A DNA stretch of 57,049 bases, from positions 1 through 57,049 of the forward strand of contig NZ_JYFN01000009.1 of the NCBI RefSeq assembly GCF_000948395.1, given 5' to 3'. This stretch comes from Frankia torreyi (GTDB lineage: Bacteria > Actinomycetota > Actinomycetes > Frankiales > Frankiaceae). The notes below the pieces were generated by a model. That model was not told where the DNA came from and made no database searches. It worked only from the letters and a program-made list of their open reading frames with translations. Of the stretch, positions 1 to 57,049 are shown piece by piece. The stretch's first letter is position 1. Every line of letters begins with the position of its first letter. Both the position numbers and the translations under genes were made by a program.

Positions 1-1
1 C

Positions 2-286
2 GACCAGGAGACCGTCCTCGCCGGCCAAGGCACCCCCCAACCCCCACCCGCTTCCCTCCCCCGCCCCGCAGCCTCGCCACCGGGAACACCGGCGGCAGGC
101 CGTGCCCCGGTGCCCAGCCAGCCGCCGACGTACGGACAGCCGGTGCCCGCCCAGCCGGGACCGCCGGACGGGGCTGCCGGAACGTCCGGACGGCGACCAC
201 TCGCGCGCTGGCTGCACGCGCTACCGACCCTCGTCTGGCTCGCCGCGGTCGGCTTCGCCCTCGGCGCACTGCTCGCGCTTACCTGA
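2..286 (+). CDS. C-terminal part of a Pro-rich membrane-anchored protein (5' truncated)
   Basis: The reading frame is open from the window edge and stops at TGA 284-286, giving about 94 residues. The first two thirds are rich in Pro, Ala and Gln, as in a disordered linker. The end is a basic stretch (RRPLARWLHALPT) followed by one hydrophobic helix (LVWLAAVGFALGALLAL), so the protein ends at or in the membrane. The catalytic or binding part lies outside the window and the function cannot be told. It is convergent with the toxin gene at 705-977. Confidence 0.6.
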   Translation, partial: DQETVLAGQGTPQPPPASLPRPAASPPGTPAAGRAPVPSQPPTYGQPVPAQPGPPDGAAGTSGRRPLARWLHALPTLVWLAAVGFALGALLALT

Positions 287-704
287 AGCTGTGATTCCTC
301 CACCAAGGACGGTCAGCGAGATTTCGCCCACAGAACGCCGCGAACACCTCCCACCGCCCATTTATTTCAATCAGTCGAGCCGCATTCTTATGATCTGACG
401 GGCGTGGACGGCGTAAATCAGCGCTGCCCAGCCCAGTCGGGCAGTGTCGGCCAGCCAGGTGACATCCTGGGCGAGGCACTGCGATGCACCCGAGGCCGCG
501 ATCGACAAAAACATTCGGCGCGGTGCGGACGTGGACTCATTATGGGTGCAGATCTTCCGGCAACACAAGGCAGCGAGGGTCACGTCGGAACATCGGGAGC
601 GCCGCGACCTGGGAAAACGGACAGGGCACGGCAAGTGGCGTACTGGAACCAGATCGCCGGCTCGCCCCCTGGGGCACGCTGTCCACCAGGGTCTTTCACC
701 CGCG
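287..704. other. Gene-free stretch, lower GC, possible antitoxin remnant
   Basis: No convincing gene is visible. The stretch is more AT-rich than its surroundings. Positions 329-350 match the antitoxin 3' coding region at 997-1018 in all but two bases, which suggests a decayed second copy of the antitoxin gene, read on the minus strand. Short open frames here have no recognisable protein character. Confidence 0.4.
329..350 (-). pseudogene. Possible remnant of a Phd-type antitoxin 3' end
   Basis: On the minus strand this stretch would encode EVFAAFCGR, resembling EVLAAFRER near the C-terminus of the intact antitoxin (974-1258). The nucleotide match to 997-1018 is 20 of 22. No matching N-terminal part or toxin remnant could be made out, so this may also be chance or a short duplication. 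Confidence 0.25.
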
Positions 705-977
705 TCACGGACGGTAGGAGTGCCGCCGGCGCTTGACCATCTCGATCATGACGAGACGTTTGTCGTCGTCGATGCTATAGATCACCCGGTAGGTGGCCCG
801 GCGCGCCGACCACAGGCCGTCGAAGGGCTCGTGCAGCGGCTTGCCCACCCGACGCGGCTCCTCCCGCAGCGGGCCGGTGGCGAGTTTCAGCACCGCGGAC
901 GCCACCGACTCCGGCAGCTCCTCGGCGATCGCCCGACGTGCCGAACGCGACCACTGCACGTCGTAGAGATCGCTCAC
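705..977 (-). CDS. relE: RelE/ParE-family mRNA interferase toxin
   Basis: A 90-aa protein of RelE fold: an N-terminal helix region (WSRSARRAIAEELPE), the core strand motif GLWSARRATYRVIYSID, and a basic aromatic C-terminus (VKRRRHSYRP) where RelE enzymes carry Arg/His/Tyr catalytic residues. RelE toxins cleave mRNA in the ribosomal A site. The start overlaps the antitoxin stop by four bases (ATGA), so the pair is translationally coupled with the antitoxin first, the usual order for this class. RelE versus ParE (gyrase poison) cannot be fully separated by eye; the basic tail favours RelE. Confidence 0.88.
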   Translation of the reverse strand: MSDLYDVQWSRSARRAIAEELPESVASAVLKLATGPLREEPRRVGKPLHEPFDGLWSARRATYRVIYSIDDDKRLVMIEMVKRRRHSYRP

Positions 978-1258
978 GCGCTCTGTTGACCTCGTTCACG
1001 GAACGCCGCGAGCACCTCGTCGGTCGTGTAGACCCCGCCTCGGGCGATCTCCTCACGGGCCACCCGGAGAGAGGACACCGTCTCGGCGTCGGAGAGGATC
1101 TCCAGAGTCTCGTGCAGACTCTCCCACTCCTCCACCGAGACGACCACTGCCGCCGGCCGGCCGTTGCGCGTCACCGTCACCTGGTCGTGCTGCTCCTGAA
1201 CCCGGGTCACCAACTCGGACAACCGGGCCTTGACCTCCGCCAACGGGAGCGTATCCAT
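974..1258 (-). CDS. relB: Phd/YefM-family antitoxin
   Basis: A 94-aa antitoxin. Residues 1-55 carry the Phd/YefM pattern: PLAEVKARLSELV, then VTVTRNGRPAAVVVSVEEWESL. The C-terminal half is a charged helical tail that would wrap the toxin. I chose ATG 1258 because a longer in-frame start at 1366 would cross the promoter; a perfect TATAAT lies seven bases before this ATG, so the message is probably leaderless. Such proteins bind their own promoter and are destroyed by Lon/Clp proteases (family knowledge). The 5' 206 bases are also read in another frame by the upstream glycosyltransferase gene. Confidence 0.9.
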   Translation of the reverse strand: MDTLPLAEVKARLSELVTRVQEQHDQVTVTRNGRPAAVVVSVEEWESLHETLEILSDAETVSSLRVAREEIARGGVYTTDEVLAAFRERGQQSA

Positions 1259-3011
1259 GGTCAGAATTATAGTCACCTGCCCCGGCGGACGGAGACAACC
1301 GCTGGGACGCGTCAGGGCCGCAGTGGGCGGGCGGGATGTCGGGGCGGCAGCCGGGAGGGAGGACACGGCGGATCTCGATCTCGCCGTTGCCGAAGGACTT
1401 CAGCACCACCGAGTGGTGCAGGGCTTCGGCGACGATCGGGACCTCGGCAAGCACCGAGTCCGGGGGCTTGCCCATCATCAGGTAGTCGACGTCTTTCCAG
1501 CCGTGCGGGAAGTGGCCGCGGACCTCCGGATCGAGGTCGAGCTTGTAGAACCACACCGGCAGCGGTCGGCGGCCGGCGACCACGAGATCGGTCCAGGCGA
1601 TGTCGTCGGTGATGACCGTGCCATTGTCGTGGATGTGGGCAAGGAACCAGCGGGTGGCGTCTCGGCTCGGGGCGCTCGCGTCCACCGTCAGCGCCGTGTG
1701 GATCTTCGGCGTCCAGTCCCAGGCCAGCGTCACCACCGAGCCGACCACGGCCACGGCCACCGCACCTCGACGCAGTCCGGTCCACACCGCCGTCAACCAT
1801 CCCGGCACGCCCCGCGCGCCGCCGTCGCCGTCGCGTTCGCCGTCAGCACCGGCGACTCGCAGCGGGGTGCGGGGCAGCGCGGCGTCGAGGAGGCCGGCGG
1901 CGCACAGGGCCGCGAACGGCAGCATCGCGGTGACGTACGGGTTGGGCAGGTAGCCGTTGCGGAAGATGAAGCCGAACTGGAGCAGCAGCAGCGCCGAGAC
2001 CACCCGTAGGCGGCGCAGGGCGAGCAGCGGCACGGCCGCGGCGATGCCCGCCAGCACCAGGTACGGATCCAGGTCCAGCCAGGAGCGGACCACGTTGTAG
2101 GTGTCGCTGCCGGTGTCGAGCACGCTGCCGCTCGGCGCCCGGTCGAACAACTGCCAGCGCACCGCCCATTCCAGCGAGACGTGGCCGGGCCCCTCGAACA
2201 GCTCGTTCTTCGCCGCCGCGTACAGGATGTAGATGCCGCAGATCCCGAGCAGGCAGCCGAGGAAGTTGCGCCGCACGAACCGCCAGTTCCGCGAGTCCCG
2301 GTGTTGCCAGAGCAGCACGTACAGCCCGGGCAGGAACAGCAGCGTCGTCTCCTTGGACCAGAACGAGAACGCCATGAACGTCCCGGCGAGCGCCGCCGCG
2401 GCCACGCTGCGCCGCGGGGAGGCCGCGCAGACGAAGGCGGCGAGCAGCCACATCACCGCGATGTTGTCCAGGAACGCCATCCGCTGGTACCACAGCGCGA
2501 GTGGCGACAGCGAGAAGACCAGCAGCGCGAGGCCGGCGAAGAACCGGCGCAGGCCCAGCAGCCGGCCGAGCCGGTACAGCAGCACACAGCTCACCAGGTG
2601 CAGCAGGAACATCAGCTCGCGGGCGGCGGTGACCGCCGTCGCCGCCCGGTGGAAGCCGTCGGTCAGCTTCGTGTAGATCGCGATGAGCAGCCAGCCGCCG
2701 AAGGGGTGGTCGTACCAGTAGGTGTAGTGGGCGATGCGGTTCCAGTACTGCATCGAGTAGGCCTGGGCGGCGTAGGTGCCCTCGTCGTCGGTGACCCGCC
2801 CGGGCCAGCCGTCGAAGTTGACCCCGTGTACCACCGCGACGATCGGCAGGAGCACTGCGAGCAGGGCGAGGCTGCGCCGGTGGGCTCGCGCGCCGTCCGC
2901 CACCCGCGCGCTCAGCAGCCGGGCCCGGTCGGCGGCCCAGGCGGCGGGGCTCGACGCCACCGGCCGTGGCAGGGTCTCGTCGAGAGCGTCGAACACGTCG
3001 GGGACGGTCAC
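1053..3011 (-). CDS. PMT/ArnT-type (GT39-like) membrane glycosyltransferase
   Basis: A 652-aa polytopic membrane protein with about ten hydrophobic helices after residue 48. The first extracytoplasmic loop carries TDDEGTYAAQAYS (acidic residues 75-77), the position of the catalytic acidic residues of PMT/ArnT enzymes, which move sugars from polyprenyl phosphate onto acceptors outside the membrane. The GTG start at 3011 overlaps the upstream gene's stop (GTGA), so the two are coupled. The natural protein probably ends near PPGCRPDIPPAHCGP; the frame then runs on through the antitoxin promoter and 206 bases of its gene without a stop. The last 65-90 residues are therefore probably an acquired tail. 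Acceptor unknown. Confidence 0.8.
   Translation of the reverse strand: MTVPDVFDALDETLPRPVASSPAAWAADRARLLSARVADGARAHRRSLALLAVLLPIVAVVHGVNFDGWPGRVTDDEGTYAAQAYSMQYWNRIAHYTYWYDHPFGGWLLIAIYTKLTDGFHRAATAVTAARELMFLLHLVSCVLLYRLGRLLGLRRFFAGLALLVFSLSPLALWYQRMAFLDNIAVMWLLAAFVCAASPRRSVAAAALAGTFMAFSFWSKETTLLFLPGLYVLLWQHRDSRNWRFVRRNFLGCLLGICGIYILYAAAKNELFEGPGHVSLEWAVRWQLFDRAPSGSVLDTGSDTYNVVRSWLDLDPYLVLAGIAAAVPLLALRRLRVVSALLLLQFGFIFRNGYLPNPYVTAMLPFAALCAAGLLDAALPRTPLRVAGADGERDGDGGARGVPGWLTAVWTGLRRGAVAVAVVGSVVTLAWDWTPKIHTALTVDASAPSRDATRWFLAHIHDNGTVITDDIAWTDLVVAGRRPLPVWFYKLDLDPEVRGHFPHGWKDVDYLMMGKPPDSVLAEVPIVAEALHHSVVLKSFGNGEIEIRRVLPPGCRPDIPPAHCGPDASQRLSPSAGAGDYNSDHGYAPVGGGQGPVVRVGDPGSGAARPGDGDAQRPAGGSGRLGGGVGESARDSGDPLRRRDGVLSPGGP
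1266..1271 (-). promoter_or_regulatory. -10 box (TATAAT) of the toxin-antitoxin operon
   Basis: Read on the minus strand this is a perfect TATAAT, very rare in this GC-rich window. Seven bases separate it from the antitoxin ATG, placing the expected transcription start at or one base before the start codon. The -35 region is poor (TTGTCT lies about 21 bases upstream). The flanking GGTGACTATAATTCTGACC is partly symmetric and could be the antitoxin's operator. Confidence 0.6.
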
Positions 3012-4999
3012 GATGCCGCCTCCAGCCCGAAGCGACCCGTGCCGGCCCCGGCACCGTGATGGGCACCGGAATGCGACGTCTTCTCCCACTCCAGTCGGCC
3101 GCGCACCAGGCGGGCGGTGGCCCGCACCGCGGCGATCGACAGCGCGAGCTGGTAGAACGGCGCGCTGAGGATGAGCCGGACGCTGTCCCACCGGCCGACG
3201 GCGAGCTCGTAGGCGTCGGTGAACTCCCGGAAAGCGGCCTGTTCCGAGAAGACGGTCATCACGGAGGCGGCCAGCGGCAGCCAGAACACGATGACGAGGC
3301 CCGTCGGCGCCGCGAGGAACAGCGTGAGGACTCCCGAGACGGGTAGCAGCACCCCGGCCATCGCCTGGAAGAACGGCATGGCCAGCATCTCCGCCGCCAT
3401 CATCCGCTGGCGGCCCCCCGGCAGCAGGCGCCAGTCCCCCTTGAACAGGACCTGCATGAACCCCATCATCCAGCGGGTGCGCTGGACGATGAGCTTCGTC
3501 AGGCTCTCCGGCGTCTCCTCCCGGGTCGTCAGGTCCGGGTGGTAGAACACCGTCGTGCGGATGCCCGCGACCGAGGCCCGCACGCCCAGGTCGCAGTCCT
3601 CGGTGAGGCAGGCGACGTCCCAGCCGCCGAGCCGCTCCAGCACGGACCGGCGGATGAACACGGTGTTCCCCCCGAGGGGGATGAAGCGCGCCCGTGCCTG
3701 GAAGCGCAGGCGGGACATGAACCAGATGTAGTACTCCAGGCAGTTGCGGGCCCGCCACCAGGAGGTCCCGGTGTTCCACCGGCGCAGCGCCGCGCGCAGC
3801 CGGCCGACGCCGGCGGGCCGCGGCTGGCGTCCCGGGCCGCGCACGTTCATGAGCTGGACGCCGCCCTGGAAGATGCCGACGTCGGCCTGGCGCAACGCGA
3901 GGGTGTTGACGTAGGTGAGCAGGCCGCCGGCGATGAGCGACTCGGCGTCGACGATGCCGACGATGTCCCCGGTGCAGTGCCGGCGGGCGTCCTCCAGGGA
4001 CAGCGGCTTGCTGCGCTGGCTGCCCTGCGGCGCGATGACGCGGACGTTGGGATGGCGGGCGGCGATCTGCTCGGCGATGCGCCGGGTCGGCCGGTCGACC
4101 TCGTCGTGGGAGACCATCACGACCAGTTCCAGCAGGTCGGCCGGGTAGTCACCGGCGAGGATCTGGGTCAGGGTCCGGCCGAGGATCGGCTCGTCGCGGG
4201 CGGGAATGATCAGCGAGAACCGGTGGCGCGGCGCCTGGACGTCGGCGAGGTCGACGTGGTGCACCCGCTCGGGTAGCTGCCAGCTGTACTGGCCGCGGAC
4301 CAGGGTGAGGATGGCGACGAGCAGCATCAGCAGCGACACCCCCGTCCACGCGGCGAGCAGCACCGCGTGGTGATGCTGTGCCGCGCGGACCGCCAGCGCC
4401 GCGGCGAGCGGCGCGGCGGCCAGGACGGACAGCGCGCGACGGCGGTGGCGCGCCGCGGGCACGGGCGGCTCGTGCCGGGACAGCAGCAGCGTGCCACCCA
4501 TCGCCGCCGCCGCCCCCAGCGTCGCGGCGAGCCAGCCGGGCAGGTCGGGGCCGTCGACCGAGGCGACCCGCAGGTCCGGGGAGCCGGCGACCGTGAACAC
4601 GTACCAGCCGACGGACTCGCAGGCGAGCTGGACGATCCGCGGCAGCCGGGCGCCGCGGTGATCGACCCGCCCGGCGGCGCGGACGACGGCGAGACCGCCG
4701 CCGGCACCACCCGGTCTCGGCCAACCCGCGGCCGGGCGGCGGGGGCCGGCGCGACCGAACGTGCGGGGCGCGAGGACGGCGAGCGCGGCCGGAACCAGGT
4801 AGGCCAGGCCGTCCTCGACCGCCAACGGGCCGGCGAACAGGGCGGCGAGCGCAACGTGCAGCGCGATCCCCCAGGCCGCCGTCGCCAGCCGCCGGCGACG
4901 GGCGGACACCCGCGGGTCGCGGTGGTTGTGCGCCGATGAGAGCCGGGCCGCGCCGGACGGAACCGCGCGGGGCCGCGGTGCTTCGAAGTCGGATGTCAC
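3008..4999 (-). CDS. cslA: Cellulose-synthase-like GT2 glycosyltransferase (CslA-type)
   Basis: A 663-aa processive-type GT2. After several N-terminal membrane helices, the GT-A domain begins near residue 261 (FSLIIPARDEP). Key motifs are VDAES (about 349), LTEDCDLG (about 464) and QRTRW (about 504), the D, DxD, TED and QxxRW set of cellulose, chitin and hyaluronan synthases. Membrane helices follow. I took GTG 4999 rather than an ATG at 5134 because the region between holds 17-bp repeats unlikely in coding DNA. It lies in one cluster with a GlxA-like oxidase and Sco, resembling the Streptomyces cslA-glxA locus that makes a hyphal-tip glycan, so beta-glycan synthesis is inferred. Confidence 0.85.
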   Translation of the reverse strand: MTSDFEAPRPRAVPSGAARLSSAHNHRDPRVSARRRRLATAAWGIALHVALAALFAGPLAVEDGLAYLVPAALAVLAPRTFGRAGPRRPAAGWPRPGGAGGGLAVVRAAGRVDHRGARLPRIVQLACESVGWYVFTVAGSPDLRVASVDGPDLPGWLAATLGAAAAMGGTLLLSRHEPPVPAARHRRRALSVLAAAPLAAALAVRAAQHHHAVLLAAWTGVSLLMLLVAILTLVRGQYSWQLPERVHHVDLADVQAPRHRFSLIIPARDEPILGRTLTQILAGDYPADLLELVVMVSHDEVDRPTRRIAEQIAARHPNVRVIAPQGSQRSKPLSLEDARRHCTGDIVGIVDAESLIAGGLLTYVNTLALRQADVGIFQGGVQLMNVRGPGRQPRPAGVGRLRAALRRWNTGTSWWRARNCLEYYIWFMSRLRFQARARFIPLGGNTVFIRRSVLERLGGWDVACLTEDCDLGVRASVAGIRTTVFYHPDLTTREETPESLTKLIVQRTRWMMGFMQVLFKGDWRLLPGGRQRMMAAEMLAMPFFQAMAGVLLPVSGVLTLFLAAPTGLVIVFWLPLAASVMTVFSEQAAFREFTDAYELAVGRWDSVRLILSAPFYQLALSIAAVRATARLVRGRLEWEKTSHSGAHHGAGAGTGRFGLEAAS

Positions 5000-5200
5000 T
5001 GGAGTACCTGCCTGACGGGAAGGGGACGCGGCGGCATGACGCCGGGAGGCCGAAGCGCCGGGATGCCGGAGCGGCGGAGATGCCGGACTGGCGGAGATGC
5101 CGGACTGGCCGGGTGCCGGCCTGGCGGGTCGCAACGGCGGGATGCCGCCGCGGGCGGCGCGTGCGCTCCGGGATTGCGCGCCGTGGAGGCTGGGGTCGGA
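5000..5200 (-). other. Gap between sco and cslA-like gene
   Basis: About 200 bases with low-complexity GC-rich sequence and a 17-bp direct repeat. No gene. An internal promoter for the cslA-PMT pair could lie here but no clear boxes are visible. Confidence 0.5.
5073..5106. repeat. 17-bp direct repeat, two perfect copies
   Basis: The unit GGCGGAGATGCCGGACT occurs at 5073-5089 and 5090-5106, with degenerate half copies to either side (ATGCCGGAGC upstream, GGTGCCGG downstream). A unit not divisible by three argues that this stretch is not translated. Confidence 0.85.
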
Positions 5201-5899
5201 TCAGAGGGCGGCGACGAGCCTCGGCAGGTCGGCGACGTAGTCGGCGACCGTCGTGTCGGCGAAGTAGCGCACGCGGACGCGGTCGTCCGGACCGATTCCG
5301 AGGACCTGCGAGGCGTGGCTGACCAGGTACGCCGGGCCGCCGGCACCGGCACCGGCACCGGCACCGGCGGCCGGGTCGGCGAGGGCCACCGGCACGCCGA
5401 CCGCCTGCTGCGCCGCGTCGATCTGCGCCGGGGTGCCGGTCAGCCCGACGAACCCGGCGTCGAACTGGGCGAGCCAGCGGCGCAGCACCGCCGGGGTGTC
5501 CCGCGCCGGGTCGGTGGTGACGAAGACGACCGTCACCTTCGCCGCGATCGCGGGCCCGGCGACCTGTCGGGCCGCCGCAAGGTCCGCCATCGTCGTCGGG
5601 CACACGTCGGGGCAGTGCGTGTACCCGAAGAACAGCAGCGTGGCGCGGTCGGCGGTGGCGCGGGCGAAGTCGTAACGATGCCCGGCGGTGTCGGTCAGGA
5701 CGAACGACGGGCGGGGCACGGCAACCCCGGGCACGGTGCCATGCCAGCCACCGCCGGCCGTGGCCGCCGCACCGGAACCGGACGGCGGCCCGTCGGCCAT
5801 CCCCGCGGACGCGCCGCCCGCGGAACCGGCCCCGCCGCAGCCGGTGAGCGCACCGATCCCGACGGCGGCGACCAGCGCCACCATCCCCCGCCGCGCCAT
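5201..5899 (-). CDS. sco: SCO1/SenC-family copper chaperone lipoprotein
   Basis: A 232-aa lipoprotein. The signal ends in the lipobox LTGC (Cys21). A thioredoxin fold follows with the copper motif CPDVCP (Cys96, Cys100) and the third ligand, His195 in YLVSHAS. Sco proteins hand copper to cytochrome oxidase CuA or, in Streptomyces, also to GlxA (family knowledge). Here the gene lies 13 bases behind the small secreted protein and downstream of the GlxA-like gene, so it most likely loads that oxidase. An Ala-Gly run (about 178-187), encoded by a 6-bp repeat, sits in a loop just before His195. Confidence 0.9.
   Translation of the reverse strand: MARRGMVALVAAVGIGALTGCGGAGSAGGASAGMADGPPSGSGAAATAGGGWHGTVPGVAVPRPSFVLTDTAGHRYDFARATADRATLLFFGYTHCPDVCPTTMADLAAARQVAGPAIAAKVTVVFVTTDPARDTPAVLRRWLAQFDAGFVGLTGTPAQIDAAQQAVGVPVALADPAAGAGAGAGAGGPAYLVSHASQVLGIGPDDRVRVRYFADTTVADYVADLPRLVAAL
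5338..5369. repeat. 6-bp tandem repeat inside sco
   Basis: About five copies of CGGCAC/GGCACC, encoding the Ala-Gly run before the copper-binding His of Sco. In-frame length changes would alter only a loop. Confidence 0.75.
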
Positions 5900-5912
5900 C
5901 ACCGGCACGTCG

Positions 5913-6461
5913 TCACGGCGCACAGAGCACCGTGCCCCGTGCGGCCGCGGGCGCCGCGCCGGCGAGCCGCCGGGTGTCCTGACCGGTGACCCGGACGGAC
6001 CCGATTCCCTGTTCTCGCAGGTAGGCGCAGTCGAGGCGCCGGCCGGGCGGCGGGGTGCGGGGCACGCAGATCCGCCGGCCGGTGTCGGCCGCGACGTAGT
6101 TGTAGTCGCAGCCGTCCAAGCCGACCGGGACCGGGGAGGGCCTACCGTTACCTCGGGGCACGACCCGACCGGACAGCCCGGCGGCCGGCGCGACGGCAGC
6201 GACGATGCCCTGTCCAGCGGAGTCATGGCCAGCAGAGTCATGGCCGGCGGAGTCCTGTCCGGCGGGACGGGGATGGCCGGAGCCGCCGCCGGGCCAACCA
6301 CCATGGCCGATCACCCCGGCGGCGCCGTTGACGAGCGCCACCGCGAGGGCGATCGTCACCAGCACCCGCCGCCGCCCCCCGGCCGCGGGAACGGGCGGGA
6401 TGGGCGGGACGGGCCGGATGGGCGGCCCTCCCAGGTGCACGCTCAACCGACCCGCACCCAT
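5913..6461 (-). CDS. Small secreted or membrane-anchored Cys-containing protein, unknown
   Basis: 182 residues: a cytoplasmic Pro-rich N-terminus, one hydrophobic helix near 29-50 (VLVTIALAVALVNGAAGVI), a linker with three DSAGH/DSAGQ units (15-bp DNA repeat near 6225-6265), and an extracytoplasmic C-terminal region with four cysteines (GCDYNYV, RICVP, LDCAYL, VLCAP) that could form two disulfides. It overlaps the end of the GlxA-like gene by 19 bases and precedes sco by 13, so it is co-expressed with both. A GTG at 6440 is an alternative start. I recognise no family; a partner in oxidase maturation or surface anchoring is only a guess. Confidence 0.7.
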   Translation of the reverse strand: MGAGRLSVHLGGPPIRPVPPIPPVPAAGGRRRVLVTIALAVALVNGAAGVIGHGGWPGGGSGHPRPAGQDSAGHDSAGHDSAGQGIVAAVAPAAGLSGRVVPRGNGRPSPVPVGLDGCDYNYVAADTGRRICVPRTPPPGRRLDCAYLREQGIGSVRVTGQDTRRLAGAAPAAARGTVLCAP

Positions 6462-9244
6462 CGGGCGACCGAGGGAACCCCGGCGGTGTTCTGGGCGAAC
6501 ATCATGTAGTACCCCGGCGGAAGCAGGTTCGGATTATCGGGGACGTCGACCGAGATCTGGCCGCCCTGGCTGCCGGCCGAGACCGGCAGGTCGACGCTGC
6601 GCTGGTTGGGATCGGCCTGGTGGGTGACCGACGCGGGCCGCAGCAGCGTGACCCGGCCGATGTCGCCGTCGACCGTCAGCGCCTGCCGCGAGCCGTAGCC
6701 GAACGTGTCGGCCGCCTGGGTGATCGCGGGCCGTTGCCGGTCCATGTACCACGGCCGGTAGACGGAGATCGCCTGGCTGAACGACCCGTCGAGCGGGTTG
6801 TTCCCCACCGCCGCGACACTGCCGTCGGGCAGCAGGAACGCCTGCGAGTGGTAGGTCCGGTCCTGGGGGTCCGGCGGGACGGAGGTGAAGGTGTTCGCGA
6901 CCGGATCGTAGATCGACGCCTCGTGCACCGGGTCGGAGCGCAGGTGCCGTCCGCCGCCGGTCTCCAGGACCTTCCCGTCGGGCAGGATCACGGCGCTGAC
7001 GTACATCTTCGCCGCGGGCAGATCCGGGCCGGCCTGCCAGTGCGGGTCGGGCTGGCGCAGGTCGATGAGGTCGGTGGCGTCAATGGCGTCGGCCCCGGCG
7101 TCGCCGTTGCCACCGCCCAGGGTCAGCACCCGCCCGGCCTGGGCCGGCGGGAGCAGCACCGAGGCGCCCTGGTCGCGCAGGTTCACGTGGCGCAGGCCCG
7201 GCACGTCGTTGACCGTCGCCGTGGCCGGGTCGTAGATGTTCGAGCCGGCCTCGGTCGGCGCGTTGCCGAAGGTGTGGACGCCGGCGTAGAACAGCCGCCC
7301 GTCCGTCATCAGCTTCAGCTCCGGGTAAAGGCCCCAGAAGAAGTACGTCTGCGGCACCTGGGCGTCGGGGAGCCAGGTCTGCCGGGAGCTGTCGAACATC
7401 TCGGTCGCGACGCTGCCGGCCGCGTTCTGGTCCAGGCCGCCCACGGCGAGGACGTTGCCGTCGCCCAGTTCGGTCAGGCTAGGATACCAGTGGCCGCCGC
7501 CAGGCAGGTCGTTCGTCGCCGTGTACGTGTCGGCCACGGGATCGAAGACGTAGCTCTTCTCCAGGCCCTTGTAGTTGGCCGTCGCGGTGGAGTAGGCGGC
7601 CGTTCCGCCAGCCAGCAGGATTCGACCGTCCGGGAGCTGGACATGGCCGGAGCAGAAAAGGTCATCCGCAACAGGAACATCTTTGAACTGACCCGTATTC
7701 GGATTCCAGACGGTGGACTTGAAGGTGTGCGCGTCGAAGGCGGACAGGTCGTTTCCGGAACCGGCGACCAGCAGCACGTTCCCGGTGTGCAGGACGCTGG
7801 CGTGGACCGATCGGACGGAGCTCGGATAGCTGAGCGTCTGCCAGGATCCGCCGCAGTCGGAGGCGCAACCACCCGGCGGCGGGGGCGGGACGGGACCGGG
7901 GTCGCCGCCGCCGGTGTAGTCGACGCGGATCTGCGCCCCGCCGGCCCGGTCGTAGTACTCGGTGACGATCGTGTGGACGCCCGCGGTCACCGTCGGGGTG
8001 GCGGTGAAGGTGGTCGGGCCCTGGTCGTTCCAGCCGTCGATCACCCGGGTGTCGTCGACGTAGACACGCACCCCGTCGTCGGCGGTCGCGGTGATCGTGA
8101 TCGGGCCGGCGGCGAAGCGGTCGACCCGAGTCCAGCGGGCGGAGAAGGCGTCCGGGCCGATGCCGGCCACGCCCGGACCGCCGTCGCCGTAGTCGTGGTG
8201 CAGGCCGGTCTCGCAACGCGCCGGCGTCGGCGTGCCGGCGAGCGTGACGTTGCCGAAGTACTGGGCCGACCATTGCAGGCCGTGGCAGGCGGCCGCGGGT
8301 GTGAGGGTGTAGCCGACCCGCGCGGTCGCACCTCCGGTGTGCTCGTAGTACTCGACCCGGATGGCATGGCTGCCGGCGGTGACCTCCGTGCTCGCCGTGT
8401 ACGTGGTGGGGCCCTGATCACGCCACCGGTCGATGATCGGCTGGTCGTCGAGGTAGACCCGGATCCCGTCGTCGGCGGTGACGGTGAACGCCAGAGTGCC
8501 GGCGGCGAAGGTCGCCGTCCGCGTCCACCGGGCGGAGAAGTTGTCGGCGCCGATGCCGGTCAGGCCGGGACCGTCGTCGCCCCAGGCGTAGTCGACGCCC
8601 GCCGAGCAGCGGGGCACCCCGGTGCCGCTCAGCGCCCGGTTCGGGAAGTAGGTGCCCGCCCACTCGTCCGCCGCGCAGTCGGGCCCGGCGCCGCCCGGCG
8701 CCGCCGGCCCGCCGGTGAGGTCGAACTCGACCATGGCGCCGCCGGCGTTCTGGTAGTACTCGACGACGATCGTGTGGACGCCCGCGGTCAGGGTGCGGGT
8801 GCCGGTGAACGTCTGCGGGCCGTGGTCACCCCAGCCGTCGGCGACGGACTGCCCGTCGATGAGCACCCGGACGCCGTCGTCGCCGGTCACGCTCGCCGTG
8901 TAGGAGCCGGCGGCGAGGGTGAACTGACGGGTCCAGCGCACCGAGTAGCCGGTGGTGCCGATGCCGGTGACGCCGGGGCCGTTCGCCGACCAGTCGAAGT
9001 CGATGGCGGCGTCGCAGCGCTGCCCGGCCGGGTCGCCCCCCAGATCGGTCCCGGAGTGGAACTCGGCGTTCCACTGGTCGTCCAAGCAGGTCTGCGCCGA
9101 CGCCGCCGGCGAGCCCGCGACCAGCAGGACGAGCTGCCCGACGGCCGAGGCCAGCACCACGGCGACCAGGGCCCGGCCGGACCGGGTCGGGCGGGCGAGC
9201 CGGCGCGACCGCAGATCACGTGGCCGCAGATCACGTGGCCGCAT
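6443..9244 (-). CDS. glxA: GlxA-like galactose-oxidase copper radical enzyme with three PA14 domains
   Basis: A 933-aa secreted enzyme. ATG 9244 follows GAGGAGG. A signal or anchor segment (VAVVLASAVGQLVLLVAG) is followed by three PA14 modules of about 130 residues, each with a DDGVRV/DDGIRV signature, a Pro-rich linker, a kelch galactose-oxidase domain and a DUF1929-type C-terminal domain. The copper-radical set is present: Cys in DLFCSGH (thioether partner), Tyr in GHWYPS, Tyr-His in DRTYHSQ, and His in VTHQADPNQR. The enzyme should oxidise a primary alcohol or aldehyde with release of H2O2, as Streptomyces GlxA does at hyphal tips. PA14 modules usually bind glycans; the three ahead of the catalytic domain are an unusual addition. 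Confidence 0.9.
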   Translation of the reverse strand: MRPRDLRPRDLRSRRLARPTRSGRALVAVVLASAVGQLVLLVAGSPAASAQTCLDDQWNAEFHSGTDLGGDPAGQRCDAAIDFDWSANGPGVTGIGTTGYSVRWTRQFTLAAGSYTASVTGDDGVRVLIDGQSVADGWGDHGPQTFTGTRTLTAGVHTIVVEYYQNAGGAMVEFDLTGGPAAPGGAGPDCAADEWAGTYFPNRALSGTGVPRCSAGVDYAWGDDGPGLTGIGADNFSARWTRTATFAAGTLAFTVTADDGIRVYLDDQPIIDRWRDQGPTTYTASTEVTAGSHAIRVEYYEHTGGATARVGYTLTPAAACHGLQWSAQYFGNVTLAGTPTPARCETGLHHDYGDGGPGVAGIGPDAFSARWTRVDRFAAGPITITATADDGVRVYVDDTRVIDGWNDQGPTTFTATPTVTAGVHTIVTEYYDRAGGAQIRVDYTGGGDPGPVPPPPPGGCASDCGGSWQTLSYPSSVRSVHASVLHTGNVLLVAGSGNDLSAFDAHTFKSTVWNPNTGQFKDVPVADDLFCSGHVQLPDGRILLAGGTAAYSTATANYKGLEKSYVFDPVADTYTATNDLPGGGHWYPSLTELGDGNVLAVGGLDQNAAGSVATEMFDSSRQTWLPDAQVPQTYFFWGLYPELKLMTDGRLFYAGVHTFGNAPTEAGSNIYDPATATVNDVPGLRHVNLRDQGASVLLPPAQAGRVLTLGGGNGDAGADAIDATDLIDLRQPDPHWQAGPDLPAAKMYVSAVILPDGKVLETGGGRHLRSDPVHEASIYDPVANTFTSVPPDPQDRTYHSQAFLLPDGSVAAVGNNPLDGSFSQAISVYRPWYMDRQRPAITQAADTFGYGSRQALTVDGDIGRVTLLRPASVTHQADPNQRSVDLPVSAGSQGGQISVDVPDNPNLLPPGYYMMFAQNTAGVPSVARWVRVG

Positions 9245-10661
9245 CGGTGGCCTCCTCTCCCGGTGCGCCCGCCGGCCAGGACAGGCCACCCGGCCGACTC
9301 CCGCCCCGGGCCCGGCCGGACCGGAATGCCCGTGACGGTCCCGCGGTCCCACTCGGGGTCGGCGTGGGTGATCCCGCCGGCCGGCGACGGTAGACCAGTC
9401 GCTCCACCACCAGGTAGCGGATGATCACCGCGGCGGCCAGCGACAGCAGGGTCGCCGTGCCGACGCCGAACCCCCACCGGCCGACGAGCAGCGCGAGCAG
9501 CGGCAGCCGGACGACGAGGTCGAGGTTGTTGATGATCGCGAACGCCGGGTAGCGGCGGAGCCGGGAGCCGGCCAGGCGGTCCCAGACCAGCAGCTCGCAA
9601 CCCGCGAAGTTCCAGGCGATCGCGACCTGCGTGGCGAGGATCGCCGCGGCCAGGTAGTGCAGGCCAAGGTGGTGCAGGACGGCGGTGCCGAACAGGTTCG
9701 GGACGGTGCCGGACGCCCCGACCAGGGCGAACCGCGCCGGGCGGGGCACCCGCAGCGAGAACAGCCGTCGGACGAACCGCACCCCCTCGGACATCGAGGC
9801 GTTCGAGGCACCGGCGTGCCGTTCGGCGAAGGCGTAGCCGACCTCCCGGATGCGCAGCGGGCCGGCGGTGGCCAGCAGCTCCAGCAGGATCTTGTAGCCG
9901 TCGGGACGCAGTCCCGCCCGGTCGACCGCGGCCACCCGGACGAGGAAGAAGCCGCTCATCACGTCGGACACCCCGCGCAGCCGCCGCGGGAACGCCAGCC
10001 GGCAGAGCAGGTTCGAGCCGGTGGAGACGAGGTGACGGGTGGTGCCGGCGAGACCTGAGGCGCTGCCGCCGGGCGCGTAACGGCTGCCGATGACCACGTC
10101 GGCGGCGTCGTGCAGAGCCGCGGCGAGCAGGGCGGGGATCGTCTCCGGCGGATGCTGCAGGTCGCCGTCGATGATCACGGCGTAGGGCGCCGCGCACAGG
10201 GCGAATCCCTCGCTGACCGCGCCACCGAGACCGCCCACCCGGTCCCGCGGCGCGCGGTGGTGCACCCGCACCGGCAGGCTCACCGTCGGCCGGACCCGGG
10301 CGATCGCCTCGGGTGTTCCGTCGTCGGAGTCGTCGACGAAGATGACCTCGCCGGCGAGGCCCCGCAGCGCCTCATCGAGCCGGCGCAGCAGGGGCTCGAT
10401 GTTGTGCGCCTCGTTGCGGGTCGGCACCACGACGGACAGCCGCGGGGCCACCGGCACGAGGCGGTGGGCGGTCGTCGGCGGGTCGAGGTCGAGGTCGGGG
10501 ATGGCGTCGGCGGGCAGGGGCAGGGGCAGGTCAGCCCTGGCTCCGCCCGCCGCCGCCGCGCCGGCCAGGCCGTCCGGTGGGGTGCGGGGTTGGGGCAGGA
10601 CCGGCCCGCGCAGGAGGCCGGTGAGGTCGTCGGGAAGATCCCCGGTACTCGTCGGCGTCAT
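9231..10661 (-). CDS. Polyprenol-phosphate sugar transferase fused to GtrA
   Basis: 476 residues. The N-terminal GT2 domain is of dolichol-phosphate mannose synthase type (LSVVVPTRNEAHNIEPLL, DDSDDGT, DGDLQHPPE) and should make polyprenyl-phosphate-sugar. The C-terminal third (from about 310) is a four-helix GtrA domain (RFALVGASGTVPNLFG) that may flip or deliver this lipid-sugar. The product is the right donor type for the PMT-like enzyme at the other end of the cluster. ATG 10661 follows GGAGG and overlaps a possible leader ORF (ATGA). The 3' end overlaps the GlxA-like gene by 14 bases. Confidence 0.88.
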   Translation of the reverse strand: MTPTSTGDLPDDLTGLLRGPVLPQPRTPPDGLAGAAAAGGARADLPLPLPADAIPDLDLDPPTTAHRLVPVAPRLSVVVPTRNEAHNIEPLLRRLDEALRGLAGEVIFVDDSDDGTPEAIARVRPTVSLPVRVHHRAPRDRVGGLGGAVSEGFALCAAPYAVIIDGDLQHPPETIPALLAAALHDAADVVIGSRYAPGGSASGLAGTTRHLVSTGSNLLCRLAFPRRLRGVSDVMSGFFLVRVAAVDRAGLRPDGYKILLELLATAGPLRIREVGYAFAERHAGASNASMSEGVRFVRRLFSLRVPRPARFALVGASGTVPNLFGTAVLHHLGLHYLAAAILATQVAIAWNFAGCELLVWDRLAGSRLRRYPAFAIINNLDLVVRLPLLALLVGRWGFGVGTATLLSLAAAVIIRYLVVERLVYRRRPAGSPTPTPSGTAGPSRAFRSGRARGGSRPGGLSWPAGAPGEEATDAAT

Positions 10662-10804
10662 CGCGGCTGGCCTCCGCCCGGTCCGCACGCCATCAGTCGG
10701 TGGATTCTCAGGAGGCGAACCGGCGCCGGCTGGTTCCCGTTCCCGGGGGCGGCCGCCGGCAATGCGACACAGCGTCTGTCGGGCATGGTTGTGGCAAGGA
10801 GCAT
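10658..10804 (-). CDS. Possible 48-aa coupled leader ORF before GT2-GtrA
   Basis: An ATG at 10804, nine bases behind GGGGG, opens a 48-codon frame (MLLATTMPDRRCVALP...) that ends exactly on the ATGA of the GT2-GtrA start. The protein has no recognisable domain and its composition is only weakly protein-like, so it may be a leader that couples translation or simply chance. Confidence 0.28.
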   Translation of the reverse strand: MLLATTMPDRRCVALPAAAPGNGNQPAPVRLLRIHRLMACGPGGGQPR

Positions 10805-11175
10805 GACGAATTTCCCCCAGCTGGAGCCGAAAAAGAAACAGCGAATCGGGCCATTTTCGTGACACCCCCGGCCCGAATCCGGCCTGACAACTCCCGAGGC
10901 CGAGCGAAAAATTACCGTACGGTCGCGACAGGTGGGCACAAGCTCCCACCAGGCACACTCCGAGACACAACCGGCGTCGCTACGAAGCCCGTCGAGCGGC
11001 CCAACCAGCACGGAAATCCGCGACATTCTCCGCAGTAATCCTGCGCATCTTTACCGGGTTCGACGACCGCCTTCTCCCGCGACCACGACGGGAACGAAGA
11101 ACGCTGTTCATCGCATACGTCCGATGCCCGACAAGCAAGCCTATAGCCCGGATAGGGCGAGTCCGGACCGCCGCG
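10805..11175. other. Upstream region of the glycan cluster
   Basis: About 370 bases between the FAD/Fe-S oxidoreductase 3' end (11176) and the glycan cluster, with somewhat lower GC. It must hold the promoter of the minus-strand cluster. I see no confident -35/-10 pair and no gene. Confidence 0.5.
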
Positions 11176-14163
11176 TCAGGTGGCGGCGGTCCGGGGCGCG
11201 ACGGCCGAGGGCGCGACGGCCGAGGGCGCGGCGAGCAGCTCGGCGAGATGGCGGCCGTGCCGGGTGGTGATGTGCGCGGCCTGGGTGCGGCAGGAGAACC
11301 CGTCGGCGAGCAGCACCGCGTCGGCGGGTGCTGCCGCGGCCGCTCGGCCGATGCCCCGCTCCGCGATGGCGACGGAGACGTCGTAGTGCCCGGCCTCCAT
11401 CCCGAAGTTGCCGGCAAGGCCGCAGCAGCCGGCCAGCACCTCCAGCCGGGCGCCGGCCGCTGAGAGCAGGTCGCGGTCGACCGTGAAACCCATCACCGCG
11501 TGCTGGTGGCAGTGCGGTTGGGCGAGCACCCGCACCCCGTCGAGGCGCGGCGGCGTCCAGCCGGGGGTGGCCGCCAGCAGCTCGGCGAGCGTGCGGACCC
11601 CGCCCGCCAGCAGGGCCGCGGCCGGGTCGTCGGGAAGCAGCTCGGTCAGGTCGCCACGCAGCACCGCGGTGCAGGACGGTTCCAGGCCGACGATGGGCGT
11701 GCCCGCTCGGGCGTACGGCGCCAGGCTCGCCACGGTCGCCCGCAGCCGTCGGCGCGCCCCGTCGAGCTGGCCGGTGGTGATCCAGGTCAGCCCGCAGCAC
11801 GCCGGGCCGGGCGGCACGATCACCCGGTAGCCGGCCGCGGTCAGCACCTCGACCGCCGCTCGGCCGACCTCGGGCGAGAACGACTCGGTGAACGAGTCGA
11901 TCCAGAGCACCACGTCCCGGTCCCCGCCGTCCGCCGGCGCCGCCCGCCGCCACCAGCGGCTGAACGGTTCGTCCGCGAACGCGGGGACGTCGCGGCGGGG
12001 ATCCATGCCGCCGAGGCGCAGCAGGGTCCGCCGCGCCGCGGGCCGGGACAACACCGCGTTGACCAGCGCGGGCGCCCGGCTGACGAGGCGGGCCCAGCGC
12101 GGCAGCCAGCCGAGGACGTAGTGGCCGACCGGCCGGATCCGGCGGCGGTGCGCCCGGTACAGCACCTCGGACTTGTAGGTCGCCATGTCCACCCCGGCCG
12201 CGCAGTCGTGGGCACAGGCCTTGCAAGACAGGCACAGGTCCAGCGCCTCGGCGACCTCCCGGGACGCGGGGCCGCCGCGGACCAGCGTCCCGTTCGCCAT
12301 CTCCTGCAGCACCCGGGCCCGCCCGCGGGTGGAGTCCTTCTCGTCCCGGGTGGCCAGGAACGACGGGCACATGAACCCGCCGGCCGCCGACGTGTCCGCC
12401 CGGCAGGTCCCGAGCCCCACGCAGCGGTGCACGGCCCGCCCGAAGTCCCCCGCGTCGGCGGCGAAGGCGAAGCCACCGGCGCGGGGCAACGGGCGGGCGG
12501 CGGGCAGGCGCAGGTCGGCGTCTACGGGCCGGGGCCGGACCAGCACGCCCGGGTTGAGCAGGTCCGCGGGGTCGAAAAGGTGCTTGAACCCGGCGAAGGC
12601 GGCGATCGCGGCCGGCGAGTACATCCGCGGCAGCAGCTCGCTGCGGGCGCGGCCGTCGCCGTGCTCGCCCGACAGCGACCCACCGTGCGCGGCGACCAGG
12701 TCGGCGGCCTCGCCGAGGAAGGCACGCACCCGGCCGGGCGCTGCCCCGAGCGGCAGGTCGAGCCGGACGTGAACGCAGCCGTCGCCGAAATGACCGTAGG
12801 GCACCCCCGCCAGCCGGTGGGCGCGCAGCAGCTCCTCGAAGTCGCGCAGGTAGGCGCCGAGCCGCTCGGGCGGCACGGCGGCGTCCTCCCAGCCGGGCCA
12901 GGCCGGCTCGCCGTCGGCGGTCCGCCCGGCCAGCCCCGCGCCGTCCTCCCTGATCCGCCACAACGCGCGGCTCTCGGGCCCGGTCGCCAGCACGCGGACC
13001 GCCGCCGTCCCCGCGTCGGCCGCCAACGCCCGGCCGGCCGCCAGGGCCTGCTGTGGAGTGTCCCCACCGACCTCGACGAACAGCCAGCCGGTGCCGGCCG
13101 GCAACGCCGGCACCGCGCCCGCCCCCCGGTGGCGGCGGACGATGTCGACCAGCCGGGCGTCCATCCCCTCCATCGCCAGCGGCCCGTGCGCCCGCAGGGG
13201 CGGCACCGCGTCCGCGGCGGCCGGCATGTCGGGATAGCCGAGCACCACCATGGCGGTCGCCGGCGGGGGTGCCACCAGCCGCACCGTCGCGCCGAGTACG
13301 ACCACGCAGGTCCCCTCGGTGCCCACCAGCGCTTTGGCCAGGTCCGCGCCCCGCTCCGGGAGCAGGTGCTCCAGGGAGTAGCCGGACACCTGGCGGCCGA
13401 ACCGCCCGAGCTCCGTGCGCAGGGTTGCCAGGTTGGCCCGGACGAACGCGTCGAGCCCGGGGACCTCGTCGCGCTCGCCGACGCCGGCACCCGCGCCGAC
13501 GCGCAGCCGGCGGCCGGTGCCGTCGAGCACATCGAGAGACAGCACGTTGTCCGCGGTGCGACCGTAGGCGATCGCGCGCGAACCGCAGGCGTTGTTGCCG
13601 ATCATCCCGCCGAGGGTGCAGCGGGCGTGGGTGGACGGGTCCGGGCCGAAGCGCAGGCCATGGCGACCGGCGGCGGCCTGCAGCCGATCGAGGACGACCC
13701 CGGGTTGCACGGTGGCGGTGCGTGCGACGGGGTCCAGCGCGACAATGCGGTCGAGGTGCCGGCTGACGTCCACCACGACGCCGGGGCCGACCGCGTTGCC
13801 GGCGATCGAGGTGCCGGCGCCGCGGGTCGTCAGCGGGGTGCCGGTGGCCCGGCAGACCTCGGCGACCGTCGCGATGTCGTCGACCTCCCGCGGGAACACC
13901 ACCACCGCGGGCGGCACCCGGTAGTTCGACGCGTCCGACGAGTACTCCGCCCGCCGCCGCGCGGAGGCGTCGACGATCGACGCGCCCGGCCGCTCGCCCA
14001 GCGCCGCCCGCAGCCGGGCGACCAGCTCGGCCCGGTCCGCGCCGCCGGGGTCGGTGGCCGCCGCACGGCCGGCGGCCCGAAACTGTCGGACCCGGGCGAG
14101 ACGATGCCCCCGTCCCGCCCCTGGCAGCGCCCGATCCCGCGCCCTGTCCCCGTCCCGTGTCAC
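11176..14163 (-). CDS. FAD-linked oxidase fused to a GlcF-like Fe-S/CCG module
   Basis: A 995-aa fusion of GlcD-type and GlcF-type parts. The FAD_binding_4 domain covers about 65-230 (PLTTRGAGTSIAGNA, GMIGNNACGSRA), followed by the FAD-oxidase C-terminal domain to about 510 (GEHGDGRAR). Two 4Fe-4S motifs follow: CVGLGTC (about 579) with MCPS, and CLSCKACAHDC (about 643). Two CCG segments lie near 787 and 908. The family oxidises 2-hydroxy acids (D-lactate, glycolate, D-2-hydroxyglutarate) and passes electrons to the respiratory chain; the exact substrate is not readable. GTG 14163 with AAGGA upstream is preferred to GTG 14199. It stands alone between the glycan cluster and helD. Confidence 0.88.
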   Translation of the reverse strand: MTRDGDRARDRALPGAGRGHRLARVRQFRAAGRAAATDPGGADRAELVARLRAALGERPGASIVDASARRRAEYSSDASNYRVPPAVVVFPREVDDIATVAEVCRATGTPLTTRGAGTSIAGNAVGPGVVVDVSRHLDRIVALDPVARTATVQPGVVLDRLQAAAGRHGLRFGPDPSTHARCTLGGMIGNNACGSRAIAYGRTADNVLSLDVLDGTGRRLRVGAGAGVGERDEVPGLDAFVRANLATLRTELGRFGRQVSGYSLEHLLPERGADLAKALVGTEGTCVVVLGATVRLVAPPPATAMVVLGYPDMPAAADAVPPLRAHGPLAMEGMDARLVDIVRRHRGAGAVPALPAGTGWLFVEVGGDTPQQALAAGRALAADAGTAAVRVLATGPESRALWRIREDGAGLAGRTADGEPAWPGWEDAAVPPERLGAYLRDFEELLRAHRLAGVPYGHFGDGCVHVRLDLPLGAAPGRVRAFLGEAADLVAAHGGSLSGEHGDGRARSELLPRMYSPAAIAAFAGFKHLFDPADLLNPGVLVRPRPVDADLRLPAARPLPRAGGFAFAADAGDFGRAVHRCVGLGTCRADTSAAGGFMCPSFLATRDEKDSTRGRARVLQEMANGTLVRGGPASREVAEALDLCLSCKACAHDCAAGVDMATYKSEVLYRAHRRRIRPVGHYVLGWLPRWARLVSRAPALVNAVLSRPAARRTLLRLGGMDPRRDVPAFADEPFSRWWRRAAPADGGDRDVVLWIDSFTESFSPEVGRAAVEVLTAAGYRVIVPPGPACCGLTWITTGQLDGARRRLRATVASLAPYARAGTPIVGLEPSCTAVLRGDLTELLPDDPAAALLAGGVRTLAELLAATPGWTPPRLDGVRVLAQPHCHQHAVMGFTVDRDLLSAAGARLEVLAGCCGLAGNFGMEAGHYDVSVAIAERGIGRAAAAAPADAVLLADGFSCRTQAAHITTRHGRHLAELLAAPSAVAPSAVAPRTAAT

Positions 14164-14322
14164 CCCACCATCCTTGCTGCCGGACGGCGCCTCCCGCACG
14201 GGATCGGCCCGTTCGCCCGGACCAGCCGATCCGTCCCAGCCACACCGACCCCGGAGGTCACGATTCGCCGGCGGTCCGGACCGGCCGTCCGGACACCGGC
14301 GGTCCGGACACCGGCCGTCCGG

Positions 14323-17031
14323 TCATTCCAGGTCGAGGCCGCCCAGCACCGGCGGGAGCTCGCCGGAGTAGACGACGCTGAGGGAGCGGGTGGCCCGGGT
14401 CAGCGCGACGTACAGGTCGGCGAGGCCCCGCGTCGGCTCGGTGAGCAGCGCGGCCGGTTCGACGAGCACCACCGCGTCGAACTCCAGCCCCTTGGTCTCC
14501 GCCACGCTGAGCACCGCGACCGGCGCATCCAACGCGTTGCCGGCGGCGCTCGCCGGATCAACCGAGTCCGGGACGACGGCCAGGTCCGGCAGCAGGGCCA
14601 TCAGCGCGGCCCGCAGGACCAGCACGTCGCGGGGCCGGGCGATCACGGCCACGCGGCCGGTGTCGGCCGCCGCCGCCTCCCGCCTGGCGGCGTGTGCGAC
14701 GGCGGCCAGCAGCGACGCGGACGGCTCGTTCGCGGGGGACGGCGCGTCCCCCAGCAGCCGCGCGAGCCCGGGGACGTCTTCGACGGCGACCTCGCCGACC
14801 CGCACCGCCGTGGGGCGGTGGCCCACCGCGCGGACCGACACCGGCGCGGTCAGGCTCGGGTTCTGCGCGCGCAGGACCTCCGCGGCCACATCCATGATCT
14901 CCTGCGGGGTGCGGTAGTTGACGCTGAGCCGCTCCACCGTGAACCGCTCGTCGACCACCGGTGCCAGCAGCTCCGCCCAGCTCGTCGGCGCGCCCGGCCG
15001 GGCGGTCTGGGCCAGGTCACCGACGAGGGTGGCCGTCCGCCCGGGGCAGCGGCGCCACAGCAGCCGCCACAGCATCGGGGAGACCTCCTGGGCCTCGTCG
15101 ACGATCAGATGGCCGAACGCCCAGCCACGGTCGGCGCGGGCGTGCTCGGCGGCGCTGCGCCGCACCCGCGGACCGGACCAGCGGTCGGCGAGCGCCGCCG
15201 CGTCGACCTGCCCGTCCAGGCCCAGCATGTCGACCACGCCGCGGGCGTACTCGCGTTCCTCCGCCCGTTCCCGCTCGGCGCGCCGGGCGGCCTCGAGGCC
15301 CGCCTCCTCCTCGGGGTCACCGAGCAGTTCGGCCGCCTCGTCGAGCAGCGGCACGTCCGCCGGCGTCCAGCGGCGCTCCCCGCCGGCGCCCCGCCGAGCG
15401 GCCGCCAGGTCGGCGCCGACGGTCGGGTCACCGGTCCGTGGGGCCGGAATCCGGCCCGCGTGACCGGCGGGATCCACGCCCGCCCGATCGCCCGCCCGAT
15501 CGCCCGCCCGATCGCCCGCCCGATCGCCCGCCCGATCGCCCGCCCGGCCACGATCGTCCGGAGGGGCGCCGTTCGGGCCGGCGCCGGCGGCGGTCGGGAG
15601 CAGGTTCGCCGCGGCGAACAGGTCGTCGGCATCGTCCTCGTCCGCCGCCCGCGGGCCGGCGACCCCGCCGGACCGGATCATCCGCGGCGCGTCGGCACCG
15701 GACAGCGCCCGGCCGGGTCGGGCCAGATCGACGGCCGGGGGCAGATCCTGCAGCAGGGCACGCTCGCCCGGCGTGAGGCGGTTGCCCGCCGCCCGGGCCA
15801 GCGCGGCCGAGTCGCTGAACAGGTCGCCGATGAGCTGCTGCGGCGTCAGCAGCGGCCACAGCCCGTCGAGGACCGCCCGGATCTCCTCCTCCGCCCACAG
15901 GTCGCGGGTGATCTGCCCGCGCTCGTCGGCGTCGAGCAGGCCGCCGCGGATCTGACGGACCACCTGCGTGGTGAGCTCGGCCAGCAGCTCGCGCAGGAAG
16001 ACCCGCCGGGCCGAGTTGTGCGGACGGCGGCTGCGGCGGGCCCGGGTGCGGGCACGGGCGACGGTCTCCTGGCCGAGCCGCAGCACGTGGTCGTCATAGT
16101 TGATCACCAGCTCCTGCCGGGGCAGGCGCTGGCGGTCCCGCACCGCCCCGGCGACGACCTCGGCCATCCGCGGGTCGCCCTTGAGAGTGGCGACCTCGAC
16201 CGGTTCGTCGGCGGTGGCGTCGACCCCGGGAAACAGCCGCCCGGGGGTCGCGAAGACCACGCCGGTCTCGCCGAGGGACGGCAGCACCTGGTCGATGTAC
16301 CGCAGGAACACCGGGCTCGGCCCGACGATCAGCACGCCGGACTGGTCGAGTCGGGCCCGGTCGTTGTAGAGCAGGTAGGCCGCGCGGTGCAGCGCCACCG
16401 CCGTCTTGCCGGTCCCCGGACCACCGTCGACGACGAGGATGCCGTTCGCCCGGGCGCGGATGATGCGGTCCTGCTCGGCCTGCAGGGTCGCGATGATGTC
16501 GTGCATGCGCCCGGTGCGCGGCGCCGCGAGAGTCTCCAGCAGCATCGAGTCGCCGGACGGCGCCACCGCGCCGTCCGGCGCCGCCCCGAGCGGCCCCAAC
16601 GGGTCGTCCGCGATCCCGGTGACCTCCCGCCCCCGGGTGCGCAGGTGCCGGCGGCGGACGAGGCCCTGCGGGTCGGCGAGGGTCGCCCGGTAGAAGGCCG
16701 TGGCGACGGGGGCGCGCCAGTCGACGAGGATGGGCTCCTGCTCGCTGTCGGACAGGCCGATGCGCCCGATGTAGGTGCGCCGGCCGTCGTCGTGGTCCAT
16801 CGCGCCGAAGCAGAGCCGGCCCTCGGCGGCGTCGAGGCGGGCGAGCCGGTCGGCGTGCGCCGCGGCGAACACGTCCCGCTCGACGATCGACTGCGGGGTG
16901 CCGGTGCCGACGTCGAGCAGCACCCCGCGTAGCTGCTCCCGGGTGATCTCCCGGACCTCGTCCAGGCGGGTGTACAGCGTGTCCAGGTATGCCTGTTCGC
17001 GGGCGCGCTCGACATCCTGCATGGTCTGCAC
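14323..17031 (-). CDS. helD: HelD-like UvrD/Rep-family ATPase
   Basis: 902 residues. The N-terminal arm is a coiled coil (MQDVERAREQAYLDTLYTR). Walker A is GGPGTGKTAV near 202; later superfamily-1 motifs are HLIVDEAQEVSP (Walker B), VNYRTPQEIMD, and near the end KGLEFDAVVLVEP and YVALTRATRSLSVV. HelD binds RNA polymerase and pries off nucleic acid to recycle stalled enzyme; actinobacterial forms can also protect against rifampicin (family knowledge). GTG 17031 is chosen because GGGAGGAG ends six bases before it. A stretch of RAGD repeats at about 494-516, encoded by a 12-bp minisatellite, lies in a non-conserved linker. Confidence 0.9.
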   Translation of the reverse strand: MQTMQDVERAREQAYLDTLYTRLDEVREITREQLRGVLLDVGTGTPQSIVERDVFAAAHADRLARLDAAEGRLCFGAMDHDDGRRTYIGRIGLSDSEQEPILVDWRAPVATAFYRATLADPQGLVRRRHLRTRGREVTGIADDPLGPLGAAPDGAVAPSGDSMLLETLAAPRTGRMHDIIATLQAEQDRIIRARANGILVVDGGPGTGKTAVALHRAAYLLYNDRARLDQSGVLIVGPSPVFLRYIDQVLPSLGETGVVFATPGRLFPGVDATADEPVEVATLKGDPRMAEVVAGAVRDRQRLPRQELVINYDDHVLRLGQETVARARTRARRSRRPHNSARRVFLRELLAELTTQVVRQIRGGLLDADERGQITRDLWAEEEIRAVLDGLWPLLTPQQLIGDLFSDSAALARAAGNRLTPGERALLQDLPPAVDLARPGRALSGADAPRMIRSGGVAGPRAADEDDADDLFAAANLLPTAAGAGPNGAPPDDRGRAGDRAGDRAGDRAGDRAGDRAGVDPAGHAGRIPAPRTGDPTVGADLAAARRGAGGERRWTPADVPLLDEAAELLGDPEEEAGLEAARRAERERAEEREYARGVVDMLGLDGQVDAAALADRWSGPRVRRSAAEHARADRGWAFGHLIVDEAQEVSPMLWRLLWRRCPGRTATLVGDLAQTARPGAPTSWAELLAPVVDERFTVERLSVNYRTPQEIMDVAAEVLRAQNPSLTAPVSVRAVGHRPTAVRVGEVAVEDVPGLARLLGDAPSPANEPSASLLAAVAHAARREAAAADTGRVAVIARPRDVLVLRAALMALLPDLAVVPDSVDPASAAGNALDAPVAVLSVAETKGLEFDAVVLVEPAALLTEPTRGLADLYVALTRATRSLSVVYSGELPPVLGGLDLE
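15481..15548. repeat. 12-bp minisatellite inside helD
   Basis: Five perfect copies of CGCCCGATCGCC (15481-15540) plus a partial one, encoding RAGD repeats on the minus strand. The unit is a multiple of three, so copy changes keep the frame. Confidence 0.95.
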
Positions 17032-17509
17032 CGGCGCTCCTCCCGGTCGGAATCGGGTTCGATGGCTGGTCGGCTCGGGGGCCCCGCCGGCGGGTCGGCC
17101 CGCGGCGGCACACCGCTGCGCCGACCTGCCCGCGGCGTCCCGGCGAGGCTCGACGCCCGGTGCGGGGACCGCCCCGGCAGCCGATCCGGCCACGCCGCCG
17201 CGGACGGCGACCGCCGGTCGGCCGACCGCTGACCGCGGCCCGACCTGGCTACCTGCCGGGCGCGGACCGGTGATCCAGGAAGGTAACAGCACCTTCCCCG
17301 CGAACCTTCCCGGCCCGCCGCGGAGCCCACTCGAACACGACCGGGCGGATCGGGCGGATCGGGCGGGCAGACGACCACGACGGCGACAGCGTCCCGAAAC
17401 CGTACCCGGGCCACGGTGGCTGCAACGCCGCGCCGACGCGTGTTCCAGGTTACGGACGTCGGCCCCGGACGTCCCGCCACCCATCCGTCTGGGCTGCGCC
17501 AAACGGGGG
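17032..17509. other. Gene-free region upstream of helD
   Basis: About 480 bases between the HhH-GPD gene stop and the helD start, both on the minus strand. The helD frame is open upstream but its translation is low-complexity and has no ribosome site, so I read it as leader and promoter DNA. No clear promoter boxes or hairpins recognised. Confidence 0.5.
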
Positions 17510-18172
17510 TCAGGAGTGGTCGGAGGCCGACTCGCGCAGGTCGCCGATGTCGCGCTCCTGCCGCACCCGGACCAGCGCGGCGACCAGCCGGGGCAGGTCG
17601 CCGCGGTCGGCCAGGTCCAGGAACAGCTGCGGGCTGGTCGGCAGCCCGAGCTCGCCGGCGGTGCGGCGCACCCGTTCGTCGAGGTAGGGGACGAGCTCGT
17701 CCCAGCCGGCCTGGGCCTCGCTCAGGAAGATGTCGGCCCCCACCGGGCCGATGCCCTTGATCTTCTGTAGCAGCGCGCGCTCGCGGTCCGGGGAGTGGTC
17801 CGCGGCCTCGCGCAGGTGCCGGATGTCGCCGTCGTAGGTGTCCGACAGGTAGCCGCTGGCGTCCCCGAGCTGACGGGAGGCGCTCTCGTCGTAGCGGGCG
17901 TAGCCGTTGCGGTGCAGGACCCCCGTGCGTTCCTCCCGGGTCGCCTCGGCCATCGACGCGGCATCGGTCCAGCCCGCGTCCATGAGCGCGCAGGTGGCCT
18001 GGACCGCCGCCGCGGTCCGGATGCGGGCGCTGGCGAGCAGGGCGAAGACGGTCAGCCGGAACATCGCCTCGGCGGTGTCGGCCGGCACGTCGGCGCCGAT
18101 CTCGTCGGCGTACGTCCGCCCGTGGCGGGCGAGCAGCTCGGCGACCACCGCCTCAGGGTCAGTTCCAACCAT
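17510..18172 (-). CDS. HhH-GPD-like DNA glycosylase/endonuclease III-related protein
   Basis: 220 residues. The helix-hairpin-helix is at about 135-150 (KIKGIGPVGADIF), followed by a region where the family has its catalytic Asp (ELVPYLDERV). There is no C-terminal Cys cluster, so unlike Nth it has no 4Fe-4S centre. The family cuts damaged bases in DNA; the substrate here is unknown, and the fit to true glycosylases is loose enough that another DNA-binding role is possible. ATG 18172 is divergent from the nitroreductase-like gene at 18423. Confidence 0.75.
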   Translation of the reverse strand: MVGTDPEAVVAELLARHGRTYADEIGADVPADTAEAMFRLTVFALLASARIRTAAAVQATCALMDAGWTDAASMAEATREERTGVLHRNGYARYDESASRQLGDASGYLSDTYDGDIRHLREAADHSPDRERALLQKIKGIGPVGADIFLSEAQAGWDELVPYLDERVRRTAGELGLPTSPQLFLDLADRGDLPRLVAALVRVRQERDIGDLRESASDHS

Positions 18173-18422
18173 GCACAGGAACTACCCGTGCTCCCCCGCG
18201 CCCACTCCGGCGCTGCCGGCCGGTGGCCACCCGCTGCCACCTGGGGGAACGATTCGTCGGCTTTCTGTCGGTACCAGCAGTGCAGGTGAGGTGCGGGACA
18301 CGTGCCACTCGACTCCCTCGGCCCGGCCGTCGGTCCCGACCCGTGGGTTCCGGTCGGCGCATGCCCCGAACGCGACCGTCCCTCAGGCTGGGGGTAGATA
18401 CTTGAGGAGAAGGGAGGCTGAC

Positions 18423-19457
18423 ATGCCCACCGATGCAGAGCGGTCCGCATCGCTGCCGTTGTCGCCCGGCCTGGCCCGAGAGGTGGTCGCGGCGGCCGCT
18501 GCGGCGCCCTCCATCCACAACACCCAGCCCTGGCTGTGGCGGCTCGAAGCGGACGGGCTCACCCTCCTCGCCGACAGCTCCCGCCAGCTCGACATCGCCG
18601 ACCCCGAGGGGCGGCAGCTCCTGCTGAGCTGTGGCGCGGCGCTGTGCAACGCCCTGCTGGCGCTGCGGGTCCGCGGCCTGGAACCGGCCGTCGAGCTCCT
18701 ACCGGACGGCGACGACTTCCGCTCGAAGCCCCTGGCCACCGTCACGGTCGTCGGGCAGCGGCCAGCGGACGACACCGAGCGGGCCCTCGTCGAGGCCATC
18801 CCCCGCCGGCACACCGACCGCCGCCCCTTCGCCGAGCGCCCGTTGTCCGACGAGGCCGTCGCCCGGCTGCGCGAGGCGGCCGAGGCGCACGGCGCCTGGC
18901 TCACCGCGCCGACCGATCCGGACCTGCGGGTCCAGGTCAGCGTCCTGCTCTCGCGGGCGGACTGGATCGAGGTGCACAACGACGACTACCGCAAGGAGCT
19001 GGCGTCGTGGAGCCGGACGGCGCCGGCCGCCGACGGCATTCCCCGCAGCGCGGTCGTCCACTCCGACGCGCCTCGCCAGTCCGAGTTCCCGATGCGTGAC
19101 CTCGACGTGGTCGGCCAGGCCGGCACGCTGCTGCAGGAGCACGACGTGGAGCGTCCCGGCATCCTGCTGATCGGCACCGAGGCGGACACCACCGCCGACC
19201 GGCTGCGGGCCGGCGAGGCGATGCAGCGGGTGCTGCTCACCGCGACGGCGCTCAACCTCGCGACGTCGCCCATGTCGCAGGCGATCGACGTCGAGGGCAT
19301 GCGCGAGCAGTTCCGCGCGGCCACCGGCGGGCTGGGGCACGTCCAGATGATCCTGCGAGCCGGCTACCTGGCATCGGGTACCGAGCCGCTCGACCCGACC
19401 CCGCGGCGGCGGGTCGACGACGTCCTCGACGTCGCCGGCTCCGACGAGCGCACCTGA
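18423..19457 (+). CDS. Acg-family (nitroreductase-like) FMN-binding protein
   Basis: 344 residues. The motif APSIHNTQPWLWRL near the N-terminus and GILLIGTEADTTADRLRAGEAMQRVLL later are typical of the Acg (Rv2032) branch of the nitroreductase fold. In mycobacteria members belong to the dormancy regulon and may sequester FMN rather than reduce nitro groups (family knowledge). ATG 18423 follows GGGAGG. The gene ends 10 bases before the acyl-CoA dehydrogenase, so the two form an operon. I saw no clear DosR-type box upstream. Confidence 0.88.
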   Translation: MPTDAERSASLPLSPGLAREVVAAAAAAPSIHNTQPWLWRLEADGLTLLADSSRQLDIADPEGRQLLLSCGAALCNALLALRVRGLEPAVELLPDGDDFRSKPLATVTVVGQRPADDTERALVEAIPRRHTDRRPFAERPLSDEAVARLREAAEAHGAWLTAPTDPDLRVQVSVLLSRADWIEVHNDDYRKELASWSRTAPAADGIPRSAVVHSDAPRQSEFPMRDLDVVGQAGTLLQEHDVERPGILLIGTEADTTADRLRAGEAMQRVLLTATALNLATSPMSQAIDVEGMREQFRAATGGLGHVQMILRAGYLASGTEPLDPTPRRRVDDVLDVAGSDERT

Positions 19458-19467
19458 CGCGGCGCCG

Positions 19468-20685
19468 ATGAGCGGGGGGTTCGGGCTCGACCTGAGCGAC
19501 GAGCAGCGGGAGCTGCGTTCCTGGGTGCACGGCTTCGCCGCCGACGTGGTCCGCCCCGCGGCGTCGGACTGGGACGAGCGCGAGCAGACGCCGTGGCCGA
19601 TCATCCAGGAGGCGGCGAAGATCGGTCTGTACGACTTCGACGCCCTGGCCACGCTGTGGGCGGATCCCACCGGTCTGTCGCTGCCGCTGCTGTCCGAGGA
19701 GCTGTTCTGGGGCGACGCCGGGATCGGCATGTCGATCATGGGCACGACGCTCGGTGTCGCCGGCATCGTCTCCGCCGGCACCCCGGAGCAGATCGGCGAG
19801 TGGGCGCCGCAGTGCTTCGGCGACGCGAGCGACCCGAAGGTGGCGGCGTTCTGCGTCTCGGAGCCGGGCGCCGGCTCGGACGTGTCGGCCATGCGGGTGC
19901 GGGCCCGCCACGACCCCGCCACCGACGAATGGATCCTGAGCGGCCAGAAGGCGTGGATCACCAACGGCGGCATCGCCGCTGTCCACGTCGTCGTCGCCTC
20001 GGTGGACCCGGAGCTGGGCTCGCGCGGCCAGGCGGCGTTCGTCGTCCCGCCGGGCACGCCCGGGCTCACCGCGTCCCGCAAGATCCGCAAGCTGGGCCTG
20101 CGGGCCTCGCATACCGCGGACGTGTTCCTCGACGACGTGCGCGTCCCGGGGCGCTGCCTGCTCGGTGGCCGGGAGCGGCTCGACGAGCGCCTCGCCGCCG
20201 CCCGTGCCGGCCGGCGCGCCTCCGGCCAGGCGGCGCTGGCGACCTTCGAGGTCACCCGGCCGATCGTCGGCGCCCAGGCCATCGGCATCGCGCGCGCCGC
20301 GTACGAGTACGCCCTGGACTATGCCCGCGGGCGTGAGCAGTTCGGCCGGCCGATCATCACCAACCAGGCGATCGCCTTCGCGCTCGCCGACATGCGGATG
20401 GAGATCGACGCGGCCCGGCTGCTCATCTGGCGGGCCGCCTGGATGGGCCACAGCGGCCGGCCGTTCGAGGCCGGCGAGGGCTCGATGAGCAAGCTGAAGG
20501 CCAGCGAGGTCGCGGTGTGGGCGACGGAGAAGGCGGTGCAGATCCTCGGTGGCGCCGGCTACAGCCGCGACCATCCCGTCGAGCGGATGTTCCGCGACTC
20601 CAAGATCTACACGATCTTCGAGGGCACGTCGGAGATCCAGCGGCTCGTCATCGCCCGGGCGATCTCCGGCCTGCACATCGCCTGA
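19468..20685 (+). CDS. Acyl-CoA dehydrogenase
   Basis: 405 residues of full-length ACAD fold: N-terminal helices, the FAD-binding middle signatures CVSEPGAGSDVSAM and KAWITNGG, and the C-terminal catalytic region IYTIFEGTSEIQRLVIARA, whose Glu is at the usual base position. It should introduce a trans-2 double bond in an acyl-CoA with transfer of electrons to ETF. Chain length cannot be read. It is close behind the Acg-like gene and convergent with the lipoprotein gene at 21101. Confidence 0.92.
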   Translation: MSGGFGLDLSDEQRELRSWVHGFAADVVRPAASDWDEREQTPWPIIQEAAKIGLYDFDALATLWADPTGLSLPLLSEELFWGDAGIGMSIMGTTLGVAGIVSAGTPEQIGEWAPQCFGDASDPKVAAFCVSEPGAGSDVSAMRVRARHDPATDEWILSGQKAWITNGGIAAVHVVVASVDPELGSRGQAAFVVPPGTPGLTASRKIRKLGLRASHTADVFLDDVRVPGRCLLGGRERLDERLAAARAGRRASGQAALATFEVTRPIVGAQAIGIARAAYEYALDYARGREQFGRPIITNQAIAFALADMRMEIDAARLLIWRAAWMGHSGRPFEAGEGSMSKLKASEVAVWATEKAVQILGGAGYSRDHPVERMFRDSKIYTIFEGTSEIQRLVIARAISGLHIA

Positions 20686-20863
20686 CCTCGCATCGGGGTC
20701 ATTTCTCCGAAAGCCGCCGAGATACGGGGTCTGCACGGTCACGTGGCGGTTTGATCGGACCAGACCGGGTCGCTCACGGCGGCGCCCGACGTTCGGGGGC
20801 GTCACTGGCCCGCCGGCGGCGGCCCGGTCCCGACTCGGGGGGTCCCGGGGGCGCCGACCACCG

Positions 20864-20883
20864 CGGTGTCCCCGGGGACACCG
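20864..20883. repeat. Perfect 20-bp palindrome
   Basis: CGGTGTCCCC followed directly by its reverse complement GGGGACACCG, with no spacer. It lies between convergent genes. With no U tract or loop it is a poor classical terminator; it could bind a dimeric protein. Confidence 0.9.
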
Positions 20884-20900
20884 GGGAGATCGGGGGCCAC

Positions 20901-20980
20901 CGCCGCCCGGGAACATCGCTGCCCGGGAACATCGCCGCCCGGGGACATCGCCTCCCGGGGACATCGCCGCCCGGGATCGT
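20901..20980. repeat. 16-bp tandem repeat, five copies
   Basis: Units of the form CGCCGCCCGGGAACAT at 20901, 20917, 20933, 20949 and 20965, with a few substitutions and a divergent last unit. Intergenic; 16 is not a multiple of three. Confidence 0.92.
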
Positions 20981-21100
20981 CATCGTGCTCCGCCTTGTCC
21001 GGCTCATCCGGAGGCTTTCGTGTCGGGTTTATCCCTCTGGACAGGCAGGGCGGACGGCCGCTGCGGCTTCGGCCTGGGCTTCGCGGTTTGAGCAGGGTGG

Positions 21101-22450
21101 TCAGGGAGTCGTGGGGCCGGGGGCGCTGACGTAGGCGACACTGGCGTAGCTGTCGGCGGGGCGCCCGGCGGCGTCGACGCAGCGCACGGCCACCGTGACG
21201 GCCGTGGGCGCGCCGGCGGCGACCGGGAGTTCGTTCGCAGCGCAGCGAGCGGTGGGCTCGCCGTAGGGGGTCACCTGAAGCGCATGCGGGGTCCGCGAGA
21301 CTCCGGGGAAGATCACCCGGTAGCGGCCGACCCCGACCCGACTGATCTGGTTCGTGGCCCCGGTGCTGTTCGCCGAGTACCAGGCCCAGGCGTTCACCGG
21401 CGGGCCCGGCGGGACCTGTTGGATCGGCCCGCCCGGGCGGAGGACACCGGTGAACGCGTGGCCGAAGCTGGCCGCGCCGGTCGGGATGAGCGCGTGGCCG
21501 CTGGTGTAGAGCAGCACGAACGGGCTGTCCGTCCAGACCGACCCACGCGCGCAGCCGACGAACACCGACTGGCGGTCCTTCTTCACCACCCGGCCAAGGG
21601 CGTTGCACCCGACGGGACCATCGCCAATCGCGTTGACCTGGAGGTTGTTGCCGTTCTTCGCGAACGCAGGCCCGGTCAGGTCGATCGTGTAGTGCCCGGC
21701 GCCGACCCGGTGGACCTCGATCGTGCCCGGCCCGCTGACGCTGTAGGCGTTCGTCGGGCGGGAGGTGGCGGCCGACGCGGCGTCGGACCGGAGGTAGGCG
21801 TACGCCCCGCCCGACGACGGCGACGGGGACGCGGTGACCGGGGACGCGGTGACCGGGGACAGGGTGCCCGGGGACGCGGGCGGGGTCGAGGTCAGGGACG
21901 CGGTGTCCGGCACCTGGGTGAACAGCGCGCTGAAGGCGGAGTCGACCGGCGCCCCCGCGGCGTCGCGGCAGGTCAGGTCGACCTGCTCGTCCCGGCCAGC
22001 GGCGCCCCAGCCCACGACGTGGCAGGAGACGACCGGCGCGGTGGTCTCGACAACGGCCGCGGCCGGGTCCAGCGCGGTCACGATCGCGGCGCCGCGCCCG
22101 GCGGCCACGGCGATGCCGGGGAAGGTGACACGGTAGCCGCCCGGCTGCCGCCGCACGACCGTGACCTGCGCGGCAGCGCTGCTCGACCCGCCGGCGGTGT
22201 GCCAGCTCCCCGCACTCTGCGCCGCCGGGATCGCCGTGGGAGCGCTCCCTGAGCTGCCGGTCGCGGTGACGCTGGCGAATCCCCACACCGGCGCCGCCGT
22301 CGCCCCGGGGCCGCCGGTCGGCGTGGCCGAGCGGGCGGCCCCGCCGTCGCCGCGGTGGTCGCCGTCCGAGCAGGCGGCCAGGGCCAGCAGCGCCGCCGCG
22401 CAGCCCAGCGCGCCGGTAACCCGGGCGACGCGGCCGGCCATCCTCGCCAT
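21101..22450 (-). CDS. Secreted lipoprotein with three related beta-rich repeats
   Basis: 449 residues. The signal ends in LAAC (Cys27). The mature part has three imperfect repeats of roughly 95-120 residues (about 45-170, 210-300, 345-445). Each starts with an aromatic small-residue strand (VWGFASV, NAYSVSG, NAWAWYSAN), continues with G-Y/H-Y-R/T-V/I-F/L-PG (GYRVTFPG, GHYTIDLTG, GRYRVIFPG), then a Cys, then V-x-V-x-C. The two Cys per repeat probably form a disulfide. I recognise no catalytic motif; an adhesive or scaffold role is inferred. ATG 22450 has AAAGG upstream; ATG 22468 is an alternative. It is divergent from the kinase gene. Confidence 0.8.
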   Translation of the reverse strand: MARMAGRVARVTGALGCAAALLALAACSDGDHRGDGGAARSATPTGGPGATAAPVWGFASVTATGSSGSAPTAIPAAQSAGSWHTAGGSSSAAAQVTVVRRQPGGYRVTFPGIAVAAGRGAAIVTALDPAAAVVETTAPVVSCHVVGWGAAGRDEQVDLTCRDAAGAPVDSAFSALFTQVPDTASLTSTPPASPGTLSPVTASPVTASPSPSSGGAYAYLRSDAASAATSRPTNAYSVSGPGTIEVHRVGAGHYTIDLTGPAFAKNGNNLQVNAIGDGPVGCNALGRVVKKDRQSVFVGCARGSVWTDSPFVLLYTSGHALIPTGAASFGHAFTGVLRPGGPIQQVPPGPPVNAWAWYSANSTGATNQISRVGVGRYRVIFPGVSRTPHALQVTPYGEPTARCAANELPVAAGAPTAVTVAVRCVDAAGRPADSYASVAYVSAPGPTTP

Positions 22451-22776
22451 ACGGTGCCTTTCCCTCATGTCCAGATCTCGCCCTCGCGTCAAGATCTCGT
22501 TGCCACGACAGTGACACATCCGGGGCGCGGAGAGCCGCCCGAGACCGGTGCGAACCCTGTCAATCCGCTGACAACCGGTCCGTAAGGGGAGTCGGAGCCC
22601 CGACAGTCCTGCAACAGGGGACACTCACCTAAGATTTTCCCACGTGATCCGCCGTGCCGGCGGGTCGGGGACACCATGATCGATCAAGGGTCGGTGCGCG
22701 ACACCGGCGGGCCCGCGCCCAGCGCGTCGCCCCGCCCGGACCGCGGTCGACACGCGGCAGGCAGGGGTACAGGTCG
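22451..22776. other. Divergent promoter region, lipoprotein and kinase
   Basis: About 326 bases between divergent starts. An AT-richer patch near 22629-22640 (CCTAAGATTTTCCC) contains TAAGAT, which could serve as a -10 box for the kinase; no matching -35 is obvious. No gene. Confidence 0.4.
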
Positions 22777-25113
22777 ATGGCGTCATCGGATGCTGATGTG
22801 GCGGCGCGCGCCGTTCCGCTCGGCCCGGACGACCCCCGCGAGCTCGGCTCGTACACGCTGCTGGGCAAGCTCGGCCAGGGCGGCATGGGCATGGTCTACC
22901 TGGGACGCTCGGAGAAGGGCCGGCTTGTCGCGATCAAGGTGATCCGGACGGAGGCGGTCGGCAACCCCGAGTTCCGGGCCCGGTTCCGGCTGGAGGCGGA
23001 GACGGCCCGGCGCGTCGCCCGGGTCTGCACCGCCGAGGTCCTCGACGCCGACCCCGACGCCGAATGGCCCTACCTCGTCACCGAGTTCATCGAGGGCGAG
23101 ACGCTGGCGCGCTACGTCCAGCGCAACGGCCCGCTCGCCGACGCCAACCTGGAGCAGCTCGCGGTCGGCGTCGCCGCGGCGCTGACCGCCATCCACAGCG
23201 CCGGGATCGTGCACCGCGACCTCAAGCCGGCCAACGTCATCCTCTCCCCCTTCGGCCCCCGGGTGATCGACTTCGGGATCGCCCGGGCCGTGGACGCCGG
23301 CAGCGGCCTGACCGGCGACCTGCAGCAGCTCGGCACGCCCGCGTTCATGTCCCCCGAGCAGATCGAGAGCCAGCCGATCACCTCCGCGGTGGACATCTGG
23401 GCGTGGGGCGGCCTGGTCGCCTTCGCCGCCACCGGGCACTACCCGTTCGGCGACGCCTCCGCCCAGGTGCTGCTCTACCGGGCGCTGCACGAGGAGCCGC
23501 GCCTCGACGACGTCGACCCGGCCCTGCGCCCGATCGTCTGGCTCGCCATGCGCAAGGACCCGACCACCCGGCCGAGCGCGCAGCAGCTCATGCTGCGCCT
23601 GCTCGGCGACCCCGCCGGCACCGGACCGGACGCCGCCGCCGCGGTCGACCCGCAGGACGTCACCAACGTCCTGCAGGGCTGGAACCTGCCCGCCCCCGGC
23701 GCCACCGGCCCGGGCACGGGAAACCCGACCGCAGGCGCGGTGGGCACCGGACCGGCGGCGGACGTCGGCGGGCGCGGGGTAGCCGCCGCGGCGGCGAGGG
23801 CAGGGACGGCGGGAGCGGGGGCGGGTGCCGCCGGGTACACCGCCGACCCCGACGCCCCGACCCGGCTGCCGACCGGCCTCGGCGCTCCGGCGCAGCCGCG
23901 GCCGGCGGGCGACGGGACCGTCGCCGGCCAGTCCCCCACCCGGGTCGGCGCCGAGCCGGGTGGCCCCTCCTGGCCGGGTGGGCCCGGTGGGAGTGGCGGG
24001 ATCGGCGGGAGCGGCGGTCCTGGTGCGCCGCCCGGTGCGGGCGCCCGCAGCCGTGGGAACCGCGTGCCGCTGCTCGTCGGCGGCGGCGTGGTCGTGGTCG
24101 GCGCGATCCTTGCCGGCATCCTCGCCCTGAGCTCCGGCGGCGACGACAAAGCCAACGACTCCGGCGCCCAGGTGAAGCCGGCTACCGGCACGACAGCGCC
24201 GGCGCAGCCCGCGGCGTTCACGCTGCCCCGCTCGGCCGAGCCGCTGAGCCGCGACACCCTCGTCTACGCCTCCAACCGCAACGGCAACTACGACCTGTTC
24301 CGGGGCGACGTCACCGGCGACGGCGGCCTCCAGAACGACAAGCCGCTGCTCACCGGCCCGGACAACGACATGCTGCCGGCGATCTCCGGTGACCGGAAGA
24401 CGGTCGTCTTCTTCAAGAAGGGCAGCCCGAACACGCTGCAGGCGATCGCCGCCGACGGCACCGGCAAGCCCGTGCAACTGTTCACCTCCGGCCCGGCAGC
24501 GAAGCTGACGATCGCCAACGACGCCCGGCCGTCCCTCTCCCCGGACAGCAACTTCCTGGTCGTCCGCTCGAGCACCGACGGGACCGGCGCGCCGAACCTC
24601 GGCCTGTACGTGGTCAAGTTGGACGGCTCGAGCGTCCAACGACTCAACGCGAAGCCGCAGGCGACCGACCCGGCCTGGTCGCCGGACAGCGAGCGGATCG
24701 CCTACTGGTCCAACAAGACCGGCGGCGACCGCGGGTTCATCGTGGTGATCCCGGTCCAGCCCAACGCCGAGGCGACGCCGGTCATCAACGACACGCTCAC
24801 CACGGACTCCGACCCGGTCTGGTCACCGGACAGCGACAAGATCGCGTTCACCCGGCGGCAGAACGGCGACCTGGAGATCTTCGAGATGAACTCGGACGGC
24901 TCCGACGTCCGCCAGCTCACCCACGCGCGCGGCGACGACCAGGACCCCGCCTTCGGCCCCGACGGCCGCATCGTCTTCTCCGGCCAGCGCGACCCCACCA
25001 ACCCCAACGCCCGCCAGCTCTTCATCCTCAACCCGAACGACCCCACCGCCGGCGACCGCCAGCTCACCACCCTCGGCGGCTTCAACGGCCACGCCCGCTG
25101 GAACGCCGGCTGA
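22777..25113 (+). CDS. Membrane Ser/Thr protein kinase with PD40 beta-propeller sensor
   Basis: 778 residues. The kinase domain covers about 25-285: glycine loop LGQGGMGMVYLG, VAIKVI lysine, HRDLKPAN (about 146), DFG (about 165), GTPAFMSPEQ. A Pro/Gly-rich juxtamembrane part is followed by one helix at about 430-451 (VPLLVGGGVVVVGAILAGIL). The outer part carries TolB/PD40 beta-propeller blades (DTLVYASNRNGNYDLF, DPAWSPDSERIAYWS, DPVWSPDSDKIAFTR). So an extracytoplasmic propeller should sense a ligand or cell-wall fragment and control a cytoplasmic PknB-type kinase. The double-FHA ABC exporter 1.6 kb downstream is a plausible substrate (inference). Confidence 0.92.
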   Translation: MASSDADVAARAVPLGPDDPRELGSYTLLGKLGQGGMGMVYLGRSEKGRLVAIKVIRTEAVGNPEFRARFRLEAETARRVARVCTAEVLDADPDAEWPYLVTEFIEGETLARYVQRNGPLADANLEQLAVGVAAALTAIHSAGIVHRDLKPANVILSPFGPRVIDFGIARAVDAGSGLTGDLQQLGTPAFMSPEQIESQPITSAVDIWAWGGLVAFAATGHYPFGDASAQVLLYRALHEEPRLDDVDPALRPIVWLAMRKDPTTRPSAQQLMLRLLGDPAGTGPDAAAAVDPQDVTNVLQGWNLPAPGATGPGTGNPTAGAVGTGPAADVGGRGVAAAAARAGTAGAGAGAAGYTADPDAPTRLPTGLGAPAQPRPAGDGTVAGQSPTRVGAEPGGPSWPGGPGGSGGIGGSGGPGAPPGAGARSRGNRVPLLVGGGVVVVGAILAGILALSSGGDDKANDSGAQVKPATGTTAPAQPAAFTLPRSAEPLSRDTLVYASNRNGNYDLFRGDVTGDGGLQNDKPLLTGPDNDMLPAISGDRKTVVFFKKGSPNTLQAIAADGTGKPVQLFTSGPAAKLTIANDARPSLSPDSNFLVVRSSTDGTGAPNLGLYVVKLDGSSVQRLNAKPQATDPAWSPDSERIAYWSNKTGGDRGFIVVIPVQPNAEATPVINDTLTTDSDPVWSPDSDKIAFTRRQNGDLEIFEMNSDGSDVRQLTHARGDDQDPAFGPDGRIVFSGQRDPTNPNARQLFILNPNDPTAGDRQLTTLGGFNGHARWNAG

Positions 25114-25203
25114 CCGACGCCGGCCTGACCCAGTCCCACTTGCCGGACGGCAAGGTCGCGCCGGCGTAGTCGGCGGCAGGGGCCTGGGCGCGGGCCTGCC
25201 GGC

Positions 25204-25250
25204 CGGCGTCAGGCCCGGCGTCAGGCCCGGCGTCAGGCCCGGCGTCAGGA
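25204..25250. repeat. 12-bp tandem repeat, four copies
   Basis: CGGCGTCAGGCC at 25204, 25216, 25228 and 25240 (last copy ends in GA). It lies just after the kinase gene; in one minus-strand frame it would encode DAGP repeats, but no convincing gene uses that frame. Confidence 0.92.
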
Positions 25251-25409
25251 CGCGACCGGCGAGTGGCCGCGCACCGTCCCATCAGGTGACTGCCAGGTGG
25301 GGCGCGGCCAGCGAAGAACCACGGCGTCCTCGAAGCGCCGGCTGCCGTCGAGAGCGAACCGCACCCGCCCCGGCGAGGCCAGATCGTCGACCTCGCCACC
25401 GGACTCCAT
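25245..25409 (-). CDS. Possible small protein, 54 residues
   Basis: An ATG at 25409 opens a frame with strongly GC-biased third codon positions and normal composition (MESGGEVDDLASPGRVRFAL...RRFEDAVVLRWPRPTWQ). No ribosome site stands out and I recognise no family. It lies between the kinase and the AbiEi-like gene on the opposite strand. Confidence 0.35.
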   Translation of the reverse strand: MESGGEVDDLASPGRVRFALDGSRRFEDAVVLRWPRPTWQSPDGTVRGHSPVAS

Positions 25410-25549
25410 TCGACACAAGCCACCGCCGAAAGCACCCCAGGGGCGAGACAGGCCGGCCGGACACCGAAGTTGTCCACACCGGCCATCGGTTGTCCACACC
25501 GGCCGTTTCAGACCATCGCGGTCGGGTAATCCGGGTCGAGACTCGAGAG
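25410..25549. other. Upstream region of the AbiEi-like gene
   Basis: The stretch is notable only for two DnaA-box-like nonamers (25470-25478, 25490-25498) inside a 20-bp direct repeat. No gene. Confidence 0.5.
25470..25504 (+). promoter_or_regulatory. Two TTGTCCACA DnaA-box-like sites, 20 bp apart
   Basis: TTGTCCACA, the actinobacterial DnaA-box consensus, occurs at 25470-25478 and 25490-25498 as part of a direct repeat TTGTCCACACCGGCC. They end 51 bases before the AbiEi-like start codon. The paralogous gene at 55477 has a TTATCCACA in the same position and orientation. Confidence 0.65.
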
Positions 25550-26494
25550 ATGGTTCAGGCGTACGAGAAGTACGAGAAGGTTGTCGAACTCGCCCGGCGG
25601 CAGGATGATGTCGTCACTCGGGAGCAGGCTCGCCAGCTCGGCATGTCGCATGGCGCGATCGCGCTGCGACGAAGTCAGCACGGTTGGACGTCACCGATCC
25701 GCGGAGCCCTGGTCGTCCCACCCGTCCGCGACGAACTACGAGCCCACGCGCGGGCGCTTGTCGCCGTCGGCGGCGGCACGATCTGCGGGCTGACCGCCGC
25801 CCGACTACACGGTCTGCCCGGGCTCCTCCTGCGCCGGCCGGAGGAACCGGTGGACGTCGCCCTGCCCGGTGCCGACGGGTACCGCCAGCGGCGCGGTTAC
25901 CGCCGGCACCGGATGACACTGGGCGACTCGGAGGCCGTCGATCTCGCTGGTCTGCGTGTCAGCTCGGTCCCTCGGACGCTCGAGGATCTCGCGCTTCTGT
26001 GCGAGCGGGAGGTGTTCGTCTGCGTGCTCGACGCCATGCTGCAAGGGCGACTGATGACCGAGGGCGACCTGCTCGGCCTACGAGGCCGGGTGGAGGCTCG
26101 CCGACATGGTGGCCGCGCCCGGCACTGGTGGACGCTGATCGACGGGCGGGCGGAATCTCCGCTCGAGACACGCCTGCGGCTTCTGCTCGGCGATGCCGGG
26201 CTGCTGCCCGAGGAACTGCAGTGGCCGGTCCACGACCCGATGACTCGCCGTCTCGTCGCCCGGCTCGACTTCGCTTGGCCGTCAGCCCGGCTGGCGATCG
26301 AGGCTGATGGCGTCGGCCCCCATGGTGAGCCGGAGGCCCTGCATCGCGACCGTTCTCGCCAGAACGAGCTGGTGCGGCTTGGCTGGGAGGTCCTACGGTT
26401 CACCTGGCGGGATGTGACCGTCGGGTCGCGGCGCCTGACGGCGACCGTCACCGCCGCGCTGCGCGACGCCGCCCGCCGCGGCGGCACCGCCTAG
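25550..26494 (+). CDS. AbiEi-like antitoxin-domain protein with DUF559/Vsr-like nuclease fold
   Basis: 314 residues. The N-terminal winged-helix part (VVTREQARQLGMSHGAIALRR, then WTSPIRGALVV) is the AbiEi type IV antitoxin domain. The C-terminal third has a PD-(D/E)XK pattern: ESPLETRLR, LVARLDFAWPSARLAIEADG, and a final DRSRQNELVRLGWEVLRFTW typical of DUF559. No AbiEii-type nucleotidyltransferase toxin lies next to it, as is common for these orphans in actinobacteria. Whether it cuts DNA is unknown. The ATG has only a weak GAG ribosome site. Confidence 0.8.
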   Translation: MVQAYEKYEKVVELARRQDDVVTREQARQLGMSHGAIALRRSQHGWTSPIRGALVVPPVRDELRAHARALVAVGGGTICGLTAARLHGLPGLLLRRPEEPVDVALPGADGYRQRRGYRRHRMTLGDSEAVDLAGLRVSSVPRTLEDLALLCEREVFVCVLDAMLQGRLMTEGDLLGLRGRVEARRHGGRARHWWTLIDGRAESPLETRLRLLLGDAGLLPEELQWPVHDPMTRRLVARLDFAWPSARLAIEADGVGPHGEPEALHRDRSRQNELVRLGWEVLRFTWRDVTVGSRRLTATVTAALRDAARRGGTA

Positions 26495-26596
26495 GGCGCG
26501 AGCCACCCGGCCGGCGAGCCACCCGGGCGCGAGCGGCTCCGGACCGGCCGCGGAGGGGGCGTCGGCGGCGGATGCGTGGGAGAGCGCCTCCATGGT

Positions 26597-26637
26597 TCTT
26601 CTGTAGGGTTCGGCACCCGATTTATCCCTACAGAAGA
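26597..26637. terminator. 12-bp inverted repeat between convergent genes
   Basis: TCTTCTGTAGGG (26597-26608) and its exact reverse complement CCCTACAGAAGA (26626-26637) flank a 17-base loop. It is AT-richer than anything around it and lies between the 3' ends of the AbiEi-like gene and the FHA-ABC gene, so a bidirectional terminator is likely. The long loop and lack of a T run leave room for a protein-binding site or a transposon scar. Confidence 0.6.
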
Positions 26638-26715
26638 GACAGGTGGCGCCGCTCCCATGCACACCGCCCCAGGGAGGCGGGGCGGGGCGGGGCGCGGCAC
26701 CGCAGCGGCGACGGG

Positions 26716-29274
26716 CTAGCGCGGGGGGCCGCTGACGGGGGTGGCGGGGGCGCGCTTGACGGTCTTGGGGTCCATGCGGCGGATCAGCATCGAGACGATG
26801 ATGATGAAGAGGATGCCGATCGCGGCGCCGGCGATGATGTCGGTGAGGTAGGCCGACGCGGTGTGGTCGTAGAACGGGTCGACGACGGCCTTCGGATTGA
26901 TCAGCTTCTTGGAGCCGTCCGGGCGCAGCACTCCGGCGAGGGTGATGCGGTTCATGTCGGCGATCGACGACATCGACGCGAACCCCCAGCGCGCCGGCGC
27001 GATGTAGGCGACCTGCTCCAGACCGGCGGTGCCCTTGACCGGCACGATGCCACCACTGAAGATCAACTGGGCCATCGTGATCAGGACGAGCAGGGGCATC
27101 GTCTTGTCGGCGTTGTCGACCAGCGCCGAGATCACCAGACCGAGCATCGCCGAGGCCAGCGACACCACGATCACTGCGATGAGCATCTCCAGCAGCGAGT
27201 TGCCGAGGATGAGCCCCGCCTTGGGTGTTCGCCCGGCCAGCCCGATCAACGTGAACGGGATCGACTGCGCCACCGTGATCAGGATCAGGACGAGGACCTT
27301 CGACCCGATGTACGCCGTACGGGACAGGCCGATGGCTCTCTCCCGGCGATAGATCGCCCGTTCCTTGACGATCTCGCGAACCGAGTTCGCCATGCCCATG
27401 AAACAGGCACAGAGCACCATGATCAGCAGAATCGTCGGGCCGTCGGAGTTCGGCGAGAACTGTTTGGCCTGCTCGGCGGTCAGCTCGAAGTTCCCGCCGA
27501 TGGCTCTGGGTATCAGCCCCAGCAGGAACGGGAACGCGATGATCAACCGCAGGTAGGACTTGTCCGACGCCACGACGGCCAAGGTTCGACGACTCAGCGT
27601 GACGAGCTGGGAAGCCACCGACTGCTGGCGCAGCGAGGGCAGTTCCTCGGGCGCCGGCCGCGCCGACGGGGCGGTGATCGACGCCGGAACGTAGTACCGC
27701 GAGTTACGGAAACGAGCCGCCGACTCGGCGCCCGGCGTCGCCTCCAGGGTGAGGAAGACGTCCGGGTAGTCGCGCTTACCGAAGAAGGACAGCGCGTCCT
27801 GGGGCGGCCCGAAGTAGGCGACGTACCCACCCGGAGCCAGGACCAGGATGTAGTCGCACAGATCGAGCTGGGCGACGCTGTGGGTGACCACGATGACCGT
27901 CCGGCCGTCGTCCGCCAGGCTGCGCAGCGACTCCATGACGTTCTTGTCCATGCCCGGATCGAGACCGGAGGTCGGCTCGTCCAAGTACAGCAGGGTCGGC
28001 CGGGTCAGCAGCTCCAGCGCCACCGACGTCCGCTTGCGCTGGCCACCGGACAGCCGCGACACCTGGGTGTTCGCGTGCTGGGTGAGGCCGAGCTCGGCGA
28101 GGACCTCGTCGACGCGGGTGCGCCGCTCCACCTTCGTGACGTCCGGCGGGAAGCGCAGCTCGGCGCCGTACTCCAGGGCCTTGCGGACGGTGAGCGAGGT
28201 GTGCAGCAGGTCCTCCTGCGGCACGTAGCCGATGCGGCGCCGCAGCTCGTCGTACTCGGAGTACAGATCACGGCCGGCGTAGCGGACGGTCCCCTTGTCC
28301 GCGGGCCGGAACCCGGTCAGGGCGTTGAGCAGGGTCGACTTGCCGGCGCCCGAGGGCCCGACGACGCCGAGCAGCGCCCGACCGGGCAGCTTGAACGTCA
28401 TGTCGTGCATGAGCTGCTTCTGGCCGGCCCAGACGTTCAGGGCGTCGGCCTCGAAGCTGACGTCGCCGGAGTCGATGTACTCGACGAGCTGGTCGCCCTC
28501 GAGCTGGAAGACGTGGTGACCGACGGCGATGACGTCGCCCTGGCCGACCTCTGTCCGGTTGATCCGGCGGCCGTTGACGAACACGCCGTTCGCCGAGTCG
28601 AGGTCGGCGATCTGCAGGCCCGACCGGCCGATGTAGAGCTCGGCGTGCCGGCGGGAGGCGAGCAGGTCGGTGATGACGATGTCGTTGTCCCGAGCACGGC
28701 CGATCGACATCGTGCCCTGGCGCAGGCGGTAGGTGGTGCGCCGCTCGTGCTCCTGCTCGAGGCTGGTGGAGCCGCCGGCGCGCTCGTCGCGGCGGCGGTC
28801 GTCGTAGTCGTCGTAGTCGCGCCCGCGCTGCGCCGGGCTCGTCGGCCCCTGGTGGCCCCGGCTGCCCCGCCCCGAGGTGGGCCGCGGCGGACTGTAGCCG
28901 GCGGCGTTGGGCAGCATCGTCTGCATGTCGTAGCCGGGGTCGTAGGCCGGCTCGTCGACCGGGCCGCGACCCTGCGGGAACTCGGGGTGGACGACGACCT
29001 CGGGGCCCGTGGGGGTCCCCAGCCGCAGCCGCACCTCGTCGTGCACCGGGACGGACTCGGGCATCCGCTGCCCGTCGATCCAGGTGCCGTTGGAGCTGAT
29101 GTCGCGGACGACCCAACCGCTGCCGGCCTGTTCGAGGAGGAGGTGACGGCGAGAGACCCGGCTGTCGGCGATGACGTAGTCGGCGGTCCGGGCACGGCCG
29201 ATGATGAACTGGGCCTCGGCGGGCACGGTGGCCGCACCGGCCTCGGTGACGACTCTCAGGAAGGTCGTCTGCAC
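26716..29274 (-). CDS. Double-FHA ABC exporter (Rv1747-like)
   Basis: 852 residues. FHA domain 1 is at about 10-95 (IIGRARTADYVIADSRVSRRH, SSNGTWIDG) and FHA domain 2 at about 175-260 (SIGRARDNDIVITDLLASRRH, SANGVFVNG), followed by an ABCG-type ATPase (Walker A GPSGAGKST about 304, signature SGGQRKR about 407, LYLDEPTSGLD) and an ABC2 membrane domain with six helices from about 570. FHA domains bind phosphothreonine; in M. tuberculosis Rv1747 kinase phosphorylation controls export of envelope glycolipids (family knowledge). GTG 29274 is preceded by AAGGGGG. The nearby PknB-like kinase is a candidate regulator. Confidence 0.93.
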   Translation of the reverse strand: MQTTFLRVVTEAGAATVPAEAQFIIGRARTADYVIADSRVSRRHLLLEQAGSGWVVRDISSNGTWIDGQRMPESVPVHDEVRLRLGTPTGPEVVVHPEFPQGRGPVDEPAYDPGYDMQTMLPNAAGYSPPRPTSGRGSRGHQGPTSPAQRGRDYDDYDDRRRDERAGGSTSLEQEHERRTTYRLRQGTMSIGRARDNDIVITDLLASRRHAELYIGRSGLQIADLDSANGVFVNGRRINRTEVGQGDVIAVGHHVFQLEGDQLVEYIDSGDVSFEADALNVWAGQKQLMHDMTFKLPGRALLGVVGPSGAGKSTLLNALTGFRPADKGTVRYAGRDLYSEYDELRRRIGYVPQEDLLHTSLTVRKALEYGAELRFPPDVTKVERRTRVDEVLAELGLTQHANTQVSRLSGGQRKRTSVALELLTRPTLLYLDEPTSGLDPGMDKNVMESLRSLADDGRTVIVVTHSVAQLDLCDYILVLAPGGYVAYFGPPQDALSFFGKRDYPDVFLTLEATPGAESAARFRNSRYYVPASITAPSARPAPEELPSLRQQSVASQLVTLSRRTLAVVASDKSYLRLIIAFPFLLGLIPRAIGGNFELTAEQAKQFSPNSDGPTILLIMVLCACFMGMANSVREIVKERAIYRRERAIGLSRTAYIGSKVLVLILITVAQSIPFTLIGLAGRTPKAGLILGNSLLEMLIAVIVVSLASAMLGLVISALVDNADKTMPLLVLITMAQLIFSGGIVPVKGTAGLEQVAYIAPARWGFASMSSIADMNRITLAGVLRPDGSKKLINPKAVVDPFYDHTASAYLTDIIAGAAIGILFIIIVSMLIRRMDPKTVKRAPATPVSGPPR

Positions 29275-30081
29275 GTGTTTCCCCCTTCGCGACGGGACGC
29301 TGGCCGGGTTGTCCCGCCGAACTCCACCTTGTAACTACGCCAGGTCGTGTCACCAAGCCGAGCGATGCCACCGCTTCGAGCGGCGCCACCGGGGTGACCG
29401 GTGATGCCACGCCGAGCGGTCACGCGGGCTGACCGATCATGCCGGAAGTCCGATCGTAGCGTCGAGGGATGACCTTGATCCACCCCGGGTGACGGTTGAC
29501 CGGCCAGCCGAACGGCGTTCCCGCCGTCGCATTCGACCTCTGGACATCTCTCGGTTTCCTGCCGCCTCTTGATCCTTCGATATGCCGGCTGTCCTGCACG
29601 GACCTTCTCCGCCGTCGGCCCAGTCGGGCCGCCACCGCGGCGACCGTGCCACGGGGGCGACAGTGACGACGCGCGACTCCCGTGCGGCACCCTATGAGAA
29701 TGCCGGCTGGTGGTCCTCGGGAGTGGTATCTGTCGCCGATCCGACCGAGGGGGGACCCGGACGGCTCCCAGCACCTGACCGTCCGCGCACAACCGGTTCA
29801 CATGACGGCCCCACCGCGATCGCAGCCACTCGCTTCGCGTCCAGAAAATACCTGGGTGCGTGCCCTGCGACGGCGGCAGGCCGGCCCGCGCCCACCCGGC
29901 CTGGGCGGGCAGCCGGACGGCCGCGGACGGACCGGGTCCACGCCCGCGGCGGCGACCACGCGGCGGGCGCCCGCGCACTCGGGCCGGTGACGCCGCCCGG
30001 GACGGCACCGGGAATGTGGCCGGAATCATGCCCGCCCGGGGAAGATCGGGTTCCGGGCGGGCATGGTCATCGGCAGGCCGG
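29275..30081. other. 807-base region without a supported gene
   Basis: It lies between two minus-strand genes and should hold the FHA-ABC promoter. Open frames on both strands give Arg/Pro-rich translations typical of shadow frames in GC-rich DNA. I found no tRNA, riboswitch or strong inverted repeat. Confidence 0.5.
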
Positions 30082-31623
30082 TCAGGATGCCGGAAGAACG
30101 ACGTCCTTGGCCGTCGCGGTGAGCGACAGCCCGGTGGCGTTCGTCGACGCCTTGACTATCCGCAGGTGGAACGGCAGCCCGGACACCGGGATCGGGATCG
30201 GGACCTTGAACTGGAAGGGGATGCTGAAGTTCAGGCCGCCCTTGATCGACAGCTCGGACGGCACCAGGGTGAGCTGGTTGTCGTTGACCTCGAACGTGGT
30301 GATACCGCCGATCTGCGTGCTACCCAGCCCGAAGAGGGCGTCGGTGGTGCCGCTCAGCTCGACCTTCTTCCCGCCGTCCACCGGCTTGACCTGGAAGTTG
30401 ACCGCCTGCTTCGCGAGGAAGGCGTTCAGGTCGGCGTAGGTGATACCGACGGTGGCCCGCACGTCGTCGACGGGGACCTTCCCCACGTTGTCGGTGAGGG
30501 CGTCCCCGAGCGGCACGTGCACGCCCTTGAGATGCGCCTTCACCGAGGAGATCTTCGGCCCGGGGGTGGGGATGCCGTCGATCCCGACGCCGATGTCGGT
30601 GAACTTGCCGAACAGCACCTGGGTGAGGAAGGGGAACCCGCCGATGCTCACGCTCGTCACCTTCGGCACCGGGTCGCCGGGCTTGAGGTTCTCGGCGACG
30701 GACGCCTCGACCTGCTTGCGCATCTGCCCCTTGGCGATCACCACGCCGACCCGGTCGCCCACGACGAACAACACGACCAGCGCGACCAGCACGATCGCCA
30801 GCAGCCGACCTCGCCGACGCCGCCGTGGCGGCTTCGCGGCGGCTGCGGTGGCACCGGCCGGCGGCCCGCCGGCGCCGAACCCGTCTCGGGAGGCCCCGCC
30901 GGCGCCGGCTGGCCCGTCCTGGCCGATCGCCGCCCCGGAGCCCGGGTCATGGGCAAGCTGCTGTCCGTAGCCGGACTGGTCATAGGCGGTCTGGGCATAG
31001 CCGGGCTGCGCGTACCCGGACTGCTGATGCCCGGAGTGCTGATGCCCGGTCTGTGGGTACCCGGACTGGGGATCCTCAGGTCGGGTCGAACCCGGCTGCG
31101 GCTGGCCGGCGGCCGCGATGCCGCTCCGACCGATGATCATCGTGCCGTCGGCAGCGTCCTCCGGGTCGGACCAACCAGGCCCGGCCTCACCTCGACGGCG
31201 CACGGCCGCCGTGCTCGTCGTCGGCGCGGCGGCGGGCTGATCGCCCCCCGGCCGGGAGCCGACGCCCGATCGCGGGTCAGCGCCCGGCCGCGAGCTGGCG
31301 CCCGATCGGGAGTCGGCGTCTCGACCGGCGGCAGCGGTGGGTCCGGCGGCGGCGGTGGGTCCGGCGGCGGGAACGGGCCGGGCGTGGGGTCCGGAGGCGG
31401 CGGCGTCCATCGGGCGTACCGGCCGGAACGAGTCGGCCGGCGGAGGCGGGCCCGACGGCCGGAACGACTCGGCGGGCGGCGGCGGCCCGGACGGCGCCCC
31501 CGGTCGGGCAGCGCGCTGCCCCGCCGCCGGCGCCGCGCCCGCCGACCGCGTCCCCTTACCGTCGGCGGGCATCACGTGCGTGCTGTCCGCCGCCTGCCCG
31601 TCACCGTCGCGTCCGTCGTTCAC
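30082..31623 (-). CDS. DUF2993 (LmeA-like) envelope protein with long disordered N-terminus
   Basis: 513 residues. About 250 N-terminal residues are low-complexity Pro/Gln/Gly/Tyr-rich (GHQHSGHQQSGYAQPGYAQ-type repeats), then a basic cluster and one membrane helix at about 272-292 (LLAIVLVALVVLFVVGDRV). The outer C-terminal part is DUF2993 (VTSVSIGGFPFLTQVLFGKF, VDDVRATVGITYADLNAFL). In mycobacteria the DUF2993 protein LmeA supports mannan elongation in lipomannan synthesis; a lipid-binding role in the envelope is inferred here. GTG 31623 is chosen for AGGAG eight bases before it. Confidence 0.85.
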   Translation of the reverse strand: MNDGRDGDGQAADSTHVMPADGKGTRSAGAAPAAGQRAARPGAPSGPPPPAESFRPSGPPPPADSFRPVRPMDAAASGPHARPVPAAGPTAAAGPTAAAGRDADSRSGASSRPGADPRSGVGSRPGGDQPAAAPTTSTAAVRRRGEAGPGWSDPEDAADGTMIIGRSGIAAAGQPQPGSTRPEDPQSGYPQTGHQHSGHQQSGYAQPGYAQTAYDQSGYGQQLAHDPGSGAAIGQDGPAGAGGASRDGFGAGGPPAGATAAAAKPPRRRRRGRLLAIVLVALVVLFVVGDRVGVVIAKGQMRKQVEASVAENLKPGDPVPKVTSVSIGGFPFLTQVLFGKFTDIGVGIDGIPTPGPKISSVKAHLKGVHVPLGDALTDNVGKVPVDDVRATVGITYADLNAFLAKQAVNFQVKPVDGGKKVELSGTTDALFGLGSTQIGGITTFEVNDNQLTLVPSELSIKGGLNFSIPFQFKVPIPIPVSGLPFHLRIVKASTNATGLSLTATAKDVVLPAS

Positions 31624-31852
31624 CGGACCATCTCCTGCCAGTACCGCGCCGGAGCACGCCGTCGCTGTGTGGTCTTCCGCCTGGCGGCTGTCATGCACCA
31701 AGCTCTGCCGGATCGTCGCACGTTACGCGCGTCCGGCAGGCCCGCGGGTCCGATCATTCCCGGATCAGGCTTGTCGGATTACCGACCTTCACCCGAAGCG
31801 AGCCGGAACAGGCGCCTTCAGCGCTGGTCCGGTACGGTCCGGTACCCACAGC

Positions 31853-32587
31853 TCACACCTCCAGCGGGAGCTGCGCCACCGCGGTGTCCCGTCTGACCGG
31901 TGCCAGGCGGAACACGTCGCCGCGCGGCGCCGCGAACGCCTGCCAGAAGTGGTCCGCGACCTCGGCGGGACGAAGCGGGCCCGTCGGGCTCACCCGCCCG
32001 TCGAGGACGACCGTGCGCAGCCGGATCCCGCGGGCGGCCAGCGTCGGGCGCAGCGCCTCGGCGAGCGCGGTCAGCCCCGCCTTGCCGACGGCCAGAGCGA
32101 AGCGGCCGGCCACCGGTTCGGTGCGCGGGCTCGCCGTGGTGAGCAGGATCGTCGCTGCCACCCGGTCGTCGAGCAGCCCGGCGGCCACCTGCACGGCGGC
32201 AAGCGCCCCGGTGACGTTCACCGCCAGCGTCTGGTTCACCGTCTCGGCCGCCACCGTGAGCGCGGCCCCGCGGATGCTGAGCTTGGCGTTGTAGACGAGC
32301 ACGGTGAGCCCGCCGATCTCGGCGGACACCCGCTCGACCGCGCCGGCGAGCGCGGTGGAGTCGGTGACGTCCGCGACCGCGCCGGCCACCATAAGCCCCT
32401 CCTCCGCCAGCGCGTCGCGCACCCGGTTGAGGGTGTCGGCGGAGCGGGAGACGACCCCGAGCGCGAAGCCCTCCCGCCCGTACCGGCGCACCAGCTCGAC
32501 GCCGAAGCTCGTCCCCGGCCCGATCACGACGAGGCCGCGCGTCGGCGGCTCGGACGCATCCGGCTCGCGCGGCGCGGTACTGCTCAT
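31853..32587 (-). CDS. Short-chain dehydrogenase/reductase family protein, catalytic Tyr missing
   Basis: 244 residues with the SDR Rossmann start (LVVIGPGTSFGVELVRRYG), Asp before the NAG-like position (VADVTD, VYNAKLS), and Ser (LLTTASPR). At the active site the usual Y-x-x-x-K reads L-A-V-G-K, so the Lys is kept but the Tyr is replaced by Leu. It may bind NAD(P) without classical reduction, or use another residue. It ends close to the DUF2993 gene start region (229 bases). Start ATG 32587. Confidence 0.82.
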   Translation of the reverse strand: MSSTAPREPDASEPPTRGLVVIGPGTSFGVELVRRYGREGFALGVVSRSADTLNRVRDALAEEGLMVAGAVADVTDSTALAGAVERVSAEIGGLTVLVYNAKLSIRGAALTVAAETVNQTLAVNVTGALAAVQVAAGLLDDRVAATILLTTASPRTEPVAGRFALAVGKAGLTALAEALRPTLAARGIRLRTVVLDGRVSPTGPLRPAEVADHFWQAFAAPRGDVFRLAPVRRDTAVAQLPLEV

Positions 32588-32655
32588 GCCCACATCCTGG
32601 CCGAGGCGGCGCCGCGAGATGTCGGGGATGGCCAGATCGGCCGCGGCGGGACGGC

Positions 32656-32811
32656 TCAGGTTCGGGCGCGCTCGTCCCGGGCGGCCGAAGCCGCGTTGGC
32701 GGCCCGCAGGGGCGCGCTGCGCGCGTAGGCCCACCCGAGCGCGGCACTGACGATGATCATGGGGATGAGCAGGAGAAGCAGAGCGATGACGACCGCGCCA
32801 AAGGTCTCCAT
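32656..32811 (-). CDS. 51-residue membrane protein
   Basis: ATG 32811 to TGA 32656. The first 30 residues form one long hydrophobic helix (METFGAVVIALLLLLIPMII...), then a basic/Ala tail (YARSAPLRAANAASAARDER). A GGTAGG lies about ten bases upstream. It lies 68 bases upstream of the SDR gene on the same strand, so they may share a transcript. Function unknown. Confidence 0.65.
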   Translation of the reverse strand: METFGAVVIALLLLLIPMIIVSAALGWAYARSAPLRAANAASAARDERART

Positions 32812-32920
32812 GCTGTCTGCCTACCCACGATCCGGGGTAGCCCAGCCGGGTGTGACGCACGAGTCGCTCCAGGCCCCGCTGCTTAGCCGGAGGGCCCGGA
32901 GGGTTTAGTCGGACGGTGCG

Positions 32921-32980
32921 GCCTCCGGACAAGCAGGGGAGCCTCCGGACAGGTAGGAGAGCCTCCGGACAGACAGGAGA
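32921..32980. repeat. 20-bp tandem repeat, three copies
   Basis: Units beginning GCCTCCGGACA at 32921, 32941 and 32961, followed by a diverged fourth (32981) that contains the near-palindrome GCCTGTCCACAGGC. Intergenic, directly downstream of the AGPS-like gene stop at 33032. Confidence 0.9.
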
Positions 32981-33031
32981 GCCTGTCCACAGGCCGGCGG
33001 CCGGGCGAGCCGGCGGGCCGCGCGGCCGCGG

Positions 33032-34750
33032 TCAGACGAGGATCCCCGGGTTGAGAATTCCGGCGGGGTCGAGGGTGCGCTTCACCGCGCGCAGCACGTC
33101 GACGCCGAGGCCGCCGATCTCGGCGCCGAGCCAGGGGCGGTGCTCGGTGCCGACGGCGTGGTGATGGGTGATCGTGCCGCCCGCGGCGACGATCGCATTG
33201 CCGGCCGCCGCCTTCGCCGCCCGCCAGCTCCCGATCGGGTCCGCACCCTGCGCGCACACCACGGTGAAGTAGAGCGAGGCCCCGGTCTCGTACAGGTGGG
33301 AGATATGGCACATCACCACCGGCGACAGCCCCGCCGCGCCGAGCGAGCCGATCAGCGCCTCGCGCACGCCCGCATAGAGCGCCGGCAGGGTGGCCCAGAA
33401 CCCGGCGGTCTCCAGCGTCTCGGCGAAGATCCCCAGATCGAGCAGGGCATCGCGCAGATAGGGCGCCCGGAACCGACCCCGTTCCCAGTCGGGGCCGGCC
33501 GCGGCATCCAGCCGCCGCGCGCCACCGGCCAGCAGCACCCCCGCGACCTCGGCGGTGTGACGCTCGACCGCCGGCCCGGACCCCTCGTACCCGGTGACGA
33601 GGTGGCAGCCGCCCGGGGGGCCGTCCGCCGCGACGGCCCCGGTCACTGCCACCGGACCCGTCTCCGCCGCCGGACCCGTCTCCGCCGCAGGCCTCGTCTC
33701 CGCCGCCGGACCCGTCGCTGCCGCCCGGCCGGTCGGGCGCGGCGGACGGGCGAGGCCGCCGACGGTCTCGGTCTCGTCCGACAGGCGGCATACGGTGGGC
33801 CGCAGGTCACCCGCCGCGAGGGTGCGTAGCAGCCGCGTCCCGGTCGCGAAGTCCGGCACTGACCAGCCCTCGAAGATCCGCCGCGCCGGCAACGGCCGCA
33901 CCCGCGCCACCACCTGGGTGATGACGCCGAAGGCACCCTCGGATCCGAGCAGCAGCTCGCGCAGGTCCGGCCCGGCCGCCGAGGCCGGCGCCCGGCCGAG
34001 CTCCCAGGAGCCGACCGGGGTCGCCACCCGCAGCCCGACGACCAGGTCGTCGAAGCGGCCGTAGCCCGCGGAGGCCTGGCCGCTGGACCGGGTGGCGGCG
34101 AAGCCGCCGATGGTGGCGTACTCCCAGGACTGCGGGATGTGCCCGAGGGTCAGACCGTGCTCGGCGAGCAGCGCCTCGGCGCGCGGGCCGCGCAGCCCGG
34201 CGCCGAGCTCGGCGGTGCCGGACTCCCGGTCCACCCGGCCCAACGCGTCCAGCCTGGCCAGATCGAGGGCGACCACCGGCCGTTCGGCGGGCCCGGCGGG
34301 TTCGAGGCCGCCGACGACGGAGGTGCCCCCACCGAACGGCACGACGACGATGCGCTCCCGGCTCGCGAGCCGCAGCACCGCGAGCACCTCGTCGTGGTCC
34401 GCAGGCAGCACGATCGCGTCGGGCGCGGCCCAGGCGTCGCCGGCGCGCAGGCGCAGCAGGTCGGTCGTGGACCTCCCGCGGCAGTGGCGGATGCGCGCCT
34501 CGTCGTGCATATGGACGTGGCCCGAGCCGACGATCGTCGCCAGCGCGTCCCGGACCGCCGCGGGCAGCCGGGCCGGCGGCAGGCGCACCTCGTCGAGCGG
34601 GACCGGCGCGGTGGGCCGCGCCGGGATGCCCAATCGGGCCAGCAGCTCACGAACCTCGTCGGGCAGTGGCTCGTGCGCGGACGCGGGCCCCCAGCCCCAC
34701 CAGACGGGTTCGGTCGAGCCGATCCTGCGCGCTTCGTCGGTGCTTGTCAT
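33032..34750 (-). CDS. Alkyldihydroxyacetonephosphate-synthase-like FAD oxidase
   Basis: 572 residues. The FAD domain carries PFGGGTSVVGG (about 133) and ATRSSGQASAGYGRFDDLV. The C-terminal catalytic part has HISHLYETGASLYFT and the triple His ITHHHAVGTEH (about 527), both marks of AGPS rather than lactate oxidases. AGPS swaps an acyl for an alkyl chain on dihydroxyacetone phosphate; bacterial relatives may act otherwise. An 18-bp minisatellite inserts AAETGP-like repeats at about 340-369. Divergent from a TetR-glpD operon, the layout of M. tuberculosis Rv2251/Rv2250c/Rv2249c as I recall. ATG 34750 follows GAGGTGG. Confidence 0.88.
   Translation of the reverse strand: MTSTDEARRIGSTEPVWWGWGPASAHEPLPDEVRELLARLGIPARPTAPVPLDEVRLPPARLPAAVRDALATIVGSGHVHMHDEARIRHCRGRSTTDLLRLRAGDAWAAPDAIVLPADHDEVLAVLRLASRERIVVVPFGGGTSVVGGLEPAGPAERPVVALDLARLDALGRVDRESGTAELGAGLRGPRAEALLAEHGLTLGHIPQSWEYATIGGFAATRSSGQASAGYGRFDDLVVGLRVATPVGSWELGRAPASAAGPDLRELLLGSEGAFGVITQVVARVRPLPARRIFEGWSVPDFATGTRLLRTLAAGDLRPTVCRLSDETETVGGLARPPRPTGRAAATGPAAETRPAAETGPAAETGPVAVTGAVAADGPPGGCHLVTGYEGSGPAVERHTAEVAGVLLAGGARRLDAAAGPDWERGRFRAPYLRDALLDLGIFAETLETAGFWATLPALYAGVREALIGSLGAAGLSPVVMCHISHLYETGASLYFTVVCAQGADPIGSWRAAKAAAGNAIVAAGGTITHHHAVGTEHRPWLGAEIGGLGVDVLRAVKRTLDPAGILNPGILV
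33642..33731. repeat. 18-bp minisatellite inside the AGPS-like gene
   Basis: Five units of GTCTCCGCCGCCGGACCC type at 33642, 33660, 33678, 33696 and 33714, with substitutions at the ends. Frame-preserving; it expands a loop between the FAD domain and the substrate domain. Confidence 0.92.
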
Positions 34751-34805
34751 CGCCCACCTCGGTTCGCCTGCTCGATCCGGCTCACTGGACTTCGACGCGA
34801 GACAG

Positions 34806-34832
34806 TGTGACAGTCGAAGTAACACTGTCACA
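34806..34832. promoter_or_regulatory. Inverted-repeat operator between AGPS-like gene and tetR
   Basis: TGTGACAGT (34806-34814) and its exact reverse complement ACTGTCACA (34824-34832) flank a 9-base spacer; an overlapping pair GACAGTGT (34801-34808) and ACACTGTC (34822-34829) gives a second symmetric site. This is the kind of site TetR proteins bind, and it sits in the middle of the divergent promoter region, so the adjacent TetR probably represses both directions. Confidence 0.75.
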
Positions 34833-34926
34833 AGACCCCGACTCCACGATGGCACAGCCGCAGCGGGTGCGCCCCCGCGACGCCCGGTGCACGATCGCGG
34901 CAGTCGACCAGGAGGGTGGCCGCACG

Positions 34927-35658
34927 ATGCTCGACACCGACCGGCACCCCGCCACCGACCGGCACCCCGGCACCGACCGGCGACCCGACACCGCCGTGGC
35001 CCCGGGTCGTCCGGTCCGCTGGTCCGGCGAGGACGCCGTCCTCGACGCGGCGAAGGCGTCGCTGCTGGCGGTCGGGGTCCGCCGCACCACGCTGACCGAG
35101 GTCGCCCGCCGTGCCGGGGTGAGCCGGATGACCCTCTACCGGCGCTGGCCGGACCTGCGCTCGCTGGTCGGCGACGTGATGACCCGGGAGTGGACACGGG
35201 TGGTCACGGCGGCGACGCGGCCGACTGCCTCCGATCGGTCCGGCGGCGACCTGGACGACCTCGTCGACCACGTCATCGCGACCGTGGAGGCGTTCCGGAC
35301 GAACCCGATCTACCTGCGGATCATCGAGACCGACCCGGAGCTGCTGCTGCCGTACCTGACCGAGCGGCGCGGCGCCACCCAGCAGATGATCATCGACCTG
35401 CTGGCCGGGCAGCTCGACGCCGCCGCGCGGAACGGCACGGTGCGCCCGGTGGACCCGGCGGCGCTGGCGGTCATGGTGCTGCTCGTCGTGCAGTCGTTCG
35501 TGCTGTCTGCGGGCGCCCTCGCCGGGCCGGTGTCGGCCGCGACGCTGGCGACCGAGCTGCGGCGCCTGCTGCGCGGCTACCTCGCTCCCGACGCCGCAGG
35601 TACGCCACCCGTGCGCGCCGCAAGCGTCGGCGGGCCGACCCGGGGCGCGACGCCTTGA
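34927..35658 (+). CDS. TetR-family transcriptional regulator
   Basis: 243 residues. The helix-turn-helix is at about 40-85 (VLDAAKASLLAVGVRRTTLTEVARRAGVSRMTLYRRW). The ligand half is all-helical with no family-specific motif. The N-terminus has three DRHP/DRRP repeats. ATG 34927 follows GGAGGG. It overlaps the glpD-like gene by four bases (TTGA) and is divergent from the AGPS-like gene; the inverted repeat at 34806-34832 is its likely operator. The ligand may be an acyl-CoA or ether-lipid intermediate (inference). Confidence 0.9.
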   Translation: MLDTDRHPATDRHPGTDRRPDTAVAPGRPVRWSGEDAVLDAAKASLLAVGVRRTTLTEVARRAGVSRMTLYRRWPDLRSLVGDVMTREWTRVVTAATRPTASDRSGGDLDDLVDHVIATVEAFRTNPIYLRIIETDPELLLPYLTERRGATQQMIIDLLAGQLDAAARNGTVRPVDPAALAVMVLLVVQSFVLSAGALAGPVSAATLATELRRLLRGYLAPDAAGTPPVRAASVGGPTRGATP

Positions 35659-37337
35659 CGGGTGCCGGCTGGCCGGCCCCGCCGGGGAACACCTCCCTCA
35701 ACGCGCGGCGGCGCGACCGGGAACTGGCCGCCACCGTCGACGGCGATCCGGTCGACGTGCTGGTGGTCGGCGGCGGCGTCACCGGCGCCGGGGTCGCCCT
35801 GGACGCCGCGTCGCGCGGCCTGTCGGTTGCGCTCGCCGAGGCCCACGACCTCGCCTTCGGCACCAGCCGGTGGAGCTCCAAGCTCGTCCACGGCGGGCTG
35901 CGTTATCTCGCCGGCGGCGACGTCGCGGTGGCATGGGAGAGCGCGGTGGAGCGCGACATCCTGATGCGGCACACCGCGCCCCACCTCGTCCGGGCACTGC
36001 CGATCGTGACCCCGCTGACACCACAGGTGTCCCGCTCGGCGGCCGCGCTGGTGCACACCGGGCTGCGGATCGGCGATGTGCTGCGCCGCGCTGCCGGCAC
36101 CCCGCACACCGTGCTGCCGAGGCCGCGCCGGCTGACGGCGGTGGAGACCCTCGGCCTCGCCCCCGCGCTGCGGGAGACCGGGCTGCGCGGCGGCCTGGTG
36201 TACTGGGACGGCCAGCTCGTCGACGACGCGCGGCTCGTCGTCGCCCTGGCCCGCACCGCCGCCGGCCACGGCGCCCGAATCCTCACCCGCCTTCGGGTCG
36301 AACACATCGACGGGCCCGGCGCGGCGGGCGGCGGCGCACCGGCGGCCGCCCGGCACCGCGGCTTCGAGGTGACCGCCCGCGACCAGCGCACCGGGGACGA
36401 GATCCGGCTGCGCGCCCGGACTGTCGTGAACGCCACCGGCGTCTGGGCCCCGGCCCTGACGCCCGGCATCCGGCTGCGACCAAGCCGCGGCACGCACCTG
36501 GTACTGCGCTCGGACGCCCTGGCGGGAGCCCGCGGGGCGCTGTCCGTGCCGATGCCGGGTGAGCACAACCGGTTCGCGCTGGTGCTCCCGCAGGGTGACG
36601 GCCGGGTCTATGTCGGACTGACCGACGTCCCGGTCGATCGGATCACCGACGTCCCCGAGCCCGACGACAGCGAGATCGCCGAGCTCGTCGACGTCGTGTC
36701 GACCGTGCTCGCCGCGCCCCTGGACCGCGCCGACCTGCTCGGCGCGTTCGCCGGGCTGCGCCCCCTTCTCGACGACCACCCCCGGCCCGACGACCACCCT
36801 CGACCCGACGACCACCCCCGACCCGGCGGCTCTCCCCGACCCGACATCGCCCACCCGGGGCGCACCGCGGACCTGTCCCGGCGCCATCTCGTCCGCACCG
36901 ATCCGGGCGGTCTGGTCACCGTCGTCGGCGGGAAGCTCACGACCTACCGGCGGATGGCCGCCGATGCCGTGGACGCGGCCATCACAGCCGGCGAGCTGCC
37001 CGCCGGCCCCTGCCGGACCCGGCGGCTCGGGCTCGTCGGCGCCGCACCGCGATCGGTGCTCGCCGCGGTCGCGGCACCGCGCCGGCTGGTTGAGCGGTAC
37101 GGCACGGAGGCGCCGCGGGTGCTCGCGGTCGCCGACGACGACCCTGGACTGCTCGCGCCGATCGTCGATGGGGTGCCGGTCACGGGGGCGGAGCTGCTGT
37201 TCGCGGTGTGCCATGAGGGAGCGCTCGATCCGGCGGACCTGCTGGACCGCCGTTCGCGGATCGGCCTCGTTCCCGCCGAGCGGCGCGCGGCGCTCGCCGC
37301 CGCCACCCGGCTGTTCGACCATGCGATGACACGCTGA
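35655..37337 (+). CDS. glpD: FAD-dependent glycerol-3-phosphate dehydrogenase, GlpD1-like
   Basis: 560 residues. The FAD motif VVGGGVTGAGVALDAASRG lies at about 36-54, followed by GTSRWSSKLVHGGLRYL, VNATGVWAP, and the C-terminal GGKLTTYRRMAADAVD. It oxidises glycerol-3-phosphate to dihydroxyacetone phosphate at the membrane, feeding quinone. That product is the AGPS substrate, matching the divergent neighbour. Start TTG 35655 overlaps the TetR stop (TTGA); no in-frame ATG or GTG precedes the FAD motif. A three-copy 18-bp repeat adds DDHPRP units at about 372-396. Its last 158 bases are antisense to the histidine kinase 3' end. Confidence 0.88.
   Translation: MTGAGWPAPPGNTSLNARRRDRELAATVDGDPVDVLVVGGGVTGAGVALDAASRGLSVALAEAHDLAFGTSRWSSKLVHGGLRYLAGGDVAVAWESAVERDILMRHTAPHLVRALPIVTPLTPQVSRSAAALVHTGLRIGDVLRRAAGTPHTVLPRPRRLTAVETLGLAPALRETGLRGGLVYWDGQLVDDARLVVALARTAAGHGARILTRLRVEHIDGPGAAGGGAPAAARHRGFEVTARDQRTGDEIRLRARTVVNATGVWAPALTPGIRLRPSRGTHLVLRSDALAGARGALSVPMPGEHNRFALVLPQGDGRVYVGLTDVPVDRITDVPEPDDSEIAELVDVVSTVLAAPLDRADLLGAFAGLRPLLDDHPRPDDHPRPDDHPRPGGSPRPDIAHPGRTADLSRRHLVRTDPGGLVTVVGGKLTTYRRMAADAVDAAITAGELPAGPCRTRRLGLVGAAPRSVLAAVAAPRRLVERYGTEAPRVLAVADDDPGLLAPIVDGVPVTGAELLFAVCHEGALDPADLLDRRSRIGLVPAERRAALAAATRLFDHAMTR
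36771..36842. repeat. 18-bp minisatellite inside glpD1
   Basis: GACGACCACCCCCGGCCC and two close copies at 36789 and 36807, then a diverged fourth at 36825; encodes DDHPRP repeats in a loop. Confidence 0.93.
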
Positions 37338-39927
37338 CCGTCTCCCCACCGGGTTCACCGAGGCCCTCCACTGGGCCGGACCCGCCAGAAGAGCCGATCC
37401 GCTCGGAGGCAGCCGTCGCCTGGTCGTCCGGGCCGGCGGGGCCGGCCGGACTGGCGGGGCCGGCCGGATCGGCAGGGCCGGCCTCGATGGTCGCGGACCA
37501 GTGCATCTCGATGCAGGCGACGCCCTCGCCGATCGTCCCGCCGGCGCGGACCAGCCCCGAGCCGCCGGGGCCGAACTCGCTCGCCCGGCCGAACTCGGCC
37601 AGGGTCGGCCCGGCGAGAACGGGTCGTCCTGGCGTCGCCGGCACCCCGGCCCGCCGCCCTTCGAGCCGCCCGACAACCCGCGCGTCAGCCGCTGCCGCTC
37701 CCTGCACTGGCAGGACAGGCGGGGCCGGCAGGACAGGCGGGGCCGGGGCACGGCGGGCCGGATAGGTGAGGTAGACGCTCGCCTGCGCGGTGCCGAGGTA
37801 GCCGGTGAGCACCACGGGCCCCTCCCGGACGGCGGCCAGCACCGCCGAGACCCGGGCAAGGAACTCCCGGCGCACCGGCTCGGGCAGCATCAGCAGGTCG
37901 CCGTCCGTCTGGACGGTGACGGCGATGCCCCGCGCCTCGGCCTGTTCGATCGTACCGGCCAGGTCACGCAGCGCAGCGAGGCCGGCACCGCCGAGATCCC
38001 GACGCAGCGCCCGGGCACGCGCCATGCACAGGGCACGCACCTCCGGCCGGCCTGGATCGATCCGACCGGCGGCGATGTCGCGCAGCAGCGGCAGGAACCG
38101 CGCGTCCAGCTCGTCGAGCCGCCGACGCCGGTCCCGGCGGACGGTGCGGTCCAGCACCCGCCGGCTGGTCAGGTCGGCCTCCAGGTCGTCGGCCCGCGCC
38201 CGCTCCTGCGCGCTGGCCCGCAGGACCGGCCCGAACATGGTGACCAGCACCTGCATGATCCACTGCGCGTACACCGCGGCGGCCAGCCTGGCGAGGACCA
38301 GCGGGTCGTATCTGCAGCCGAGGCCGAGGCCGATGACGATGCCGACCATGGCCACCGTCGCGAACCCGGCGGCAGCGTAGCGCTCCCGCGGCGGCCGGGA
38401 CAGCACCGCCAGCGCCACGAGCAGCGGGTTGATCATGGTGGTGCCCCAGCTCACGACCAGTTCACCGGGAGGTTCCACCGTGTTGACCGCGCCGGCGACC
38501 GCCGAGGCGACGGCCACCAGCAGCACGGCGGCCGACTCGCGGCGGACCAGCGGCCGGCGGGCGACGACCCGGGCCGTCAGCCCGATGACCACGGCCGTCG
38601 TCAGCCAGATCGCCACGCCGGCCGGCATCGACCGGGCCTGGTCCCGGTGCACGATGACCGGGATGAGCGCGGCGAGCCAGCCCACGACCACCGCGAGGGC
38701 GAACGCCCGGCGCGCCGCCGCGGCGAACTGCTCCTCCAGCCGGTCGGCGCACGCCGTTTCCGCGGCGACCGGCTGCGGCAGCTCCCACCGCAGCGTGATC
38801 CGGGTGCCCTGCCCGGGTTCGGACCAGATGTCGGCGGAGCCACCCACGGCCGCCATCCGGGCGGAGACCGAGTGCCGCAACCCGAGACGGCGGCTGTCCG
38901 CGGCCAGCTCCGCCGTCCGGAACCCGCGTCCCCGGTCGATGACGGACACCTCCAGCCGGCCGGGGCCGACCTGGGCGAGGACCCGGGCGTCGCCGGTGCC
39001 GGCGTGGGATCGGACGTTGCGCAACGCCTCGCCCATCGCGGCGGCGATGGCGGCGCCGACCTCGTCGGGCACCCACTCGCCCGCCGGCTCCGGCCCGTCT
39101 CCCGGCGCGTCGGCCTCCAGCACGACCCGTAGACCGGCGCCGCGCGCGCTGCCGACGGCCTGGTTGATGCGTTCACTGAGGGTGGGACCCGCGTCCGGCC
39201 GGCTGGCCAGGTGCTCCTCGACCACGCGCACGCTGTCCGCGCACTGCCGGCGCAGGTCGGCGGCCGGCTGGTCCTCGCTCATGCCCAGGCCGGTGAGCGT
39301 GTTGAGGATCGTGTCGTGCAGGAGCCGCTCCTGCTCACGGGAGTCCTGCTCGCGCCCCTCGGCGACGAGCTGCCGGCGCCGCCGGGCGGTCACGTCGCGG
39401 TGCTGCCGGTCGGCCTCGACCGCGACCCGACGCAGCCGCCCGGCGGCGTGATGCAGCAGGGCGCCGACAACGAGGAGGATCGCCGTCGCGGCGAACACCT
39501 GGGGCCGATGGTGGGCGGCGCCGGCGAGCTGGGCGACCGCCAGCACCGCCGTGGCCACGGCGAACTTCCGGGCCGGCAGGGCGAACGCCGCCGCCACCAC
39601 GGCGGTGAGCAGGCCGACGAAGGCAAACGAGGCGGGGTCGCCCCGCGACGCGTCAGGCGTCAGCCAGCCCGTGGCCAGCGCGACAAGGGCCGCCAAGGCC
39701 ACGTCGGCGACCGCCATGGCCCGGCGCGGGCGACGGCGCAGGTGCACGACGAACAGCACACCCCACGCCAGTACGACGACCGGGCCGGCCAGCGCCGCCG
39801 GGTGCGCGCGGTACCAGCCGGCCCAGGCGGCGACGAAGACCAGCAGGTAGCCCACCTGGGCGAGCCGCAGCCGGGCGGTGCAGCGAAGCATCACTGTGGA
39901 CAGCGCCTGCACCGAGCGTCCGTTCAT
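37180..39927 (-). CDS. Double-module membrane histidine kinase
   Basis: 915 residues. An N-terminal block of about five membrane helices precedes a coiled linker, the phospho-acceptor box REQERLLHDTILNTL (His about 200) and a HATPase domain (EALRNVRSHAG about 299, VIDRGRGF, GLRHSVSARM, SEPGQGTRITL). Then comes a second block of about six helices (409-562) and a second cytoplasmic helical region (RADDLEADLTSRRVLDRTV) with no clear ATPase. Such NarL-type kinases normally have an adjacent response regulator; none is present. The last 52 residues are encoded antisense to glpD1 and the tail is Gly/Pro/Ala-rich, so the true end may be a run-on. ATG 39891 is an alternative start. Confidence 0.8.
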   Translation of the reverse strand: MNGRSVQALSTVMLRCTARLRLAQVGYLLVFVAAWAGWYRAHPAALAGPVVVLAWGVLFVVHLRRRPRRAMAVADVALAALVALATGWLTPDASRGDPASFAFVGLLTAVVAAAFALPARKFAVATAVLAVAQLAGAAHHRPQVFAATAILLVVGALLHHAAGRLRRVAVEADRQHRDVTARRRRQLVAEGREQDSREQERLLHDTILNTLTGLGMSEDQPAADLRRQCADSVRVVEEHLASRPDAGPTLSERINQAVGSARGAGLRVVLEADAPGDGPEPAGEWVPDEVGAAIAAAMGEALRNVRSHAGTGDARVLAQVGPGRLEVSVIDRGRGFRTAELAADSRRLGLRHSVSARMAAVGGSADIWSEPGQGTRITLRWELPQPVAAETACADRLEEQFAAAARRAFALAVVVGWLAALIPVIVHRDQARSMPAGVAIWLTTAVVIGLTARVVARRPLVRRESAAVLLVAVASAVAGAVNTVEPPGELVVSWGTTMINPLLVALAVLSRPPRERYAAAGFATVAMVGIVIGLGLGCRYDPLVLARLAAAVYAQWIMQVLVTMFGPVLRASAQERARADDLEADLTSRRVLDRTVRRDRRRRLDELDARFLPLLRDIAAGRIDPGRPEVRALCMARARALRRDLGGAGLAALRDLAGTIEQAEARGIAVTVQTDGDLLMLPEPVRREFLARVSAVLAAVREGPVVLTGYLGTAQASVYLTYPARRAPAPPVLPAPPVLPVQGAAAADARVVGRLEGRRAGVPATPGRPVLAGPTLAEFGRASEFGPGGSGLVRAGGTIGEGVACIEMHWSATIEAGPADPAGPASPAGPAGPDDQATAASERIGSSGGSGPVEGLGEPGGETVSVSSHGRTAGWRRRAPRAARRERGRSANGGPAGPPDRALPHGTPRTAAPPP

Positions 39928-40118
39928 GTCGCACAAGTGTGGACGATAAGGCCGTCGCCCCCTGCCCAAGGGGCAGGTATCCCGCGCGTGGTATCGGGGG
40001 TCGCGGGGCGGCCCGCAATCGGAATTTCGCTATTCCCGGCTTCCGCCGCCCTGGCTTCCGCGGCCCCGGCCTTCGCGGATCCCGGCCTTCGCGAGACGCC
40101 CGATGGGAGAAGCACCGC

Positions 40119-41321
40119 TCACCCCACGGTGTCGACGGTGAGCCGGGCGAGGTGTTCCAGGTGCTGGCGGCTGTCGCCGAAGGCGGCGACGAGGCGTTTC
40201 GCGCGCTTGTAGAAGAAATGGGTGTCGTGCTCCCAGGTATAGCCGATCCCGCCGTGGTACTGGACCATCGCGGCGGTGGCGTCGCCGGCGGCCTGGTTCG
40301 CCTTGCTCTTCGCCACGGCGACGGCGAGGTCGGCGTCCGGCCGGCCCTCGTCGAGGGCGTGCGCCGCGTACAGCACGGCATGCTCGGCCATGGTCACGGC
40401 GACGTGCAGGTCGGCGAGATGGTGGGCCAGCGCCTGGAACGACCCGACCGGCCGGCCGAACTGGACCCGCTCGGTGTCGTAGGCGACGGTGCGGGTCAGC
40501 GCCGCCCGGGCGACGCCGGCGAGGTCCGCGGCGGCCAGCACCGCGCCGCGGCGCAGCAGGTCCGCCAGCGCCGCGGCGTCCGAGCCCGGCAGGCGGACGG
40601 CCGGCGCCCCGGTCAACGTCAACGCGGCGAGCCGGGTGGTGCCGTCGATGCTCGCCTGCCGTTCGATCCGCACGCCGTCGCCCCCGCGTTCCAGCAGGTA
40701 CAGACCCACGCCGCCATCGCCACGGCCGGAACCGCCACCCGTCGGCACCGCGACCGGCTCGGTGGCCGGCTCGGTGGCCGGCTCGGTGGCCGGCTCGGTG
40801 GCCGCGACCGGCTCGGTGGCCGCGACCACGATGACGTCGGCCACGTGGGCGTACTCGACGCCGGAGGCGGCGCCGTCGAGCCGGCCCGCGGCGTCGGCGC
40901 GCACGGCGATCCCGCTGCGGCCGAAGCGCCCACCCGGGCCACGCAGCGCCACGGTGGCGACGAGCTCGCCCGCGCCGAGCGGCCCGAGCACGGCCGCGGC
41001 CTGCTCGGGCGAGCCGACCCGCCGGACGGCCGCCCCGGCCAGCACGGTCGTCGCCCACGGTCCGGGGACCACCCCGGCGCCGAACTCCCGCGCGATCACC
41101 TGGGCGTCGAGGAGGCCGAGACCGAGGCCGCCGTGCTCCGGCGGCACGCACACCGACAGCCAGCCCTGCTCCCCGATCGCGCGCCACAGGTCGGCGGGAT
41201 GGCCGTCGCCCCGCTCGTCGTCGACGACCGCCCGCACCGCCCGAAGGTCGAAGCGGTCAGCCAGGAAGGCGCGGACGGTCTCGGCGAGGGCACGCTGCTC
41301 GTCGGTGAGGGCGAAGTACAC
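40119..41321 (-). CDS. Acyl-CoA dehydrogenase, small-subunit type
   Basis: 400 residues: N-terminal helices (FALTDEQRALAETVRAFL), a middle domain and the C-terminal motif ERVQFGRPVGSFQALAHHLADL with YHGGIGYTWEHDTHFFYKRAKR. These patterns resemble FadE subunits of alpha2-beta2 acyl-CoA dehydrogenases used for steroid side chains or branched acids in actinobacteria. GTG 41321 has AGGAG upstream. It follows the other dehydrogenase by 83 bases. A 12-bp minisatellite inserts ATEP repeats in the middle domain. Confidence 0.87.
   Translation of the reverse strand: MYFALTDEQRALAETVRAFLADRFDLRAVRAVVDDERGDGHPADLWRAIGEQGWLSVCVPPEHGGLGLGLLDAQVIAREFGAGVVPGPWATTVLAGAAVRRVGSPEQAAAVLGPLGAGELVATVALRGPGGRFGRSGIAVRADAAGRLDGAASGVEYAHVADVIVVAATEPVAATEPATEPATEPATEPVAVPTGGGSGRGDGGVGLYLLERGGDGVRIERQASIDGTTRLAALTLTGAPAVRLPGSDAAALADLLRRGAVLAAADLAGVARAALTRTVAYDTERVQFGRPVGSFQALAHHLADLHVAVTMAEHAVLYAAHALDEGRPDADLAVAVAKSKANQAAGDATAAMVQYHGGIGYTWEHDTHFFYKRAKRLVAAFGDSRQHLEHLARLTVDTVG
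40756..40803. repeat. 12-bp minisatellite inside the acyl-CoA dehydrogenase
   Basis: Four perfect copies of GGCTCGGTGGCC (40756-40803), then an interrupted fifth near 40809; encodes ATEP repeats on the minus strand. Confidence 0.95.
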
Positions 41322-41345
41322 AGGCGCGGTTCTCCTGAGGGCCGG

Positions 41346-41401
41346 GCGGGGCGGGCGAGGGCGGGGCGGGCGAGGGCGGGGCGGGCGAGGGCGGGGCGGG
41401 C
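41346..41401. repeat. 15-bp tandem repeat between the two acyl-CoA dehydrogenases
   Basis: GCGGGGCGGGCGAGG at 41346, 41361 and 41376 plus a partial copy from 41391. It fills most of the 83-base gap between the two genes. Confidence 0.93.
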
Positions 41402-41404
41402 AGC

Positions 41405-42583
41405 CTACGACCCTCGGGGCAGGCCCAGCACGCGTTCGGCGACGATCGTGCGCTGTACCTGCGACGATCCTCCCCAGATCGTGACCGAGCGGGTCCAGAA
41501 GCTCTCCTGGCGCAGCGCGGTCAGGTCGAGGTCCGCGGTGGGCCGCAGCAGGGCGACGTCGGCGCCGAGCAACTCGTCGAACGTCTCGAACAGGCCCTGG
41601 TAGGCCTGCGACCACTGCAGCTTCGTCACCGACGACGACGCTCCCAGATCGCGGCCCTGCTCGACCTCGGTGAGCACGTGCATCGCCTGGTAGTGCAGGC
41701 ACTCCAGCTCGACCCGGCGCCGGGCGAGCTCCTGGCGCAGCACCGGGTCGCCGGCACGGCCCAGCGCCCGCGCCACCCGCACGATCTCGTCGTAGGCCTG
41801 CCGATAGGCGGTGTACTGGCTGATCCCGGCCGCGCCGCGCTCGAACGACAGCAGCAGCATCGCGGTCGCCCAGCCGTTGCCGATCCCGCCCAGGCACTGC
41901 GACGCCGGCACCCGCACGTCGGTGAGGAAGACCTCGCCGAACTCGCTGACCCCGCTCATCTGACGGATCGGACGCACCTCGACCCCGGGGGCGTGCATGT
42001 CGATGAGCAGCAGCGACAGGCCGCGATGACGGCTGCTGCCGGGCTCCGTGCGGACCATCGTGAAGATCCGGTCGCCACGGCCGGCGAACGTCGTCCACAC
42101 CTTCTGGCCGTTGACGACGAACTCGTCACCGTCGAGCACCCCGCGGGTGCGCAGGGCGGCGAGGTCGGACCCCGCGTCCGGCTCCGAGAAGCCCTGACAC
42201 CAGATGACCTCGTTGCGCAGCATCGGCCCGATGATGTCGGCCTTCTGCTCCGGGGTGCCCACCGCCATGACGGTCGGGGCGAGGAAGACCAGGCCGAGGC
42301 TGTTCACCGAACGGGGGGCGCGGGCGCGCACCAGCTCGGAGTCGTGGATCGCCCGCATCGCGGGGGTGCCGCCGCGCCCGCCGTACTCGACCGGCCAGTC
42401 GATCCCGGCGAACCCGGCCAGCGCCTTGCGCCGCTCCCAGTCCCGGCGCAGGTCGAACGCCTCGTCCTCGCCGACGGTGGCCCAGAAGCCGGGTTCGGTC
42501 CAGGCGGCGGGGATGTTCGCGGTCAGCCAGGCGCGCAGCTCGGCGCGGAACTCCTCCGCCTCCGGGGGATAGCTCAGATCCAC
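41405..42583 (-). CDS. Acyl-CoA dehydrogenase, large-subunit type
   Basis: 392 residues with CQGFSEPDAGSDLAALRTR and FVVNGQKVWTT in the FAD domain, and SVTIWGGSSQVQRTIVAERVLGLPR at the end. In single-subunit enzymes the last motif reads GGTSEIQ; here the Glu is Gln, so the catalytic base must come from elsewhere, as in the FadE pairs of steroid catabolism. With the following gene it probably forms a heterotetramer. The start GTG 42583 is the first fitting codon but lacks a strong ribosome site. Divergent from glpD2. Confidence 0.88.
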   Translation of the reverse strand: MDLSYPPEAEEFRAELRAWLTANIPAAWTEPGFWATVGEDEAFDLRRDWERRKALAGFAGIDWPVEYGGRGGTPAMRAIHDSELVRARAPRSVNSLGLVFLAPTVMAVGTPEQKADIIGPMLRNEVIWCQGFSEPDAGSDLAALRTRGVLDGDEFVVNGQKVWTTFAGRGDRIFTMVRTEPGSSRHRGLSLLLIDMHAPGVEVRPIRQMSGVSEFGEVFLTDVRVPASQCLGGIGNGWATAMLLLSFERGAAGISQYTAYRQAYDEIVRVARALGRAGDPVLRQELARRRVELECLHYQAMHVLTEVEQGRDLGASSSVTKLQWSQAYQGLFETFDELLGADVALLRPTADLDLTALRQESFWTRSVTIWGGSSQVQRTIVAERVLGLPRGS

Positions 42584-42869
42584 GTGGTCTAACCCATCTT
42601 GTCGGCGTGTGCCCGCCACGGGAGCCGGGCTCAGTCCAGACCGTAGTACTCGATAACCGCGTGGTGTGCCGGTCGCCGACCCCGCCGACCCCGGCGACGC
42701 CTCGGCGCCCCCCGCCGGACGCCCGCCGTTCACCCGCGCACAGGCGCCGGTCACCGCCAGCCGGCACGATGGGGATGCGGTCGCCGCGGCACCGCCCGGA
42801 CCCGCCCACCTGAACCCGGACCCGCCCACCTGAACCGGGACCCGCCCGCCCGAAGGAGGACAGCCGCCC
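42584..42869. other. Divergent region before glpD2
   Basis: 286 bases between divergent starts. It holds the 20-bp repeat at 42795-42854 whose last copy runs into the glpD2 ribosome-binding site (AAGGAGG). No gene. Confidence 0.5.
42795..42854. repeat. 20-bp tandem repeat upstream of glpD2
   Basis: CCCGGACCCGCCCACCTGAA at 42795 and 42815, and a diverged third copy at 42835 that leads into the glpD2 ribosome-binding site. Copy changes would shift the distance between promoter and start. Confidence 0.92.
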
Positions 42870-44648
42870 ATGACGCCGACCAGGCACGCAGCGCCGACCG
42901 CGGGCCTCGATCCTGCCCGCCGCGCCGAGGCGCTGCGCAGGATGCGCACCGAGATGATGGACGTCGCCGTGATCGGCGGTGGGGTGACCGGCGCGGGAGT
43001 CGCGCTGGACGCCGCCACCCGCGGACTGTCGGTGGCCCTCGTCGAGGCCCGCGACCTCGCCGCCGGCACCTCCAGCCGCTCCAGCAAGCTGATCCACGGA
43101 GGGCTTCGCTACCTCGAACAGCTCAACGCCCCGCTGGTCCGCGAGGCCCTGCGGGAACGATCCCTCATGCTGGACACCCTCGCCCCGCACCTCGTCCACA
43201 GCGTCCCGTTCCTGCTGCCGCTGACCCACCACGGCTGGGAACGCGCCTACATCGGCAGCGGCGTGCTGCTGTACGACACCCTCGGCCAGGGCCTGGCCCG
43301 CATCGCGCCGGGCGGCGACGGGACCATGCCCCACCACCGGCATCTGAGCCGCAAGGCGGCGCTGCGGGTCTTTCCGTCCCTGCGCTCCGACGCCCTCGTC
43401 GGCGCCATCCAGTACTGGGACGGCCAGGTCGACGACGCCCGGCACACCCTGTTCGTGGCGCGGACCGCGGTGCGCTACGGGGCGCTCCTCGCGACCAGCG
43501 CACGGGTCACCGGCCTGCTCCGGGAGGGCGACCGGGTCGCCGGCGTCACGGTGCTCGACCTGGAGTCCGGCGACGAGATCGCGCTGCGCGCCCGGCAGAC
43601 CATCAACGCCGCCGGGGTGTGGACCGACGAGATCCAGTCGATGGTGGGCGGGCGGGGGCGGCTGTCGGTCCGGGCGTCGAAGGGGGTGCACATCGTCGTC
43701 CCCCGCGACCGCATCCACGGCGAGACGGGGCTGATCCTGCGCACCGAGAAGAGCGTGCTGTTCGTCATCCCCTGGGGCAGCCACTGGATCATCGGCACCA
43801 CCGACACCGACTGGAACCTCGATCTCGCCCACCCGGCGGCGAGCAGCGCCGACATCGACTACCTGCTCACCACCGTCAACCGGGTGCTGCGCACCCCGCT
43901 GACCGCGGACGACATCATCGGCGTGTACGCGGGCCTGCGGCCGCTGCTGGCCGGCGAGTCCGAGGACACCTCGCAGCTCTCCCGCGAGCACGCCGTCGTC
44001 ACCCCCGTGCCGGGCCTGACGATGGTCGCCGGCGGCAAGTACACGACCTACCGGGTGATGGCCGCCGACGCGGTCGACGCGGCGGTGAGCGGGATGAACC
44101 GGGCGGTGCCGGCGTCGTGCACGGAGAAGATCCCGCTGCTCGGGGCCGACGGCTTCCCCGCCCTGTGGAACGCCCGGGAGAGCCTCGCCCGGCGCGCCGG
44201 GCTGCACGTCGGGTGGATCGAACACCTGCTGCACCGCTACGGCACCCTCGCGGAGGAGGTGCTGGAGCTCGCCGCGTCCCGCGCGGAGCTCTCCCGGCCG
44301 CTGCCCGGGGCGTCGACCTACCTGGCCGCCGAGGCGGTGTACGCGGTCACCCACGAGGGGGCGCTGCACCTGGAGGACGTGCTGACCCGGCGGACCCGCA
44401 TCTCGATCGAGACCCCCGACCGCGGGGTGGAGGCGGCCCGCCACGTCGCCGAGCTCATCGCCCCCACGCTCGGCTGGGACGCCACCGCCCGCGACCGCGA
44501 GGTCGAGCACTACCTGGCCCGGGTGCAGGCCGAACGGGCCTCGCAGCGGCAGGCCGACGACGCCACCGCGGACGCGGCCCGACTCGGCGCGCCCGACGTG
44601 CGCCTGGGTCGGGCCGAACGCCGCACCCCCGCCCCGGCCGCCGGCTGA
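42870..44648 (+). CDS. glpD: FAD-dependent glycerol-3-phosphate dehydrogenase, GlpD2-like
   Basis: 592 residues, full length. FAD motif VIGGGVTGAGVALDAATRG at about 34-52, then GTSSRSSKLIHGGLRYLEQ, a GTTDTDW segment, VVTPVPGLTMVAGGKYTTYR and a C-terminal GlpD helical domain. Converts glycerol-3-phosphate to dihydroxyacetone phosphate and reduces quinone. ATG 42870 follows AAGGAGG. An LpdA-like flavoprotein lies convergent downstream; in M. tuberculosis glpD2 (Rv3302c) and lpdA (Rv3303c) are also neighbours (recalled), which suggests an old link between the two. Confidence 0.93.
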   Translation: MTPTRHAAPTAGLDPARRAEALRRMRTEMMDVAVIGGGVTGAGVALDAATRGLSVALVEARDLAAGTSSRSSKLIHGGLRYLEQLNAPLVREALRERSLMLDTLAPHLVHSVPFLLPLTHHGWERAYIGSGVLLYDTLGQGLARIAPGGDGTMPHHRHLSRKAALRVFPSLRSDALVGAIQYWDGQVDDARHTLFVARTAVRYGALLATSARVTGLLREGDRVAGVTVLDLESGDEIALRARQTINAAGVWTDEIQSMVGGRGRLSVRASKGVHIVVPRDRIHGETGLILRTEKSVLFVIPWGSHWIIGTTDTDWNLDLAHPAASSADIDYLLTTVNRVLRTPLTADDIIGVYAGLRPLLAGESEDTSQLSREHAVVTPVPGLTMVAGGKYTTYRVMAADAVDAAVSGMNRAVPASCTEKIPLLGADGFPALWNARESLARRAGLHVGWIEHLLHRYGTLAEEVLELAASRAELSRPLPGASTYLAAEAVYAVTHEGALHLEDVLTRRTRISIETPDRGVEAARHVAELIAPTLGWDATARDREVEHYLARVQAERASQRQADDATADAARLGAPDVRLGRAERRTPAPAAG

Positions 44649-44686
44649 ACGGGTTTTAGTAGGCCGGCGCGAGGAACGACGCCTCC

Positions 44687-44830
44687 ATGGACACCATTCT
44701 CTGGATCATCGCGGCGATCTTCGTCATCGCGGGGGTTGTCACGATCGTCCGCGGGGGTCTCATCTACGGCATCGTGCTCATCGTCGTCGGCCTGCTCATC
44801 GGCCCGGGCGGTGTTTCGGTGTTCAGTTGA
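44687..44830 (+). CDS. 47-residue two-helix membrane protein (GPGG motif)
   Basis: ATG 44687 with AGGAA upstream; TGA at 44830. The peptide is almost wholly hydrophobic (MDTILWIIAAIFVIAGVVTI, a short RGG turn, then LIYGIVLIVVGLLIG) and ends in PGGVSVFS. Small actinobacterial membrane proteins often end in a GPGG motif of this kind, but no role is known to me. It is 38 bases behind glpD2 and may be co-transcribed. Confidence 0.75.
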   Translation: MDTILWIIAAIFVIAGVVTIVRGGLIYGIVLIVVGLLIGPGGVSVFS

Positions 44831-44881
44831 CGCCCGTGGTTCCGCCCTTTGCCGAGAATGAAGGCCGGGCGAAAGACGGGA

Positions 44882-46411
44882 TTACAGGCCGTATTCCTCC
44901 AGCAGGCGGAGCCACACCTCGCTCACCGTCGGAAACGAGGGCACCGCGTGCCACAGCCGCTCGACGGGCACCGCGGCGACGATCGCGATCGTCGCCGCGT
45001 GGACCATCTCCTGGGTGTCCGGGCCGGTGAACGTCGCGCCCACCAGGACCCGCCGGGACTCGTCGACGACGATCTTCGAAGTGCCGGTGATCCCTTCGCC
45101 GCGCACCGACGCCCCGGCCACCCCACCGGTCGCGACGCTGACCGCCCGGACCGCCAGGCCCGCCTCCCGCGCGGCCCGCTCGGTCAGCCCGACCGCACTG
45201 ACCTGGGGATCGGTGAAGGTCACCCGTGGGATGGCGAGGCCGTCCGCCACGTCACGGGCAGGCTCGCCCGCGGCGTCCCGGCGGCCGGTGATGACGTCGG
45301 CGACGATCCGCGCCTGGTACTTGCCCATGTGGGTGAGCAGGGCGCGGCCGCAGACGTCGCCGACCGCGTACAGCCAGCCGCCGTCCACCCCGACCGCCAG
45401 GAGACGGTCGTCGACCTCGATGAACTTCCCGGGCGGCAGCCCGACGGCGGCCAGGCCCAGGTCGCCGGTCGCCGGGGTGCGTCCGACCGCCACCAGGATC
45501 TCGTCCGCCACGACGGCCTCGCCCCCGGCGTCGTCGCCCCTGGCGTCGTCGCCCCTGGCGTCCGGCCCCGCCGCGTCGGCGAGGGTGACGGTCACCGGGC
45601 CGCGCGGGGTCGCGGAGTCGGGGCGGCTGCGACGCACCTCGACGGCCCGGGTGCCGAGGCGCACCGTGATGCCGTCCGCCTCGAACGCCGCGCGTACCTG
45701 CTCCCCGGCGAACTCCTCCTCCCGGGCGAGCAGCCGCGGCGAGCCCTCGACGAGCGTGACCTCGGCGCTGCCGAGCCGGCGGAACGCCTGGGCGAGCTCC
45801 GCGCCGACGGCGCCGCCGCCGAGTACCACGAGGCGGCGCGGCACCGAGCGGGCGGCGGTCGCGGAACGGTTGTCCCAGGGGTCGGCCTCGGCGAGACCCG
45901 GGATCGGCGGGACCGTCGCCCGGCTGCCGGTGGCCACGACCACCGCCCGCGACGCGATCAGCACCCGGCGGTCGCCGTCGGCGGCGGTGACCTCGACGTG
46001 GCGGGGCCGGCCGGTCAGCCGGCCGGTTCCACGAACGAGCGTCACGCCCTTGTCGGTCAGCCACGGCACCTGGGAGTCGTCCGAGAAGCCGCCGACCAGC
46101 CGGTCGCGGCGCGTGAACACCGCCGCGGGGTCCAGCGCGCCGGTGACCGCCGCCGCGGCGCCGGGCACTCGGCGCGCCGCGGCGAGCACCTCCCCCGGCC
46201 GGATGAGGGTCTTGCTCGGGATGCAGCCCCAGTAGCTGCACTCGCCGCCGACGAGCTCCCGTTCGACGATCGTCACGGCGAGCCCCGCGTCGGCGCACCG
46301 GCCGGCGACGTTCTCTCCGGCGGGGCCCGCGCCGATCACGATCACATCCACCTGCGCGCCCTGTGCCCGGGCGCCCTGTGCCCGTGTGTCCGCCTGTGTG
46401 TCCGGGGCCAT
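44882..46411 (-). CDS. lpdA: LpdA-like flavoprotein disulfide reductase
   Basis: 509 residues. FAD motif VIVIGAGPAGENVAGRCADAG, redox pair CSYWGC (Cys58, Cys63) in GGECSYWGCIPSK, NAD(P) motif VVLGGGAVGAELAQAFRRLG, and YAVGDVCGRALLTHMGKYQA. At the C-terminus the HxHPTxSE of lipoamide dehydrogenases reads AVPSFPTVSE, so the second His of the motif is Phe. That argues against lipoamide as substrate and towards a quinone or other NAD(P)H-dependent reductase, as reported for mycobacterial LpdA. ATG 46411 follows GGGGAGG. A 15-bp repeat encodes DARGD repeats before the interface domain. Confidence 0.87.
   Translation of the reverse strand: MAPDTQADTRAQGARAQGAQVDVIVIGAGPAGENVAGRCADAGLAVTIVERELVGGECSYWGCIPSKTLIRPGEVLAAARRVPGAAAAVTGALDPAAVFTRRDRLVGGFSDDSQVPWLTDKGVTLVRGTGRLTGRPRHVEVTAADGDRRVLIASRAVVVATGSRATVPPIPGLAEADPWDNRSATAARSVPRRLVVLGGGAVGAELAQAFRRLGSAEVTLVEGSPRLLAREEEFAGEQVRAAFEADGITVRLGTRAVEVRRSRPDSATPRGPVTVTLADAAGPDARGDDARGDDAGGEAVVADEILVAVGRTPATGDLGLAAVGLPPGKFIEVDDRLLAVGVDGGWLYAVGDVCGRALLTHMGKYQARIVADVITGRRDAAGEPARDVADGLAIPRVTFTDPQVSAVGLTERAAREAGLAVRAVSVATGGVAGASVRGEGITGTSKIVVDESRRVLVGATFTGPDTQEMVHAATIAIVAAVPVERLWHAVPSFPTVSEVWLRLLEEYGL
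45521..45562. repeat. 15-bp minisatellite inside lpdA
   Basis: GCCCCTGGCGTCGTC-type units at 45521, 45536 and 45551 (last one partial), encoding DARGD/DAGGE on the minus strand. Confidence 0.85.
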
Positions 46412-46721
46412 GCCCGTGCCTCCCCACCGTCGCCGCCAGATCACCGCAGCCGGGGGGCTGGCCGGGCGGTGGTAAGGGATCCGCTGCTTTCTCGACCCCG
46501 AACCGTCATCTGCCGCCGGCAGCATGGCGGGGGACGGCCCGGTCGTACCGTACGCGCGGGAACGGTGACGAGAAGCACCCGGCCCGAACGGACGGCGCGC
46601 CGCCCGTGACCGGGAGACGCGGGGTGTCAAGGGAACAATGGCGTCGTAGCGCGAAGCAGGGCCCGGTGCGCGCGTAGCCGCCCGCACCGGGCCGCCGTGA
46701 CGAAACGAGCGGGGAGACAAG
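46412..46721. other. Divergent promoter region, lpdA and gnd
   Basis: 310 bases between divergent starts; no gene, no strong inverted repeat and no convincing promoter boxes recognised. Confidence 0.5.
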
Positions 46722-47735
<1,014 letters not shown>

Positions 47736-47747
<12 letters not shown>

Positions 47748-47761
47748 GCTCGGCCGGCCTT
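47736..47761. terminator. Hairpin over the gnd stop, bidirectional terminator candidate
   Basis: AAGGCCGGC (47736-47744) and its exact reverse complement GCCGGCCTT (47753-47761) form a 9-bp stem with an 8-base loop that contains the gnd stop codon. It sits between the 3' ends of gnd and the convergent L,D-transpeptidase gene. There is no long T run, normal for GC-rich actinobacteria. Confidence 0.65.
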
Positions 47762-47799
47762 CAGGTCGGCGGCTCGGGCGGGTCGGTGGCTCGGGCGGG

Positions 47800-48657
47800 T
47801 CAGATGTCGGCGCCGAGATCACCCACGTCACCCATGACGATCATGGGATGGGCGGTGGGCTTCAGCCAGCGCAGGATGGACGTCAGCGCGTCCTGCTCGA
47901 CGGCGACGCAGCCCCGGGTCGGCGACCTGTGGTCGACGTGCAGCCAGATGTCGCCGCCGACCTGGTCGCCCAGCGGCCGGGTCGGGTCCGACGGGGGACG
48001 CCCGGGCAGCCGGTTGTAGTCGATGGCGACGACGTAGTTGAACGCGTCGGCCATCGGCTGCCCCTGCGGCGCCGCCGTCCGGTAGAACGCCGGCCGGTAC
48101 TCGTAGGGCATGCCGGTACCCGGATCCGGCAACCGGCCGCCGGCCGCCGTCAGGCTGAACACCCCGATGGGGCTGCGCAGGTCGCCCTCGTGGTGGGTGA
48201 AGGTCCACCCGTTGGCGCCGTTGCGCCCGGTCAGCGGGGCACCGAACGGCTCCCAGGGGGCGTCCGGGTTCGCGCGCTGCCACAGCGTCACGTTGTTGGT
48301 GTTCGTATCCCGGTCGGCGCCGCTCGCGACGATCACCTGGAGGGCGTCCCGGGGAATCTTCGCCGACATCACCGCCCCGATGCCAGGCACAGCGCCCGAG
48401 GCCCCGGCCGTGCCGTCCGCGCCCACGACCCGGTTCGGCCGCACCCGCTCCGCGCCCGCCGCCGATGGGGCCGACCCGGCCGAGGCTGCGCCGACCGATG
48501 CCGACGGCCTCGGGTCCCGCTCCGAGCCGGGACCGCTGAAGTGGACGGCGCTCGCGGCGCCCACGACCAGAGTCACGCCGGCAGCCGCGACACCGACGGC
48601 GACCGACCGGCCCCGCGCGGCGCCCGCGCGGCGAGGTCTGTTGCGGTGATCGGCCAT
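47800..48657 (-). CDS. L,D-transpeptidase (YkuD family)
   Basis: 285 residues: a basic N-terminus, one signal-anchor helix (VAVGVAAAGVTLVVGAASAV), a disordered Ser/Ala linker, and a C-terminal YkuD domain with the catalytic motif HVDHRSPTRGCVAVE (Cys in SPTRGC). It also has THHEGDLRSPIGVFSL, typical of the murein-associated form. It should form 3-3 crosslinks or attach proteins to peptidoglycan outside the membrane. ATG 48657 follows GGAGG. Confidence 0.88.
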   Translation of the reverse strand: MADHRNRPRRAGAARGRSVAVGVAAAGVTLVVGAASAVHFSGPGSERDPRPSASVGAASAGSAPSAAGAERVRPNRVVGADGTAGASGAVPGIGAVMSAKIPRDALQVIVASGADRDTNTNNVTLWQRANPDAPWEPFGAPLTGRNGANGWTFTHHEGDLRSPIGVFSLTAAGGRLPDPGTGMPYEYRPAFYRTAAPQGQPMADAFNYVVAIDYNRLPGRPPSDPTRPLGDQVGGDIWLHVDHRSPTRGCVAVEQDALTSILRWLKPTAHPMIVMGDVGDLGADI

Positions 48658-49366
48658 GTCTGCGGCCTCCGGGACGACGCCGCGGGCGGGGCGGCGTCGC
48701 GCTGTCGAGGGCCGACGCTCCCGGCGGCGACCGCGCCCGCGCCACCGGGGTGCGACCACGGCGCACCGGTCACGACGATACGGATCGCCTCCCGCTCTTC
48801 GGTGGGATACCCCAGCGCGATGCCCGTGCCATGCGGTCACAGCATCCGAACGCTGGGTGACATTGAGGAATGCCTCCCCGGGCGGATCATCATCGTCCGC
48901 GGCGCACTCCTCATCACCTCCCCCACAGGGCGGTTCCGAACCTGCCCGGAACGCCCGCAGAGCACCGGAAAGACCCGCCGATCAGCACGATCAGGATTTT
49001 TTGCCGTGCGGAGGGTGACAGATTGCCGCTGCGGATCGATTGCTCGGCGGCCCGCCGTCGGCACGGAACCAGGCGAGGTCCGGCGAGGACGAACGCACGG
49101 TCGGCTGCCGACCCCGGCCCATCCAGCGCCCCCGCGGCCGCGACGAGGGTGGGATCACGCCCGACCGGGTTACGCCTGTCGCCGGCACCCACGGCGCGAG
49201 ATGCATGGAGTCGATTGCGGTACGTTCTGGTCAATCTGCGGCGACAAAGCGTGCACACCGCACCGCATGCGCACACCGCACCGCAGTGCGCTCACCGCAC
49301 CGCAATCGGCCGCCACCGACCCGGCCCGTCACCGCTCGGGCCCCCACCGAATCAGGCCCGACGACC
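48658..49366. other. 709-base region before the HerA-like operon
   Basis: It lies between the divergent L,D-transpeptidase and HerA-like genes. It holds a T6 run near 49000 and an 18-bp tandem repeat (49251-49305). The HerA frame is open upstream to 49040 but its translation there is Arg-rich shadow sequence. No supported gene. Confidence 0.5.
49251..49305. repeat. 18/19-bp tandem repeat upstream of the HerA-like gene
   Basis: GTGCACACCGCACCGCAT and two variants at 49269 and 49287 (the last 19 bases), about 60 bases before the HerA-like start codon. Confidence 0.85.
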
Positions 49367-52300
49367 GTGCTCGACGGCTTCCAGTTCCACCGCATCCTGG
49401 CCACCCCGCGGCGCCCGGAGGGGACCGACCGTCCCGACCCCGTCCCGCCCGCGCTGTTCGCCGCGCTCGTGGGTGCGCACGCCGAGCTGACCTCGCTCGA
49501 CGCCGGCCCGGCCGCGCCGGGCGTCGCTGTCGCCTGGCTGCGCGGGCCGGGCGAGTCCCACATCCGCTTCCTCGCCGGCGGCCGGCCCTACTTCCCCCCG
49601 GGCACCATCCCTGCGGCCGAGGCCGAGGCCGCGGCCGCCCCGCCGCCCCCGACCATCCCACCGGGCCCGACGTCCCCGCCACCGGGCGGCGGGTGGCCGG
49701 ATTCCGAGGGCGGAGGGCTGCCGGCGCTCCCGCCCTTTCCCGGGCCGCCCCGCCCCGGCCGGCCCCGGCCCGCGTCGGCGCCGCGGGCGGCCGGACCGGC
49801 CCCGCTGCTCTACCCGCCCGGATCGACGGCCGTCGCGCTGGCGCCCGGCGCCGTCCTCGACGACCTCGCCCGTTTCCCGTACTGGCTGCGCTGCGGTGGC
49901 GCCCCGGACGCGCTGTGGGCGCCCGGACCAGGCGGGGAGGGCGGCAACCAACCCCCGGCCGGCGCGCGGCGCGGCTCGTTCGACGACTACGCCGCCCACC
50001 TCGTCGGCCCGTTCGCTTGGCTGGTGCTGGCCTGGCCGGTTGCGCCGCGTCGCCTCACCGAGGAACGCGACGCCCTCGCCCGCAGCATCCCCGCGCTGCG
50101 CCTGCGCGAGCACGACCAGGACGCCCGGCTCGACCTGGAACGGGCCGAGCGCCGCCACCGGGAGCTTGGCCGCGCCGCGGCCAGCGGGATGTGGGACGTC
50201 GAGATCCTCGTCGGCGGGGCCAGCAGGGCCGGCGCGTTCTCTCTGGCGGCGCTGCTGTGCAGCTCCAGCGATCTCGACGAGCTGCCCTACACGCTGCGCC
50301 CGTTGGGCCCCGCGACGTCGTTCGCCGGTGTCCGGGCGCCGCGGCCGGCGGATCCCGCGGACGGGGCGGAGCGCAGCCCGTTCCGGGCCGGCGCCGAGCT
50401 GCTCGCGGCGCTGGCCCGCCCGCCCGGCCGGGAACTTCCTGGCATCACGCTCATCACCCCGCACACGTTCGACGTGACGCCGGAGGGCCCGGACGGCAAC
50501 GGGCCCGCGGATCCCCGCGGCGCCCCCGGGGCGGTGCGGCTCGGCGACGTCCTCGACGCCGGCTGGTCGCCGGCCGGCACGCTCGCCGTCCCCCGGTCCA
50601 CGCTCAACCGACATGCGTTCGTCTGCGGCGCCACCGGCTCCGGGAAGTCGCAGACCGTGCGGTCGCTGCTGGAGTCGCTGGCGCGCGCCCCGGCGCCGGT
50701 GCCGTGGCTGGTGCTGGAGCCGGCGAAGGCGGAGTACGCGCGGATGGCGGGTCGGCTGGCCGACCTCACCGGACCGCTCACCGGACCGCCGGAGGGCGGG
50801 GACGCGGGAGCCGACTGCGCGGGCGGGCTCGGCGCGGGCGGGCTCGGCGCGGGGAGCGTCGGGGATGCCGTGCGGCCCGGTGAGGTGCTTGTCATCCGGC
50901 CTGGCCGGCTTGACGCGGCGCCGGCGTCACTGAACCCGTTGGAGCCGGAGGCCGGCTTCCCCTTGCAGAGCCACCTCGACCTGGTCCGCGCGCTGTTCCT
51001 CGCCGCGTTCGAGGCGCATGAGCCGTTCCCCCAGGTCCTGGCCCGGGCACTCACCGTCTGCTACCGGGATCTGGGCTGGAACCTGGTGCTCGACCGGCCC
51101 GAGCCGCCGCACCGGCCGCGGTTCCGCGTCCGCGGGCCGGACGCGGACGCGCCGGTCGAGGCGCGGCGGCGCTACCCGACCCTCGGCGACCTGCAGCGAA
51201 CCGCCGCCAGGGTGGTGGAGAACATCGGCTACGGGGCGGAGGTCACCGCCGACGTCCGCGGGTTCGTCGACGTGCGCATCGGCAGCCTGCGGGAGGGCAG
51301 CCCGGGACGGTTCTTCGAGGGTGGCCATCCCATCGACATCGGCGCCCTGCTGACCCGCAACGTCGTCATCGAGCTCGAGGACATCACCAGCGACCAGGAC
51401 AAGGCGTTCCTGCTCGGGGCGGTTCTCATCCGCATCGTGGAGCACCTGCGGGTCCGGTTCGGGGCCGCCGGCGCCGGCGGGCTACGGCACGTCCTCGTCG
51501 TCGAGGAGGCGCACCGGCTGCTCAAGAACGTCACCGACGGGCCGGCCGCGGCCGCGGTGGAGCTGTTCGCCTCCCTGCTCGCCGAGATCCGCGCCTACGG
51601 CGAGGGCCTCGTCGTCGTGGAGCAGATCCCGGCGAAGATCCTGCCCGACGTCATCAAGAACACCGCGCTGAAGGTGATGCATCGCCTGCCGGCCGCTGAC
51701 GACCGGGAGGCCGTCGGCGCCACGATGAACCTGCGCCCGGAGCAGTCCGAGGCCGTCGTGGCGCTGCCCGCCGGGGTGGCCGCCGTCAGCGTGGACGGCA
51801 TGGACCGTCCGGTGCTGGCCCGGATGGTCGCCGGTGACGCACGGGAGTCCCCGCATCTCGCCCGCTACGACCGGGTTCCGCTGGCCGGCCGGCGCAGCCT
51901 GCACTGCGGCGCGGCGTGCGCCCTCGGGCGGGCCTGCACCCTGGAGGAGACCGAGACGGCGGCGCTGGCCGCCCACGACGCCCGGCTGGTGCTCTGGGTC
52001 GAGGCGGTCGCGGCCCACCAGGTGATGGGCTTCGCCCACGTGCTGGGCCTCGCGCCGTTCGCCCCCTCGCCAGCGCTGCGCGCGATGCTGGCCGCGCAGC
52101 CGCCGCGGCGGCTCGACTGCCTGCTCGCGCACGCCACCGACCGGGCCACCGACGCCCGAGCCCGGCTGCTGCGCCCGTCCGTCGATCCGGACGACTTCGC
52201 CGCCGCGCTGCGCGCCACGCTGCGCCGGTTGCTGGTCGGGCCGCCCGCCGACGCGCCGGTGGACTCCCGGCGGTTCACCGCGGGCGTCTACCGCTGGCAG

Positions 52301-52690
52301 GACGTCCGGCTGGCGCTCGGCGAGGCCGTGCGCCGGCAGGGTCCGGACGCGGGCCCCCACCCGCTCACCTCGTCCTGGCACGACCGCGGCCTGGCCGTCG
52401 CCGGCGGCACGATCGGCGAGCAGCTCGCCTGGCTGCGCGCCAGCCCGATCTACACGGGCGGCGAGGACCAGGTCAGCGTCGGCGACGTGACGGCGAGCGG
52501 GCTGGTCGACGCGGTGCGGGAGCTCGCCGGCGGGACGGCTGCCGGGGCCGTCGGGATCGCGCTGGAGCACGCCTGCACCGGGCCTGGCCTGGCGGACCTG
52601 GTCGACCAGATCGCCAACCTCGTCGAGACGGGCACGGGCGGCCCGCTGGCCGGACCCGAGGCGCCGGAGTCGGCCGCGGCCGGCCGGTGA
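49367..52690 (+). CDS. HerA/VirD4-like (DUF87) ATPase, first gene of a coupled operon
   Basis: 1107 residues. An N-terminal 400-residue part with a Pro-rich linker (about 85-125) and a helical segment rich in charged residues (LREHDQDARLDLERAERRH) precedes the ATPase. Walker A is CGATGSGKSQT near 421, Walker B HVLVVEEAHRLL near 707, then AEIRAYGEGLVVVEQIPAKIL, the sensor pattern of HerA translocases. A Cys cluster (LHCGAACALGRAC, about 846) may bind a metal. HerA-type enzymes pump or resect DNA or act in conjugation and phage defence; no NurA nuclease lies adjacent. GTG 49367 is a best guess as no strong ribosome site is seen. The stop overlaps the next gene (GTGA). Confidence 0.85.
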   Translation: MLDGFQFHRILATPRRPEGTDRPDPVPPALFAALVGAHAELTSLDAGPAAPGVAVAWLRGPGESHIRFLAGGRPYFPPGTIPAAEAEAAAAPPPPTIPPGPTSPPPGGGWPDSEGGGLPALPPFPGPPRPGRPRPASAPRAAGPAPLLYPPGSTAVALAPGAVLDDLARFPYWLRCGGAPDALWAPGPGGEGGNQPPAGARRGSFDDYAAHLVGPFAWLVLAWPVAPRRLTEERDALARSIPALRLREHDQDARLDLERAERRHRELGRAAASGMWDVEILVGGASRAGAFSLAALLCSSSDLDELPYTLRPLGPATSFAGVRAPRPADPADGAERSPFRAGAELLAALARPPGRELPGITLITPHTFDVTPEGPDGNGPADPRGAPGAVRLGDVLDAGWSPAGTLAVPRSTLNRHAFVCGATGSGKSQTVRSLLESLARAPAPVPWLVLEPAKAEYARMAGRLADLTGPLTGPPEGGDAGADCAGGLGAGGLGAGSVGDAVRPGEVLVIRPGRLDAAPASLNPLEPEAGFPLQSHLDLVRALFLAAFEAHEPFPQVLARALTVCYRDLGWNLVLDRPEPPHRPRFRVRGPDADAPVEARRRYPTLGDLQRTAARVVENIGYGAEVTADVRGFVDVRIGSLREGSPGRFFEGGHPIDIGALLTRNVVIELEDITSDQDKAFLLGAVLIRIVEHLRVRFGAAGAGGLRHVLVVEEAHRLLKNVTDGPAAAAVELFASLLAEIRAYGEGLVVVEQIPAKILPDVIKNTALKVMHRLPAADDREAVGATMNLRPEQSEAVVALPAGVAAVSVDGMDRPVLARMVAGDARESPHLARYDRVPLAGRRSLHCGAACALGRACTLEETETAALAAHDARLVLWVEAVAAHQVMGFAHVLGLAPFAPSPALRAMLAAQPPRRLDCLLAHATDRATDARARLLRPSVDPDDFAAALRATLRRLLVGPPADAPVDSRRFTAGVYRWQDVRLALGEAVRRQGPDAGPHPLTSSWHDRGLAVAGGTIGEQLAWLRASPIYTGGEDQVSVGDVTASGLVDAVRELAGGTAAGAVGIALEHACTGPGLADLVDQIANLVETGTGGPLAGPEAPESAAAGR

Positions 52691-52941
52691 GAGCGTTGCC
52701 CGGTGAGGAGTCGGGGAAGTTCCCCGCCGGGACCGGCACGCTGGTGGCGTTGGCTCCCGGCCACGTCGAACAGGGTGACGGAACGGCGGCCGCGGTCGCG
52801 GGCGTCAGAACGCGACAGAACGGACACTCGACGCCATACTGGAGACGGAGGGATTTGGTCTCGCCACGGGGCGTGCTCGCCAGCAACGGCGGCGCGGTGG
52901 GCCGGGCGATGCACAGGCTGGCGGGCCAGGTCCTGCCGTGA
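52687..52941 (+). CDS. 84-residue protein coupled to both neighbours
   Basis: GTG 52687 overlaps the HerA-like stop (GTGA) and its own TGA (52939-52941) overlaps the next GTG (GTGA). A frame that fits both four-base overlaps exactly is unlikely to be chance. The peptide starts VRALPGEESGKFPAGTGTLV and has a basic middle (TPYWRRRDLVSPRGV) and a Gly/Ala-rich end; no membrane helix or known motif. It may be a small subunit or adaptor of the ATPase pair (inference). Confidence 0.6.
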   Translation: MRALPGEESGKFPAGTGTLVALAPGHVEQGDGTAAAVAGVRTRQNGHSTPYWRRRDLVSPRGVLASNGGAVGRAMHRLAGQVLP

Positions 52942-55343
52942 CGCGACTGGCGGGGGTCACGATGGGAGGCGCAGCCCTGACGGCGGCGGAGGCCCAGCTC
53001 ATCCAGGGACTGTTCGTCCCTCGGGAACGCTGGGGGTGGGAGTTCGTCGACGGCGGCCCGCCGACGCCGAGCCCGCTCGCCGACGAACGCCCCGTCTGGA
53101 CGCCACCGGCGCTGCCCGACCTGACCGAGCTGGCCGCCCGGCGGGACCGGTCGCTGCGGTCGCTGTGGAAACGGCTGCCGGTACCCGCGGCCTTCGTCGT
53201 CTTCGGGGTGCTGCTGGCGTCCGAGGGCGGGCTGTTCTTCGTGCCGGCCGGGTTGGTCCTCGCGCTGCTCGCCGGCCTGCCCCCGCTGGTGCGCCACCGG
53301 CGGCTGGTGCGCGCCCGGCGCCGGACGGCGACGGCGACGGCGACCGCCCGCGCCGCCCACGAGCAGGCGGTGGTGTCCTGGCGGGCCGAGATCGACGCGC
53401 ACATCCGGGCCGACGAGCGGCGCCGGGAGGCCGCCAGCAGCTTCTTCCCCATCGTGACGCCGGCCGCGACCCCGCGGGTCGACGTCTTCGGCGGCGACGG
53501 CAACGGCTGGGCCAGCCTGTTGGCCACCGCCGGCTGCTCGGTGCTCACCGGCGGCACCGGCATCCTGCTGGTGGACCTGAGCGAGCGGACGGTCGGCGGC
53601 GGGTTGGCGCGGCTGGCCGGGCAGGCCCGCTGGCCCGTCGAGTCCTGGGACCTGCCCCGCCAGCTCGACGAGGTCGCGCTGCTCGACGGGCTCGGCCCGC
53701 GGGAGACCGGCGAGCTCGTGGCGGACGCCTTCGGCCCGACCCGCGAGGGCGATCAGGACCATCACCGCCGGGCGCTGCACGCCGACCTGGTGAGCACGGT
53801 CGGTCAGGTCCTCGGCGAGCGGCTGACCTTCCGCCGGCTCGCCGAGGGCCTGCGCGTGCTGGAGGGTCTCGACGACGGCACGGCGGCCGCGGCGTTGTCG
53901 ACGGCCGAGGCCGGTGCGCTCGTCGGCCGGATGAACGCCTTCGGCCGCGGCGAGCGGATCCCCGACGAGCTGCGTTACCTGCGTTCCTCGCTGGAGGCCC
54001 TCTGCCCGCCGGACGCCTCGGCCGTGGCCGCGCAACGGGCGGCGATCGCCGGCGGGCCGGGCGCCGGCGGCCTGCGGCGGCTGGCGACATGGTGGCCCGT
54101 CCAGGGGCTGCGGGTGATGGCGACCTCCAGCCGCACGTCGTCGACGCATCACAAGGAGCTCGCCGACCGGCTGGTCATCCAGGCGGTCCTCCACCAGCTT
54201 CGTCGCCGCGAGCTCGCCCCCGCCGCCGGGCGGGACATGCTGGTCGTCGCCGGAGCGGACCATCTCGGCCGACCCGTGCTGGGCGGCCTCGCCCGGCACG
54301 CCGAGATCGCCGGGGTACGCCTCGTGCTGCTCTTCGAACGGCTCGCCGACGACGCCGAGCGGGTCCTGGGCAGCCAGGGCGGATCGACGATCATCATGCG
54401 GCTCGGCAACGGCAAGGACGCGACAACCGCGGCGGAGTTCATCGGCCGCGGTCACAGGTTCGTCATGTCCCAGGTGACCACGCAGGTCGGGCGGAGCTTC
54501 ACGACGGGCGACAGCGACAGCGTCGGCTACTCCGACGGCACCTCCGACACCACCGGCACCAGCGGCGGGTCGAGTCGGACCTACGACCGCACCCGCCTGC
54601 TGCCCTGGCTGCAGAACACCTCCACGAACACCGGCTGGCAGGAATCCGTGACGACGTCACGCTCGCAGACCTGGCAGCGCACGACGAACACCTCGGTCAG
54701 CGACTCGACGAACGACGGCAGCACCACCCAGCGGGTGTATGAGTTCCTCATTGAGCCCACCACCGTGCAGACCCTGCCGACCACCGCCTTCCTGCTGGTC
54801 AGCCCGGTCGACGGGCCGGGTCGGGTGATCTCGGGCGACTGTAACCCCGGCACCGTGCTGCTGCCCCGGGTCTCGCCGGTGGACCGCTGGTCGGCGGCCC
54901 GGGGTGCCGCCGGGGCCGCGGGGGCGCAGGCGGCACCCCGGGCGCCGGGCGCCACCCCCCTCGCCGAGCCTCCCGCACCGTCGGCGCAGCTCCCGGTCGG
55001 TGGGGCGGCGGGCCGGCGGGATGGGGCCCGACCGCGTCCGATCGGCACCGCGGCGCCCGACGCCTACCCGAGCCTCGCCGTGGCCGCGGAGGAGCTGGCC
55101 TACCGGCTGGCCCCACCGCCGCCACGGCCCGGCCACCCTGCCGGCCCCGTCCCCGGCCCCGGCCGGGTGGCCGGCGGCTGGGTGCCGACCGGAGTGCAGC
55201 CGGCGTCGGGCCCGGGCCCGCAGGCCGGGGGCTCCGGGCGGCCCGTGGAGGACTCCCCGGCCGACGGGCGGCCACGCGAGGAGGGGAGGCCGCCGCGCAG
55301 GGGCCGGCGCCGCCTCAGCGGGCAGCCGCCGAACCCGGCGTGA
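52938..55343 (+). CDS. Membrane-anchored VirD4/TraG-like protein with degenerate P-loop
   Basis: 801 residues. Two membrane helices lie at about 75-115 (AAFVVFGVLLASEGGLFFV, LVLALLAGLPPLV). The core follows with a FGGDGNGWASLL segment where a translocase Walker A would be, but the Lys is replaced by Trp. A Walker-B-like DMLVVAGADHLG follows, then GHRFVMSQVTTQVGRSFTTG and a long Ser/Thr-rich segment (about 515-600), and the tail motif LVSPVDGPGRVISGDCNPG. The C-terminal 140 residues are Pro/Gly-rich and disordered. It is likely an inactive partner that fixes the HerA-like ATPase to the membrane (inference). GTG 52938 is coupled to the small gene; ATG 52962 is an alternative. Confidence 0.78.
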   Translation: MTRLAGVTMGGAALTAAEAQLIQGLFVPRERWGWEFVDGGPPTPSPLADERPVWTPPALPDLTELAARRDRSLRSLWKRLPVPAAFVVFGVLLASEGGLFFVPAGLVLALLAGLPPLVRHRRLVRARRRTATATATARAAHEQAVVSWRAEIDAHIRADERRREAASSFFPIVTPAATPRVDVFGGDGNGWASLLATAGCSVLTGGTGILLVDLSERTVGGGLARLAGQARWPVESWDLPRQLDEVALLDGLGPRETGELVADAFGPTREGDQDHHRRALHADLVSTVGQVLGERLTFRRLAEGLRVLEGLDDGTAAAALSTAEAGALVGRMNAFGRGERIPDELRYLRSSLEALCPPDASAVAAQRAAIAGGPGAGGLRRLATWWPVQGLRVMATSSRTSSTHHKELADRLVIQAVLHQLRRRELAPAAGRDMLVVAGADHLGRPVLGGLARHAEIAGVRLVLLFERLADDAERVLGSQGGSTIIMRLGNGKDATTAAEFIGRGHRFVMSQVTTQVGRSFTTGDSDSVGYSDGTSDTTGTSGGSSRTYDRTRLLPWLQNTSTNTGWQESVTTSRSQTWQRTTNTSVSDSTNDGSTTQRVYEFLIEPTTVQTLPTTAFLLVSPVDGPGRVISGDCNPGTVLLPRVSPVDRWSAARGAAGAAGAQAAPRAPGATPLAEPPAPSAQLPVGGAAGRRDGARPRPIGTAAPDAYPSLAVAAEELAYRLAPPPPRPGHPAGPVPGPGRVAGGWVPTGVQPASGPGPQAGGSGRPVEDSPADGRPREEGRPPRRGRRRLSGQPPNPA

Positions 55344-55417
55344 CCGGCGCGCACCGTCCAACCGGCGCGCCCCGTCCAACCGGCGAACACTGCGTGGCCG
55401 GCGAACACGGCACGCAG

Positions 55418-55426
55418 TTATCCACA
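55418..55426 (+). promoter_or_regulatory. TTATCCACA DnaA-box nonamer
   Basis: A perfect TTATCCACA (E. coli-type DnaA box) directly before an A-rich patch and the AbiEi-like start region. Orientation and position match the two TTGTCCACA sites before the other AbiEi-like gene. Confidence 0.6.
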
Positions 55427-55476
55427 ACCAAAAAAAGATGCTGGCCCAACGGAAGAACAACCGTCATCGTCTTCTC

Positions 55477-56406
55477 ATGGCCCATAACCCTGGCCGACTC
55501 TCCTGGCAGGAGATCGCCACCCCCCAGGCCGGCGTGATCACAATCCGCGACGCGGTCGCCGCCGGCATCACCCGTACCGAGATCCGCCGACGCCTCGATG
55601 ACGGCCGCTGGCGGCAGCCCGTCCGCGGCGTCCTGATCACCGACCTCAACCCCGCCACCGGCCCGCAGCACCTGTGGGTCGCAGTGCAGGCCATCGGGCC
55701 GGATGCAGTGCTCGCGGGCGGATGTGCGGCGGCGCTCGCCGGGCTGGTCGGCCACGACCCTCAGCCGGTGACCGTGCTCATCCCGGCCGACCGCCGTGTC
55801 AGCGCTCCGCCGGGGGTACTGCTACGGCACAGCGCGCGCCTGGAATCCAGCGAGATCGACCCGCTCCGGCTGCCCCGGCGGACCACACCGGCCCGGTCCC
55901 TGATCGACATGGCGGAGTGGGCGGCGTCCCGGGCCCTGGCGCAGGACGTCCTCTGCGACGCAGTGCGCCAACAGATCGTCACCGTCCGCGGCCTGCGCGA
56001 GGCGTTGTCCCGCCGCGGCCCGATCAGCCGGCGCACGCTGATCGCCGAGACGCTGGATCGGCTCGGCGCGGACGCGCCGCACCTCACCGAGATCATGTTC
56101 CGCCGGATCGAGCGGCGGCGCGAGCTGCCCCCGGCGGGCTATCGGGTCGAGGGTCCGGCGGACGAGCCGACCTCGCGGCTGACCGTGCGCTACGAGCCGT
56201 GGCGGGTGCGGGTCGAGGTCGCGGTCGAACCGACCGCGAACCGGCTGATCACCCAACGTGATCCCAGTCAGGACATCCTGGTCCGGTTGCCGGCGCACCT
56301 GCTGCGGACCGCGCCGGACGACGCCGCCGACATCGTCGCCGAGGCCCTGCGCGAACGGGGCTGGGTGCCGCCGACGGATCACCCCCAGCGGGCCCTGGCC
56401 TCCTGA
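55477..56406 (+). CDS. AbiEi-like antitoxin-domain protein, second copy
   Basis: 309 residues. The N-terminal winged helix (GVITIRDAVAAGITRTEIRRR, then RWRQPVRGVLIT) is shared with the protein at 25550, as are the following LAGGCAAALAGLVGH and RTTPARSLIDMAEWA segments. The C-terminal nuclease-like part is much diverged: the acidic EADG motif is absent and the end reads DPSQDILVRLPAHLL. So if DUF559 enzymes are nucleases, this copy is probably inactive. ATG 55438, 39 bases upstream and behind an A7 run, is an equally possible start. No toxin partner is adjacent. Confidence 0.75.
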   Translation: MAHNPGRLSWQEIATPQAGVITIRDAVAAGITRTEIRRRLDDGRWRQPVRGVLITDLNPATGPQHLWVAVQAIGPDAVLAGGCAAALAGLVGHDPQPVTVLIPADRRVSAPPGVLLRHSARLESSEIDPLRLPRRTTPARSLIDMAEWAASRALAQDVLCDAVRQQIVTVRGLREALSRRGPISRRTLIAETLDRLGADAPHLTEIMFRRIERRRELPPAGYRVEGPADEPTSRLTVRYEPWRVRVEVAVEPTANRLITQRDPSQDILVRLPAHLLRTAPDDAADIVAEALRERGWVPPTDHPQRALAS

Positions 56407-56412
56407 CGAGGA

Positions 56413-56429
56413 GGCCACCGCAGGTGGCC
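56413..56429. terminator. Hairpin after the AbiEi-like gene
   Basis: GGCCACC and GGTGGCC form a perfect 7-bp stem around a GCA loop, seven bases beyond the stop codon. It lacks a U tract, but its place before the riboswitch fits a terminator insulating the thiamine-regulated unit. Confidence 0.5.
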
Positions 56430-56477
56430 GGAGGGGTTGGCGGCGGCCTGATCTTGCCGTAACTTTGAGCGAACGTT

Positions 56478-56575
56478 GCGGGAGCTTCCACCCGAGGAGG
56501 CTGAGAGGGCGGCTGGGCAGAAGCCCGGTGCCGCCGACCGCCTGAACCTGTCCGGGTAATTCCGGCGTAGGGAGT
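56478..56575 (+). ncRNA. TPP (thiamine pyrophosphate) riboswitch
   Basis: The aptamer core is clear: GAGGCTGAGAG (56496-56506) on the 5' side, an extended P3 arm (GGGCGGC...GCCGCC), and the 3' side CTGAACCTG, CCGGGTAATTCCGG, CGTAGGGAG (56542-56574). These are the conserved thi-box elements that bind thiamine pyrophosphate and shut off downstream thiamine synthesis or transport. The 3' P1 strand holds a GGGAG that could be the ribosome site of the next ATG (56577), which would give direct translational control. Confidence 0.93.
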
Positions 56576-56576
56576 G

Positions 56577-56726
56577 ATGGCCGTGGCGCGTCCGGCTCCC
56601 ATCGGCTCCATCGGCCGCTCGCGGGCGCTGCTGTGCCCGCCGGCACCGGGCCGTCCGGCGGCGCCCTACCGCCCGCCGGCACCGCCACCAGGTGCGACGG
56701 ACCCGGGCGGCGGGACGGCGCGCTAG
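56577..56726 (+). CDS. Short ORF directly after the TPP riboswitch
   Basis: 49 residues (MAVARPAPIGSIGRSRALLCPP...), Pro/Ala/Gly-rich, with its ribosome site (GGGAG) inside the riboswitch P1 strand. Composition is poor for a real enzyme and the normal thi gene would be longer. It may be a leader peptide or a chance frame. Confidence 0.3.
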   Translation: MAVARPAPIGSIGRSRALLCPPAPGRPAAPYRPPAPPPGATDPGGGTAR

Positions 56727-56817
56727 CGTCCCGCGCGGCCGGCCGCCGCGGTCCCGCGGCCGATCGGCCAGTCCCACTCGGCCGGGCAAGCACCCGGCCG
56801 GGGTCTCATGCGGCCGG

Positions 56818-56862
56818 CCGCCGAACCAGTCGCCGCCGAACCAGTCGCCGCCGGACCGGTCG
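56818..56862. repeat. 15-bp tandem repeat, three copies
   Basis: CCGCCGAACCAGTCG at 56818 and 56833, and a variant at 56848, in the leader between the riboswitch and the next gene. Confidence 0.9.
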
Positions 56863-56985
56863 CCACCCGGCGGGACCTCGTCCGGCGCTCATGACCCGGC
56901 GTTCGTCCCCCGACGACGGCCCACGCCGGCCGGTCGCGCACCATCGCGCGTCCGTCGTCCACATGCTCGTAGCCGCCGTAGGACC

Positions 56986-57020
56986 GCAGTAGCTCAGGGA
57001 GACGGCAGTAGCTCAGGGAG
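56986..57020. repeat. 16-bp direct repeat with 19-bp period
   Basis: GCAGTAGCTCAGGGAG at 56986-57001 and 57005-57020, immediately upstream of the ribosome site of the last gene. Confidence 0.92.
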
Positions 57021-57031
57021 GAGGAGAAGTC

Positions 57032-57049
57032 GTGTTCGCACGCCGATCG
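57032..57049 (+). CDS. First codons of the next gene (truncated)
   Basis: A strong ribosome site (GGAGGAGAAG) precedes GTG 57032, giving (M)FARRS before the window ends. An Arg pair right at the start fits a signal peptide. With the TPP riboswitch upstream, a thiamine transporter or biosynthesis gene is expected (inference). Confidence 0.5.

Follow-up and report, generated by a model that had tools for sequence, protein, structure and literature searches.

The minus strand of the window, by which we mean the whole 57,049-nucleotide stretch of Frankia torreyi DNA analysed here, encodes a galactose-oxidase-like protein close to membrane glycosyltransferases and a Sco-type copper chaperone. A first-pass annotation had read this locus as the CslA-GlxA-Sco partnership known from Streptomyces tip growth, joined by lipid-sugar genes and with an oxidase that holds on to its glycan through three PA14 modules. 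We asked whether the locus is such a version of a known system or a system in its own right.

Gene layout and predicted products

Read 5' to 3' on the minus strand, the operon comprises a DPMS-type gene with a GtrA domain, a PA14-bearing oxidase gene, a small-protein gene, sco, a GT2 synthase gene and a PMT-type gene. The genes originally named for this cluster are all real, but the interval given for it, 3008-10661, omits the PMT-type gene (about 3011-1053), and the small gene (6461-5913) had been missed. The oxidase start (ATG 9244) overlaps the end of the DPMS-type gene, the small-protein start (ATG 6461) overlaps the oxidase stop, sco begins 13 nt after the small-protein gene, and the synthase stop and PMT start overlap in a common GTGA. 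The sole junction with a gap, of about 200 nt, lies between sco and the synthase gene, all others overlapping or nearly abutting.

The first gene of the operon (9231..10661, minus strand) is predicted to encode a DPMS-type GT2 polyprenyl-phosphate-hexose synthase with a C-terminal GtrA transmembrane domain. Pfam matches to Glycos_transf_2 (5.5e-23) and GtrA_DPMS_TM (3e-13) place it in the dolichol/polyprenyl-phosphate mannose synthase type with GtrA domain. The fusion that the first-pass annotation had singled out is present but is ordinary DPMS architecture, the P. furiosus DPMS structure 5mlz matching residues 73-385, across both domains, with an E value of 4e-44.

The oxidase gene (6443..9244, minus strand) would encode a secreted AA5 copper radical oxidase paralogous to GlxA, with a putative signal peptide, three PA14 modules, a kelch propeller and a galactose-oxidase-like E-set domain. 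Its N-terminus has one hydrophobic segment followed by PAASA-QT, which by eye we judged to be a cleavable signal. Pfam detects PA14 in three stretches (5e-37), each module having a DDG motif (at 122, 258 and 389), and the E-set domain at 5e-25. Residues 500-968 align with the crystal structure of S. lividans GlxA (4unm, E 9e-81), and all copper-radical residues are kept: C531, W586, Y587, Y798, H799 and H875, numbered from ATG 9244, C531 being the cysteine that takes part in the Tyr-Cys link. The combination of propeller, E-set domain and cofactor residues is that of an AA5 copper radical oxidase, as which we would class the protein.

Next on the minus strand, the small-protein gene (5913..6461) encodes one hydrophobic segment and a four-Cys domain. 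It is a relative of the Excalibur-like domain at the C-terminus of a Streptomyces oxidase described below. No Pfam match, Excalibur included, was found for it in Frankia. Sub-threshold Excalibur matches (E 4e-4 and 0.009) and a DxDxDG-like stretch are confined to its homologues in Streptomyces and in a second locus of one Frankiaceae genome. In its linker a DSAGH repeat varies in copy number between strains. The adjoining gene (5201..5899, minus strand, start ATG 5899) matches SCO1-SenC at 9e-30 and has the CxxxC and His residues within the motifs FGYTHCPDVCP ... VSHASQ, the features by which it is predicted to be a Sco-type copper chaperone. Maturation of S. lividans GlxA requires Sco (PMC4736821).

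The predicted membrane GT2 glycan synthase (3008..4999, minus strand) probably starts at GTG 4999 rather than at 5134, and this GTG is also kept in the Casuarina strain CcI3. It matches Glyco_tranf_2_3 (9e-54), and an alignment reveals conserved SHDE, DAES, TED and QRTRW motifs, the set expected of processive GT2 synthases, to which we would assign it on that basis. Partial matches to CelA and PgaC span the TED-QxxRW region; the best curated GT2 models, including those for non-polymerases such as HpnI, all score far under their cut-offs. The last gene (about 1053..3011, minus strand, start GTG 3011) would encode a polytopic PMT-type (GT-C-like) transferase. Its own Pfam PMT match is sub-threshold (E 0.078), but homologues at about 40% identity from Streptomyces and others exceed the PMT/PMT_2 cut-offs, and the motifs DDEGTY and YTYWYDHP are invariant. 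PDB sequence searches with this protein, as a single sequence or as a profile, found nothing, and AlphaFold2 models of the synthase and the PMT-type protein reached a pLDDT of 36, too low to be of use, from shallow alignments of 4-5 close homologues.

Directly downstream of the PMT-type gene, in the stretch from 1258 to about 700 on the minus strand, lies a Phd/YefM-family antitoxin gene (ATG 1258-974) followed by a RelE-like frame, likely a toxin-antitoxin pair. In CpI1 (the window strain) and in F. alni the PMT frame continues into the antitoxin gene for about 70 codons. Upstream, an FAD oxidase gene (11141-14245) was considered as a member of the system and dropped; only in Frankia is it a neighbour of the operon, and in the genera g13 and g14 it was not seen at that place.

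A separate oxidase clade in a genome with a canonical CslA-GlxA locus

The genome of the window strain has its own cslA-glxA locus, in which cslA, glxA, the GH6-like gene cslZ and sco are found together on another contig (C143). A cslA-glxA locus with sco was previously reported for Frankia (PMC4736821). The window synthase aligns with the CslA of this genome at 28% over 158 aa only, and no CslA or GH6 gene lies within the window operon. The window oxidase shares 42% identity with GlxA across 484 aa and scores 392.4 bits against the NCBIfam GlxA equivalog model NF052501, below its cut-off of 800. The large insertion that forms domain 2 of GlxA is absent from it, and absent too from Frankia's own GlxA.

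In a maximum-likelihood tree of 35 oxidases, which is unrooted and has several outgroups on long branches, the window oxidase falls into one clade with its orthologues from Frankiaceae and a second oxidase of Streptomyces (support 100/99); the GlxA proteins of Frankia and Streptomyces make up another (97/99). The window operon looks less like a version of the CslA-GlxA system than like a sister of it.

The likeness to CslA-GlxA-CslZ of Streptomyces lies in an AA5 oxidase next to a membrane GT2 synthase, together with a Sco (PMC4736821), and Frankia's CslA-GlxA-CslZ locus has a sco as well. The window operon differs in having another GT2 synthase, no GH6 gene and the additional DPMS-GtrA and PMT-type genes. 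Its oxidase differs from GlxA in clade, in bearing PA14 and in its putative cleavable signal, and both systems occur in one genome. That the operon is the tip-growth system itself, as originally annotated, we regard as very improbable. The 42% identity to GlxA, the complete set of active-site residues and the presence of Sco speak for it; against it stand the true cslA-glxA-cslZ-sco locus elsewhere in the genome, the position of the oxidase outside the GlxA clade, its score against the GlxA model and a synthase that is not CslA.

Two observations concern the canonical loci of relatives. In QA3 a run of N interrupts cslA (L051, about 3500-3700), and an assembly gap may explain why published Frankia tables list bcsA as 0 for this strain. 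Another Frankiaceae genome (G022) has two separate cslA-glxA loci (L046 and L047).

Conservation, exchange and loss of the oxidase module

The nearest named relatives of the window strain are Alnus-infective Frankia. In three Frankiaceae genera (the nitrogen-fixing Frankia, g13 and g14) the whole six-gene set recurs with its order and strand unchanged, at 50-70% identity. This order is kept in QA3, AgB32 and F. alni, in eight genomes of g13 and g14 and, as far as their contigs extend, in canadensis and nodulisporulans. The conserved order and strand in three genera, together with the overlapping or nearly abutting junctions, argue that the operon is not a chance assembly. The gene-order comparison proposed by the first-pass annotation thus bore out its grouping of GT2 synthase, GtrA lipid-sugar synthase, PMT-type transferase, copper oxidase and Sco, the added genes included. 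The small protein is present at every oxidase-bearing Frankiaceae locus whose contig extends to its position. The claim that the oxidase carries three PA14 modules holds for the window, but the number is not fixed, oxidases of the family having one, three or four.

Eighteen of 35 Frankiaceae genomes encode the oxidase, its catalytic part being 63-100% identical. The synthase is found in 20, including all 18 with the oxidase. The two genomes with a synthase and no oxidase are CcI3 and G010; the G010 contig stops inside the small gene, and its missing oxidase is possibly an assembly gap. Both genes are absent from all eight genomes of genus g15, one of which we take to be the non-symbiotic EuI1c, and from a genome of the window's own genus (G005, 88% complete). 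A g14 genome, G033, has a second, diverged copy of the system (L036 11869-13955 and L070 404-5714), with DPMS, PMT, synthase and Sco on one contig and, on the other, a small protein and a PA14-less oxidase with a CBM-like end; this copy is closest to the Streptomyces type.

The second Streptomyces oxidase was found in 37 of 101 Streptomyces species, and the neighbouring transferases were checked in three. We assign these genomes to Streptomyces on our reading of the tree, where a named plasmid oxidase from Streptomyces clusters with their canonical GlxA copies. At the three loci (L068, L069 and L071) synthase, PMT, DPMS-GtrA and a same-clade oxidase are adjacent and follow one another in that order, with identities to the window proteins of 40%, 38-40%, 43-47% and 50-51%, respectively. 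Among eight Streptomyces genomes tested, six have both kinds of oxidase and two the second kind only.

These clusters differ from the window operon in four ways. The gene order is permuted. A CBM-like N-terminus replaces PA14, one homologue matching CBM_4_9 at a sub-threshold E of 0.05. The oxidase ends in a domain that Frankia encodes as a protein of its own, the small protein. No Sco was found within the three loci; Streptomyces sco sits in another operon (PMC4736821). No PA14 was found in any Streptomyces oxidase examined, so that a Streptomyces GlxA with the same three modules, which the first-pass annotation had named as the observation that would count against it, did not turn up. Its idea of an oxidase that grips its glycan survives in kind: PA14 arrays are exchanged for an unrelated CBM-like module in Streptomyces, which on sequence grounds suggests a carbohydrate-holding head. 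Beyond these genera, three other actinomycetes (G104, G108 and G137) have the synthase and PMT with no oxidase detected nearby. No such cluster appears in the annotations around plasmid-borne oxidases of Streptomyces, Nostoc, Pseudonocardia and Gloeothece, and the Sinorhizobium record is unannotated.

The Casuarina-infective strain CcI3 represents a natural deletion of the oxidase module. Oxidase, small protein and Sco are deleted, and DPMS, synthase and PMT are intact (69-78% identity). The scar (L044 9477-9926) consists of a 57-residue oxidase fragment, a stop codon and the last 20 residues of Sco; ahead of the oxidase fragment lies a short SGRCL repeat. No other AA5 match was found in the CcI3 genome. 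Between CcI3 and other strains the three transferases have pairwise dN/dS values of 0.16-0.26, estimated roughly by the Nei-Gojobori method from stop-to-stop frames. The Sco values involving AgB32 and CcI3 were set aside, a stop codon lying within the compared frame. The low values after loss of the module indicate that the transferases stay constrained without it. At the level of gene presence, the Frankiaceae genomes demonstrate a one-way dependence: the transferases do without the oxidase, and every genome with the oxidase has the synthase too.

Proposed function and its alternatives

By a modest margin of belief, we favour the reading that this is a second glycan-assembly operon, apart from CslA-GlxA, that couples synthesis, lipid-sugar decoration and oxidation by an accessory copper oxidase whose glycan-binding head is exchangeable. 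Making or extending a glycan at the membrane would fall to the GT2 synthase. A hexose would be loaded onto polyprenyl phosphate by the DPMS-type GT2, its GtrA part helping to present the lipid-sugar outside, where the PMT-type enzyme would move the sugar to an acceptor, probably that same glycan. With its PA14 modules the secreted oxidase may hold the product, as a PA14 pair of RsgI3 binds pectin (PMC4711584), and convert a primary alcohol, expected to be the hexose C6-OH, to an aldehyde, yielding H2O2; the aldehyde could, as a guess, cross-link the polymer at the surface or make it stiffer. Sco would provide copper for the Tyr-Cys cofactor, and a tethering or helper role for the oxidase is conceivable for the small protein. 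The sequences themselves show which genes are present, how they are ordered and coupled, that the active site is conserved, that the oxidases fall into two clades with exchanged modules, and that the oxidase module is dispensable; what the glycan, its acceptor and the oxidase substrate are, and the biological role, we conjecture from the protein families.

The decoration step resembles teichoic acid glycosylation in Gram-positive bacteria, for which a GT2, GtrA and GT-C route has been proposed (PMC5836110). In CsbB/YfhO and Lmo2550/GtcA/Lmo1079 a polyprenyl-phosphate sugar is made inside, a GtrA flippase is proposed and a GT-C enzyme transfers the sugar outside (PMC5836110). Unlike those systems, the window operon has a predicted GT-C of PMT type rather than YfhO type, and a GT2 synthase and an oxidase of its own. 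The oxidase shares its catalytic fold and cofactor residues with fungal AA5 galactose oxidase but belongs to a bacterial clade, bears PA14 and is linked to glycan synthesis.

The transferases and the oxidase might have other targets. The oxidase could target glycans that are foreign or belong to the host, such as plant cell-wall sugars during colonisation, or mainly make H2O2, its linkage reflecting shared regulation of surface or symbiosis functions. The closest PA14 of solved structure is that of RsgI3, whose PA14 pair binds pectin (PMC4711584), the cluster is missing from all eight g15 genomes, the presumed non-symbiotic EuI1c among them, and CcI3 dropped the oxidase and retained the transferases. 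Yet the oxidase never occurs without the synthase in the 18 Frankiaceae genomes, the same linkage exists in Streptomyces, the gene overlaps favour a joint function, and G005 lacks oxidase and synthase together; we consider a host-directed role unlikely.

We would give about as little credence to a synthase that is not a polymerase but adds one or a few sugars to a lipid or short acceptor, DPMS and PMT then building a glycolipid or glycoprotein that the oxidase modifies. PMT-type enzymes often glycosylate proteins, and no curated GT2 model, polymerase or HpnI-like, comes near its cut-off; the conserved D, DAES, TED and QRTRW of processive synthases and the partial CelA/PgaC matches point the other way. 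The transferases might glycosylate proteins or lipids instead of decorating what the synthase makes. CcI3 and the three actinomycetes with synthase and PMT indicate that they do not need the oxidase.

The second oxidase clade bears on earlier counts of these enzymes. Of 28 Streptomyces genomes surveyed in 2013, all except three had a single protein of GlxA architecture, and the survey ascribed extra copies to cslA-glxA duplication (PMC3543389). Papers on Frankia, with an identity cut-off of 50% that would miss a paralogue of the window type, count one glx gene in each genome (PMC9194555). No account of the second cluster turned up in the open-access literature that we searched, and that literature gave nothing relevant on FRAAL1601-1606, or on PA14 or GtrA together with galactose oxidase.

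An oxidase clade with its own synthase, PMT and lipid-sugar genes means that these bacteria may produce, and oxidise, another surface glycan besides the known one. More broadly, and with slightly less than even confidence, we propose a second copper-radical-oxidase glycan system in filamentous actinobacteria: a polymer made by a synthase other than CslA would receive lipid-linked sugar on the outer side of the membrane and would then be oxidised to aldehydes by an enzyme whose binding head was exchanged between lineages, with whole lineages dropping oxidation and keeping the polymer. The second oxidase occurs in about a third of Streptomyces, where the loci are genetically tractable. With these loci and the natural deletion in CcI3, the effect of a radical oxidase on its glycan becomes testable by gene removal.
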